Assembly (NCBI GenBank): GCA_003556605.1
Contig: PWQX01000066.1
Span: 1 to 47,770, forward strand
Origin: Spirochaetaceae bacterium
Lineage (GTDB): Bacteria > Spirochaetota > Spirochaetia > DSM-27196 > SLAA01
Direction of reading: 5' to 3'
Length of the DNA stretch: 47,770 nt
Part shown: positions 1 to 47,770 of the stretch, piece after piece
Position numbering within the stretch: the first letter of the stretch is position 1
Layout of the letters: each line of letters begins with the position of its first letter
Notes under the pieces: generated by a model
The model's input: the letters and a program-made list of their open reading frames with translations, nothing else
What the model was told of the DNA's origin: nothing
Database searches by the model: none
Program-made: the position numbers and the translations under genes

Positions 1-793
1 CAATGTAGCTCTGCTCGTCTGTGCGAATGCGAGGGTAATTGTCAGTCCCTAGCTCAAGCTCAGCCCAGATCTCCCCAACACCTTCGACAACCGCCTCGGC
101 ATACTGCTCCGCTGCATTGATTATCACCGTCTGCTGGGGGCCTACCGCCACGGTATCGCCAATGCCGATGATGGATTGACGCTGAAGAGCCGAGTTCAGG
201 CTGCCCGCCGGGGTATAAAACAACGCCGTCCCACGCGGGATGTCGAAGGTGTCATAGGCGCGCAGGCGATACACGAGCTGATTGGTCTCGGGCAGCACGT
301 GAACCCCGAACTCTTGATCTTCAGGGAGTACCATGCGCCGAAGGCTTTCGGCGTCTTCCAGCTCCGATATCGGTTGGTACTCCCGCCGGGTATCGTCCTC
401 AGCCCGGATGTCGCCGGGCAACGAGCTATACCACAGCCGTTCGGCTTCGGGATCTAGAAACCGCACAAACGAAAACGCCGGGAGCTCTTGCCGCAAACGT
501 CCGAATAGCTGCGCGCGCGCAGCGATATCCGCCTCACTTTGATTCACCCGAAACGTTGTGCGCGCCGCCGGCTCTTCAAGAACAGTTTGAAACCGTTCCC
601 GCCGGCGCTGATGCTGCTCTTCAATGACAATAGAGGCAGTTTCCAAGCGTCGCTCTACGACCTGTGTCATGCGCTGATCGTAAAACCTGGCTTCTATGTA
701 CTCGAATAAACCGGAGAAGGCGGCAATAGCGAAAACGCTGAAGACCACGACCGCGATGAGTAAGCTTAATGCGGTTTTCTGGACGGAGCTCAT
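1..793 (-). CDS. Membrane-anchored protein with extracytoplasmic domain, function unknown (partial)
   Basis: I do not recognise a family. The frame is open from an ATG at 793 to the window edge (at least 264 residues, no stop), so the 3' end lies outside. Residues 6-30 form one hydrophobic segment (rich in A, V, L, F), followed by a long polar region with many Arg and Glu. This is the layout of a signal-anchored sensor such as a chemoreceptor, a cyclase or a SpoIIE-type phosphatase whose signalling domain would come later. An in-frame TGA lies upstream and no other start codon intervenes, so the ATG is the start. The nearest Shine-Dalgarno-like GGAGG is rather far, 14 bases upstream. The gene follows rplQ by 72 bases with no visible terminator and may be read with the ribosomal operon. 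That it is a gene is likely; its role is unknown. Confidence 0.75.
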   Translation of the reverse strand, partial: MSSVQKTALSLLIAVVVFSVFAIAAFSGLFEYIEARFYDQRMTQVVERRLETASIVIEEQHQRRRERFQTVLEEPAARTTFRVNQSEADIAARAQLFGRLRQELPAFSFVRFLDPEAERLWYSSLPGDIRAEDDTRREYQPISELEDAESLRRMVLPEDQEFGVHVLPETNQLVYRLRAYDTFDIPRGTALFYTPAGSLNSALQRQSIIGIGDTVAVGPQQTVIINAAEQYAEAVVEGVGEIWAELELGTDNYPRIRTDEQSYI

Positions 794-865
794 TGAGACC
801 CGCTACGCCTCCAGCACTTTTCGTTAATCTCAAGATCGGCAGCAGGAGACAAATGTGTTAATAGC

Positions 866-1330
866 CTACTCAGCTTTAGGCTGCTCCCCGGCCTCTTCGC
901 TACCGAGTTGCTTATCCGAATCGGCTGCAGCGCTCTTCTTGACCTTCTTCTTTTTGCTCGATGCTTCTTCACCTGCACGCGCAACCAATTCCAGGATAAC
1001 CATCTCGCCCGCATCATTCAAGCGGTTGCCCATTTTGAGCACACGAGTGTAGCCACCGTCACGGCCTTTATTCCGCGGCCCGATATCCGTAAACAACTTC
1101 GCTAGCACAGCCTTATCGCCGATTGACCTCGCGATCATTCGACGGTTGTGCACCGAGTCGGTTTTCGCGCGTGTTATCATCTTTTCAGCCGTACGGCGCA
1201 CCGCCGTGGCCTTTGCCTTGGTAGTTCTGATCCGTTCGTGCCGAAACAACGAGGTAACCATATTTCGATGTAATGCCTTGCGATGACTGGCCTTGCGGCC
1301 TAATCGGTTGTATCCAATCTTATGCTTCAT
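866..1330 (-). CDS. rplQ: 50S ribosomal protein L17
   Basis: L17 is a large-subunit protein near the exit tunnel. The N-terminus ([20 protein letters not shown]) is the canonical L17 opening, and the core through about residue 120 matches the family. The product has 154 residues, longer than the usual 115-130, because of a charged, low-complexity tail with a Lys-rich block followed by Ser/Glu/Ala-rich sequence. The start overlaps the end of rpoA by 11 bases, with a GAAGGA ribosome-binding site inside rpoA, so translation is probably coupled. It is the last ribosomal gene of the block. Confidence 0.97.
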
Positions 1331-2426
1331 CGTTGTCGTCCTTCTCGCCGTTTACGTTCGACTCTTCAGTCTGTTCTTGCCGCTGCTTCTCTCTTTGTTT
1401 CTGCATACGAACCGAGTTGCGTAGCTGGCTGTAATCGGTCATGCCCAAACTCAGGTCCCACTCCTTCAGCTTCTCCTTGATCTCAAGCAACGACTTCTTA
1501 CCAAAGTTCCGAGTGCGCGAGATATCTTCCTCGGTCTTACCGGTGAGATCACCAATACTTCTGATATTTGCATTCTTTAAGCAGTTGCTGGACCGAACCG
1601 AAAGCTCAAGCTCTTCAACCGGAGTCTCGAGTAGCTTGCGAACCCGTTCCTCTTCCTCGTCGATATCTTCGTCGCTGTCGATTTCGTCTTCATCGAAATT
1701 GATAAAGATCGTGAAGTGATCCTTAGCGATCTTCGCCGCCTCGGCAATTGCGTCCTCCGGGCTAATCGTTCCGTCGGTCCATAGCTCGAAGCTGAGTTTG
1801 TCATAGTCCGAACGATGCCCAACCCGCGTGGCCTCCACTTCATACCGAGCACGGGTAACCGGCGAAAAGATTGCGTCCACCGGAATCGTCCCGATTACTT
1901 CTACGTACTTCTCGTTTACTTCCGACGGTACATAGCCACGGCCAAGGTCAACCTGGAACTCGAGTTCCAGATGGGCATCTTCCATCAGCGTCATGACATA
2001 CAAATCGGTGTTGTATATCGAAAACCCGGTTTCACTGACCAGATCTGCAGCTGTGACGACCTTGGGCCCTTTCAACTCTACCATCACAGTCTTCTGCTCA
2101 ACCCCGCCGTGCAACTTGATCTGAAACTGCTTCAGCTGGTTGATGATGTCCGGCGTATCTTCCACAACTCCCGGAACCGACTCGTATTCACTCGAAAGAA
2201 CGTGCGCGTTTCCTTCAGCATCGTAACTGGTTATCCTGACCGCCGTTATTGCGTACCCTTGAATCGAAGAGAGCAAGATACGCCGTAAGGAATTCCCGAT
2301 CGTTGTGCCGTAACCACGCTCAAACGGATAGGCGAAAAACTTCCCGTATCCAGCGGAAGTTTCGCTGTGCTCAAACGTTATCCCTTTCGGCTTTTTGAAT
2401 CCTTTCAAAAGGTTCTTTCGCGCCAT
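1320..2426 (-). CDS. rpoA: DNA-directed RNA polymerase alpha subunit
   Basis: The alpha subunit nucleates polymerase assembly and contacts UP elements and activators. The N-terminal assembly domain ([20 protein letters not shown]) is typical. The C-terminal domain around residues 265-335 carries the helix-hairpin-helix pattern ([24 protein letters not shown]), including the DNA-contacting Arg. At 368 residues it is longer than the roughly 330 of E. coli. The extra length lies in an unusually acidic interdomain linker with runs of Asp and Glu near residues 245-262, and in a polar Gln/Glu/Asp-rich tail. It lies 17 bases after rpsK; rpsD, often found here in other bacteria, is absent. Confidence 0.98.
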
Positions 2427-2443
2427 TCAATCCCTTCCTCGCG

Positions 2444-2824
2444 TTATACACGCCTGCTCTTTCGCGGGCGGCACCCGTTGTGTGGAATCGGCGTAATGTC
2501 TTTTATGCTTCGCACCCGCAAACCGAGCCCGCCCAACGACCGGATCGCCGACTCGCGACCCACGCCCGGACCTTTCACCAGAACGTGCACCTCACGCAAG
2601 CCATAATCCATAGCTTTTTGGGCAGCAGTCTCCGCTGTCGTTTGTGCGGCGTACGGGGTCGATTTCTTAGCCCCTTTGAATCCAAGCGAGCCGGCGCTCG
2701 ACCACGACAGCACATTGCCTACCGTGTCGGTTATCGTCACGATCGTGTTGTTGAACGTAGCTTGGATGTATACCAAACCCTCGAATACTGATCTCTTATC
2801 TCTTCGTTTCCGTACTTTCGCCAC
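2444..2824 (-). CDS. rpsK: 30S ribosomal protein S11
   Basis: S11 lies on the platform of the small subunit and helps form the mRNA exit path. The sequence has the S11 core: [10 protein letters not shown], the Gly-rich [20 protein letters not shown] and the C-terminal [18 protein letters not shown]. Length is 126 residues, as usual. It sits between rpsM and rpoA in the alpha-operon segment with short spacers, consistent with polycistronic transcription. Confidence 0.98.
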
Positions 2825-2839
2825 GTAAGACTCCTCAGC

Positions 2840-3205
2840 CTACTTCTTCTTGCCGGCAACGGTCTTCCGCTTACCTTTTCGAGTTCGTGCGTTCGTTCGT
2901 GTTCGCTGGCCTCGAACCGGCAAGCCCTTGCGGTGCCTGAGGCCGCGATTACACCCAATATCCATGAGGCGTTTGATATTCAGCGACACCTCGGTCCGCA
3001 AACGCCCTTCAACAACGTAGTCGTTCTCGATGACGTTACGAAGTTTGTTGATTTCCTCCGGTTGGAGGTCGTTAATGCGCTGCTGAGTATCGATATCAGC
3101 CTTCGCACAGATCTCTGCCGCCGATGATCGCCCGATGCCGAAAATGTATGTTAGTGCAATATCCACAGGCCTGTTCGGCAAGTCCACTCCGGCTATACGC
3201 GCCAT
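2840..3205 (-). CDS. rpsM: 30S ribosomal protein S13
   Basis: S13 sits in the head of the small subunit and contacts the P-site tRNA and the L5 bridge. The start [20 protein letters not shown] and the motif [20 protein letters not shown] are diagnostic. Length is 121 residues with a basic Lys-rich tail. It follows rpmJ by 12 bases and precedes rpsK by 15. Confidence 0.98.
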
Positions 3206-3217
3206 TCGCTCCCCCTG

Positions 3218-3331
3218 TTACTTCTGCCTCTGCTTGTGCTTCGGATTCGAGCACACAATTCGGATCACACCATGACGGCGGACTACCTTGCAGCGCTCAC
3301 ATATGCGCTTCACACTCGCTCTCACTTTCAT
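3218..3331 (-). CDS. rpmJ: 50S ribosomal protein L36, zinc-binding form
   Basis: I translated this 37-residue protein directly. It begins [19 protein letters not shown]. Cys11, Cys14, Cys27 and His32 form the zinc site of the C+ form of L36. An AGAGGGG Shine-Dalgarno lies 8 bases before the ATG. It sits between secY (17 bases) and rpsM (12 bases), the usual order in spirochaetes and many other bacteria when infA, adk and map are missing from this interval. Confidence 0.96.
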
Positions 3332-3348
3332 TTCACATGCCCCCTCTC

Positions 3349-4668
3349 TTACAGGTTTCGGGACCGAATTCGTCCTTTCTTCGTCAGCCCATCATGGTGG
3401 TGCATGCGAAGATGCCCCTCGATCTGCGACATGAGGTCCAGGTCAACACCGACCATGATCAACAAGGAGGTTCCACCCATAAGAAACGCAACCTCCATGG
3501 GAAAATCAAACAACCGCTGCACCAGCGTTGGGATAATTGCAATGAACGCCAAGAACAACGCTCCCGGCAAGATGATGCGGTTCAGCACTCGCGTGAAGTA
3601 CTCTTCCATCTTCTCCGAACGAATACCCGGTATAGAGCCGCCGTTCTCACGAATGTTCTTGGCGATCTCGGTCGGGTTGAGCGTCACCTGGGTGTAAAAA
3701 TACGCAAAGAACACAATTAACAAGGTGTACATGACAATGTACATTGGGCCGTCCGGCCGTAGCCAGAACGCAATCGTCTGCAACCACCGTACACCGGGTC
3801 CCAAACCTTGAGCAATTTGCAGCGGAAAGGTCATTACTGATGCCGCAAAAATGACCGGGATAACACCCGAGGGGTTAATCTTGAACGGCACGTAGGTATT
3901 CTGGGCACCGTACATTCGCCTTCCCACAACCCGTTTGGCGTAGTGCACCGGGATTTTGCGTTGGCCGCGTTGCTCGTAAATGACGAGGGCAACAACCACA
4001 ACGAACATCACGAACACGACGATCACGAAAACCGGGTTGAGATCACCCCGTTGGATACTCTGGATCAGTATCCAAATTCCTCCCGGCATTTGGGCCACGA
4101 TGCCGGCGAAGATCAATAGCGATATCCCGTTTCCGATTCCACGCTGGTTAATCTGCTCGCCGATCCACATCAAGAAGACGGTCCCCGCAGTCACACTCAA
4201 CATCGACACAAAGATGTAGGCGGTACGAGAAATCGTAATGGCGTCGGGAATGCTGTCGGCGTACACGGTAACAGCCAGCGACTGGATGATACAAACCACG
4301 ATGGTTCCGTAGCGCGTGTACTTCTGAATCCGCTTGCGGCCCCCCTCTTCCTGCGAAATGCGCTTGAGGGTCGGAAAAACGACAACCATCAATTGCATGA
4401 TGATGGACATCGAGATATAAGGCATAATTCCCAGCATGAAAATGGAGAAACGCGTGAACGCGCCGCCGGCGAAAAAGTCGAGGTAGTCGGTAATCCCAAC
4501 ACCGGCAGCGCCCTCAGTCAAGAAATACGTGCGAATCACGTTCACGTCGATCCCTGGAATCGGTATGGTAGCTCCCAGGCGGAAGATCAACAGCATCGAG
4601 AGCGTAAACAGGATACGTTCACGCAGATCGCGTATCTTAAAAATGTCCGCAATCGGATTACTAGCCAT
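3349..4668 (-). CDS. secY: Preprotein translocase subunit SecY
   Basis: SecY is the channel-forming subunit of the SecYEG translocon in the inner membrane. The 439-residue product has about ten hydrophobic segments. It opens with the amphipathic helix [20 protein letters not shown] and contains the plug-region sequence and the cytoplasmic Arg-Gly loop ([16 protein letters not shown]) that contacts the ribosome. The C-terminus has a short His-rich and basic tail. Its start overlaps the end of rplO by 8 bases, as in other spc operons. The partner secE is in the same window, upstream of nusG. Confidence 0.98.
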
Positions 4669-5137
4669 TGTTCACATCTTCCCGCGTTCGCCCTGCATCT
4701 TCCGCCGGCCGTATCGAACCACCGGCGCCTTCAATCTTTTCACGCGCGCCGGCCGACGCCTCGAGCCCCACCACGCTGAGCTTCTTGGTCAGCTTACCGT
4801 CGCCAAGCACCTTGGCAAACCGCGCGTTGCGACGCACCAGCCGCTTTGCTTTCAGCGAGTCCAAACTCACGGTTTCACCGTCCGAAAAATGACGCTCCAG
4901 GGTTCCGATGCTCACCGCCATGACCTGACGCTTGAATGGGTAGTTCGAGAACCCCCGGCGCGCAACCCGTCGATACAGTGGCATCTGGCCTCCCTCGAAC
5001 CCCACACGTACACCGCCCCCAGATCGCGACTTCTGGCCCTTATGTCCGCGTCCGCTGGTTTTTCCATTTCCACCACCAGAACCGCGACCACGTACCTTGC
5101 GGCTTCGTGTTGCTCCGATCGGTGCTCTTAACTCCAT
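4661..5137 (-). CDS. rplO: 50S ribosomal protein L15
   Basis: L15 is a late-assembly large-subunit protein. The N-terminus shows the family's Gly/Arg/Lys-rich extension (RKVRGRGSGGGNGKTSGRGH, then GQKSRSGGG), followed by FEGGQMPLYRR and the conserved C-terminal fold. The 158-residue length is slightly above average because of a Gly/Glu/Arg tail. It is preceded by rpmD with only 3 bases between and overlaps secY. Confidence 0.97.
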   Translation of the reverse strand: MELRAPIGATRSRKVRGRGSGGGNGKTSGRGHKGQKSRSGGGVRVGFEGGQMPLYRRVARRGFSNYPFKRQVMAVSIGTLERHFSDGETVSLDSLKAKRLVRRNARFAKVLGDGKLTKKLSVVGLEASAGAREKIEGAGGSIRPAEDAGRTREDVNNG

Positions 5138-5140
5138 TAG

Positions 5141-5323
5141 CTACACCTCCTCGGTACGCACTAGGTGTGATACCGCCCGCACCATGCCGCGAATGGCATC
5201 ACCGGCCTCCAGTTCAACCGTCTGATTCATGCGCCGCAGTCCAAGCGCCCGCACGGTACGGCGGTGCTGAGGCTTGCACCCTATCGGGCTCTTCACAAGC
5301 GTTATTCGCAGCCTCTGTGCCAT
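5141..5323 (-). CDS. rpmD: 50S ribosomal protein L30
   Basis: L30 is a small peripheral protein of the large subunit. I use the ATG at 5323, which gives a 60-residue protein starting [15 protein letters not shown], the family's normal start. An upstream in-frame GTG at 5338 would add five residues but lies inside the end of rpsE. The motif [17 protein letters not shown] is diagnostic. The gene follows the rpsE stop by 5 bases, so translation is probably coupled. Confidence 0.95.
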
Positions 5324-5328
5324 TACAC

Positions 5329-5829
5329 TTAACCCCACATCTCTTGCAGTGCCTTACCGCGATTCTGACTTATCACGCGCGCGTCCATCAGCCCCTCGAG
5401 ACCTTCGAACACCGCCTTCACCACGTTCAGCGCATTCTGCGAACCGTGCGACTTGCACAGCACATCGTTAATACCACCCATCTCCATGACGGCACGCACA
5501 GGGCCTCCGGCGATGATTCCCGTTCCAGGTGCTCCCGGGCGCATCAAAACTTGCGCACTCTTGAACTCGCCCTTGATTTCGTGCGGGATGGTTTCTTTCT
5601 TTAACGGCACACGGACCGTATTTCGCTTGGCTCTATCAACACCTTTCCGAATCGCTTCGGCGACGTCATTCGCTTTTCCAAACCCGTAACCGACCGTTCC
5701 TGCTTTATCGCCGACAACGACCAGCGCGGAAAACGAAAACCTGCGGCCACCCTTGACGACTTTCGCTACGCGGTTCAGTTTCACGAGCTTTTCGGTGAAC
5801 TCTTTGTCCTGAGCCTGTTCCACGAACAC
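5329..5829 (-). CDS. rpsE: 30S ribosomal protein S5
   Basis: S5 has roles in decoding fidelity and mRNA unwinding on the solvent side of the small subunit. The double-stranded RNA-binding-like segment ([19 protein letters not shown]) and the C-terminal part with [20 protein letters not shown] are both present. Length is 166 residues, as expected. It lies 3 bases after rplR. Confidence 0.98.
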
Positions 5830-5832
5830 CCC

Positions 5833-6198
5833 CTATAGTTTCACACCGGCTTTGCGTGCGCCTTCGGCCACAGCTTTGACGACGCCATGGTACAAGTAGC
5901 CGTTGCGGTCGAACACAGCTTCCTTAATCGAGTCAGCCTTCATCTTCTCTCCGAGCGCTTGACCGAGCTTCGCGGCATCGTCAACTCGCACATTCAATCC
6001 CCTCGTATCGCCTTGCACGCTTGACACCGCCGCAACCGTTGTTCCGGACTCGTCGTCTATCGCCTGAACGTAAATATGCCGGTTGCTCTTGAACACACTC
6101 AATCTCGGTCGAGCCGCGCTCCCGGAGATCTTCCGCCGAACGCGCATCTTGCGCCGCTTTCGTCTTCTGTTCCGTTCGAGTAATCTCTTCATGCTCAT
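5833..6198 (-). CDS. rplR: 50S ribosomal protein L18
   Basis: L18 binds 5S rRNA in the central protuberance with L5. The basic N-terminus, the motif RPRLSVFKSNRHIYVQAIDD and the C-terminal FDRNGYLYHGVVKAVAEGAR are typical, and length is 121 residues. A second Met at residue 3 could also be the start; the difference is two residues. It sits between rplF and rpsE. Confidence 0.97.
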   Translation of the reverse strand: MSMKRLLERNRRRKRRKMRVRRKISGSAARPRLSVFKSNRHIYVQAIDDESGTTVAAVSSVQGDTRGLNVRVDDAAKLGQALGEKMKADSIKEAVFDRNGYLYHGVVKAVAEGARKAGVKL

Positions 6199-6203
6199 TT
6201 CAC

Positions 6204-6743
6204 CTATTTGACCCCGGACTTCCCGACTTTTCGGCGGACCGTTTCTTCAGCGTACTTCACACCCTTGCCCTTATAAGGCTCAGGCGGTCGTAACGATCGC
6301 AACTCCGATGCTACCTGGCCAACCTGCTGCTTATCGCTGCCGGTAATAATTACTCTGTTGGGTGTTTCGCACACGATCTCAACCCCCTCGGGAACACGAT
6401 ACTCGATCGGGGTTGAGAATCCCAGGTTCAGGACGACTGAGCCCTCCTTCGCCTCGGCACGATACCCGACACCGGTGATATGCAACTCTCGGCGAAACCC
6501 TTGGCTCACGCCGTGCACCATGTTGTACAGCAACTGCCGATACAATCCATGCATAGCCCGAGCCCGCTTGGTTTCGGCAGTTCGCACCACAGCGCACTCG
6601 CCGCTGTCCATTTCAAACCGTACTTCCGGGCAATAGTCTTGACTAAGTTTGCCTTTGGGGCCTTCTACCCTCACTTGGCTAGGCCCAATCTCAAGCTTGA
6701 CATTATCCGGAATCGACACCGGAAGCTTACCTACACGAGACAT
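6204..6743 (-). CDS. rplF: 50S ribosomal protein L6
   Basis: L6 lies near the factor-binding site of the large subunit. The ATG at 6743, preceded by AGGGGA, gives the canonical start MSRVGKLPVSIPDNVKLEIG and a 179-residue protein. A longer in-frame reading to 6800 overlaps rpsH and lacks family similarity, so I reject it. The C-terminal signature (RPPEPYKGKGVKYAEE) is intact. Confidence 0.97.
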   Translation of the reverse strand: MSRVGKLPVSIPDNVKLEIGPSQVRVEGPKGKLSQDYCPEVRFEMDSGECAVVRTAETKRARAMHGLYRQLLYNMVHGVSQGFRRELHITGVGYRAEAKEGSVVLNLGFSTPIEYRVPEGVEIVCETPNRVIITGSDKQQVGQVASELRSLRPPEPYKGKGVKYAEETVRRKVGKSGVK

Positions 6744-6756
6744 ATCACTTCCCCTA

Positions 6757-7155
6757 CTACCATACCGAGCACAACAGCTCACCGCCGACTCTTCGCTCAC
6801 GCGCCTTACGGCCGGTGGTAACGCCGGATGACGTTGAAACGATTAGTGTTCCGAACCCGTTGTAAATCCGCGGCATTGTTCGGTACCCGGCGTATACTCG
6901 CCGCCCCGGTTTAGAAATCCTTTCAATTCCTCGGATAACCGGCGCACGCTCATCATCATACTTCAAGAACACCCGAATCACTGAGAACGAATCTTGACTC
7001 ACCTTCTTGAAGTTCTTGATGTAGCCTTCGTTCTTGAGAATCTTTACTACCTCGAGCTTCAATTTCGACGTAGGGATATCTACCTTTTCGAACCGCGCGC
7101 CGCTCCCGTTGCGGATCTTGGTCAGCATATCAGCTAACGGATCAGATACGCTCAT
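6757..7155 (-). CDS. rpsH: 30S ribosomal protein S8
   Basis: S8 binds 16S rRNA helix 21 and in some bacteria represses the spc operon by binding its mRNA. The start [20 protein letters not shown] and the C-terminal signature ([20 protein letters not shown]) are diagnostic; length is 132 residues. It lies 17 bases after rpsN. Confidence 0.98.
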
Positions 7156-7172
7156 TACTATTTCTCCCCCTA

Positions 7173-7358
7173 CTACCAGCTCGATTTCGTTACGCCGGGA
7201 ATCAGCCCCTCACTAGCGAGCTTCCTAAAACACACCCTGCACATTTCAAACTTGCGCATATAGCCCCGCGGCCTTCCGCAAATGCGACAGCGATGAATCT
7301 TTCTGGTAGAGTACTTGGGCTTCTTCTGCGCCTTCACTATCATCGATTTTTTCGCCAT
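7173..7358 (-). CDS. rpsN: 30S ribosomal protein S14, zinc-binding type Z
   Basis: This is the short 61-residue zinc form of S14. Cys24, Cys27, Cys40 and Cys43 (CRIC and CRVC pairs) make the zinc ribbon. The C-terminus [18 protein letters not shown] matches the family. Position between rplE and rpsH is standard. Confidence 0.98.
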
Positions 7359-7370
7359 AGTATCCTCGCT

Positions 7371-7946
7371 TTACTTACTGAACGGCACGCCGAACTTCGC
7401 CAGCAAGCTCTTTGCTTCCTGATCGCTTTCCGCAGTCGTAACGATGGCAATATTCATACCGTTAATCTGATCGATCTTATCGTAATCAATCTCTGGGAAA
7501 ATAATCTGCTCAGTTATTCCCATCGAGAAGTTCCCGTGCCCGTCAAAGGCATTCGGGTTTACGCCACGAAAGTCTTTCACCCGCGGAAGCGCGATATCGA
7601 TTAAGCGCCCGAGGAACTCGAACATCCGGTTACCCCGCAGGGTAACCTTTGCTCCGATCTCATATCCCTGGCGAATCTTAAAGTTTGCAATCGACTTCCG
7701 CGCCTTAGTCTTCACCGCCCGCTGTCCCGCAACAAGGGAGAGCTCTTGCACCGCCGAATCCAACGCCTTCTTGTTTTGAACGGCTTCACCGACGCCCATG
7801 CTGATTACGATCTTTTCCAGCCGCGGTACCTGCATGGGGCTGCTATACTGAAACTCCTCCATCATCGCCGACCTTATATTCTCGCGATACAGCTCACGCA
7901 AAGGCGGCGTATACTGTTGCTTCTCAACCTGCTGCTTTTGCACCAT
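7371..7946 (-). CDS. rplE: 50S ribosomal protein L5
   Basis: L5 binds 5S rRNA and bridges the subunits through S13. The conserved segments [34 protein letters not shown] and the C-terminal [13 protein letters not shown] are present, and length is 191 residues. The first 15 or so residues are an extra Gln/Lys-rich extension. Its ATG shares one base with the rplX stop codon (TAATG), indicating coupled translation. Confidence 0.98.
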
Positions 7947-8290
7947 TACAACGCCTCTCCGGTCTTTCGAGCTACGCGCGCTTTCTTGCCGTTTTCAACT
8001 CGATACCCCACGCGCGTAGCGTTTCCCGATTTCGTAACAACCGCGACATTCGAGATATGAATCGGCGCCTCGATCTCGACGATCCCGCCGCGGTCGCTTT
8101 GACTCCGGCGCTTCATTGCCTTCTTCACGATATTGACCCGTTCGACCAATACCCGGTCTCTCTTTCGGTCAACCCGCAGGACTTTACCGATCTTACCCTT
8201 GTCTTTGCCGGCGATCACTCTTACCTGATCCTCTTTGCGGATCTTGCTTCTCTTGCGATGACGCACCGCCGCTTTCGTGCTTTTTCTCAC
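7946..8290 (-). CDS. rplX: 50S ribosomal protein L24
   Basis: L24 is an assembly-initiator protein with a KOW motif ([20 protein letters not shown]). I choose the GTG at 8290: a GAGGAGGG Shine-Dalgarno lies just upstream, and the product (114 residues) begins [16 protein letters not shown], a basic N-terminal extension relative to the usual start. A GTG at 8305 is possible but the ribosome-binding site would then lie inside the coding sequence. It lies just after the rplN stop and touches rplE. Confidence 0.93.
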
Positions 8291-8301
8291 GGCAACCCTC
8301 C

Positions 8302-8670
8302 TCACAATACCTCAGGAGCCAACGAGACGATCTTCATGAAGCCGCCTTCACGGAGCTCTCGTGCCACCGGACCGAAAATTCGCTTACCCTTCGGGTTGCT
8401 CGCCGGATCCAGAATTACGCAAGCGTTGTCGTCGAACCGGATATACGTTCCATCGGCACGACGATGTTCCTTTCGACAACGCACAATAACCGCCCGTTCA
8501 ACGTTACCTTTCTTGACCGGCGCATTTGGTATCGCGTTCTTGACCGCGACAACCACCAAGTCACCGATCCCGGCCGAAGTACGCTTGCTGCCGCCAAGGA
8601 CCTTGATGCATTGCACCTTCTTCGCACCGCTGTTATCAGCGACGTTCAGATATGAGTTCATTTGTATCAT
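8302..8670 (-). CDS. rplN: 50S ribosomal protein L14
   Basis: L14 sits at the subunit interface and is the docking site of silencing factor RsfS in bacteria. The N-terminus [20 protein letters not shown] and the segment [20 protein letters not shown] are diagnostic; the 122-residue length is normal. Spacing to rpsQ is 11 bases. Confidence 0.98.
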
Positions 8671-8681
8671 CGTTCACACCT

Positions 8682-8960
8682 CTATTTCGCGCGTTCGACG
8701 ATTTCCAAGAGACGCCAGCACTTTTCCTTGCTGGCAGGACGAGCTTCGATTACTCTTACTCGGTCCCCAACTCCCGCCTCGTTTTCACCGTCGTGCGCCT
8801 TCACCTTCTTGGTGCTCGTCACGTACTTCTTGTACAGACGGTGTACAGCGCGTTTGGTGATCGCGACTACAATCGTTTTATCCATCTTGTCGCTGACTAC
8901 AACGCCGGTGAAGATCCTTTTTCGCTTTCTCTTCGGTTGCGCGCTCATTTGTGTTTCCAC
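8682..8960 (-). CDS. rpsQ: 30S ribosomal protein S17
   Basis: S17 is a primary 16S rRNA-binding protein with an OB fold. The core GVVVSDKMDKTIVVAITKRA and the motif AGVGDRVRVIEARPASKEKC are typical; length is 92 residues, with a short basic N-terminal extension. It lies between rpmC and rplN. Confidence 0.97.
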   Translation of the reverse strand: METQMSAQPKRKRKRIFTGVVVSDKMDKTIVVAITKRAVHRLYKKYVTSTKKVKAHDGENEAGVGDRVRVIEARPASKEKCWRLLEIVERAK

Positions 8961-8969
8961 GAGAAACTC

Positions 8970-9173
8970 CTACGATCCCTGCTGCGTAACTTCAGGATGG
9001 TTATAAATCAGCGTGTTCAACCGCGCAATCTGCCGTCGCAACATACGCTTCTCCAACTGATTATCTAAATGCCCGATAACCGAGTTGAACCGTACATCGA
9101 GGTACTTCTTGTTCAACTGTTCACGCTTGGCAACCAGTTCTTCAAACGTCAGCTCCTTGAATGAGTTTCGCAT
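8970..9173 (-). CDS. rpmC: 50S ribosomal protein L29
   Basis: L29 is a small helical protein near the exit tunnel that contributes to the SRP and trigger-factor docking site. The ATG at 9173 shares its A with the rplP stop (TAATG), and a GGGAGG site lies 7 bases upstream. The 67-residue product contains ELVAKREQLNKKYLDVRFN and ends with a helix typical of the family. A longer reading to 9188 would lie inside rplP and is rejected. Confidence 0.95.
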   Translation of the reverse strand: MRNSFKELTFEELVAKREQLNKKYLDVRFNSVIGHLDNQLEKRMLRRQIARLNTLIYNHPEVTQQGS

Positions 9174-9595
9174 TACGCACCCTCCCAAGAAACGACCTTT
9201 GCGCGAACCGGAAGCTTACTCGCCGCCAACTCCAGTGCATCATGCGCCAGCTTTTGATTCACGCCCGCCAGCTCAAACATTACGCTGCCCACGCGTGCCG
9301 CAGCTACCCAGTGCTCCGGACTCCCTTTTCCCTTACCCATACGCGTTTCCGCCGGCTTCTTAGTATAGGGAATGTCCGGGAACAGTCGAATCCAGACTTT
9401 CCCGCCACGCTTGATATGGCGCGTCATCGCGATCCGTGCAGCCTCGATCTGTCGAGCGGTTATCCAACGTGCTTCCATGGACACCAACCCGTATTCACCG
9501 AACGAGATCTTGTTCCCGCGCCCGGCCTTGCGCCCTAAGGTCGTTTTGATTTTTCGTTGGCGCTTTCTAAACTTTGTTCGTTTCGGACTCAGCAT
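9173..9595 (-). CDS. rplP: 50S ribosomal protein L16
   Basis: L16 stabilises tRNA in the A site and the central protuberance. The sequence starts [20 protein letters not shown] and contains [20 protein letters not shown] and the motif [12 protein letters not shown], all family signatures. Length is 140 residues. It is 3 bases downstream of rpsC and overlaps rpmC by one base. Confidence 0.98.
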
Positions 9596-9598
9596 AGC

Positions 9599-10300
9599 CT
9601 AGCTCCTCGCCTCGGCACGGTCACGTTGACGACGCACCAACGCGCCGGCGTCCTCTTTGCGACTGTACTTCAGCACTTCGCCGTGAAACGCCCAAACCTT
9701 CACACCGATCGTCCCGAAAGTGGTCTTTGCTTCGGCAAACCCGTAATCGATATTCGCGCGCAGCGTATGCAGCGGCACCCGCCCCTCGCGCTGGGTCTCA
9801 GTTCGCGACATCTCCGCTCCGCCCAATCGTCCCGACACTTTGATCTTGATGCCCTGCATCCCGGTTTTCATCGCACCGGCGACCCCCATCTTGAGCGTGC
9901 GCCGGAATGACGCCCGTGAGCTCAGCTGGCGGGCAACATTAAGCGCGATTAACTGCGCGTTGGTTTCCGGCCGCTTGATTTCCTTTATCTTGATCTGCAG
10001 CTTCTTCCCCGCAGCCTTCTGCAACTTCTGTCCGATCTTCTCGATATTGGCGCCCCGCGTTCCAATGATCACACCCGGGCGCGAAGTATTAATAACCAAG
10101 GTTATGCGCTGCGGATGCCGGACAATCTCGACCTCCGCGAGCTCAGCGTTACGAGTCTCGGGCAAAGTATCGAGCAACCGCCGCAGCTTCAAATCTTCAT
10201 GCAGCGTGTCGGCGTACTCGCGCGGATCGACATACCACTTCGAGCGCCAGGTCTTGTTAATCCCTAATCGAATACCAATCGGATTTACCTTTTGTCCCAC
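9599..10300 (-). CDS. rpsC: 30S ribosomal protein S3
   Basis: S3 lines the mRNA entry tunnel. [20 protein letters not shown] at the start, the KH-domain signature [20 protein letters not shown] and the C-terminal block [20 protein letters not shown] identify it. The 233-residue length is normal. It follows rplV with a single-base spacer. Confidence 0.98.
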
Positions 10301-10301
10301 G

Positions 10302-10673
10302 TTACTCCCCCGATCTCGCGATCTCGTCTACTACCGCAGTTATGTGGCTCATACGCTTATGCAGAATATCCGCACGCCCGCGCGCCCGCGGCCACATTCG
10401 TTTCATGCGCGGACCTTCGTTCACGAGAAGCTCGCGAACGTACAGCATGTCCTCGTCCATCTGCTTATTCTGGGCGAGCGCGTTCGCCGCTGCCGATTCA
10501 ATCACCTTCCGCAGAATCTTCGCACCCTTCTGCGGCGCATTCTCGAGCACGGCTACCACTTCGGTATAGCGCTTATTGCGCACCGTATCCGCAATTGGCC
10601 GGAGCTTGAACGGCGAGATCAAGATGTAGCGGGCGTGCGCACGGTAACCGGTCTGTGCTGCTGTCTTTGCCAT
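10302..10673 (-). CDS. rplV: 50S ribosomal protein L22
   Basis: L22 has a long loop lining the exit tunnel, where macrolide-resistance changes can arise. The segment [20 protein letters not shown] and the hairpin [20 protein letters not shown] are characteristic. Length is 123 residues. It sits between rpsS and rpsC. Confidence 0.98.
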
Positions 10674-10684
10674 GGTTTCCGCTC

Positions 10685-10969
10685 CTATCTCCGCTTACCG
10701 GCTTTCCTATCGGAGCCGGCGTGTCCGCGGAAGATGCGCGTAGGGGCAAACTCGCCCAACTTGTGCCCTACCAAATTCTCGGTGATGTAGACCGGAACCC
10801 AGGTCTTGCCGTTGTACACCGAGATCGTGAGCCCAACCATCTCCGGAATGATCGTCGAGCAGCGCGAAAAGGTCTTCACCATCTTACGATCACCGCTCTT
10901 ATTCATCTGCACGACCTTGGAGTAGAGACTCTTCTCGATGAACGGGCCTTTCTTAATTGATCTCGACAC
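10685..10969 (-). CDS. rpsS: 30S ribosomal protein S19
   Basis: S19 forms a head complex with S13. [40 protein letters not shown] and the C-terminal [17 protein letters not shown] are diagnostic; length is 94 residues. It lies 9 bases after rplB. Confidence 0.98.
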
Positions 10970-10978
10970 AAGACGCTC

Positions 10979-11806
10979 CTATTTCTTCCTTCTCTTCACG
11001 ATGTGTTTGTCCGAGTACTTCCGCTTACGGCGGGTCCGATATCCTTTTGTCGGCTGACCCGTCGGCGACACCGGATGGCGGCCACCCGAAGTACGGCCCT
11101 CACCACCGCCGTGCGGGTGGTCAACCGGATTCATTACCACCCCACGCACCTTCGGCCGGCGTCCCAGCCAGCAAGCACGACCGGCTTTGCCGAGCGAGAT
11201 GTTCATATGATCTTCATTACCGACTGCTCCAACAGTCGCGCTGCAGCGCTTGAAAACCAAGCGCATCTCTCCCGACGGCAGTCGTACGGTCACATAGTCT
11301 TTCTCTTTGGCAACAACCGTTGCACGCGCCCCGGCCGATCGCGCCAGCTGCCCGCCTTTCCCGTGTTGGAGCTCAACGTTGTGCACCACGGTCCCCATCG
11401 GGATCCGATCCAGCGGCAACGAGTTACCGACCGTCGGCGGAGCATTCTCACCGCTCATAACCGTATCGTTCGGCTGCAAGCCTTTAGGCGCCAGAATGTA
11501 GCGCCGCTCCCCGTCACGGTACTGAATGAGCGCGATGTTGGCGCTGCGATTCGGATCGTAGGCAACGCCGACAACCTTTCCTTGAATACCGACCTTGTCA
11601 CGCCGAAAATCTATTTCGCGCAGCTTACGCTTGTGACGCCCCCCTTTTCGACGGACGCTGATTCTGCCTTGGCCGTCGCGGCCGGCGAGGAATCCGCTCC
11701 CCTTCGTCAGCCGTTTCTCCCCGCCCTCAAGCGTGACTTCTTCGAACGTCAGGCCGGTGCGAAAACGGGTTCCCGGCGTGCGTGGCCTGTACTTCTTGAC
11801 ACCCAC
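10979..11806 (-). CDS. rplB: 50S ribosomal protein L2
   Basis: L2 is a core large-subunit protein needed for peptidyl transferase activity and subunit joining. The motif [20 protein letters not shown] contains the conserved His implicated in peptide-bond formation, and the C-terminal Lys/Arg tail is typical. Length is 275 residues. Confidence 0.98.
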
Positions 11807-11817
11807 AGCTTACTCCT

Positions 11818-12102
11818 TTACGCGCCCTCAAATACGTCGATGCTTTCACCCGGCGCCAACTTGACCACCGCTTTCTTCCAGGTCGCCGTCCGGCCGGCCT
11901 TGTATCGAACCCGCCGCGGTTTACTCTTCACAGTACTGACATTACACCGCACAGGTTTGACGTTAAAAAGATCCCGCACCGCTTCCATCACCTGGATCTT
12001 ATTCACGCGCGCATCGACCTGAAACACGTACTTATTCTCTTCGCGCAAAGCGTTCGTTTTCTCGCTTAAAACCGGTCGTATGATGATTTGGTCGGCTCTC
12101 AT
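11818..12102 (-). CDS. rplW: 50S ribosomal protein L23
   Basis: L23 is the exit-tunnel protein that docks trigger factor and SRP. I choose the ATG at 12102, giving 94 residues starting MRADQIIIRPVLSEKTNALR. The open frame continues up to 12240, but that part lies inside rplD. The motif YVFQVDARVNKIQVMEAVRD is typical. It lies 14 bases after rplD. Confidence 0.96.
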   Translation of the reverse strand: MRADQIIIRPVLSEKTNALREENKYVFQVDARVNKIQVMEAVRDLFNVKPVRCNVSTVKSKPRRVRYKAGRTATWKKAVVKLAPGESIDVFEGA

Positions 12103-12116
12103 CTCACCCAGCCCCT

Positions 12117-12749
12117 CTATTTCTTGTCTCCGCCGTACAGCTCGGCGAGCCTCTCCGCAGCCGATTTCATAAAGATTACCCGGTCTGCGTAGTACAACTC
12201 GTGCGCGCACAGCCGTTGATACGATAGGAACCGCAACCACGGGACGTTACGCGCAGCTCGCTTCACCATCGGATCATCGTCCTTCATTACCAGCACAGTG
12301 CGCTTCCCGCCGCTGATCGGGCTCAGAATCTTCACCAAATCCTTGGTTTTCCCGCTTTCGACGCCGAAATCCTCGACAACCGCCAAGGCCCCGTCGCGCG
12401 CTTTCATGCTGAGAATGGATTTCATTGCAACCCGTTTCATGACACGCGGAAGCTTATAGCCGTAGTCGCGGGGCTGCGGACCAAAGGCTACGCCGCCGCC
12501 GACCCAAATCGGCGACGAGCGCCGCCCGGCGCGTGCACGTCCGGTGCCTTTCTGCCGCCACGGCTTGCGCGTACTGCCCCGGACTTGACCCCGCGTCTTG
12601 GTAGCAGCAGTTCCCACTCGGGCGTTTGCCAGCTCGTTGCGAATAGCGTGATAAATCGAACCTTCGCTAACTTCTCTGCCAAACACGCTATCGTCCAGCA
12701 CAATGGTCTGCTTCGGCTGCCCATCCAACGAAAGCACTTGTGTTTCCAT
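12117..12749 (-). CDS. rplD: 50S ribosomal protein L4
   Basis: L4 lines the exit tunnel; in gamma-proteobacteria it also autoregulates the S10 operon, which cannot be assumed here. The tunnel-loop signature [20 protein letters not shown] followed by [13 protein letters not shown] is clear. Length is 210 residues. It lies 27 bases after rplC. Confidence 0.98.
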
Positions 12750-12776
12750 ACTTCAACGCCCTTCTTTACTCCGCCG

Positions 12777-13397
12777 CTACTTCTTCTTCGCGCTTGTGAT
12801 CTCGAGATACCCGTCGCGACGCCCGGGCACCGCGCCCCTCACGAGCAACGCGTTACGCTCCGGATCAACGCGCATCACACGCAGATTCTGAACAGTGGAA
12901 CGCTCGCCACCCATGCGCCCGGCCATCTTGGTCCCTTTCTGTATCCGCGACGGCGTTGCCGCCATACCGGTAGCACCGGGGCCGCGCTTGAACTTGGATC
13001 CGTGAGTCTTCTGTCCGCCGCTGAAGCCATGGCGGCGCATCACGCCTTGATAGCCTTTCCCTTTAGTGATCCCCGCGATATCAACGAACGCCGTATTCTC
13101 AAAGGCCGATACTGTGAGGCTGTCACCAACGTTACACTCAAGCTCAAAGTCGCGGAACTCCCGAACGTAGCGTTTCGGCATAACACCTTCGGGGAATTGA
13201 CCGCGCCGCGGCCTTGTCACTCTCTTGGCTTTTGCGTCGAACGCACCGACGACAACCGCATCGTAGCCGTCTTGCCCGGCGGTGCGGTGTCCAACAATCA
13301 CGTTTGGTTCCACCTGTATAACGGTCACAGGAATGAGATCCCCGTCCTCATCGAACACTTGTGTCATACCGATCTTTTTTCCGATCAGCCCAATCAT
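12777..13397 (-). CDS. rplC: 50S ribosomal protein L3
   Basis: L3 is an early assembly protein near the peptidyl transferase centre. MIGLIGKKIGMTQVFDEDGD at the start and the central finger GFSGGQKTHGSKFKRGPGAT, followed by RIQKGTKMAGRMG, identify it. Length is 206 residues. A GAGGTGA ribosome-binding site precedes the ATG. It follows rpsJ with a 65-base spacer. Confidence 0.98.
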   Translation of the reverse strand: MIGLIGKKIGMTQVFDEDGDLIPVTVIQVEPNVIVGHRTAGQDGYDAVVVGAFDAKAKRVTRPRRGQFPEGVMPKRYVREFRDFELECNVGDSLTVSAFENTAFVDIAGITKGKGYQGVMRRHGFSGGQKTHGSKFKRGPGATGMAATPSRIQKGTKMAGRMGGERSTVQNLRVMRVDPERNALLVRGAVPGRRDGYLEITSAKKK

Positions 13398-13462
13398 TGT
13401 TTCACCTCAACTGCCACTCGAAACTGCCCGGGCAGGCTCACTCCGGACGCTACTACATGCTG

Positions 13463-13771
13463 CTACTGCTTGATCTCGACATCTACGCCCGCCGGCAACT
13501 CCAACTTCATCAAGGAGTCCATTACCGCGGAGCTCGGCTGAATGATGTCAATCAACCGCTTGTGCGTGCGCATCTCAAACTGTTCCCGCGCTTTCTTGTT
13601 CACGTGGGGTGAACGCAGCACGGTGAACTTGTTGATACGAGTCGGCAACGGAATCGGTCCCGACACCGTCGCGCCGGACTTATGAACCGTGTCAACAATA
13701 GCTCGAGCGCTTTGATCGATCAGCTCAACGTCGAATCCGCGTAGGCGCACTCGAATCTTGTTGCTTGCCAT
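13463..13771 (-). CDS. rpsJ: 30S ribosomal protein S10 (NusE)
   Basis: S10 belongs to the small-subunit head and, as NusE, pairs with NusG/NusB in antitermination. The ATG at 13771 has a perfect GGAGG five bases upstream and gives 102 residues starting [20 protein letters not shown]. An open frame extending to 13810 has no family support and runs into a hairpin. [20 protein letters not shown] is diagnostic. It is the first gene of the S10 block; the site before it is unusual because a terminator-like hairpin ends just at the Shine-Dalgarno sequence. Confidence 0.97.
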
Positions 13772-13780
13772 CTTTCCTCC

Positions 13781-13817
13781 AAAAAAGCGGAGCCTCGCCG
13801 AAATCGGCAAGGCCCGC
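13781..13817 (-). terminator. Intrinsic-terminator-like hairpin between tuf and rpsJ
   Basis: Read on the minus strand, GCGG plus GCCTTGCCG, an ATTT loop, then CGGCGAGGC, a bulged T and CCGC, is followed directly by six T. One pair is G-T; the rest are Watson-Crick. The rpsJ Shine-Dalgarno GGAGG begins immediately after the T run. This fits partial termination or attenuation after tuf, lowering transcription of the S10 block relative to EF-Tu. Strength cannot be judged without measurement. Confidence 0.8.
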
Positions 13818-13828
13818 CATTCCAGGTC

Positions 13829-15019
13829 TTAGTCAACGATATCGATGACCTGACCGCTGGCCACGGTCCGGCCACCTTCACGGATCGCGAAGCGCAACCC
13901 CTTCTCCATCGCAATCGGATGGATCAGCTCGGCTTCGATCTCGGTATTGTCTCCGGGCATCACCATCTCTTTACCCTCCGGCAAGGAAACGCTACCGGTG
14001 ATGTCGGTGGTCCGGAAATAGAACTGCGGACGATATCCGGTGAAGAACGGTGAATGCCGACCGCCCTCTTCCTTACTCAGGCAGTAGATTGTGCCTTTGA
14101 ACTTCATGTGAGGCGTGATCGAGCCCGGCTTTGCCAATACCTGACCGCGCTGCACTTCGTTCTTGTCGATACCGCGCAACAGCGCACCGATGTTATCGCC
14201 GGCCTCGCCTTGATCGAGCAGCTTGTTGAACATCTCTACACCGGTACAGGTCGTCTGCTGCGTTTCACGTATGCCCACGATCTCGACCTTGTCGTTTACC
14301 TTCAAGACACCGCGCTCGATTCTGCCGGTGACGACGGTCCCACGACCCTGGATCGAAAAGATATCTTCAATCGGCATCAGGAAGTCTTTATCGATAGCCC
14401 GGGCGGGTACCGGAAAGTATTCGTCCATGGCCTGCAGCAGCTCGACGACGCACTTTGTCTGCTCTTCATCGTCGGGATTCGTCATTGCGCCGTAGGCACT
14501 GCCGCGAACAACCGGAACTTCATCGCCGGGAAAATCGTAGGACGTCAGAATGTCGCGCATCTCTTCCTCAACGAGATCAATCAAGTCGGGATCATCGACT
14601 TGATCAGTCTTGTTGATAAACACGATCAGAGCCGGCACGTCGACCTGTCGAGCGAGCAGGATGTGCTCCTTCGTCTGCGACATCGGGCCGTCGGTAGCGG
14701 AAACCACGACTACCGCACCATCCATCTGCGCCGCGCCGGTGATCATGTTCTTGATATAGTCGGCGTGCCCAGGGCAGTCTACGTGCGCGTAATGCCGATT
14801 GACACTCTCGTACTCAACGTGTCGAGTATTGATTGTAATTCCGCGCGCCTTTTCTTCCGGTGCGTTGTCAATATCCTCAAACTTCATCACTTTCGAGCCG
14901 GTTGTCTTCGCCGACAGCATCGTGATGGCCGCCGTCAACGTCGTCTTTCCGTGGTCAACGTGACCGATCGTGCCGACGTTAATATGCGGTTTGCTTCTCT
15001 CAAATTTCGCCTTCGCCAT
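13829..15019 (-). CDS. tuf: Translation elongation factor Tu
   Basis: EF-Tu delivers aminoacyl-tRNA to the ribosome as a GTPase. The P-loop GHVDHGKT, the switch sequence [20 protein letters not shown] and the NKTD guanine motif (in place of the commoner NKCD) are visible, followed by [13 protein letters not shown] in domain 2. Length is 396 residues, standard. An AAGGAGGG site lies 5 bases upstream. It has its own strong promoter about 165 bases upstream and is followed by the terminator-like hairpin at 13781-13817. fusA, normally between rpsG and tuf, is missing from this locus. Confidence 0.98.
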
Positions 15020-15371
15020 TACGCCCTCCTTGCGGTATCGTAATCACAGTAAATCAGAAGTTTAGGTTGCTACGGACTGCCCGTGCTACAACCTGTCGGC
15101 ACACGGACTAGTTGCGCCATGCCTTATATTCGTTGCCAGCAGTGATGCGGCATGCGAATCGCTGCAGCTGTGTGGAAGTGCGGAGTGTAATTGGGACGAG
15201 CCCTTTTGTCAAGAACTCGCGATAAGAGTGGACTACTCATCTCTGACTGCAAGCGTACTCGCAGTCGGCCACCTTATCACCCGTATTTCCTACAGCGACG
15301 ATACAGTCGGGATGATTGGTTTGGCGTCACGTTATCGAGCCGGCAACGCTAAGGCCCAAAGGCCGGAGACG
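15020..15371 (-). other. Intergenic region rpsG-tuf with tuf leader
   Basis: This 352-base stretch has no convincing coding frame. It contains the tuf promoter (15184-15212), and the predicted tuf leader is about 155 bases long. Within the leader, CCGTG and CACGG arms enclose about 16 bases near 15090-15115, a possible stem. The part nearest rpsG has a short GGCC-TTTG-GGCC hairpin just after the stop codon but no T run, so I do not call it a terminator. No fusA remnant is visible. Confidence 0.6.
15184..15212 (-). promoter_or_regulatory. Sigma-70 type promoter for tuf
   Basis: On the minus strand, TTGACA (15207-15212), a 17-base spacer and TACACT (15184-15189). This is a near-consensus housekeeping promoter pointing at tuf, with predicted initiation near 15177. 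Confidence 0.85.
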
Positions 15372-15857
<486 letters not shown>

Positions 15858-15869
15858 CTAATGATGAAC

Positions 15870-16244
15870 TTAAGCTTTCGGGCGCTTTGTGCCGTACTTT
15901 GAGCGTGCTTTACGGCGGTCATCTACACCCAACGTGTCCTTCGCGCCGCGCACGATATGATATCGAACACCCGGCAAATCTTTCACTCGCCCGCCGCGCA
16001 GCAACACAACCGAGTGCTCTTGCAAGTTATGGCCGATACCCGGAATATAGGCAGTCGCTTCAATTCCGTTCGTCAACCTGACGCGCGCGACTTTCCGCAA
16101 AGCGGAGTTCGGCTTCTTCGGCGTAATCGTCATTACGCGAGTGCATACCCCACGCTTCTGCGGACAGGCCTGCAACGCAGGTGACTTCGTTTTCTTTATG
16201 ATTGTCTTGCGTCCGTTCCGGATTAATTGGTTAATTGTCGGCAT
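15870..16244 (-). CDS. rpsL: 30S ribosomal protein S12
   Basis: S12 is the decoding-centre protein. [35 protein letters not shown] and [20 protein letters not shown] are diagnostic; length is 124 residues. The Lys residues equivalent to E. coli K43 and K88 are present, so the gene carries no classical streptomycin-resistance change. The nearest Shine-Dalgarno (GAGGAG) lies about 15 bases before the ATG, rather far. It follows rpoC by 87 bases. Confidence 0.97.
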
Positions 16245-16331
16245 AACAGTAAACTACAACTCCTCGTTGTGCTTTTGAATGATCCTCTCCCTCTCAGTGA
16301 GCTCGTACTGTACCAATCGCCTCGGAAAAAG

Positions 16332-19300
16332 TCAAGCCTCGTAGACTTCGGCTTCTTCTCCCGTTTCATCCGGCTGCTGTTCGTTACGCTCGCGCTCGCG
16401 CTGCTCGACAATCTGCTGCATGTGCACGTCAAGGTCGTCGCGGTGCTCGTCGTACAAACGGATGTTGCGATAGGAACGTATGCCGGTGCCTGCCGGGATC
16501 AGATGCCCGATAATGACGTTTTCCTTCAACCCGCGGAGATTGTCGGATGAGCCCGAGATCGCAGCGTTTGTCAGGACACGCGTGGTCTCCTGGAACGACG
16601 CCGCCGAGATGAACGATTCAATATTCAACGATGCGCGCGTAATGCCGAGAAGCAGTGGCCGTCCCACCGCAGGCTGACCGCCTTCGTTCATCACTTTGCG
16701 GTTCACCGCGTGGAAGCGCGACTTGTCGATCTGCTGGCCGAAGATGAAGTTCGTATCTCCCACTTGCACAATTTCCACCTTGCGCATCATCTGACGAATG
16801 ATCACACCAATGTGCTTGTCATTGATATTCACGCCCTGCAGTCGGTACACTTCCTGCACCTCGTTCACGAGGAAGCGCTGTAAGGAGTTCTCACCGAGGA
16901 TCTGCAAGACCTCATGCGGGTCGCTGGTGCCTTCGCACAGCATATCACCGGCTTCAACCTCATCGCCTTCGCGTACAAGCAGGTGCTTGCCCATCGGGAC
17001 AAGATGCTTGTATTCAACGCCGTAGGAATCTACAACGACCACAACGCGCTTACCTTTCGTGATCGTCTTGAACTTAACCATCCCGCTGATCTGCGCCAGC
17101 ACTGCAGGGCTCTTGGGTTTGCGCGCCTCAAACAACTCGCCGACGCGCGGGAGACCACCGGTGATGTCGCTGGTCTTGGCGCTCTCACGGAGTAGTTTCG
17201 CAAGAGTGCTTCCCGGCCGCACCGTCTCGCCGTCCTCAACGTTCAGGTAAGCATTCCCCGGCAGGAAGTGAGTCGCGAGCTCACTGCCGTCCTTGGCCTG
17301 AATAACGATCCGGGGGTGCAAGCTTTCGAGCGTGAACTCGGTAATCTTCTTCTCGATCTTACCGGTGTCCTCGTTGATCTCTTCCTTCAATGTCGTGCCG
17401 TGAACGACGTCTTTCAACATCGCTACACCCTCAACTTCGGAGATGATCGGCTCGCTGAACGGATCAAACGTTGCGAGCGATTCCTCCGGGGCGACAATCG
17501 CATCTTCGGTCACTACGAGCTGCGCACCGGCGCGAACCTCAACCTTTTGCTCCTGCGTAACCAGAAACACCGAGCGGTCACGAACTACCGCGTAGGCGTT
17601 GTCTTCAGCTCGCATCTCCTCGTCGCCGCGCTTCAACACCAGCGTTCCCTTGTTTACCGTCTCGCCGTCTTTGACTCGAATACGCTCGCCCTTCTCGGCA
17701 TCAACCCGCTGCAGTACACGGGCAACGTGAATCCTACCTTTGCGCGTGAAGAGCTTCGTCCCGTCGGGCAGGTCAACGGTGTGCCCGCCGATCCCGCGCA
17801 CAACGACCGGATAGCGCAGGCAGATGCGGTTCTCCTCCGACCCACGTGTCGCGGCGCCGCCGATGTGAAAGGTGCGCATCGTAAGCTGCGTACCGGGTTG
17901 CCCAATCGACTGCGCGGCAATGATACCGACAGCCTCCCCAATATTCACTTGACGGTTGTTCGCCAGATTGCGCCCGTAGCATTTGCGACACACCCCGTAC
18001 TTCGCCTCGCAGGTCAGCACGGTCCTGATGCGCACGCGTTCTATCCCTGCCGCTTCGATCTGTGCAGCGGTTTCGTCGTCGATCTCTTGGTTCACGTCGA
18101 CGAGCAGCTCTGCGTTAATTGGGTGTTTCACCCGCTCGAGCGTGAAGCGCCCCTGGATACGGTCGGCAAGCCCTTCGACGATCTCCTCGCCGTCCTTCAG
18201 CGCACTCATCTCGATACCGTTGATAGTACCGCAATCGTCTTCATTCACAACTACATCTTGGGCAATATCCACCAAGCGCCGAGTGAGATATCCCGCGTCG
18301 GCAGTCTTCAGTGCAGTGTCGGCCAGCCCCTTACGGGCTCCGTTCGTCGAAATGAAGAACTCGATAACCGAGAGTCCTTCTTTGAAGTTAGAGCGGATCG
18401 GCAACTCGATAATGTCACCCGACGGCTTGGCCATTAAGCCGCGCATCCCGGCGAGCTGACGAATTTGACTGCGACTACCACGGGCGCCGGAGTTCGCCAT
18501 CATATACACCGGGTTGAAGCCGGCGCGGTCTGCTTTGAGCAACTTCATCATGTGGTCGGTGAGCTCTTCATTGGTCTTTGACCACGCCTCGACCACGCGG
18601 TTGTAGCGTTCTTCGTTGGTGATGTGCCCGTCGAGGTACTGGTTCTGAATCGACTCCGCCTGCTGTTCGGCCGCTTCAATCATCTTGACCTTTGCGTCCG
18701 GAACCAGCACGTCATCCACACCAATGGTAGCGCCAAACAAGGTTGCGTAACGAAACCCGAAGTCTTTAATGACGTCGAGCATCACCACCGTGGCGTGCGG
18801 ACCTATCTCGGAGTACACTTTGGCGATCAGCTTGCGAAGCTCCTTTTCGTCCATGGTGTGATTGACGTATTCAACCCCCGGCGGGAACGCCCGGTTCAAG
18901 AGTACGCGGCCCGCTGTGGTCTGCATCCAGCCGTCCTCGGTTTTCACCTCCACCAATGCGTTGTACTCGATACTGCCGAACTCACGCGCAAGCAATACTT
19001 CGTCTTTCGAGCTGAAACGCCGCCCTTCTCCCTTCGCGCCATGACGCCCGCGGGTGAGGTAGTTGATCCCGAGCACCATATCCTGCGAAGGAAAGACGAT
19101 CGGCTCGCCGTTCGCAGGGTTCAGCAAGTTCCGGGATGGAATCATGAGCGTCCAGCATTCAATCTGAGCCGCTTGCGTCAGCGGGACGTGTACCGCCATC
19201 TGGTCGCCGTCGAAATCGGCGTTGAACGCGTGGCACACCAACGGGTGCAGCTTGATAGCCTTACCGCCTACCAGGACCGGCTCAAACGCCTGAATCCCAA

Positions 19301-20564
19301 GCCGGTGCAGCGTCGGGGCGCGGTTCAGCATGACCGGGTGCTCCTGAACGACCTCGTCGAGAACCGCCCATACTTCGGGCGTTTCCTGCTCCACCAAGCT
19401 CTTTGCCTTCTTGATGTTGTACACCACGTCTTTCTCAACGAGCTTCTTCATGATGAACGGCTTGTACAGCTCGAGCGCCATCTTCGTAGGAAGCCCGCAC
19501 TGGTGCAGCTTTAACTCGGGTCCCACTACGATCACCGAGCGACCGGAGTAGTCCACGCGCTTACCGAGCAGGTTTTGCCGGAAGCGTCCCTGCTTGCCTT
19601 TCAGCATGTCCGAGAGGCTTTTCAAAGGACGATTGGAAGCGCCCTTGACAACGCGCTTCTTCTTTGAGTTGTCAAACAGCGCATCGACCGCCTCTTGCAG
19701 CATACGCTTTTCGTTACGAATGATGATGTCCGGGGCGTTGAGCGCCATGAGTCGTTTCAAACGGTTGTTGCGGTTGATAACGCGCCGGTACAGATCGTTG
19801 AGATCGCTCGTCGCGAATCTGCCGCCGTCAAGCTGCACCATTGGACGCAATTCCGGCGGGATTACCGGAATGACATCGAGAATCATCCATTCGGGCCGGT
19901 TATCGGAGTCGCGGAAGTTCTCGACAATCTCGATGCGCTTCAGAAGCCGCTTGTCGGCCTTAGCGCCCTTTGTAATCATCTCGGCGCGCAGCTCGGCCGA
20001 GAGCGTATCAAGGTCCAACCCTTCGAGCAGGGTCCTCACGGCCTCCGCGCCGATGCCTGCCGAGAACGCCATACCATAACGTTCTTTGGCTTCGGCATAT
20101 TCTTCTTCGGTGAGCAGGTCGAGCTTGTTGAGATCGGTGTCGCCCGGATCAATCACGATGTACTTCTCGTAATACAGCACCGACCGCAGCGCGGCAATCT
20201 TGAGGCCGATCAACAGGCCCATGCGCGACGGGACCGAGCGATAGTACCAAATATGCGATACCGGCGAGGCGAGCTCGATGTGTCCCATACGCTCGCGGCG
20301 AACCTTGAAGTGCGTGACCTCGACGCCACACCGGTCACAGATTACACCCTTGTACCGGATAGACTTAAACTTCCCGCAGTAGCACTCCCACTCTTTGGTG
20401 GTGCCGAAGATCCGCTCACAGAACAGACCGTCTTTTTCCGGCCGCAGAGTCCGGTAGTTAATGGTTTCGGGTTTTTTGACCTCGCCATAGCTCCACGCGC
20501 GAATCTGCTCCGGCGAGGCGAGCTGTATCGTAATACTGTCGAAGTCCTGTATTTCTCTTATCAA
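16332..20564 (-). CDS. rpoC: DNA-directed RNA polymerase beta' subunit
   Basis: The beta' subunit holds the catalytic Mg2+ of RNA polymerase. The zinc ribbon (Cys61, Cys63, Cys76, Cys79), the catalytic NADFDGD loop at residues 448-454 and the second zinc site ([13 protein letters not shown]) are intact. Length is 1410 residues, normal for spirochaetes. The start codon is TTG at 20564 with AGGGGG six bases upstream. The encoded start, (M)[19 protein letters not shown], matches known beta' N-termini, so TTG is very likely used. It follows rpoB by 37 bases. Confidence 0.98.
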
Positions 20565-20601
20565 TTTGGGCCCCCTGAAACGAACCGTCCGGAGTGTTCT
20601 C

Positions 20602-23600
20602 TTAGAAATTGCTGCCCTTGCGGTTGATTAGCTCTTCATCTCGCTCGGTCAGCGCAATGCTCTTACCCTTTGTGTCGTAGATCGAGATATCGAGCGCCAG
20701 TCCGCGCAGCTCTTGCACCAGTACGTTGAAGGACTCCGGAACGCCGGCAGAGGTCGCCGGCTCACCCTTCACGATGCTCTCGTAAATCTTGGCGCGACCG
20801 TTCATATCGTCGCTCTTGATCGTGAGTAACTCCTGGAGCGTATTGGCCGCACCGTAAGCTTCCAGCGCCCAGACCTCCATCTCGCCGAGCCGCTGCCCGC
20901 CGAACTGTGCCTTACCTCCCAGTGGTTGCTGGGTGACTAGCGAGTACGGGCCGGTAGACCGGGCGTGCATCTTGTCGTCTACGAGGTGGTGCAGCTTCAA
21001 CATGTACATCTGCCCTACGGTTACCTGATTCTCGAAAGCTTCGCCGGTACGCCCGTCGTACAGCACCGCCTTTGAGCTTGCCGGAAGTCCGGCCTCTTTG
21101 AGCTTCTGGGCGATCATCTCGTTGGTGGCCGACTCGAATACCGGCGTCGCGTACCACTCATTGAGCACGGAGGCCGCCCATCCGAGCTCAGCCTCCAGAA
21201 TCTGCCCCAGGTTCATACGTGACGGAACCCCGAGCGGGTTGAGACACACATCCAACGCTGTACCATCGTCCATGTACGGCATATCTTCTTCCGGCAAAAC
21301 ACGCGCAATCACACCCTTATTTCCGTGCCGGCCGGCCATCTTATCGCCTTCGCGCAGCTTGCGCTTGGTGGCCACCAGAACCTTCACGACCTCGTCGACC
21401 CCGGGACTCAAATCGTCGCCCTCCGACCGTCGCAGACGCTGTATGTCGATCACCGTTCCGTCGGTACCGTGCGGCACTCGTAAACTGGTGTCGCGCACCT
21501 CTTTCGCTTTTTCGCCGAAGATTGAGTTCAAGAGCTTGAACTCCGGCGTAGTCTCGGTCTCGCTCTTCGGCGTGACCTTTCCGACCAGAATGAACCCGCT
21601 TCCTATCGTCGCACCAACACGCACAATCCCTTCCTCATCAAGCTGATCGAGGGATTTCTCGGAAGTATTCGGTATATCGCGCGTGATCTTTTCGGGCCCG
21701 AGTTTAGTCTCGCGCACCTCAACCGTGAACTCTTTGATATGAATCGAGGTGAAGATGTCGTCTTTCACGATGTTCTCCGACACCAGAATGGCGTCCTCGA
21801 AGTTGTACCCGTTCCACGGAACGAATCCCACCATTACATTGCGGCCAAGCGCAAGCTCACCCTGGTAGGTCGACGGACCGTCGGCGAGGACGTCGCCGGC
21901 TTTGATTTTCTGCCCCACCTTCACAACGGGCTTCTGCGTATAGCAGGTGTCCTGGTTAGTACGCTGATACTTCATCAGCGGATAGGTGTCGCTGTCCCTG
22001 TTCGTGCCGTCGTCGGCGGTTTCGACCTCAATGAGCTGCGAGGTGACCTTGCGCACCACGCCGTTGCGCTGCGCCTTGATCACAACGCCGGAATCGTAGG
22101 CTGTCTTGGCCTCCATTCCGGTTCCCACACGCGGCGGCTCGGGGAACACCAGCGGTACGGCCTGCCGCTGCATGTTGGAACCCATCAGAGCGCGGTTAGC
22201 ATCGTCGTGCTCGAGAAACGGAATCAACGACGCCGAGACCGAGATAACCTGTTTCGGCGAGACATCCATATATTGAATGTCCTCAGCCGGCTTGGTTGTG
22301 TAATCCCCTGATCTCCGCACCGATATCATCCTGCCTTGAAACTGACCTTTCTCGTCGATCTCCGCGTTGGCCTGCGCGATATAGTGCTTCTCTTCATCCA
22401 TCGCCGACAGGTATTCGATCTCGTGCGTCGCAACGCCGTCGACAACTCTTCTGTAGGGGGTTTCGAGAAATCCGTACTCGTTCACGCGTGTATAGTTCGC
22501 GAGCGAAACAATCAGCCCGATGTTAGGCCCTTCAGGCGTCTCGATCGGACACATCCTGCCGTAGTGCGTGTAGTGAACGTCGCGAACCTCAAAGCCCGCA
22601 CGTTCGCGCGAGAGCCCGCCGGGCCCCAGCGCGTTCAACCGCCGTTTGTGGGTTAGCTCAGCAAGCGGGTTGACCTGATCCATGAATTGCGACAACTGAC
22701 TCGAGCCGAAGAACTCCTTGATCGCGGCGACAACCGGCTTAATCGAGATCAGGTCCTGCGGCTTGATGGTGTCGGTCTCCTTCAGTGACATGCGCTCCTT
22801 CGCGATGCGCTCCATGCGACTGAAAGCGGTCTTCAGCTGATTCGCGAGCAGTTCACCGACCGAGCGAACGCGCCGGTTCCCGAGGTGATCGATGTCATCG
22901 ACATTTTCTTCGCCGATATACACTTGCACGAGATAGCGCATAGTGTTCACCATGTCCTCCCGGGTTAAGACATGATCCTCGGCAGGCGTCTCGTGATCGA
23001 ACTTCTTGTTAAGCTTATACCGGCCAACGCGTCCGAGATCGTATCGGCGCGAGCTGAAGAACATCGCGTTGAAGTCCTTCTCGGCACTCTCAACCGTGAT
23101 GGGCTCACCGGGCATGATTACCGCGTAGACCGCCGATAGTGCATCGTCCTTTGAAGGCTCGTCTTTGTCGACCTCGTCCTTCGTAAACCTCACCTCTTCA
23201 CGCTCAAAACAATTGAGAATGATCTCCGAGTGCAGCGAGCTCGGGTCAGCCAAGTCGATAATGCAGATCTCCTGCACCCCCGAATGAATCAGCTGATCGA
23301 TATCGTGCGGGTGCAGTTTTTCGCCGGCGCGGTAAAGCTTCTTACTTTCGACACCCTCGGTCACCCACACCCCTTCAGCCAAGACTGCACCGACCAGCGC
23401 TTCCTTGTCCTCCTGTGAATCTTTGACCGCAACCGCCTTGGTAATGTAAAACAGCTCAATCAGCTTTTCGCGCGTATCATACCCCAGCGCGCGCAAGAAG
23501 ATCGTCCCGAGGATGCGTTTCTTGCGGTCGATCTTGGCGTAAATCAGCTCTTTCTTCTGATCGATCTCAAACTCGAGCCACGAGCCGCGATACGGGATGA

Positions 23601-24102
23601 TTCGTGAGGAGTACATACCTTTCTCGTGTGAGAAGATAACACCTGGACTGCGGTGGATCTGGCTGACCACCACCCGCTCAGCCCCGTTGATCAAAAAGGT
23701 ACCACGGTCGGTCATCAGCGGGATGTCGCCCATGTAGATGTCTTTTTGGCGAATCTCCCCGGTTTCGAGAAACACCAGATTGATCCGGGCTTTGATTGGA
23801 ATGGCGTACGTGTGCCCTTTCTGTTTGCATTCCAACTCCGACATCTTGATACCGGTCTCATCGAGGATGTAATGGTCATACTCCAGGCGCATGTCCCCGT
23901 TCTGACTCTCGATCGGGAATACCGCCTGAAAAACCTCTTCCAGGCCTTGGCTCAAGGGAGGCTCGCCCGACCGCATCCGATTCCACTGCAGGAACCGCTC
24001 GAATGACCGCACCTGAATATCTACCAGATCCGGCAGCTCCATCACACTCGGACCGTGCGTCCCGACAAAGACCCGGTTAACATCGGTGGTTCTGTCAAAC
24101 AT
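20602..24102 (-). CDS. rpoB: DNA-directed RNA polymerase beta subunit
   Basis: The beta subunit forms the other half of the polymerase active-site cleft. I choose the ATG at 24102 with GGGAGG upstream, giving 1166 residues; the frame is open to 24138 but without a better site. The rifampicin-pocket segment [12 protein letters not shown] is followed by [20 protein letters not shown]. The residue equivalent to E. coli Ser531 is Asn490 (codon AAC at 22633-22635), Asn518 is Val and Ser522 is Ala. Asn at 531 is known from spirochaetes and is linked to natural rifampicin resistance. Confidence 0.98.
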
Positions 24103-24144
24103 CTCACCTACCTCCCATGAATCACAGACCAGGGACACGACAAA

Positions 24145-24183
24145 GCGACGCCTCCGGCAATCCGGACTTGCCGATGGCGTCGC
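24145..24183 (-). promoter_or_regulatory. Long hairpin between rplL and rpoB (attenuator or RNase III site)
   Basis: On the minus strand, GCGACGCC, two bases, CGGCAA, a seven-base loop, TTGCCG, two bases, then GGCGTCGC: two perfect stems separated by a 2x2 internal loop. Only a weak T-rich stretch (TTTGT) follows. E. coli has an attenuator and an RNase III cut at the same place, so a similar role in setting the L10/L12 to polymerase ratio is plausible. Confidence 0.65.
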
Positions 24184-24216
24184 GAAGAGTACAACCGCAT
24201 GTGCCTAGCCAAAGGG

Positions 24217-24609
24217 CTATTGAACTTCAACAGCAGCGCCCGCCGCCTGCAGCTTCTCTTGGATTTCGTTGGCCTCTTCCTTCGAAACGCCTTCCTTGAC
24301 CGGCTTGCCGCCGGCTTCAACCAGCTCCTTGGCCTCTTTGAGTCCCAGTCCGGTGAGTGCGCGTACCTCTTTAATGACTGGAATCTTTTTGCCATCCGCG
24401 AAGCTCTTGAGAATGACGTTGAACTCCGTCTGCTCTTCTACCTCTTCAGCCGCTTCGCCACTGCCGGCGGCACCCGCACCCGCCACGGCAACAGGCGCCG
24501 CCGCGGTAACACCGAACTTCTCCTCCATAGCCGTTACCAACTCGGAGACCTCAAGCACCGTCATGTTTGCGATAGCCTCGAGAATATCGTCTTTTGAAAG
24601 TGTCGCCAT
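24217..24609 (-). CDS. rplL: 50S ribosomal protein L7/L12
   Basis: L7/L12 is the stalk protein that recruits translational GTPases. The ATG at 24609 with AAGGAG upstream gives 130 residues starting [20 protein letters not shown]. An Ala/Gly-rich hinge near residues 38-52 is followed by the C-terminal domain with [21 protein letters not shown] longer frame to 24654 is rejected. Confidence 0.97.
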
Positions 24610-24634
24610 ATTACCTTCTCCTTTATGTTGTAGT

Positions 24635-24678
24635 CCGAAGCGATAGCATGGCACACCCTCGGAAGACTAACGCTTCGG
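24635..24678 (-). repeat. Inverted repeat in the rplJ-rplL spacer
   Basis: Perfect 8-base arms, CCGAAGCG and CGCTTCGG, enclose 28 bases in the 85-base spacer between rplJ and rplL, just before the rplL ribosome-binding site. It could form an RNA stem affecting the L12 to L10 translation ratio. There is no T run. Confidence 0.5.
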
Positions 24679-24694
24679 TTATTGACATAGTGTG

Positions 24695-25234
24695 TTATTC
24701 ACCCGCTTTTTGATCGGCTACCGCCTTGAGCGTCCGAACCAGCTTCTGCGGAACAGCGTTCAAGGTGTATACCAGATTTTGTAACGGCGCCTGCATAGAC
24801 CCCATCAGTTTTGCGAGCAGCTCATCGCGCGTCGGTAGCTTCGAAAAAGCCTCAGCCTGTCCGTGATCGAACACGTTGCCTTCGATCAGTGCACCCTTTA
24901 CCTTCAGGGATGTGTCTTTGCCGAAGGCAAACAGCGCTTTAACGATGGCATTGGATTCCCCACGCGCGATCGCCACCGCCGTTGGACCCTCAAAGAACTG
25001 TGCCAGCTCATCGGGAGCCCCCAGCTGTGAAAACGCCAGCTGCGCAAAGCTATTCTTGATAACCCGGTACTCGGCTTGCTGCTCGCCGAGCTTTTCACGT
25101 AATTCGCTGATCTGGGCAACATTCAGCCCCCGAAAATCCGTGAATACAAAATCCTTTGCACTTGCGAAGCGTTCTTTATACCGATCAACCGCGTCAATCT
25201 TATGCTGCTGCACTTTGGTTTGATACTCACTCAT
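24695..25234 (-). CDS. rplJ: 50S ribosomal protein L10
   Basis: L10 is the stalk base that binds L11-region 23S rRNA and the L12 dimers. The segments [33 protein letters not shown] and [10 protein letters not shown] are typical, as is the C-terminal helix for L12 binding. Length is 179 residues. In other bacteria L10-L12 represses its own mRNA; a leader hairpin could not be assigned in the 27-base spacer to rplA. Confidence 0.97.
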
Positions 25235-25261
25235 AACGATTCTCCTACTCAGCGCTATTCG

Positions 25262-25948
25262 CTACTTGCCGGCGGCCACGGTAGGTGCAAACCACACGCC
25301 GGGGCCCATCGTCGAGGCCACAGACGACGACAACACGAACTCGCCCTTCGTATCCGCCGGTCGGCGCTTGCGAACCTCGGACACGACTTCCTGGATATTC
25401 TCAACGACTTTAGCAGCATCCATAGAGACTTTGCCTACGGCTAGGTGCAGTACGCCGGTCTTGTCGGAACGAAACTCAACGCGCCCTTTCTTCAGCTCGG
25501 CGATCGCCGCAGCGAGGTCGAAGGTAACGGTCTGTGTCTTGGGATTGGGCATCAGCCCGCGCCGCCCGAGCACCGGACCAAGGCGGCCGACATCTTTCAT
25601 CATGTCGGGAGTTGCCACCGCAACATCGAAATCCAACCAGCCTCCTTTGATCTTCTCGATCAATTCGTCGTCGCCAACGTACGTTGCCCCGGCCTCTTCA
25701 GCCTCCGCGGCCTTATCACCTTTCGCAAAAACCAGGATCCGCTTATCGGCACGAAACTGATGCGGCAGCACCAGGGTGTCGCGCACGTTCACACTCTTCT
25801 TGAGATTGAGCTTCAAAGACAGCTCGATGGTTTCGTCAAAGCCGGCGAAAGAGATTCCCTTGACCAGCTCGATCGCTTCCAGCGGTGAGTACAAGTGCTC
25901 ACGGTTTACCCTTTCTAATGCCGCTCGATATTTCTTGCCGCGCTTCAT
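25262..25948 (-). CDS. rplA: 50S ribosomal protein L1
   Basis: L1 forms the mobile E-site stalk and is a translational repressor of its operon in several bacteria. [40 protein letters not shown] and the motif PNPKTQTVT are diagnostic. Length is 228 residues. Its start overlaps the rplK end by 4 bases, implying coupled translation. Confidence 0.98.
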
Positions 25949-26382
25949 GCCGACACCTCCGTCTCAACACCCATACTGCGGGCGGTTCCGGCGACGATTC
26001 GCATCGCGGCACCGATGTCCTTGGCGTTCAGATCAGGCATCTTGGTTTCGGCTATCTCCTTGAGCTGTGCGTTGGTGAGCTTACCCACCTTCATGCGCCG
26101 GGGTTCGGCGGAAGCCGTTTCAATCCCGAGCGCCTTTTTGATCAACACCGCCGCGGGAGGTGTCTTCGTTATGAACGTAAAACTCTTGTCCTGATAGACC
26201 GTAATCACAACCGGTATCAGCAACCCCGGTTCGTAGTTTTTGGTGGCATCGTTAAACTGCTGCACAAATTGAGGCGCACTGACCCCATGAGGGCCGAGTG
26301 CCGGACCAACCGGGGGTGCCGGGGTCGCCTTACCGGCCGGCACTTGCAGTTTGATCAGCGCCGCGACTCTTTTCTTTGCCAT
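25945..26382 (-). CDS. rplK: 50S ribosomal protein L11
   Basis: L11 belongs to the GTPase-associated centre and is required for RelA activation in other bacteria. [20 protein letters not shown] at the N-terminus and [20 protein letters not shown], followed by ARSMG, at the C-terminus are diagnostic. Length is 145 residues. It follows nusG by 76 bases; a short AGCGCG-GTA-CGCGCT hairpin sits at the nusG stop. Confidence 0.98.
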
Positions 26383-26458
26383 ATTATGCTCCGTTGGTGG
26401 TAATAGCGTTGCCGCCGTCTACACGACAACTCCCAGCTTGGTTCCAGCGCGTACCGCG

Positions 26459-27013
26459 CTAGATCTTCTCAACCTGGAGGAAGTCAATCTCCACGGGAGT
26501 TGATCGACCGAATATGCCGACCATCACACGGAGCTTGCCTTTCTCGAGATTGACCTCATCAACCGAACCGGTAAATGATTCAAAAGGACCTTCGATGATT
26601 CTAACCGTCTCACCAACCACGAACTTCTGCTTCGGCCGCAAAGTCTGATCGCTCTTGATTTCGCCGGACTTCTGGAGGATCTCACGCGCCTCTTCCGGCG
26701 ATATCGGTTGCGGCTTCATTCCCGGGCTGGCTCCGACGAATCCGGTGACGCCGTTGATTTTCTTGATGCGCGAGCAGATTTGCTTCCATCCTATGTCCGG
26801 CAAGTCCATCTCGAGCAGGATGTATCCCGGCAAAAACTTCTTGGAAGAAATCTTCTTCTTACCTTCACGAATCTCGACCACCTGCTCGGACGGCACCTTT
26901 ACATCGGTGACCACATCGTCGAACTGGCCTTCGTTCATCATGACGCGAATGGTTTTCTCGATCTTGTTCTCATACCCCGAATAGGTGTGCAGAACGTACC
27001 AGCTTTTCGCCAT
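26459..27013 (-). CDS. nusG: Transcription termination/antitermination factor NusG
   Basis: NusG binds RNA polymerase and links it to Rho or to ribosomal S10. The NGN domain (MAKSWYVLHTYSGYENKIEK) and the KOW motif (VGETVRIIEGPFESFTGSVD) are intact. The ATG at 27013 gives 184 residues, the normal start; an in-frame GTG five codons upstream (27028) is possible. The ribosome-binding site is weak (GGTGAAAG). secE precedes it by 75 bases. Confidence 0.96.
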   Translation of the reverse strand: MAKSWYVLHTYSGYENKIEKTIRVMMNEGQFDDVVTDVKVPSEQVVEIREGKKKISSKKFLPGYILLEMDLPDIGWKQICSRIKKINGVTGFVGASPGMKPQPISPEEAREILQKSGEIKSDQTLRPKQKFVVGETVRIIEGPFESFTGSVDEVNLEKGKLRVMVGIFGRSTPVEIDFLQVEKI

Positions 27014-27088
27014 AGTTTTATCTTTCACCCGTCGCGGTGGTTACGGGCAGAACAGCGCGACACCATCAACACGACTACCAACTGGAAA

Positions 27089-27268
27089 CTAGAAAATGAA
27101 GTCGACTGCAGACAGGAGTAAGAAATCCGCGAGACCGAGAATCGCTGCGAATATCGCAACCGACACGAGCACGACTTTGGTGTTAGACACTACCTCATCG
27201 CGCCCAGGCCAAATGACTTTCTTCAGCTCAGCAAGACTATCTTTAAAGAACGTTACGATCCGTTTCAT
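27089..27268 (-). CDS. secE: Preprotein translocase subunit SecE
   Basis: I translated this 59-residue protein directly. It begins MKRIVTFFKDSLAELKKVIW, the conserved amphipathic helix of SecE with the Lys-Lys-Val-x-Trp-Pro motif. One membrane segment follows at about residues 32-52. It is the short single-span form. A GGGGG site lies upstream. It sits between tRNA-Trp and nusG, the standard position, and its partner secY is in the spc block of this window. Confidence 0.95.
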   Translation of the reverse strand: MKRIVTFFKDSLAELKKVIWPGRDEVVSNTKVVLVSVAIFAAILGLADFLLLSAVDFIF

Positions 27269-27303
27269 TTAACGCCCCCGCAGGTGTGCCCCAGCACTAA
27301 AAA

Positions 27304-27377
27304 CAGGCCAGGTAGGATTCGAACCTACAACATCCGGTTTTGGAGACCGGCGCTCTAGCCGTTGGAGCTACTGGCCT
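27304..27377 (-). tRNA. tRNA-Trp (anticodon CCA)
   Basis: A complete cloverleaf: acceptor AGGCCAG/CTGGCCT, D arm GCTC/GAGC, anticodon stem CCGGT/ACCGG with loop CTCCAAA, T arm GTAGG/CCTAC with TTCGAAT loop, and discriminator G. The 3' CCA is not encoded. It lies between rpmG and secE and is probably processed from the shared transcript. Confidence 0.96.
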
Positions 27378-27382
27378 TTGAT

Positions 27383-27565
27383 CTACTTCACCTTCGTTTC
27401 TTTATGCAACGTATGCTTGCGCTCGAAGCGACAATACTTCATCAGCTCAAGTTTACCCTGAATATTACGCTTATTCTTCTTTGTCGTATAGTTGCGGCGT
27501 TTACAGCTCTCGCATTGCAACGCGATCAACTCAACTGTTTTGCCTTTCGCCTTGTTTCCCGCCAC
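27383..27565 (-). CDS. rpmG: 50S ribosomal protein L33, partial zinc site
   Basis: L33 is a small E-site-region protein. The 60-residue product contains [17 protein letters not shown] and [16 protein letters not shown]. The first zinc pair (Cys18, Cys21) is present, but the second has only Cys45; position 48, Cys in the zinc form, is Glu. The site is therefore probably degenerate. The start codon is GTG at 27565 with GGAG six bases before it. It lies between the two tRNA genes. Confidence 0.95.
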
Positions 27566-27653
27566 TGAATTCTCCTATAACCGCCGCCATTGAGAGCGTA
27601 GTATACAAAACCTCACAAAATGGTGTCAACCGCAACGCGAGCACGACTGGAAG

Positions 27654-27726
27654 AGCCCCCGACCGGACTTGAACCGGTGACCCCATCCTTACCATGGATG
27701 TGCTCTACCGACTGAGCTACAGGGGC
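27654..27726 (-). tRNA. tRNA-Thr (anticodon GGT)
   Basis: A complete cloverleaf: acceptor GCCCCTG/CGGGGGC with one T-G pair, D arm GCTC/GAGC, anticodon stem CATCC/GGATG with loop ATGGTAA, T arm ACCGG/CCGGT and discriminator T. CCA is not encoded. It is the first transcribed unit of the secE-nusG-rpl-rpoBC operon. Confidence 0.96.
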
Positions 27727-27742
27727 ACGTGCATGTGAACGA

Positions 27743-27771
27743 ACAATATCAAAGCGCCGGGATTTGGTCAA
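27743..27771 (-). promoter_or_regulatory. Promoter of the tRNA-Thr-rpmG-secE-nusG-rpl-rpoBC operon
   Basis: TTGACC (27766-27771), a 17-base spacer and TATTGT (27743-27748) on the minus strand. Predicted initiation is about 10 bases before the tRNA-Thr 5' end, typical for a tRNA-led transcript. Confidence 0.82.
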
Positions 27772-27878
27772 CACAGCAAACACGCCTGAGTGAGCCGGAG
27801 AAGCACGGCTGAAAGATGCGCCGCAGCTCCCGTGCCATAGCGAGACACGCTTTGCGCTCTTATCCCCGGCGCTGCCAA

Positions 27879-28829
27879 TCAGCCGCTGTTAAGGGTCTTA
27901 AGCAATTCCCGCAACATCTCTTCGGCCCGTTCGTTCGCCACCTGACACGTACCGGCGCCCGCGTGGCCACCTCCTCCGTGTTTGAGCATGAGTTCGCCGA
28001 TATTAACGCTGCAGGTCTTGTTGAAAATCGACTTGCCAAGCGTGAACACGGTATTTTGTTTCCTAAAACCCCAGATCACTTGAATCGAGACGTTGGCTTC
28101 GGGAAACAGCGCATACTTGATGAACCGATTGCCGGCATAGACAACGTCTTCCCCGCGCATATCCACAACCAATACGTTGTCTTCGACACGCGCACAACGG
28201 CGCAACTGTTTCTTGAACTCCTTCTCGTGTTCAAAGTAGAGCTTCACACGCTCAGCGACGTCGGCAACGTCGAGGATCTCTTCGATGGTGTATTCACGGC
28301 AGTAGTCGATGAGGTCCAGCATCAGCTGGTGATTAGAGATGCGGAAGTTCCTAAACCGCCCGAGGCCGGTACGAGCGTCCATGATGAAGTTCAAGAGATT
28401 CCAACGCTCGGGATGAAGCACCTCTTCTATAGTGAAATCGGCACTATCGGCTTTGTCGACCGCCTCCATCATCTCGGAAGAAATGTTCTTGAAGCGCTCC
28501 GCGCCGCCGTAGTATTCGTAGACGACACGCGCTGCCGACGGTGCATCCGAGTCAATGATATAGTTGGCATGCGAACCTGAGCGCAGCGCCTCTGAATGAT
28601 GATGGTCAAACGCGAGGTGCACGTCTTCGACGTACGGAAGATTGGCAATGATGTCCCGCCCGGTGATCTGAATCAGTTTGTCCTGCATGTCTTTCGGGTG
28701 GACGAACTTGATCTCGTCAATGAGACCGAGCTCCTTCAGCAGCACTGCGCAGACCAAACCGTCAAAATCGCTCCGCGTGATGAGTCGGTGCCCTGCTGTC
28801 CGTCCGTTCTCGCTTTCGGCATGGGTCAT
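27879..28829 (-). CDS. DHH/DHHA1-family phosphoesterase
   Basis: The protein (316 residues) has the DHH phosphoesterase fold. Asp21 and Asp23 lie in RSDFDGLVCAVLL, and Asp75-His76-His77 lie in FDHHHSE. A C-terminal DHHA1 domain carries the substrate motif GGGGHAGAG. Family members include NrnA-type nanoRNases, pAp phosphatases, c-di-AMP/pGpG-hydrolysing enzymes and pyrophosphatases; which activity applies cannot be read here. A GGAGG site lies 4 bases from the ATG. It is transcribed away from glk and downstream toward the ribosomal operon promoter, with a possible GCACGG/CCGTGC hairpin after its stop but no T run. Confidence 0.85.
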   Translation of the reverse strand: MTHAESENGRTAGHRLITRSDFDGLVCAVLLKELGLIDEIKFVHPKDMQDKLIQITGRDIIANLPYVEDVHLAFDHHHSEALRSGSHANYIIDSDAPSAARVVYEYYGGAERFKNISSEMMEAVDKADSADFTIEEVLHPERWNLLNFIMDARTGLGRFRNFRISNHQLMLDLIDYCREYTIEEILDVADVAERVKLYFEHEKEFKKQLRRCARVEDNVLVVDMRGEDVVYAGNRFIKYALFPEANVSIQVIWGFRKQNTVFTLGKSIFNKTCSVNIGELMLKHGGGGHAGAGTCQVANERAEEMLRELLKTLNSG

Positions 28830-28902
28830 AGGCCCTCCGGGAAAGCTGCCATGCTACTCCATCTCTGCCGCATGGGCAAGCATAACCTACCGGCGCCTCG
28901 GC

Positions 28903-28931
28903 TTGATCTCACGCACTGTCCATAGTATATA
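28903..28931 (+). promoter_or_regulatory. Promoter of glk, probably giving a leaderless mRNA
   Basis: TTGATC (28903-28908), a 17-base spacer and TATATA (28926-28931). Initiation about seven bases after the -10 box falls at 28938 or so, and the glk ATG is at 28942, leaving no room for a ribosome-binding site. Confidence 0.75.
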
Positions 28932-28941
28932 GAGATTATCT

Positions 28942-30030
28942 ATGCTGCGGAAAGCGTTGGACAGGTACGATGCATTGATTCTAGCCGGCGATGTCGGCGG
29001 CACCAATACCAGCCTTGCGGTAGTCGGCAAAAGAGGAGACGTGTTCGAGATTATCCGTCGATTCCAGGCCCCGACTCCCGCGCTCGAGCGCTTTGAAGAT
29101 GGCTTGAACCAGGCGCTGGAGGCATTCGGGACTGAAGTGGACACGGGCGAGATCAGTCTGTGCTGCATCAGCGGCGCCGGCCCGGTAGTAGATGACGAGT
29201 GCCGGCTGACGAACGCTCCGTGGTCGATTCGCCGCACCACGGTTGAGCGCATCACCGGCGTGCGGACATACCTCCTCAACGACTTCAGCGCAATCAGCTA
29301 CGCTCTCCCGCTGGTCGACCGCGATAATCCCGACCACATCACCAAGCTTCCCGGTCTCGACGGGCGGGTCGCGTTCGCCGGAGATGGGATCGCGGCCGTT
29401 GTGGGCGCCGGTACCGGCCTCGGCGTTGGATTCATTGTATGCGAAACCGGTCGATACCGAGCTTGGCCGTCGGAAGGCGGCCACACCGACCTCGCTCCCT
29501 ACGATGACCGCACCGACGCGCTCGTGGCGTATCTGCGCTCTGAGCTCGGGGGCCAACCGGACTGGGAACACGTGGTGTCGGGAAGCGGTATCGCCAACGT
29601 GTTTGGATTCCTGCATAGGCACGAGTTTCCAAATCACACGGGTGACGTCGTTGACCAGATCCTTCGGCTCCCGGTGCGCGAACGGGCCGCCAAGGTCTCA
29701 GAGGGATCCGCTTCTGACCCACTTTGCCGCGCAAGTATGGAGCTTTTCGTTGATTTGTACGGCCGCGCGACCTCCGGGGTGGTGCTGCAGCTGTTGCCGA
29801 GCGCCGGCGTGTATCTCGCAGGTGGCATAGCGCCAAAGAACCGGCAATTCTTTTTAGAAGAGCATCGCTTCATGCGGAGTTTCTGCCAAAGCTTTCACGC
29901 GAAGTTCCGGGAGATACTTGCGGAGACCCCAGTCAGCATCATCAATGACTACGAGATTTCACTGTACGGTGCAGCGCACGCGGCGACGGTGCTCGACCGT
30001 GCCGCCGCCGGTTCTACTACCGGCGGGTAA
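28942..30030 (+). CDS. glk: Glucokinase
   Basis: Phosphorylates glucose with ATP to glucose 6-phosphate in the cytoplasm. The 362-residue protein belongs to the Glk (non-ROK) family: phosphate-binding DVGGTNT at residues 17-23, LTNAPWSIRR near 89-98, the catalytic-base motif LLNDFSAISYALP with Asp114, GAGTGLGVGF and WPSEGGHTD. No zinc-binding ROK Cys cluster is present. No Shine-Dalgarno precedes the ATG and no other start codon fits the family N-terminus. The UDP-sugar-pyrophosphorylase-like gene follows 35 bases later in the same direction, likely as one operon. Confidence 0.9.
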   Translation: MLRKALDRYDALILAGDVGGTNTSLAVVGKRGDVFEIIRRFQAPTPALERFEDGLNQALEAFGTEVDTGEISLCCISGAGPVVDDECRLTNAPWSIRRTTVERITGVRTYLLNDFSAISYALPLVDRDNPDHITKLPGLDGRVAFAGDGIAAVVGAGTGLGVGFIVCETGRYRAWPSEGGHTDLAPYDDRTDALVAYLRSELGGQPDWEHVVSGSGIANVFGFLHRHEFPNHTGDVVDQILRLPVRERAAKVSEGSASDPLCRASMELFVDLYGRATSGVVLQLLPSAGVYLAGGIAPKNRQFFLEEHRFMRSFCQSFHAKFREILAETPVSIINDYEISLYGAAHAATVLDRAAAGSTTGG

Positions 30031-30065
30031 TAGCGGCAAAGCGCCTGCCGACGAGGGAGTTGCGG

Positions 30066-31661
30066 ATGCGTATAAGCGACGAGCTGCGAAACAGCATGCG
30101 CGAACAGCACATCGACATCGCTCTAACCGAAGAGATCCTGGCGAACTACAACGCCGGCCGTTACAATCATGTCGCGCCGGTTGAGGTGCAGCGTCTACCG
30201 CAGATCGACGGTGATACGGTAATCGACATGACCGGTGCTGTTGCGCTCACTCTGGCACAGGAGAGTGTGCAACAGCGCTTGAACGAGTTCGGCTCCGCCA
30301 TCGGTATACGCATGGAGGCAACCGAACACGCCTCGCCTGCCGCCGACGGGATGGTTCGCTTTGACCGTGCACAGTTGCACCGATTGGGGCTGCGATTACT
30401 GCCTTTGGTCGCATACGGGGTATTGAACGGCGGCTCGGCGACCAGCTATGCCGACAGCAAGAAAAACTCCGAGTTCAACACCGAGTTGTTTGAGCTGTTA
30501 CGCCCCGAGCTCGAGCCGCTCGCCGAGGCCGTCCGCGGCAAGCCGAAGGGCGTTACACCCGCCTTTCTTCAACCCAACGGCGCGGCGGGTCCGAGCTTTC
30601 TCGAGCTGAAGATGCGTTCGCTGTTGATCCAGGCTTTGGAGTACTACGATCACTTCGGGAACGCCGGGCCTCAGGCGCCGAACGCGCCGATGTTTCAAAT
30701 GACTAGCGTTCACAACACCGGCGAGGTCGCCGAAGCCTACCGCGTGTATCGGCATCGGTCACCGCTATTGACCGAGCTCATCGAAACTACCGAGATAGAC
30801 ATAACCGAGCCGCTCACCGGTGTGCAGCCTCTGCTCGCCGCCCTCACCCACTCTCAGCAGGGTCGGCCGAAAGCGGTGTTTTCCGAGGCGTTTGGACGGA
30901 AGAACACCGCTCTACCGATTCCGGGAGGGCATGGGCAGAACTTCCACGTCTTAAGGGATATCTACCGCAAGCTGTATAGCTCCGGTAAGCGCTTCGCGTA
31001 CCTCGGTAACGTCGACAATCTGGGATTCACGGTAGATCCGGTCTCGGTGGCGTATCTTGCGCTCACCGGAAAGCAAGCCGGCTTTGATTTTGCGTTCCGC
31101 ACGCCGGTAGACGTCAAAGGCGGCATCCTGGTTATCGATCAACACGGTCGTTACAATTGCGCCGACATCGGACCGGCGATCAGTAAAGACGAGGTACTGA
31201 AGGCCGAACAGACAGGAATCCCCATTCTGTTTAACTGCGCCACCGGGCTGTTCGACCTCCGCTACCTCGCGGAGAACATCGACGGTATTGTGAGGAATCT
31301 CCCTGTGCGGATCTCGGATCAGGACAAGGACGCCGGAAAGTATGCGCAAGCCGAACAGGTGACCTGGGAAATCATCGGAATGCTCGACAGCTTCCTAGTG
31401 TTCGGTATAAACAAGTACGATCGCTTCCTCGCAGCCAAGCTGTTGATTGAGACGCTGATGACCAGCGGCGTAAGACTCGATGATCCGCGTTATCCCGGCG
31501 ACAGCCATCCTGCACGCGACCTTCGCGGCACAGCGGGCAAGTTGCACAGCGGCCTTAAACACGCTCTGCAGCACCGCTATGGGATGCGGCTTCAGGAGAA
31601 CAGCTGGCGACCTTTGTCGGTTGCCGAGCTGCGCGCCGCTCGCGTATCGCGTGAGGACTAA
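30066..31661 (+). CDS. UDP-sugar pyrophosphorylase-like nucleotidyltransferase (UDPGP family)
   Basis: Probably joins UTP and a sugar 1-phosphate to give a UDP-sugar and PPi, for example UDP-glucose. The 531-residue protein has an N-terminal LNGGSATSYADSKK (about residues 120-133), resembling the UTP-binding Gly-rich loop of UDPGP-family enzymes, then LPIPGGHG and NVDNLGFTVD, equivalents of the PPGHG and N-D-N-L-G motifs. This is the family of eukaryotic UGPase and UAP1 rather than bacterial GalU. Substrate is not certain. The ATG at 30066 has GAGGGAG upstream; a TTG at 30060 is an alternative. It lies 35 bases after glk, which makes glucose 6-phosphate. Confidence 0.7.
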   Translation: MRISDELRNSMREQHIDIALTEEILANYNAGRYNHVAPVEVQRLPQIDGDTVIDMTGAVALTLAQESVQQRLNEFGSAIGIRMEATEHASPAADGMVRFDRAQLHRLGLRLLPLVAYGVLNGGSATSYADSKKNSEFNTELFELLRPELEPLAEAVRGKPKGVTPAFLQPNGAAGPSFLELKMRSLLIQALEYYDHFGNAGPQAPNAPMFQMTSVHNTGEVAEAYRVYRHRSPLLTELIETTEIDITEPLTGVQPLLAALTHSQQGRPKAVFSEAFGRKNTALPIPGGHGQNFHVLRDIYRKLYSSGKRFAYLGNVDNLGFTVDPVSVAYLALTGKQAGFDFAFRTPVDVKGGILVIDQHGRYNCADIGPAISKDEVLKAEQTGIPILFNCATGLFDLRYLAENIDGIVRNLPVRISDQDKDAGKYAQAEQVTWEIIGMLDSFLVFGINKYDRFLAAKLLIETLMTSGVRLDDPRYPGDSHPARDLRGTAGKLHSGLKHALQHRYGMRLQENSWRPLSVAELRAARVSRED

Positions 31662-31898
31662 CCCGTGTCCGACACGGTCTCGGCACCGGCGACGTGCTCT
31701 GACCGCGGCGTTCGTGAACCCCGCGGCATTTGCGGCCGCTCGCTCCCGGGGTCTATACGCTTTTACAGCCGTCCTCGCGGCTGCCTGTGCTACCGCACGG
31801 TGCTTCTATTACTGAGCGGTGGGGGGCGATCGGTGTTTCGCAGCGAGCCGCCGTGACGCCGGTGTGCCGACAAGCCTCCGCACTGCCGCAGGCGCGGG
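31662..31898. other. Convergent spacer between the UDPGP-like gene and dcd
   Basis: I see no convincing gene in these 237 bases. Two bases after the stop of the UDPGP-like gene, CCGTGT-CCG-ACACGG (31663-31677) forms a perfect short hairpin that may aid termination, though no T run follows. The remaining sequence is GC-rich with short direct and inverted repeats only. Confidence 0.5.
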
Positions 31899-32423
31899 TC
31901 ACCCGGTGGGGAACTCCTTGTACAACAAGCTATGCTGAATTCCAGTGTTGTTCTGATACTTACCGGAACGATAGCTCTCGTACTCACCATGAATGGTATG
32001 GTAGAAAATCTGGCAGATCTGTATCCCGGCGTAGATTCGAATCGGCTGCACGCAGAATATCTCGAGTGTCCAGTACCCACGGAACCCGACATCCCCGAAA
32101 CCCGCCGTTATATGCACAAAGAGACCGAGCCGGCCGATAGACGACCTCCCCTCGAGCATCGGCACCAACCCATTTGTCGCGGTGTATTCCATCGTCCGGC
32201 CGAGATACAAGCGCTGCGGCTCGAGCACCAGACCCTCGCGGGGAATCTGAACTACCGACGAAGTGTTCTCCACACGCATGTCGAGCTCGTGTGAGTCGTA
32301 TACGCGTAGCTCATCATGCAGGCGGAGATTGTAGCTGTTGGGGTTCAACTGCTCCGGAGCAAACGGATCTATTACAATCTCGTTACCGAGAGCCGACTGA
32401 ATCTGCTTCCCGGAAAGAATCAT
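31899..32423 (-). CDS. dcd: dCTP deaminase
   Basis: Deaminates dCTP to dUTP (or, in bifunctional members, to dUMP), feeding dTMP synthesis. The 174-residue protein has the family start MILSGKQIQSAL, NPNSYNLRL, the active-site segment EGRSSIGRLGLFVHITAGFG, WTLEIF with the catalytic Glu, and the C-terminal YQNNTGIQHSLLYKEF. Whether it is mono- or bifunctional cannot be told. The ATG has no Shine-Dalgarno: it lies four bases after the T run of a strong terminator belonging to the gene upstream. How it is transcribed and initiated is therefore unclear. Confidence 0.92.
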   Translation of the reverse strand: MILSGKQIQSALGNEIVIDPFAPEQLNPNSYNLRLHDELRVYDSHELDMRVENTSSVVQIPREGLVLEPQRLYLGRTMEYTATNGLVPMLEGRSSIGRLGLFVHITAGFGDVGFRGYWTLEIFCVQPIRIYAGIQICQIFYHTIHGEYESYRSGKYQNNTGIQHSLLYKEFPTG

Positions 32424-32426
32424 AGC

Positions 32427-32452
32427 AAAAAACGCGCCGACGAAGCGGCGCG
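32427..32452 (-). terminator. Strong intrinsic terminator after the 56-residue basic protein gene
   Basis: CGCGCCG, a CTTCGT loop and CGGCGCG followed by six T on the minus strand; a perfect seven-pair stem. It begins nine bases after the small gene's stop codon and ends four bases before the dcd ATG. Confidence 0.9.
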
Positions 32453-32460
32453 CCGTTACC

Positions 32461-32631
32461 TTACATCAAATCGCGAGGTTTGCGCGCCTGATTCCCGGTC
32501 TTCTCGCAAACCGCAAAATGGCGCATTCGACCGTTTTCAAAAACCGACTTCACGACGATCTTGCCGCCCCACTTGCTCACGATCTCTTTCGAGCCGTCGC
32601 GACGAGCGTTCTTGGATACCTTTCCAGCCAT
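32461..32631 (-). CDS. Small basic protein of 56 residues, unknown function
   Basis: I translated this myself; it is below common ORF size limits. It begins MAGKVSKNARRDGSKEIVSK and ends KTGNQARKPRDLM, with about a quarter Lys and Arg, a central beta-like stretch (GGKIVVKSVFENGRMRHFAV) and one Cys. The unit is complete and tidy: a promoter with TTGACA, a strong AGGAGG seven bases from the ATG, and a perfect terminator just after the stop. That architecture implies high expression. Composition resembles small ribosomal or RNA-binding proteins, but I cannot place it in a named family. Confidence 0.85.
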   Translation of the reverse strand: MAGKVSKNARRDGSKEIVSKWGGKIVVKSVFENGRMRHFAVCEKTGNQARKPRDLM

Positions 32632-32652
32632 ATACGTTTCCTCCTATAAGCG

Positions 32653-32682
32653 AAGCTATTTATCACACACCGTTGCTGTCAA
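32653..32682 (-). promoter_or_regulatory. Promoter of the small basic protein gene
   Basis: Consensus TTGACA (32677-32682), an 18-base spacer and TAGCTT (32653-32658) on the minus strand. The -10 is weak, and a 17-base alternative is possible. It lies just downstream of the folB stop. Confidence 0.65.
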
Positions 32683-32757
32683 GCGGTTTCGCCGGCACCG
32701 TTCTGACGCGAGCCGCTACCGGCAGGGGCGTGTTATATCACGGGTCGCCGCACATAT

Positions 32758-33156
32758 TCAACCCGTACCGAGCCGGCCGTCTGACTGCACTCGCTCGAGC
32801 GAGACCGTCGTTTGTTCCACTCCACTGGGGATTTCTCGTTTGGAGATCGCGATACGCACCGTCCGGACCTCCGGATACTCAGCCAGTACCGCCTCGGCAC
32901 ATTCGGCGGCCGCACACTCCAGCAGCCTTCGCGGCCGTGCACCCATGACCGCGCGCAGCGTCTCTGCGATCGCGCCGTAGTCAACCGCATCGGAAAGCCG
33001 GTCGTTCCGCGCGGCAGCCGCGGCATCGTAGCGCACCACGCAGTCAAGTCGCAGTCGCTGCGGTACGGCGCGTTCGGAGTCAAATGCGCCGATACTGGCG
33101 GTTACCCGAAGCCCGCTGAGCGTTATTGTCGCATCGGTCCTGCCGGCGTCAGACAT
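32758..33156 (-). CDS. folB: Dihydroneopterin aldolase-like protein
   Basis: FolB cleaves dihydroneopterin in tetrahydrofolate synthesis. The 132-residue protein matches the family pattern: ITLSGLRVTASIGAFDSER with Glu28, SDAVDYGAIAETLR, LLECAAAECAEAVLAEYPEV with Glu80, and IAISKREIP with the catalytic-type Lys106. No other folate gene is adjacent. The ATG has AAGG immediately before it, too close for a normal site, and overlaps the end of a short open frame (33149-33277), so coupled translation is possible. The family also includes epimerase relatives. Confidence 0.82.
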   Translation of the reverse strand: MSDAGRTDATITLSGLRVTASIGAFDSERAVPQRLRLDCVVRYDAAAAARNDRLSDAVDYGAIAETLRAVMGARPRRLLECAAAECAEAVLAEYPEVRTVRIAISKREIPSGVEQTTVSLERVQSDGRLGTG

Positions 33157-33277
33157 CCTTAGATATTCCGGGTGACAAACACACCGCCTTCCGGGCTGAG
33201 TTCCCCGGTAGCAAACCCGGGAGCGGCGCCGGCGGTGACGTGAGCTGCGCGCACGACAAACCGGAATCGATATGCAT
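33149..33277 (-). other. Short open frame or gene remnant between proB and folB
   Basis: A 42-codon frame starts at an ATG (33277) with AAGGA eight bases upstream and ends at a TGA overlapping the folB start. Its product is Pro/Ser/Cys-rich and does not look like a folded protein. Another frame of the same bases, without a start codon and ending at a TAA just before folB, reads like a protein (VTAGAAPGFATGELSPEGGV). This suggests either a leader peptide coupled to folB or the frame-shifted remnant of a small gene. Functional assignment is not possible. Confidence 0.35.
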
Positions 33278-33301
33278 GCTTATCGTTCCTTCAATCATAC
33301 G

Positions 33302-33330
33302 TGTATACCGAAAGGCTCCGCCGGCGTCAA
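33302..33330 (-). promoter_or_regulatory. Promoter overlapping the proB stop, reading toward folB
   Basis: TTGACG (33325-33330), a 17-base spacer and TATACA (33302-33307) on the minus strand. The -35 box contains the proB stop codon. Predicted initiation is near 33295, so folB would have a leader of about 140 bases holding the short open frame. Confidence 0.7.
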
Positions 33331-34427
33331 CGGTCCAAAAACACCATATCATCCGGGCGTGCGATGATCCCGCTGAACTCTTTTCCGAGCATGCTGCGAA
33401 TCTCACGGCTGCGCTTACCTGCGACAGTCTGAAGCGTGGCACTATCCAAGTTGGTGACGATCTTGGCGCAGTCGTTGATTAAGACAACCGCACCGGCAGG
33501 GAATACGCCGTGAACACTGCGAACACCGCTGGCAAGCAGGCTGTTACGATTGCGGATTGCTTCAACAGCGCCCTCGTCAACGACAATGCGCCCTTGGGGC
33601 TCGCTGTTGAGCAACCATCGGAGTCGATTCTTTACTCGCAGCCGTGCACCGAATACGGTGCCGAGCCGCTCACCCGAAATTATGCGTTCGAGCACCTCAC
33701 GCTCGCGCCCGTGCGCTAACACCATACGACAGCCTGCGGTTTCGGCAACACGCGCAGCCTGCAGCTTGGTCTTCATACCGCCGATTGCATGCGCCGAACC
33801 GGCACCTGACGCAATGCGCTCGAGCTCAACGGTTACTGTCTCAACCTCGGGAATCAATTGCGCTCCCGGCTCGCGGCGAGGATCCTTGTCGTACAGTCCG
33901 TCGATATCGGTGAGCATTATCAACAGGTCTGCGTCAAGCTTACTCGCCACAAGGGCGCTTAAACGGTCGTTGTCACCAAAGGTGGAGCCGATCTCAGCAG
34001 TTGAGACGCTGTCGTTCTCATTCACAACTGGAACGACCCCGAGCGACAGCAGTCTCTCCACCGCGTTGCGGAGATTCAGGTAGGTACGGCGGTTGTTCAA
34101 GACCTCACGCGTCAGCAGCACCTGCGCCACTTTCAACTCAAATGCCTGAAACGCGAGTTTGTAAGCGTGCATCAAAACCGGCTGCCCAATCGCCGCACAC
34201 GCTTGTCTCATCCGCACATCGGCGATTTTGCCGCTGAGTCCGAGCTCGCGCGCACCCATCCCGATCGCACCTGAGGTCACGATGACCACTTCGTAGCCGC
34301 GAAAGCACAATTTCGCAACCTGCCGCGTAATATCCGAGATATAGGTTGTATCCATGGCATCGCCGCAGCTCAGTACATTAGTTCCGATCTTCACGACGAT
34401 ACGCCGAACGCTATCGAACGATCGCAC
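33327..34427 (-). CDS. proB: Glutamate 5-kinase with C-terminal PUA domain
   Basis: Phosphorylates glutamate to gamma-glutamyl phosphate, the first step of proline synthesis. The 366-residue protein has the amino acid kinase domain (VVKIGTNVLS, VTSGAIGMGARELGL, MLTDIDGLYDKDPR, GGMKTKLQAARVA) and a C-terminal PUA domain from about residue 270 (GRIVVDEGAVEAIRNRNSLL). It is encoded 50 bases after proA, the reverse of the common proB-proA order, and both are presumably expressed from the proA promoter. Confidence 0.95.
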   Translation of the reverse strand: MRSFDSVRRIVVKIGTNVLSCGDAMDTTYISDITRQVAKLCFRGYEVVIVTSGAIGMGARELGLSGKIADVRMRQACAAIGQPVLMHAYKLAFQAFELKVAQVLLTREVLNNRRTYLNLRNAVERLLSLGVVPVVNENDSVSTAEIGSTFGDNDRLSALVASKLDADLLIMLTDIDGLYDKDPRREPGAQLIPEVETVTVELERIASGAGSAHAIGGMKTKLQAARVAETAGCRMVLAHGREREVLERIISGERLGTVFGARLRVKNRLRWLLNSEPQGRIVVDEGAVEAIRNRNSLLASGVRSVHGVFPAGAVVLINDCAKIVTNLDSATLQTVAGKRSREIRSMLGKEFSGIIARPDDMVFLDR

Positions 34428-34477
34428 CAGATCTCCTTCTAAGCCTTAGACGCTCAGCGTATGGAAGCGCGTTCTCG

Positions 34478-35785
34478 TCACCGGTATTCCAACGGCAACT
34501 CACGGTGCGTGAAGCGTTTCGCCCCCGAGCCGCTGTAGGAGGTCACAACCTGACCGTCGCCGTAGAGCCTCCACGCGTAGCTCATCAAACCTTCCAGGCC
34601 GACGGGACCCCGCGCGTGAATCTTCGACGTACTGATACCGACCTCGGCGCCGAGGCCGTAGCGATATCCGTCGGCGAAGCGAGTTGAGCAGTTCCACATC
34701 ACGCTCGCCGAGTCGACTCCGTTCATAAATCGTTCCGCCTGACCTCGATCATCGGTAAGTATCGCATCGGTATGACCGGAGCCGTAGGTGTTGATGTGAT
34801 CAACCGCCTCCTCGAGAGAATCCACGACCTTGACCGCGAGAATATAATCCAGATACTCAGCTCCCCAATCCTCTTCAGTCGCCGGGGCGGCGTCGCTCCA
34901 CAACTCGCGCGTCCGTTCGCACCCGCGCAGCTCTACACCGGCGTCTTTCAGCCGCTGCCCCACCGCCGGCAACAGGCGCTCGGCACCGTCACGGTGTACC
35001 AGCAGCGTCTCGATCGCGTTACAGACCGCAACGTACTGAGTCTTGGCATCAACCGCGACCGAGCCCGCCATCTCCAGCTCGGCGTCATGATGGAGATACA
35101 GGTGACAGACGCCGTCGGCATGGCCGAGGACCGGAATTGTTGTCAACCGCATGATCTGGCGTACAAACTCGTTGGATCCACGCGGGATGACCACATCAAT
35201 GTAGCGGTCGAGCGCGAGCATCTCGGTCGCTTGAGCGCGTGTTTCAAGCAGCTGTATCCAGCCGTCGGCAACGCCTGCCTGCCTGCTCGCTTCGTGGACG
35301 ATCTCATAGAGGATGCGGTTTGTAGCCCGAGCCTCGCTGCCGCCTTTCAACATCACCGCGTTACCGCTCTTCAACGCAAGCGCGGCGATCTGTACCAAAG
35401 CATCGGGCCGAGACTCGAAGATCATGCCGATTACCCCAAGTGGGCAGCTCACCTGATATAGCGTGAGCCCGACATCGAGTTCCCGGGCCGAGCGAATCTT
35501 GCCGACCGGATCGGGCAGCGCTCTGATGTCGTTCAACGCCAATACGAGATCATCTATCTTCTCCCGGTTGAAGCGCAGGCGTTTCACCAGCGGAGCGGCT
35601 ACGCGATCTTGCGCGGCACGCTCCAGGTCGACTTGGTTCGCTTCCTCGATTCGCTGACTCTCGCGCTGCAGAGCACCGCCGATGCGGCTCAGCGCGTCAT
35701 TCTTACGTTCCGCAGATAAGGTCGCCAACTGCAACGCCGCCCCCGCGGCCGCCTTGCCCTGCTGTTCGGTCGTTTCGCGGTTCAT
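34478..35785 (-). CDS. proA: Gamma-glutamyl phosphate reductase
   Basis: Reduces gamma-glutamyl phosphate to glutamate semialdehyde with NADPH, the second proline step. I choose the ATG at 35785 with AAGGTG upstream, giving 435 residues beginning MNRETTEQQGKAAAGAALQL. Motifs include GVIGMIFESRPDALVQIAAL, the catalytic-Cys segment AVCNAIETLL and FGAE-type YGLGAEVGISTSKIHARGP. A longer frame to 35821 begins inside the promoter and is rejected. It is the first gene of a proA-proB operon. Confidence 0.95.
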   Translation of the reverse strand: MNRETTEQQGKAAAGAALQLATLSAERKNDALSRIGGALQRESQRIEEANQVDLERAAQDRVAAPLVKRLRFNREKIDDLVLALNDIRALPDPVGKIRSARELDVGLTLYQVSCPLGVIGMIFESRPDALVQIAALALKSGNAVMLKGGSEARATNRILYEIVHEASRQAGVADGWIQLLETRAQATEMLALDRYIDVVIPRGSNEFVRQIMRLTTIPVLGHADGVCHLYLHHDAELEMAGSVAVDAKTQYVAVCNAIETLLVHRDGAERLLPAVGQRLKDAGVELRGCERTRELWSDAAPATEEDWGAEYLDYILAVKVVDSLEEAVDHINTYGSGHTDAILTDDRGQAERFMNGVDSASVMWNCSTRFADGYRYGLGAEVGISTSKIHARGPVGLEGLMSYAWRLYGDGQVVTSYSGSGAKRFTHRELPLEYR

Positions 35786-35816
35786 TCTAATTCTACACCT
35801 TTGTTGATCTCGCCAA

Positions 35817-35846
35817 AGCATACTTCGAATGCTGCGGCTGCATCAA
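35817..35846 (-). promoter_or_regulatory. Promoter of proA-proB
   Basis: TTGATG (35841-35846), an 18-base spacer and TATGCT (35817-35822) on the minus strand, about 30 bases before the proA ATG. Position may be off by one because the sequence line nearby seems to be one base short of its numbering. Confidence 0.65.
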
Positions 35847-35884
35847 GCGAGCGGGCAGCTATGGGAGCGCCTAATACCCCCGAC

Positions 35885-35913
35885 TTGACGAGGGCAGAGG
35901 TTTGCGGTAATGG
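35885..35913 (+). promoter_or_regulatory. Candidate promoter of gnd
   Basis: TTGACG (35885-35890), a 17-base spacer and TAATGG (35908-35913). A second option uses TTTGCG with a 16-base spacer and TATACC (35923-35928). One of these probably drives gnd, whose ATG is at 36002. Confidence 0.5.
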
Positions 35914-36001
35914 TTTTCGTAGTATACCGGGTTTCAAAGCACAGTCAGACGTTACCCGCGGCACGGAGGCAGCACACGATGATTGACGGAGGCAGCAGAC
36001 C

Positions 36002-37459
36002 ATGAAGGCAAAATCCGACATTGGGTTGTTAGGACTGGCGGTGATGGGACAAAACCTGGTTTTGAATATGAACGATCACGGCTATACAGTGAGCGTATTC
36101 AACCGGACTCCGGCGAAAACGCGGGCGTTTAAGAGCGGCCCCGCTGCAGGGCGCGATTCCGTTATCGCCGCCTACGATCTCGAGGAGTTTGTCCAGTCGT
36201 TGAAGCAGCCGAGACGCGTTATGCTGATGGTCAAAGCTGGACACGTAGTCGATAACTTCATATCAATGCTCGTGCCGCTGCTCGATCCCGGAGACATCAT
36301 TATAGACGGTGGCAATTCGCACTTTCCCGATACTACTCGCCGGACCCACGATCTAGCGCAGAAAGGGCTCTTGTACATCGGCACGGGGGTCTCCGGCGGC
36401 GAGGAGGGCGCACGCCACGGGCCGTCAATTATGCCGGGGGGTAACAAGAAAGCCTGGCCGGCGGTGAGAGACATTTTCCGCAGTATTGCGGCCAAGACAC
36501 CCAACGGGGAGCCGTGCTGTGACTGGATTGGGCCCGACGGGGCAGGACACTACGTGAAGATGATCCACAACGGTATCGAGTACGGCGACATGCAGCTCAT
36601 CGCCGAGACGTATCACCTACTGCACGCCGGCTGCGGGGTTTCCACCGAAGAGCTCGGGGCGGTGTTCGAGCGCTGGAACTCCGGAGAGCTCGAGAGTTTC
36701 TTGATCGAGATCACTGCCGAAATCTTGACGGTCAAGGACACCGACGGGACTCCCTTGGTTGAGCACATTCTCGATGCCGCCGGTCAAAAGGGAACCGGCA
36801 AATGGACCGGAATAGACGCGCTTGAGCTTGGTGTGCCGGTAACCTTGATCGTTGAGGCGGTGTTTTCCCGTGCGCTTTCCTCCTACAAGAGCGAGCGGCA
36901 AGAGGCCTCCCGGCACTTCAGCGCCCCTAACATCCCCTTCAGCGGCAGCCGTAACGCGTTCGTAGAGAAGGTGCGCACCGCGCTCTATGCAGCCAAGATT
37001 GTGTCGTACGCTCAAGGATTCATGCAGATCAGCGCAGCCGCGCATCAAAACGACTGGAAGCTCGATTACGGGAGTATCGCGAGGATGTGGCGCGCCGGCT
37101 GTATTATTCGATCTCGATTCTTAGGGGAAATCACGCGCGCATTTGAAGACAATCCAAAGCTGAAGAACCTTTTGCTTGCTCCGTTCTTCGCCGATGCCGT
37201 TCGGAAGGCCGCACCGGCGTGGCGGGAGGTCGTTATCGAGGCTGTGCGGCTCGGAATTCCGGTGCCGGCACTCTCAAGTGCGCTCGCTTTCTTTGACGGG
37301 TACCGCAGCGAGACTTTGCCGGCGAACATCGTACAGGCACAGCGGGATTACTTCGGCGCGCACACCTACGAGCGAACCGACCATCCACGCGGCGAGTTTT
37401 TTCACACAGACTGGACCGGCACCGGCGGCGACGTCAGCGCCGGCAGCTACAACGCATAG
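36002..37459 (+). CDS. gnd: 6-phosphogluconate dehydrogenase, decarboxylating
   Basis: Oxidatively decarboxylates 6-phosphogluconate to ribulose 5-phosphate, making NADPH in the pentose phosphate pathway. The 485-residue protein has the dinucleotide-binding start IGLLGLAVMGQNLVLNMNDH, SGGEEGARHGPSIMPGG, the catalytic segment GAGHYVKMIHNGIEYGDMQ, and the long C-terminal helical domain ending with FHTDW. A GGAGG site lies 10 bases before the ATG. No zwf is adjacent. It converges on the DAHP synthase gene. Confidence 0.97.
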   Translation: MKAKSDIGLLGLAVMGQNLVLNMNDHGYTVSVFNRTPAKTRAFKSGPAAGRDSVIAAYDLEEFVQSLKQPRRVMLMVKAGHVVDNFISMLVPLLDPGDIIIDGGNSHFPDTTRRTHDLAQKGLLYIGTGVSGGEEGARHGPSIMPGGNKKAWPAVRDIFRSIAAKTPNGEPCCDWIGPDGAGHYVKMIHNGIEYGDMQLIAETYHLLHAGCGVSTEELGAVFERWNSGELESFLIEITAEILTVKDTDGTPLVEHILDAAGQKGTGKWTGIDALELGVPVTLIVEAVFSRALSSYKSERQEASRHFSAPNIPFSGSRNAFVEKVRTALYAAKIVSYAQGFMQISAAAHQNDWKLDYGSIARMWRAGCIIRSRFLGEITRAFEDNPKLKNLLLAPFFADAVRKAAPAWREVVIEAVRLGIPVPALSSALAFFDGYRSETLPANIVQAQRDYFGAHTYERTDHPRGEFFHTDWTGTGGDVSAGSYNA

Positions 37460-37475
37460 CACCTCGGGCTGCGGC

Positions 37476-37508
37476 GCCGCGGTACGCCGCGGCACGCAGC
37501 GGCGTGCC
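37476..37508. terminator. Two overlapping strong hairpins between gnd and the DAHP synthase gene
   Basis: GCCGCGG-TACG-CCGCGGC (37476-37493), with a UACG tetraloop in RNA, and GGCACGC-AGCG-GCGTGCC (37491-37508) share three bases, so they are alternatives. They lie between convergent stop codons and probably limit read-through in both directions. Neither has a T run. Confidence 0.5.
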
Positions 37509-37579
37509 ACCCGCAAATGTCGCATCTGTCGTATCAATCATAACTATTCTTAACCGGCCGCCGAGTCGAGATCGGCAGG

Positions 37580-38644
37580 TTAGCCGCGCAAGCTGCGGTC
37601 CGCCCAGCGCAGCAGCTCCTCGGTCTGTTCCCACCCTATACACGCATCGGTGATGGACACACCGTACTCAAGCTGCCCGGGCCGCTCAGGAATCGGCTGT
37701 CTGCCTGACTTCAGGTTACTCTCGAGCATGAAACCGATAATCGCGCTTTGACCCTGTGCTCGCTGGCGCACCACCGAACGCAGTACCTTCTGCTGGCGGC
37801 TATGATCACGCCGACTGTTCATATGGCTACAGTCGATCATCACACGCGGCGGAAGCTTCGCCTCTTCCAACGCCGCCGCGGTGTCCTCCACTTGCTCATC
37901 GTGGTAGTTCGGGCCGCTTCGGCCTCCGCGCAGGATCACATGCCCCATCTCGTTACCGGTGGTATTGAGTACACAGGTGAGTCCGTGTTGATCGATACCG
38001 ATAAAACTATGCGGGTGCATCGAGGAGGAGAAAGCGTTTATCGCGGCGTCGATGCTCCCGTCGGTTCCGTTCTTGAACCCGACCGGTACCGACAACCCGC
38101 TCGCCATCTCGCGATGCGTTTGCGACTCGGTCGTGCGCGCGCCGATGGAAGCCCACGAGACCAGGTCGTCGAGAAACTGAGGCACAATAGGGTCGAGCAT
38201 CTCCGAACCAGCCGGCAATCCAAACCCGATGATGTCCAGCAGGAGCTTTCGCGCCACCCGCAGCCCCCGCTGAACATCCCCGCTGCCGTCGAGCGCGGGG
38301 TCGAGGATCAAGCCTCGCCAGCCGAGCCGCGTGCGCGGCTTCTCGAAATACACCCGCATTACGACATACAGGGTTTCAGAAACCTCCTGCCGCAGCTTTG
38401 CCAGGCGTTCGGCGTACTCGAGTGCGGCTTGGGGATCGTGAATCGAGCACGGACCTACCACCGCGAGCACACGGGGGTCTTGACCTTTGAGGATGGTTCC
38501 GATCACTCGACGGCTTTCGAAAACCCATCGGCTGATCTCCGGCGTCACCGGGTACTCTTGTTTGAGCTGTACGGGCGGAACGAGCGGCTTTAGCGAGGCA
38601 ATGCGTAGGTCGCTTGTCTTGATTGTCGTATTCTGTTGTGACAT
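37580..38644 (-). CDS. aroG: 3-deoxy-7-phosphoheptulonate synthase, type I
   Basis: Condenses phosphoenolpyruvate with erythrose 4-phosphate, the first shikimate-pathway step. The 354-residue protein is of the AroF/G/H class: VVGPCSIHDP, MRVYFEKPRTRLGW, GNEMGHVILRGG and VMIDCSHMNSRR. Which amino acid feeds back on it cannot be told, so the symbol is only a class label. The ribosome-binding site is weak (AGGGATAG, about 12 bases upstream). It is transcribed divergently from asnS. Confidence 0.93.
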   Translation of the reverse strand: MSQQNTTIKTSDLRIASLKPLVPPVQLKQEYPVTPEISRWVFESRRVIGTILKGQDPRVLAVVGPCSIHDPQAALEYAERLAKLRQEVSETLYVVMRVYFEKPRTRLGWRGLILDPALDGSGDVQRGLRVARKLLLDIIGFGLPAGSEMLDPIVPQFLDDLVSWASIGARTTESQTHREMASGLSVPVGFKNGTDGSIDAAINAFSSSMHPHSFIGIDQHGLTCVLNTTGNEMGHVILRGGRSGPNYHDEQVEDTAAALEEAKLPPRVMIDCSHMNSRRDHSRQQKVLRSVVRQRAQGQSAIIGFMLESNLKSGRQPIPERPGQLEYGVSITDACIGWEQTEELLRWADRSLRG

Positions 38645-38828
38645 GCGTACTGCGTCTATCCCTATCCGCGAATATGGTTGGCTTTGATCACAGCCGGGTA
38701 CACTATACTCCGAAACCCTTTGTCGCTACCAGGGCCCAGCAGAGGGCTCGCAGTGCTACGGACCGAAGATTGACGGTTGGTCGCGAGGTGTGCTACTGGT
38801 AGGCGATACCGTCGCAAGAGGAGATACC
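38645..38828. promoter_or_regulatory. Divergent promoter region between the DAHP synthase gene and asnS
   Basis: A symmetric ACTATACT core at 38702-38709 gives TATAGT on the minus strand and TATACT on the plus strand as overlapping -10 candidates. The -35 boxes are unclear (TTTGAT with a short spacer on the plus strand; nothing convincing on the minus). If real, the two genes would compete for polymerase. No gene is visible in the interval. Confidence 0.4.
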
Positions 38829-40232
38829 ATGCAGTTCAGCTTTGAACAGACCGTACGCGTGGCCGACGCGCTCGCCGGCTCAGGACTCGGTGAGGACATC
38901 TCGGTACACGGCTGGGTTCGCACCAAGCGCAGCAGCAAATCGGTAACCTTTGTGGAACTAAACGACGGTTCGTGCATGAACAGCCTACAGGTGATCTTTG
39001 CAGAAGACACCATGGTTCCCGCACCCGAGATCGAGCGTATGCAGACCGGCGCGAGCCTGGAGGTGACGGGAAAGCTCGCCGAGAGCCCGGGAGGACGGCA
39101 GACACTGGAACTGCAGGCGGCCCACGCACGTGTTCTCGGCGAGGCACCGGCCGACCGGTATCCGTTGCAGAAGAAGCGCCACAGCTTCGAATACCTTAGA
39201 GAAATCGCACACCTACGCGCCCGAACCAACACCTTTGGGGCGATCGCGCGCTTGCGTAACACCCTCAGTATGGCAGTGCATCGCTTTTTCCAGGAGTACG
39301 GATTCTACTATCTCCACACCCCGATTATTACCGCGAGCGACGCTGAGGGAGCGGGCGAGTTGTTTCAAGTCACTACCTTACCGCTGGATGAGCTGGCCGC
39401 CGAACAACGCGAGATCGACTATGCTGAGGATTTCTTCGGCAGGCGGGCGTATCTCACCGTCAGCGGGCAACTGAACGCAGAGATATACGCCTGCGCGCTT
39501 GAGCGTGTGTATACTTTCGGCCCGACTTTCCGCGCCGAGAACTCTAACACCAGCCGCCACCTCGCTGAGTTCTGGATGATAGAACCGGAAATGGCGTTCT
39601 GCGATCTGGATGGAAACATCGAGATCGCCGAGCGGTTTCTCCGCGCCTTGATCGAAGCGGCGCTGCGCGAGGCCACCGAGGACATGCAGTTCTTCGACAA
39701 GCGCATCCAACCGGGCCTGATCGCCGAGCTAGAACGGTTGCTTGCCGCAGAGTTCGCGCGAATGACCTACACTGAGGCGATAGACGCGCTGCGGCGCAGC
39801 GGAAGAACGTTCGAGTACACGCCGAGCTGGGGCTCCGACTTGCAGTCCGAGCACGAGCGCTACTTAACCGAAGAGCTCTATAACGGTCCGGTCATCGTCA
39901 CCGACTACCCGAAAGAAATCAAGGCGTTCTATATGAAGCTCAATGATGACGGGAAGACGGTCCGCGCAATGGATGTACTCGTGCCGCACCTCGGCGAGAT
40001 CATCGGAGGAAGTCAGCGTGAGGATGATCTGGAACTCTTGAAACAACGCATCGGCGAAGCGGGATTAGACCCACGGGCGTACTGGTGGTATCTCGACCTG
40101 CGCCGCTTCGGTTCGGTACCGCACTCCGGTTTCGGCCTCGGTTTCGAACGCGTGGTGCGGTACATCAGCGGCATGCAGAACATTCGCGACGTCATCCCGT
40201 TCCCGAGAGCGGTCCGCTCGGCCGAGTTTTAG
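38829..40232 (+). CDS. asnS: Asparaginyl-tRNA synthetase
   Basis: A class II synthetase charging tRNA-Asn with asparagine. I choose the ATG at 38829 with AGAGGAG upstream, giving 467 residues; an open frame from 38790 lacks a site. The N-terminal OB fold ([20 protein letters not shown]), motif 2 ([20 protein letters not shown]) and motif 3 ([15 protein letters not shown]) are clear. The SxR-type AsnRS pattern and the C-terminus RDVIPFPR distinguish it from AspRS. It ends 21 bases from the converging YaiI-family gene. Confidence 0.96.
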
Positions 40233-40253
40233 GCCGATGCGGCGTTCATATGC

Positions 40254-40715
40254 CTATGCGCGCCTGCGAAGCTCGCGGTCGAGCGCGTTCGCAAACAACT
40301 GCGTTGCCCTGTTGTCGTGGATTTCTCCGGAACCGCGGTACAGGCCGGCGTCACGCAGCTCCTTGCTGAAGTCGCGCAACGACAAACGCTCCCGAACGTT
40401 CTCGCTTGTGAAGACCTCGCCGCGGTCATTGAGTACAACCAAGCCGCGTTCAACCAACTGCGCCGCAAGCGGGATATCGCGCGTTACCACGATGTCGCCT
40501 GCCTGCGCCTCAGCGAGTATTCGCATATCCACCGCCTCGGGCTGACCGGGCACCACTTTCAACCACACGTACTCGGAATCCGGCAGCGTGATCTCACGGT
40601 TCGCAAGGTAGTAGGCCGGAATACGGCAGCGCTGTGCCGCGCGTGCAACTACCTCGCGAATCCGGCGCGGGCACGAATCGGCATCAACCCAGATCGCCGC
40701 GACTGCGCTATCCAT
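40254..40715 (-). CDS. YaiI/YqxD family protein (DUF188)
   Basis: The 153-residue protein matches the YaiI/YqxD family, a PIN-like fold of unknown function. It shows IWVDADSCPRRIREVVARAA with the conserved Asp pair, DIVVTRDIPLAAQLVERG, LNDRGEVFT and RERLSLRDFSKELRDAG. The ATG at 40715 overlaps the end of manA, with GGAGG three to four bases upstream, so it is translationally coupled to manA. Whether this coupling has meaning is unknown. Confidence 0.88.
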   Translation of the reverse strand: MDSAVAAIWVDADSCPRRIREVVARAAQRCRIPAYYLANREITLPDSEYVWLKVVPGQPEAVDMRILAEAQAGDIVVTRDIPLAAQLVERGLVVLNDRGEVFTSENVRERLSLRDFSKELRDAGLYRGSGEIHDNRATQLFANALDRELRRRA

Positions 40716-41952
40716 CGGCCTCCAGGGTCCCAACCCGTGCGCGATAAAGCAAGGCGCTTCCGGAAACGCTGTAGCTACCGGTATCGGCGGTGACGAACGC
40801 CGATTCCCCGGGCTCCAACCGGATCACCTGGTCATCGAAGCGCAGGTCGCTGTAACCGTCGAGGCTCAGCAGAATCTCGAGAGTGTTGCCGGTCTCCAGC
40901 CGCACCGCCCCCGCGGCGCCCCCCAGGTGTTTCGGCGCCGGCAACGACGGGGTACTGTGCCGCCATAACTCGAACTCCGGCACCGGAGTGCGATACACGC
41001 GCGAGGTCCTGTCGACGACCTCGGGATCGATAATCTGAACATCTGTGCGCTCGAACCGCAAGATTCGCCGAAGCTCATCGCGATCGATGTGTTTCGCGGT
41101 GAGTCCGCCGCGCAATACGTTATCAGAGCTCGCCATGATCTCGATCGCAGAACCGCGTAAGTACGCGTGCAGCTCACCGGCCGGCAGGAACATACCGTCA
41201 CCAGGCCTGAGCTTAACGAGATTTAGATATAGGGGCGCCAGCGCACCGAGGTCTTGCGGGAAACTGCGCGTCAGCTCATGCACCCAGTACCACATCACGT
41301 CCTGACGCTTTACTTGCGCGATCTGATCGGCCTTCGCTAACAGCATGTCGACTTCTTGCTTAGGAATACCGAGCAACGCCTGCACCAATGCAGCGTATGC
41401 CTGCTGCTCATCCGACATCTCCAACGCCTCAAAGGCTCCGCTGAGGATCTGAGGACACTCAATACTCCCGAGCCGGCGGCGGATTTCCGGTATCGGCCGG
41501 AAACCACGCAGGGCCCAGAACTCTCCCATCGCGACAATCAGCTCGGGCTTCGAGTTCTTGTCCCGATAGTTCCGCTCGAAGGCATCGATCGGGATCCCCG
41601 CCCGTTCTTCGCGTTCAAAGCCTTCGCGGGCCTGATGCTTCGTAGGATGAGCTTGTATCGAAAGCGCGGTGTGCACCGCCAGAATTTTGAACAAGAACGG
41701 CAAACGCCCGTCGAAGCGTTCGGCAACCCGCGGCCCAAGACGCGTAAAAGGATCTGCTGCGATGTACTCCCCGAGCGGCTGCAGTTTTCCGGGCGCAATC
41801 TCCACCTTTGAAGGTGCTTTGGGATGCGCTCCCATCCATAACTCGGCCATCGGCTCACGGCTTGGATTGGACAACCGCAGCAAACGGGGGATGGCATCCA
41901 AAGAACCCCAAGCGTAGCGTTGGATCTCGTTTTGCAACCGTAGAATAGGCAT
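40708..41952 (-). CDS. manA: Mannose-6-phosphate isomerase, class I
   Basis: Interconverts mannose 6-phosphate and fructose 6-phosphate; a zinc enzyme. I choose the ATG at 41952, giving 414 residues beginning MPILRLQNEIQRYAWGSLDA, the family start; a frame open to 42072 runs through the promoter. Zinc-ligand motifs are ALSIQAHPTK, KPELI and LPAGELHAYL, with the C-terminal DNVLRGGLT segment. No ribosome-binding site precedes the ATG and the -10 box lies 11 bases before it, so the mRNA is probably leaderless. It is divergent from pfp, and both feed fructose 6-phosphate metabolism. Confidence 0.93.
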   Translation of the reverse strand: MPILRLQNEIQRYAWGSLDAIPRLLRLSNPSREPMAELWMGAHPKAPSKVEIAPGKLQPLGEYIAADPFTRLGPRVAERFDGRLPFLFKILAVHTALSIQAHPTKHQAREGFEREERAGIPIDAFERNYRDKNSKPELIVAMGEFWALRGFRPIPEIRRRLGSIECPQILSGAFEALEMSDEQQAYAALVQALLGIPKQEVDMLLAKADQIAQVKRQDVMWYWVHELTRSFPQDLGALAPLYLNLVKLRPGDGMFLPAGELHAYLRGSAIEIMASSDNVLRGGLTAKHIDRDELRRILRFERTDVQIIDPEVVDRTSRVYRTPVPEFELWRHSTPSLPAPKHLGGAAGAVRLETGNTLEILLSLDGYSDLRFDDQVIRLEPGESAFVTADTGSYSVSGSALLYRARVGTLEADG

Positions 41953-41962
41953 GATGGATTTC

Positions 41963-41991
41963 AGTGTAGTCACCCCAGGCGGAACCGTCAA
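41963..41991 (-). promoter_or_regulatory. Promoter of manA, probably giving a leaderless mRNA
   Basis: TTGACG (41986-41991), a 17-base spacer and TACACT (41963-41968) on the minus strand. Initiation is predicted near 41956, four bases before the ATG at 41952. Confidence 0.8.
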
Positions 41992-42026
41992 CGTGCTTAC
42001 CGATCCCTGCGGCACCGATGTACGCC

Positions 42027-42055
42027 TTGATATTCCAGCGGTACGCCAATACAAT
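42027..42055 (+). promoter_or_regulatory. Promoter of pfp
   Basis: TTGATA (42027-42032), a 17-base spacer and TACAAT (42050-42055), close to consensus. It gives a leader of about 40 bases carrying a GAGGA ribosome-binding site. It lies 35 bases from the divergent manA promoter. Confidence 0.82.
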
Positions 42056-42101
42056 CGAGGTAGCTTCGGCACTAACCTGAGATTAACGAGGATAGTAAAC
42101 T

Positions 42102-43763
42102 ATGAGCATTTCACCGTTACAACAAGCACGCTACCAGTACAAGCCCAAAGTCCCAGCCGCCCTGGCCGAGAGTATCGATGAACTCGGTGCCGTACAGAGC
42201 GGCGAGCCGATCGGGACTGATTTCCCGGCTGAGATTCGCGAGCATTTTCCTCACACCTTAGGACGCAGTATCCTGCGGTTTCGCATTGGTGAAGGCCGCT
42301 CGCCGAAGCGCAACCCGTTCCGAGTAGCGGTGATTCTTTCCGGCGGACAGGCCCCGGGAGGACACAACGTGATCGCGGGCTTGTTTGACGGACTCAAGAA
42401 GGTACACCCTGAGTCCCAGCTATTCGGCTTTCAAAACGGTCCCGGAGGAATACTCGACGACGACTGTATCGAGCTTACGGGCGAACTCATTGACCGCTAC
42501 CGCAACACCGGCGGGTTCGATATCATCGGGTCCGGGCGGACGAAGTTAGAAAGCGAAGACCAGTTCAAACGCACTACCGATGTATTCCGTAAACGCAATC
42601 TGGACGCGTTGGTGGTAGTTGGAGGAGACGACTCCAACACGAACGCGGCACTGCTCGCCGAGTACATGGAGCGCGAGAAGACCGGGATACAAGTCATCGG
42701 GGTACCGAAAACCATCGACGGCGACCTCAAGAGTGAGCACGTGGAGGCTTCGTTCGGCTTTGATACCGCTTCTAAGTCCTACGCCGAGCTCATCGGGAAC
42801 ATTGCGCGAGACGCCGCCTCGGCGCGCAAGTACTGGCATTTCATCAAACTGATGGGCCGATCGGCCTCCCACATCGCACTCGAGTGTGCGCTGCAAACCC
42901 AACCGAATATCTGCATCATCTCAGAAGAAGTCGCCGAGAAAGGACAACAGCTTGAAGAAGTTGTATATCAGATCGTCACTACGATCGTGCGTCGTTCGAA
43001 GCGCGGCGACAACTTTGGAGTTGTCCTTGTGCCCGAAGGCCTGATAGAAGCGATCCCCGAGATTAACGCACTCATTTCCGAGATCAATGTCTTGCTCGCC
43101 GAGAACGAGCATTACTTCACCACCTTGAAGACCTTCGAGGACCAGGCCGAATGGGTGAATAAGAAGCTCAACCGCGACCTGTCGTACCTGTTCTCCACGC
43201 TTCCGAACGAGATTCAGCGGCAGCTCTTGATGGATCGCGATCCGCACGGAAACGTGCAGGTTTCCCGGATCGACACCGAACGCCTCTTGGTGGACATGGT
43301 GGAAACGCGCCTGAACGAAATGAAGTCACGGGGGGACTTTCAAGGGAAGTTTTCTCATCAAGACCATTTCTTCGGTTACGAAGGGCGTGCCGCCTTTCCG
43401 AGCAACTTCGACGCCGATTACTGTCAGACTCTCGGTATGACCGCCGGACTGTTGATCGCGTGCGGAGCGAACGGCTATATCAGCGCGGTGCGCGGGCTCG
43501 CGCGACCGAGCTCGCAATGGGAGTCCGGCGGAATCCCGCTGGTCGGCATGATGACCATGGAGAAACGCAAAGGCAAGATGAAGCCGGTTATCGAGAAAGC
43601 ACTCGTCAAGACCTCCGGAAAACCGTTCACGACCTTCGAAGCGCAACGTGAGCACTGGGCGGTAGAGACCGCGTATCGGTACCCGGGTGCGATCCAATAC
43701 TTCGGGCCGGCGGAGATCGCCGACCAGCCGAGTTTGACCTTACAGCTGGAGCACCAATCGTAA
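42102..43763 (+). CDS. pfp: Diphosphate-dependent fructose-6-phosphate 1-phosphotransferase
   Basis: Reversibly phosphorylates fructose 6-phosphate using PPi. The 553-residue length is that of the long PFP class known in spirochaetes and plants. [16 protein letters not shown] lies at residues 79-93. GGDDSNTNA at 174-182 has the second Asp that replaces Gly of ATP enzymes and blocks [12 protein letters not shown] at 201-209 carries the PPi-specific Lys203 and catalytic Asp206. [12 protein letters not shown] binds fructose 6-phosphate. It has its own strong promoter and is divergent from manA. Confidence 0.95.
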
Positions 43764-43845
43764 GCGCGGCGGCTCCGGGTGGGCTTGCCGTGACTAACAG
43801 ACCGTCGTAGCGGGTACTCATAAAGGAGCGCTGAGCCTGCACCGC

Positions 43846-45273
43846 TTATTGAAGCGCACTCGCCGCGCGGAGCGCGCGGTAGAGGGCGACCATTCCGGCA
43901 GTATCCCGCCGGCAGTACCGCCGCAACTCGGCGAGTTGCATCTCGGCCTTGTCCAGCGGCGATTGCCGGAGACACAGCTGTACATACAGCTCCGCAGCCT
44001 GCCTGCCGTCCTGCACCGTGAGATCACTCCAGTTGAAACCGCAAAGCAAGGGAAGTATCGTCTTCATCGAGTATCTGCCGCGCTGTTCAAGATGGTAATA
44101 CCATAACGAACGAAACGGGACGAGCAGGTCGCAGATTCGGGCGTTGATCGCGCGCAGCGAATCGGCGAACTGCGGGGATCGACCTGACAAACCTGCGAGG
44201 ACAGCTCGCTCAAAAGTGGCATCGTACACCACCACGGTCTCAATCGGTAGCAACGCCGCTACCAGCGCTCGACATAGCTCTTCGCGATCATCAGGACCAG
44301 GCTTCATGATGTACTCCACCGATTGCGGCTCGGAATCCGGCGTTTTCAGAATCTGAGAAGAGAACAGAAACGGAACGCGCTCGAATGGCCCAACGTCCTC
44401 GTACAAAGGTAGCGCGCTGCCGAACGCCTCAAAATCCAGGAACGCAAGCGGGAATGAAAGCCGCTCTAGGAAGGACTGCAGTGCTTCGCGTTGGATCTGG
44501 GGATGCCCGCTAACAACGGCGTGACGCTGTACGTGCTGCTGCCGGTCGAACGGCAGATCATCAGGGAGCTCGCTGATGCGGCGATACCCGGCGCGGTACC
44601 ATTCGCGCACCGAAGCACGGCGCCCTCCCAAGGTGCGCAGATCGTCTCTTGACATCTCGTGTCTCGGACCGTCGCACACGGGACAGTGTCCCAAACGCGA
44701 GCAACGCGGCAGTTCGGCGGGCCGTTCAGCCCGTGCAGCCTTCAACAAATCGGGGACCCGCAGGCGCGCGCGGTCACGCATCCGCTGTGCTGCAGCGGTG
44801 TAGTCGCACAACCGAAACAGGCGCGCCGGCTCGAGTTTTCCCCGCCGCCGATACGAACTGTCGAGCAGTAACAACCACGTCCGCGAGAGACGCACCCCGG
44901 CTTCTTCGGCAGCGTACATGAGAAAACCCAACTCGGTAAGATCAATGTCGCGAGCGCGGGTGCCGGCCCGTACGAGTATCGCATCAAAGCACTGTTCGTT
45001 GTACTCGAGCGCGAGCGGAATCTCGGCACACAATTGTTCGGTTACGAGCGACAGCGGTGAGTGCTCGTACGGCGCCGAGCCGAAGGACAACTCCGCCGCC
45101 GTGCGGCAAAACTCAACTGCAAGCGCATGAAGCTCTCGCTGCTCTGCAGACGAGTTATCGCCGACCGGCGCCTCAGAAGCGGCGGCGACTCGCACCCGGA
45201 ACTCGCGCAGGCAGCGCAGGCCGGCTCGATAAGCCTCAGCGTCGATCCGCACGGCATTATGACCGGTGCTCAA
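43846..45273 (-). CDS. DUF2779-type protein: Cas4-like iron-sulfur region plus DEDD exonuclease-like domain
   Basis: The 475-residue protein resembles DUF2779. The N-terminal half has Cys21 and a C-X5-C-X2-C cluster (Cys191, Cys197, Cys200), the spacing used for a [4Fe-4S] cluster in Cas4/AddB-type nucleases. The expected PD-(D/E)XK core, with an E-x-K pair, is not visible near residues 96-125. The C-terminal half looks like a DEDD 3'-5' exonuclease: Asp280 and Glu282 in LDFEAF, Asp351 in VVVYDATFE, Asp457 in YCRRDTAGM. Its TTG start overlaps the stop of the TPR gene upstream (TTGA). No CRISPR array is near. A DNA- or RNA-processing role is inferred only. Confidence 0.75.
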   Translation of the reverse strand: MSTGHNAVRIDAEAYRAGLRCLREFRVRVAAASEAPVGDNSSAEQRELHALAVEFCRTAAELSFGSAPYEHSPLSLVTEQLCAEIPLALEYNEQCFDAILVRAGTRARDIDLTELGFLMYAAEEAGVRLSRTWLLLLDSSYRRRGKLEPARLFRLCDYTAAAQRMRDRARLRVPDLLKAARAERPAELPRCSRLGHCPVCDGPRHEMSRDDLRTLGGRRASVREWYRAGYRRISELPDDLPFDRQQHVQRHAVVSGHPQIQREALQSFLERLSFPLAFLDFEAFGSALPLYEDVGPFERVPFLFSSQILKTPDSEPQSVEYIMKPGPDDREELCRALVAALLPIETVVVYDATFERAVLAGLSGRSPQFADSLRAINARICDLLVPFRSLWYYHLEQRGRYSMKTILPLLCGFNWSDLTVQDGRQAAELYVQLCLRQSPLDKAEMQLAELRRYCRRDTAGMVALYRALRAASALQ

Positions 45274-45560
45274 TCAGCCGCGCCGTTTTCCAGTTGTTCG
45301 GCAAGCCTGACATACGCGAGGCCGAGATTATGGTGTGCGTTGCCGCGATTATAGAACAGCTCCGGGACGGTGTCATCGATGGTGATTGCGTGCGTGTAAC
45401 GCTCAACGGCTTCGCCGAGCCGGCCGTCGGCGTACGCGCTTTCGGCTTGTTCAACCGCTCTCCGGAACTCCGCGGCCACCGCCGCCGTCGCCACCGCCAG
45501 TAGCATACCCGCCGCAGCCACTGCGGCACTTCTGTCCACCCCTCGATTCACGTGCGCCAT
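45270..45560 (-). CDS. Small exported TPR-like protein
   Basis: The 96-residue product has a signal peptide at about residues 11-30 (AAVAAAGMLLAVATAAVAA) with an Ala-x-Ala cleavage site, then one or two TPR-like helices (AVEQAESAYADGRLGEAVER, then ELFYNRGNAHHNLGLAYVRL). The motif FYNRGNA resembles BatE-type TPR proteins of the Bat (aerotolerance) locus, but the protein is much shorter and no other bat genes are present. It may be a truncated relative. It overlaps the start of the DUF2779-type gene. Confidence 0.6.
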   Translation of the reverse strand: MAHVNRGVDRSAAVAAAGMLLAVATAAVAAEFRRAVEQAESAYADGRLGEAVERYTHAITIDDTVPELFYNRGNAHHNLGLAYVRLAEQLENGAAD

Positions 45561-45579
45561 ACCCCCTTGCTGGAACGCA

Positions 45580-45609
45580 AGTGTACCCCCAAAGACTGCG
45601 GCCCGTAAA
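45580..45609 (-). promoter_or_regulatory. Promoter of the TPR and DUF2779 genes
   Basis: TTTACG (45604-45609), an 18-base spacer and TACACT (45580-45585) on the minus strand. Predicted initiation is about 13 bases before the TPR gene start, leaving an AAGGGGG just upstream of the ATG. Confidence 0.55.
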
Positions 45610-45615
45610 CCGCCG

Positions 45616-45645
45616 TTGTGACACTGTCTCTCGCTGTGCTACCAT
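45616..45645 (+). promoter_or_regulatory. Candidate promoter of the phospholipase-C-like gene, leaderless
   Basis: TTGTGA (45616-45621), an 18-base spacer and TACCAT (45640-45645); GTGACA with a 16-base spacer is an alternative -35. Initiation would fall at 45651-45652, on the ATG itself. Confidence 0.55.
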
Positions 45646-45650
45646 GCCGC

Positions 45651-46712
45651 ATGCCCTCTCAGCTGGCGCATGTGTTCTTTGCAATCGATAGTATCGCTCA
45701 TGCGCTTCCGAAGGACGCGGTCAAGACAATCATGCAGCACCGCGGCGCGCTGGGTCTCGGGGCGCAAGGGCCGGACATTTTTCTGCATAATCGTCGCAGC
45801 AAGCCCTCGGCCCTGCGCTACGGCGCGCGTCTCCATCGCGCTGACTATGGGAGTGTTCTCGCCGACGCTGCGGTCGCTGCATACCGGCGCGGTGCCGATC
45901 CGCTCGGTCAGACCGCGGCGTATCTCTATGGCTTCGCTACCCACGCCACGCTTGACCGGTTTTTGCATCCATACATCAACTATTGCAGCGGCTGGTTCGA
46001 CCGTGATCGGCCCGAGACCGCCACGCTCCGTGCCATGCACGCGTTTCTCGAGCGCTTGATCGACACTGCGTTGATGCGGGCGCGGCACGGAACCGCCCCG
46101 AGCGCCACTCCGCTGCTTGAGTACCTCGACTTAGGCGCTGAGCTGCCCGAATCAATCGCGCGGGCCCTGCAACGCGGGCTGCACGCGCACATTCCGGGCG
46201 CACGAACCGACCCCGAGCTCGCGCTGCGCGTGCACAACGCCTACCGCGATGCACGCGGCTACTACCGCTGGGCTCATCACGACCTTACCGCAGCTCGCCG
46301 CGCCGCAGCGCGCTCGCACGGCTCGCACGAACAACGAATGCGCCGGCTTACCATCTTACATCCCGATGCAGTGCCGGTTGGTTTAGACGTGCTGAACCTC
46401 CGACGACGACGCTGGCGCGATCCGTGCCCGGACGGGCGGACGCGCAACGAATCGGTGCCGCAACTGTATCGACGCGCACTCGACCCGGCCGCAGCCGGAG
46501 TAGTGGCGCTGTATCGCCTTTTGACGACCCCGCATGCCGCCGAGGTCTCACCACACCGACGCGTGGTGCTGCAAAGCGTGGGAAACAGCGACTTGAGTGA
46601 CCATTATCACCGCCGGTTGCGCTGCAGGAAGCGCTTCAGCCGCCCATTACCGCTTCGTCGCTTGCTTGAACTGCTGTACACCGAGCTATCCGCTGAGCAT
46701 CCCGGCCTGTGA
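45651..46712 (+). CDS. Zinc-dependent phospholipase C family protein
   Basis: The 353-residue protein resembles the zinc-dependent phospholipase C (S1/P1 nuclease-like) superfamily. Likely metal ligands are His7 in QLAHVFF, Asp42 in QGPDIFLHN, His46, His62, His98 and Asp102 in ATHATLDRFLHPYINY, and His106. The start GPDIF-type motif and overall length match proteins I associate with spirochaetes and firmicutes. There is no clear signal peptide from the ATG at 45651; an open frame from 45618 would add 11 hydrophobic residues but starts inside the promoter. No Shine-Dalgarno is visible. Substrate is unknown. Confidence 0.75.
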   Translation: MPSQLAHVFFAIDSIAHALPKDAVKTIMQHRGALGLGAQGPDIFLHNRRSKPSALRYGARLHRADYGSVLADAAVAAYRRGADPLGQTAAYLYGFATHATLDRFLHPYINYCSGWFDRDRPETATLRAMHAFLERLIDTALMRARHGTAPSATPLLEYLDLGAELPESIARALQRGLHAHIPGARTDPELALRVHNAYRDARGYYRWAHHDLTAARRAAARSHGSHEQRMRRLTILHPDAVPVGLDVLNLRRRRWRDPCPDGRTRNESVPQLYRRALDPAAAGVVALYRLLTTPHAAEVSPHRRVVLQSVGNSDLSDHYHRRLRCRKRFSRPLPLRRLLELLYTELSAEHPGL

Positions 46713-46713
46713 G

Positions 46714-46725
46714 GGCGCGCGCGCC
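46714..46725. repeat. GC palindrome between convergent genes
   Basis: Perfect 12-base palindrome GGCGCGCGCGCC in the 22 bases between two converging stop codons. It may help separate transcripts, but no T run accompanies it. Confidence 0.35.
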
Positions 46726-46734
46726 TACAGCGGT

Positions 46735-47770
46735 CTACAGGATACCCACCAAGCGCGCGTAGTGGCGATAGAGCAGCAGCACCGAGCGCACATAGTTCAC
46801 CGGCTCGTCACCACGCGCGTAGCCGTGCTTCACCACGTGGTGTTGGAAATACTCGGGTATCTTCTTCTTGCGCATGAAGCGCTCCACGTTCGATTCCCAC
46901 ACGGTAGGATCAACCCCATGCTCGGACGCCAGGCGCCGTGCATCCTCAACGTGCCCATGCCCTACGTTGTATGACGCCAGTACAAAGCGCAGTCTCTCGT
47001 CCTCATCCGGTATACGCTCGTCCCAGTAGTCCTGCAGCCAGGCAATGAACCGGGTTCCGGCCGCGATACTCTGACGCGGGTCATCGGGATTACGAGCACC
47101 GAAGGCGCGCGCGGTCCCCGGCATCAATTGCATGAGCCCGCGCGCGCCGGCCCACGATCGGGCGTGCGGCTGAAAACGCGATTCGTGAAAGATCAGCGCC
47201 GCCAGCAGCCGCCAGTCCCAGCCGATCTCAGCAGCGAATTCTTGAATGATCTCGTCGTACGGCGATATCTGCTGCAGCCCCACTGCAAAAAAGCCTTCGT
47301 CGATCAGCTCTCGCGCCGCAGAGCGCTCATGGAAGTATCGCCGGTATATGACGTGGTAATCTGCTCCTCGCTGCTCTTCTTCAAGCCAGGCGTCGATTGC
47401 CGCCAGTAGCTCCGGCGCTCGCGGCGACACCGCCCACGCAATCCGCTGCGGTAGACTGAGCTGGGTGTCGATGTCAAGATTGGTATGGTACGCCTGCGAA
47501 ACCCTGGCAATGTTACGGTCGGCAACTGTATACTCCAGCGAACCCACGGCGACGCGCCGAATCAGCTCGTCGGTTGTGAGATTCTCCGGCGCCTCGAACA
47601 AATCGATCATAATCCCTAATTCTTCCATCAGATTACGCAAACGCGTAACATACGCCGAACCGCGACGCACCACAACGGCCTTGCCGTCAAGCTCAATGGC
47701 ATCGCGTACCAGCGCCGCCTCAATCGCATCCGCAGTCATGCTATGACGCTCGTCCGGCAAGCGTTGCACC
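46735..47770 (-). CDS. mltF: Membrane-bound lytic murein transglycosylase MltF-like (5' end missing)
   Basis: Cleaves peptidoglycan glycan strands in the periplasm. The visible 344 residues hold the C-terminal part of a periplasmic solute-binding-like domain (ELDGKAVVVRRGSAYVTRLR; TVADRNIARV) and then a lysozyme-like SLT domain from about residue 175. The catalytic Glu196 lies in ALIFHESRFQPHARSWAGAR, with GLMQLMPGTA following and YNVGHGHVEDA later, as in MltF. The reading frame is open to the right edge, so the signal or lipoprotein sequence lies outside; the GTG at 47769 is not the true start. It converges on the phospholipase-C-like gene. Confidence 0.88.
   Translation of the reverse strand, partial: VQRLPDERHSMTADAIEAALVRDAIELDGKAVVVRRGSAYVTRLRNLMEELGIMIDLFEAPENLTTDELIRRVAVGSLEYTVADRNIARVSQAYHTNLDIDTQLSLPQRIAWAVSPRAPELLAAIDAWLEEEQRGADYHVIYRRYFHERSAARELIDEGFFAVGLQQISPYDEIIQEFAAEIGWDWRLLAALIFHESRFQPHARSWAGARGLMQLMPGTARAFGARNPDDPRQSIAAGTRFIAWLQDYWDERIPDEDERLRFVLASYNVGHGHVEDARRLASEHGVDPTVWESNVERFMRKKKIPEYFQHHVVKHGYARGDEPVNYVRSVLLLYRHYARLVGIL

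What the first reader, a model, noticed from the sequence alone, without database searches (positions are those of the whole stretch)
32461..32682. Orphan 56-residue basic protein with a full high-expression cassette
A TTGACA promoter, a strong AGGAGG, a 56-codon frame rich in Lys and Arg and a perfect terminator form a self-contained unit. This is the signature of an abundant small protein. The sequence looks like a ribosome-associated or nucleoid protein, yet I cannot name a family. Such genes are easily missed by size cut-offs.
Basis: partly seen in the sequence, partly recalled or inferred. Interest (0 to 1): 0.55.

Follow-up and report, generated by a model that had tools for sequence, protein, structure and literature searches.

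The report
Small spirochaete ribosomal protein bL38
The unnamed 56-residue basic protein is bL38, a ribosomal protein of one class of spirochaetes, in a form that seems to have given up a zinc-binding site found in its relatives and that some bacteriophages also carry.

Summary
The gene is real (window 32461-32631, minus strand, 56 aa) and not an orphan. It is the homologue of Borrelia burgdorferi 50S protein bL38 (phmmer E 8.4e-17; model to chain 8fmw_Ai, TM 0.85), which sits beside the sarcin-ricin loop. Pfam and NCBIfam gave no match. A profile finds the family in 213 of 214 sampled genomes of the window's class and without a confident match in 178 genomes of other classes.

New here: (1) 126 of the 213 group with a four-cysteine form (CxCGG...CxxC) that looks like a zinc ribbon; the window's form, in 87, keeps one cysteine. 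(2) By E-value no genome holds both. Without the ligand columns the Cys-poor form is still one clade (100/99), yet RpoB+RpoC reject its bearers as a clade (p-AU 4e-5), so genes were swapped. (3) Eight viral contigs (six distinct proteins) encode the Cys-poor form, three of them inside tRNA arrays. (4) Tail residues SKN are invariant in 164 proteins but fall in the part poorly resolved in the Borrelia ribosome.

Zinc binding, incorporation in this organism, and transfer by phage are inferences.

The parts
32461..32631 (-). bL38 gene, 56 aa, Cys-poor form
   Evidence: phmmer to 8fmw_Ai E 8.4e-17; pN/pS 0.10-0.31 against 14 relatives
32605..32616 (-). codons 6-9, S-K-N-A tail; S, K and N invariant in 164 distinct proteins
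32575..32577 (-). codon 19 (Ser), first Cys position of the four-Cys form
32569..32571 (-). codon 21 (Trp), second Cys position of the four-Cys form
32506..32508 (-). codon 42 (Cys), the one cysteine kept in both forms
32497..32499 (-). codon 45 (Thr), fourth Cys position of the four-Cys form
32640..32645 (-). AGGAGG, Shine-Dalgarno sequence, 8 nt before the ATG
   Evidence: read
32677..32682 (-). TTGACA, -35-like hexamer without a good -10
   Evidence: scan found no full promoter; TTGAC also in L082-L084
32431..32454 (-). intrinsic-terminator-like stem-loop with T run
   Evidence: also after the stop in L082-L084
31899..32423 (-). dcd, dCTP deaminase, downstream neighbour
   Evidence: TIGR02274 115.5 bits, cut-off 92.8
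32758..33156 (-). folB, dihydroneopterin aldolase, upstream neighbour
   Evidence: TIGR00525 79.1 bits, cut-off 72.15

Best explanation
The gene encodes ribosomal protein bL38 of the large subunit, homologous to Borrelia BB_0162. By homology (sequence and fold tested here; the contacts are those reported for Borrelia) a beta-hairpin and a short C-terminal helix bind 23S rRNA helices H95/H97 beside uL6 and uL14, with basic residues R35, R37, R50, K51 and R53 at the reported RNA-contact positions. Inferred: the invariant SKN tail reaches toward the sarcin-ricin loop or the factors that bind it, so the protein tunes assembly or GTPase docking. The window's protein is the Cys-poor, presumably zinc-free form of a two-form family; the other form has a CxC...CxxC motif like a zinc ribbon. 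The forms have replaced one another across the class by gene displacement, and phages, which carry the Cys-poor form, are one plausible carrier. The confidence given is for the identity as bL38; the two-form part I put at about 0.8, phage as a carrier at about 0.35.
For: Homology: phmmer 8.4e-17 and profile 1e-21 to 8fmw_Ai; Foldseek rank 1 of 427, E 1.7e-5, TM 0.85 by target length; VIA Z 6.7 over 46 residues, next row 3.6. The Borrelia protein was located by cryo-EM and mass spectrometry (PMC10618245, passages and section 9); the five RNA-contact positions it lists are all basic in the window (numbering). Distribution: 213 of 214 genomes of the class, E at most 2e-12; no match better than E 0.0012 in 178 others. 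Purifying selection. Context: bS20 found near 62 of 91 four-Cys copies. Two forms: of 220 loci 101 CCCC, 115 SWCT/SWCS, 4 other. One clade for the Cys-poor form without the three ligand columns, 100/99; RpoB+RpoC reject its bearers as a clade, p-AU 4.3e-5; bS20 near 0 of 35 Cys-poor copies. Phage copies.
Against: No experiment on this organism. Zinc binding by the four-Cys form rests on the motif and weak fold matches: VIA Z at most 3.8, Foldseek best E 0.04 and that to bL38 itself, models with pLDDT 66-70. The swap could be ancient duplication with differential loss. Viral contigs are few (8, six distinct proteins), hosts are not shown, and the scatter of the phage rows is not beyond shuffled labels (54 of 500 as low). 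The bL38 trees rest on 52-53 columns and their bootstraps had not settled. The species tree is a quick one; it flags one long class branch (G246) and odd composition for G076 and G149.
Confidence: 0.95

Rival explanations
1. Same protein, other history: the two forms arose by one ancient duplication and each lineage later lost one copy; neither horizontal transfer nor phage is needed.
For: The forms exclude each other, the Cys-poor clade sits on a long stem of 0.78, and early presence of both forms is part of the account given for ribosomal protein S4 (PMC3087516, abstract).
Against: By E-value no genome of 213 keeps both forms, where differential loss would be expected to leave some. Phage copies exist and lie at three or more places within the Cys-poor clade.
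Confidence: 0.4
2. A nucleoid or other nucleic-acid-binding protein that is not part of the ribosome.
For: Small and basic, 14 Lys/Arg of 56; resemblance of the four-Cys form to zinc ribbons of non-ribosomal proteins (weak).
Against: Homology to a chain built into a 50S map and found by mass spectrometry; the fold search puts that chain first; many relatives lie by bS20.
Confidence: 0.02
3. A chance open reading frame.
For: It is short, and the + strand carries longer overlapping frames.
Against: pN/pS 0.10-0.31; found in 213 of 214 genomes of the class; ribosome-binding sites before the start are visible in the relatives listed.
Confidence: 0.005
4. The viral copies are mis-binned bacterial DNA, so that no phage carries bL38.
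For: L314 and L317 show no phage hallmark gene in what I scanned (L314: two proteins, one with only peptidase or endolysin-like matches; L317: none scanned).
Against: Major head protein on the same contigs in L313 and L316, tail tube and SbcD-like protein in L319, RNA ligase in L315; 18-26 tRNA genes around bL38 in L314, L315 and L317; three near-identical contigs for L318-L320.
Confidence: 0.05

Closest known systems
Borrelia burgdorferi ribosomal protein bL38 (BB_0162, UniProt O51184, PDB 8fmw chain Ai)
   Same: Homologous over the resolved residues (query 11-55); same Cys-poor type (SRWGG...C); the five reported RNA-contact positions are basic in both.
   Different: The window gene is followed by dcd; I did not compare this with the Borrelia neighbourhood. 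The passages of the paper that I saw mention neither a four-Cys form nor phage copies.
Flavobacterium johnsoniae bL38
   Same: According to PMC10618245 (section 9) it occupies a similar place in the 50S subunit.
   Different: The same text reports a 14 A displacement, a different internal structure and a failed translated search. Our profile matched no chain but 8fmw_Ai and a weak L28 at E up to 10; whether the Flavobacterium chain is in that library was not checked. Homology is open.
Zinc (C+) and zinc-free (C-) ribosomal protein pairs, for example uS4 and the mycobacterial AltRP operon
   Same: Cys ligands lost together; gene tree at odds with the species tree; zinc-free forms sometimes side by side (here bL38 and bL33). 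PMC3087516 and PMC5912738, abstracts.
   Different: Here the two forms were not found together in any genome of the class; regulation by zinc was not tested.
Phage-encoded ribosomal proteins (bS21, bL12, bL31, bL33 and others; PhiMa05)
   Same: A small ribosomal protein on contigs with phage genes (PMC6375957, abstract and passages; PMC13157829, abstract).
   Different: bL38 was not named in what I saw of these papers; the phage host here is unknown.

Membership tests
Spirochaete ribosomal protein bL38 (BB_0162 type) | Sequence homology to the cryo-EM chain | tested here: met
   phmmer E 8.4e-17; profile E 1e-21
Spirochaete ribosomal protein bL38 (BB_0162 type) | Fold of the cryo-EM chain | tested here: met
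   Foldseek E 1.7e-5, TM 0.85 by target length; VIA Z 6.7, rmsd 2.4, 46 aligned; model pLDDT 69.9
Spirochaete ribosomal protein bL38 (BB_0162 type) | Five basic RNA-contact residues (Borrelia K34, K36, R49, K50, R52) | tested here: met
   Window R35, R37, R50, K51, R53, numbering, list. In the whole family position 53 is Ser at weight 0.25
Spirochaete ribosomal protein bL38 (BB_0162 type) | Present in the assembled 50S subunit | not testable with these tools
   Shown for Borrelia only
Zinc-ribbon (C+) ribosomal protein | Four Cys ligands | tested here: not met
   The window protein keeps 1 of 4; the four-Cys state is in 101 of 220 loci
Zinc-free (C-) counterpart of a zinc-ribbon ribosomal protein | Homologue of a Cys-quartet protein with ligands lost | tested here: met
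Zinc-free (C-) counterpart of a zinc-ribbon ribosomal protein | The four-Cys form binds zinc | tested here: inconclusive
   Motif; fold neighbours include zinc ribbons but at Z up to 3.8
Zinc-free (C-) counterpart of a zinc-ribbon ribosomal protein | Induced by zinc shortage | not tested
   No regulator site was searched for
Flavobacterium bL38 | Common ancestry with that protein | tested here: inconclusive
   No profile match seen, not listed by VIA; its presence in the libraries was not checked

The most novel reading that the evidence does not exclude
bL38 is a two-form ribosomal protein in which a zinc-free version, spread at least partly by phages, has repeatedly replaced the zinc-ribbon version throughout one class of bacteria. 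Its invariant N-terminal tail is a mobile arm that meets translational GTPases at the sarcin-ricin loop, so phages that carry bL38 among their tRNA genes re-equip the host ribosome during infection.
Probability: 0.3. Interest if true: 0.78.

Novelty: new member of a known kind. Interest (0 to 1): 0.55.

Why it matters
It turns an unnamed small gene into a named ribosomal protein for a bacterial class that, by the Borrelia homologue, takes in the Lyme disease spirochaete. It explains why annotation can miss it: no Pfam or NCBIfam match. If the two-form reading holds, it is a clean natural experiment on how ribosomes give up zinc. It offers a possible marker gene for phages of spirochaetes whose hosts are unknown, and a testable prediction about a ribosomal arm near the GTPase centre.

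Tried and rejected
Tried without gain: Pfam and NCBIfam for the window protein (0 families). Scans of the 29 members of alignment A1 gave scattered zinc-finger and L31 matches for a minority of members (at most 3 and 6 of 29; best E 0.00044 and 0.00055), read as generic zinc-ribbon resemblance. A weak profile match to an L28 chain (E 0.69) was not followed. Rfam on 31800-33300: none. Plasmids with a four-Cys query and INPHARED phages with one phage query: no match. VIA lists show no Flavobacterium bL38; that proves nothing. Literature: of 24 papers listed for 'bL38' plus 'ribosom', by title only PMC10618245 concerns this protein; searches added none; a search for spirochete, phage, ribosomal protein and jumbo together found none. 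These searches cover the held library only.

Rejected: the first RpoB tree, because one row (G006) was a wrong-frame translation; rebuilt with RpoB+RpoC. There G331 was counted as Cys-poor (6 changes for that label); for the clade test it and G349 were put with the other side, because their changes (D-S-C-T, H-D-C-C) are separate events (5 changes). Nucleoid protein and chance frame: see the rivals.

Against my reading, or limits: 12 of 178 genomes of other classes gave weak profile hits (E 0.0012-0.086), taken as chance zinc ribbons and not examined; the single-sequence search gave 0 of 178 at E 0.001. G138 of the class has only E 0.098. Other phyla were not sampled: the Cys-poor pattern scan of the 84,980-species collection found 173 relatives, of which the best 80 were shown, all spirochaete records by title; the four-Cys form was not scanned there. 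Letters were read for 129 genomes, that is 35 of the 87 Cys-poor and 94 of the 126 others; the rest are assigned by E-value. The 220 loci hold repeats of some genomes, and named records overlap numbered genomes, so the two neighbour counts must not be added. Only 35 of 91 four-Cys copies had 1400 bases or more downstream, against 33 of 35 Cys-poor ones. The SKNA stretch was picked after the alignment was seen; G34, C42 and R50 are invariant too.

Full report
OBSERVATION. The frame, ribosome-binding site and terminator are present as described. The promoter is half there: TTGACA without a good -10, and 0 promoter-like sites by scan. In the three nearest relatives, L082-L084, TTGAC and a terminator-like stem are also present, and the sequence after it reads like the start of dcd. 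Selection is plain: against 14 relatives pN/pS is 0.10-0.31.

IDENTITY. Pfam and NCBIfam gave no match up to E 1. A search of solved structures up to E 10 gave a single hit, 8fmw_Ai, Borrelia 50S protein bL38, E 8.4e-17. An AlphaFold model built with alignment A1 of 29 sequences (pLDDT 69.9) found the same chain first among 427 Foldseek matches, the only one under E 0.001, with VIA Z 6.7 against 3.6 for the next row. The paper (PMC10618245; abstract, passages on bL38 and section 9 seen) describes a protein missed by annotation, found as density, assigned by mass spectrometry to bb0162, and contacting H95 with the sarcin-ricin loop, H97, uL6 and uL14; nine N-terminal residues are not well resolved. 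The five basic RNA-contact residues that it lists correspond to R35, R37, R50, K51 and R53 of the window protein.

DISTRIBUTION. In 392 genomes of the phylum the single sequence hit 207, all in the window's class, at E 0.001. A profile of the four-Cys form hit 213 of the 214 genomes of that class with E at most 2e-12, one (G138) only at 0.098, and 12 of the 178 others weakly at 0.0012-0.086. The window genome has one copy. Named relatives include Alkalispirochaeta, Sphaerochaeta and Bullifex.

TWO FORMS. Of 220 loci read, 101 have the quartet C-C-C-C, 115 have S-W-C-T or S-W-C-S, two D-S-C-T, one H-D-C-C and one H-C-C-C. The 140 loci from numbered genomes represent 129 genomes in 22 families; 80 more are named records that partly overlap them. 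The losses are close to all-or-none, as expected if three ligands lose their purpose together. In one search (Cys-poor query) 87 genomes score E 2.7e-17 or better and the other 120 hits 2.2e-11 or worse; (four-Cys profile) the first group scores 4.8e-18 or worse and the other 126 score 4.5e-24 or better. A genome with both forms would break one of these gaps, and none of 213 does. Two genomes show a second copy of their own form (G206 with two different four-Cys proteins; G347 with two loci). The fold model of the four-Cys form (pLDDT 66.4) matches bL38 itself first by Foldseek (E 0.04); by VIA the top rows are chain I of RNA polymerase II entries, which I recall as the zinc-ribbon subunit Rpb9, but only at Z up to 3.8. 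Zinc binding is an inference.

SWAP, NOT ONLY MUTATION. With the three changing ligand columns left out, the Cys-poor proteins still form one clade, 100/99 (66 rows, 53 columns; bootstrap not settled). On a quick tree of RpoB plus RpoC (30 genomes, 2556 columns) the 12 genomes with that form need five changes, and one clade is rejected (log-likelihood 107.9 lower, p-AU 4.3e-5). Gene context agrees: bS20 was found near the four-Cys gene in 62 of 91 copies (44 within 450 nt downstream on the same strand, 8 further on the same strand, 10 on the opposite strand) and near the Cys-poor gene in 0 of 35 numbered genomes and 0 of 80 named records. After the Cys-poor gene, within 450 nt, dcd was found in 7 of 35 and 22 of 80, and a bL33 without the zinc quartet in 2 of 35 and 6 of 80; flanks were shorter for many four-Cys copies. 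A separate loss is seen in G355, whose D-S-C-T protein lies 1.0 kb upstream of bS20 on the same strand; in G331, with the same protein, no bS20 was found within the fetched 10 kb. In G130 and G377 the neighbouring bL33 is the only bL33 found in the genome. The same kind of history is published for uS4 (PMC3087516, abstract), and an operon of zinc-free ribosomal proteins for mycobacteria (PMC5912738, abstract).

PHAGES. Pattern scans of 2.9 million viral contigs found bL38 on eight contigs of 21-306 kb, six distinct proteins, all Cys-poor. Phage genes on the same contigs: major head protein in L313 and L316, head-tail adaptor in L313, tail tube, helicase and SbcD-like protein in L319, RNA ligase in L315; the head protein of L316 has tblastn matches in 2497 phage records. 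In L314, L315 and L317, 26, 18 and 21 tRNA genes lie within the fetched 8.6-10.2 kb around bL38. For L314 and L317 the viral call rests on IMG/VR and the tRNA array: of two L314 proteins scanned one matched peptidases and endolysins and one nothing, and no L317 protein was scanned. L318-L320 lie on three contigs that are over 99.9% identical in the fetched part; L313 and L316 differ at 7/3/24 first/second/third codon positions, a sign of selection. In a tree the phage proteins fall at three or more places inside the Cys-poor clade (five in the best tree, not beyond shuffled labels); the L314 protein groups with family f10 (99/93). Viral ribosomal proteins are known (PMC6375957, abstract and passages; PMC13157829, abstract), including a proposed phage-to-cell transfer; bL38 is not named in what I saw of them, and neither is among the papers that one search lists for bL38.

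MECHANISM. Shown for Borrelia by others: bL38 binds at H95/H97. Inferred here: the tail S6-K7-N8, invariant in 164 distinct proteins (mean entropy 0.27 over residues 6-9 against 1.40 for 10-56), falls in the stretch that is poorly resolved in a hibernating ribosome (chain 8fmw_Ai starts at residue 10), and so may act with a partner absent from that state, such as a GTPase or an assembly factor. The Cys-poor form would give the same clamp without metal. Phages may carry it to keep or change translation in the infected cell.

VERDICT. The window gene is an ordinary member of a little-known ribosomal protein family. The interest lies in the family: its four-Cys form, the displacement pattern and the phage copies.

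Noticed in passing
window 27383-27565 (-): The bL33 gene beside secE/nusG keeps only 3 of the 4 zinc-site cysteines (CxxC...YCRFE). A second bL33-like frame without the quartet lies on another contig of the same assembly (G000:C231; L330 699-827), which may be contamination (estimate 4.38%).
   Followed up: partly
L306 and L309 (G130, G377); also L102, L107: A bL33 gene without the zinc quartet follows bL38 directly. In G130, G203, G293, G377 and G246 the only bL33 found is of that kind: a possible zinc-free module.
   Followed up: partly
window 5159-5311 (-): uL30 here lies in an open frame of only 70 aa, so it probably lacks the N-terminal helix reported for Borrelia uL30.
   Followed up: no
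L218 and L219 (G355, G331): Two genomes of family f7 have a bL38 with D, S, C, T at the ligand positions: a loss separate from that of the window's form.
   Followed up: yes
L183 and L189 (G206): One genome holds two different four-Cys bL38 genes.
   Followed up: no
L109: A MAG contig titled Borreliella garinii has the same length (61235) as the contig of G286, a genome of family f10, and carries a bL38 unlike those of the small-genome family f9: probably a misnamed record.
   Followed up: no
window 3218-3331 (-) and 7173-7358 (-): bL36 and uS14 of this genome keep their zinc-type cysteines, unlike bL38 (read).
   Followed up: no
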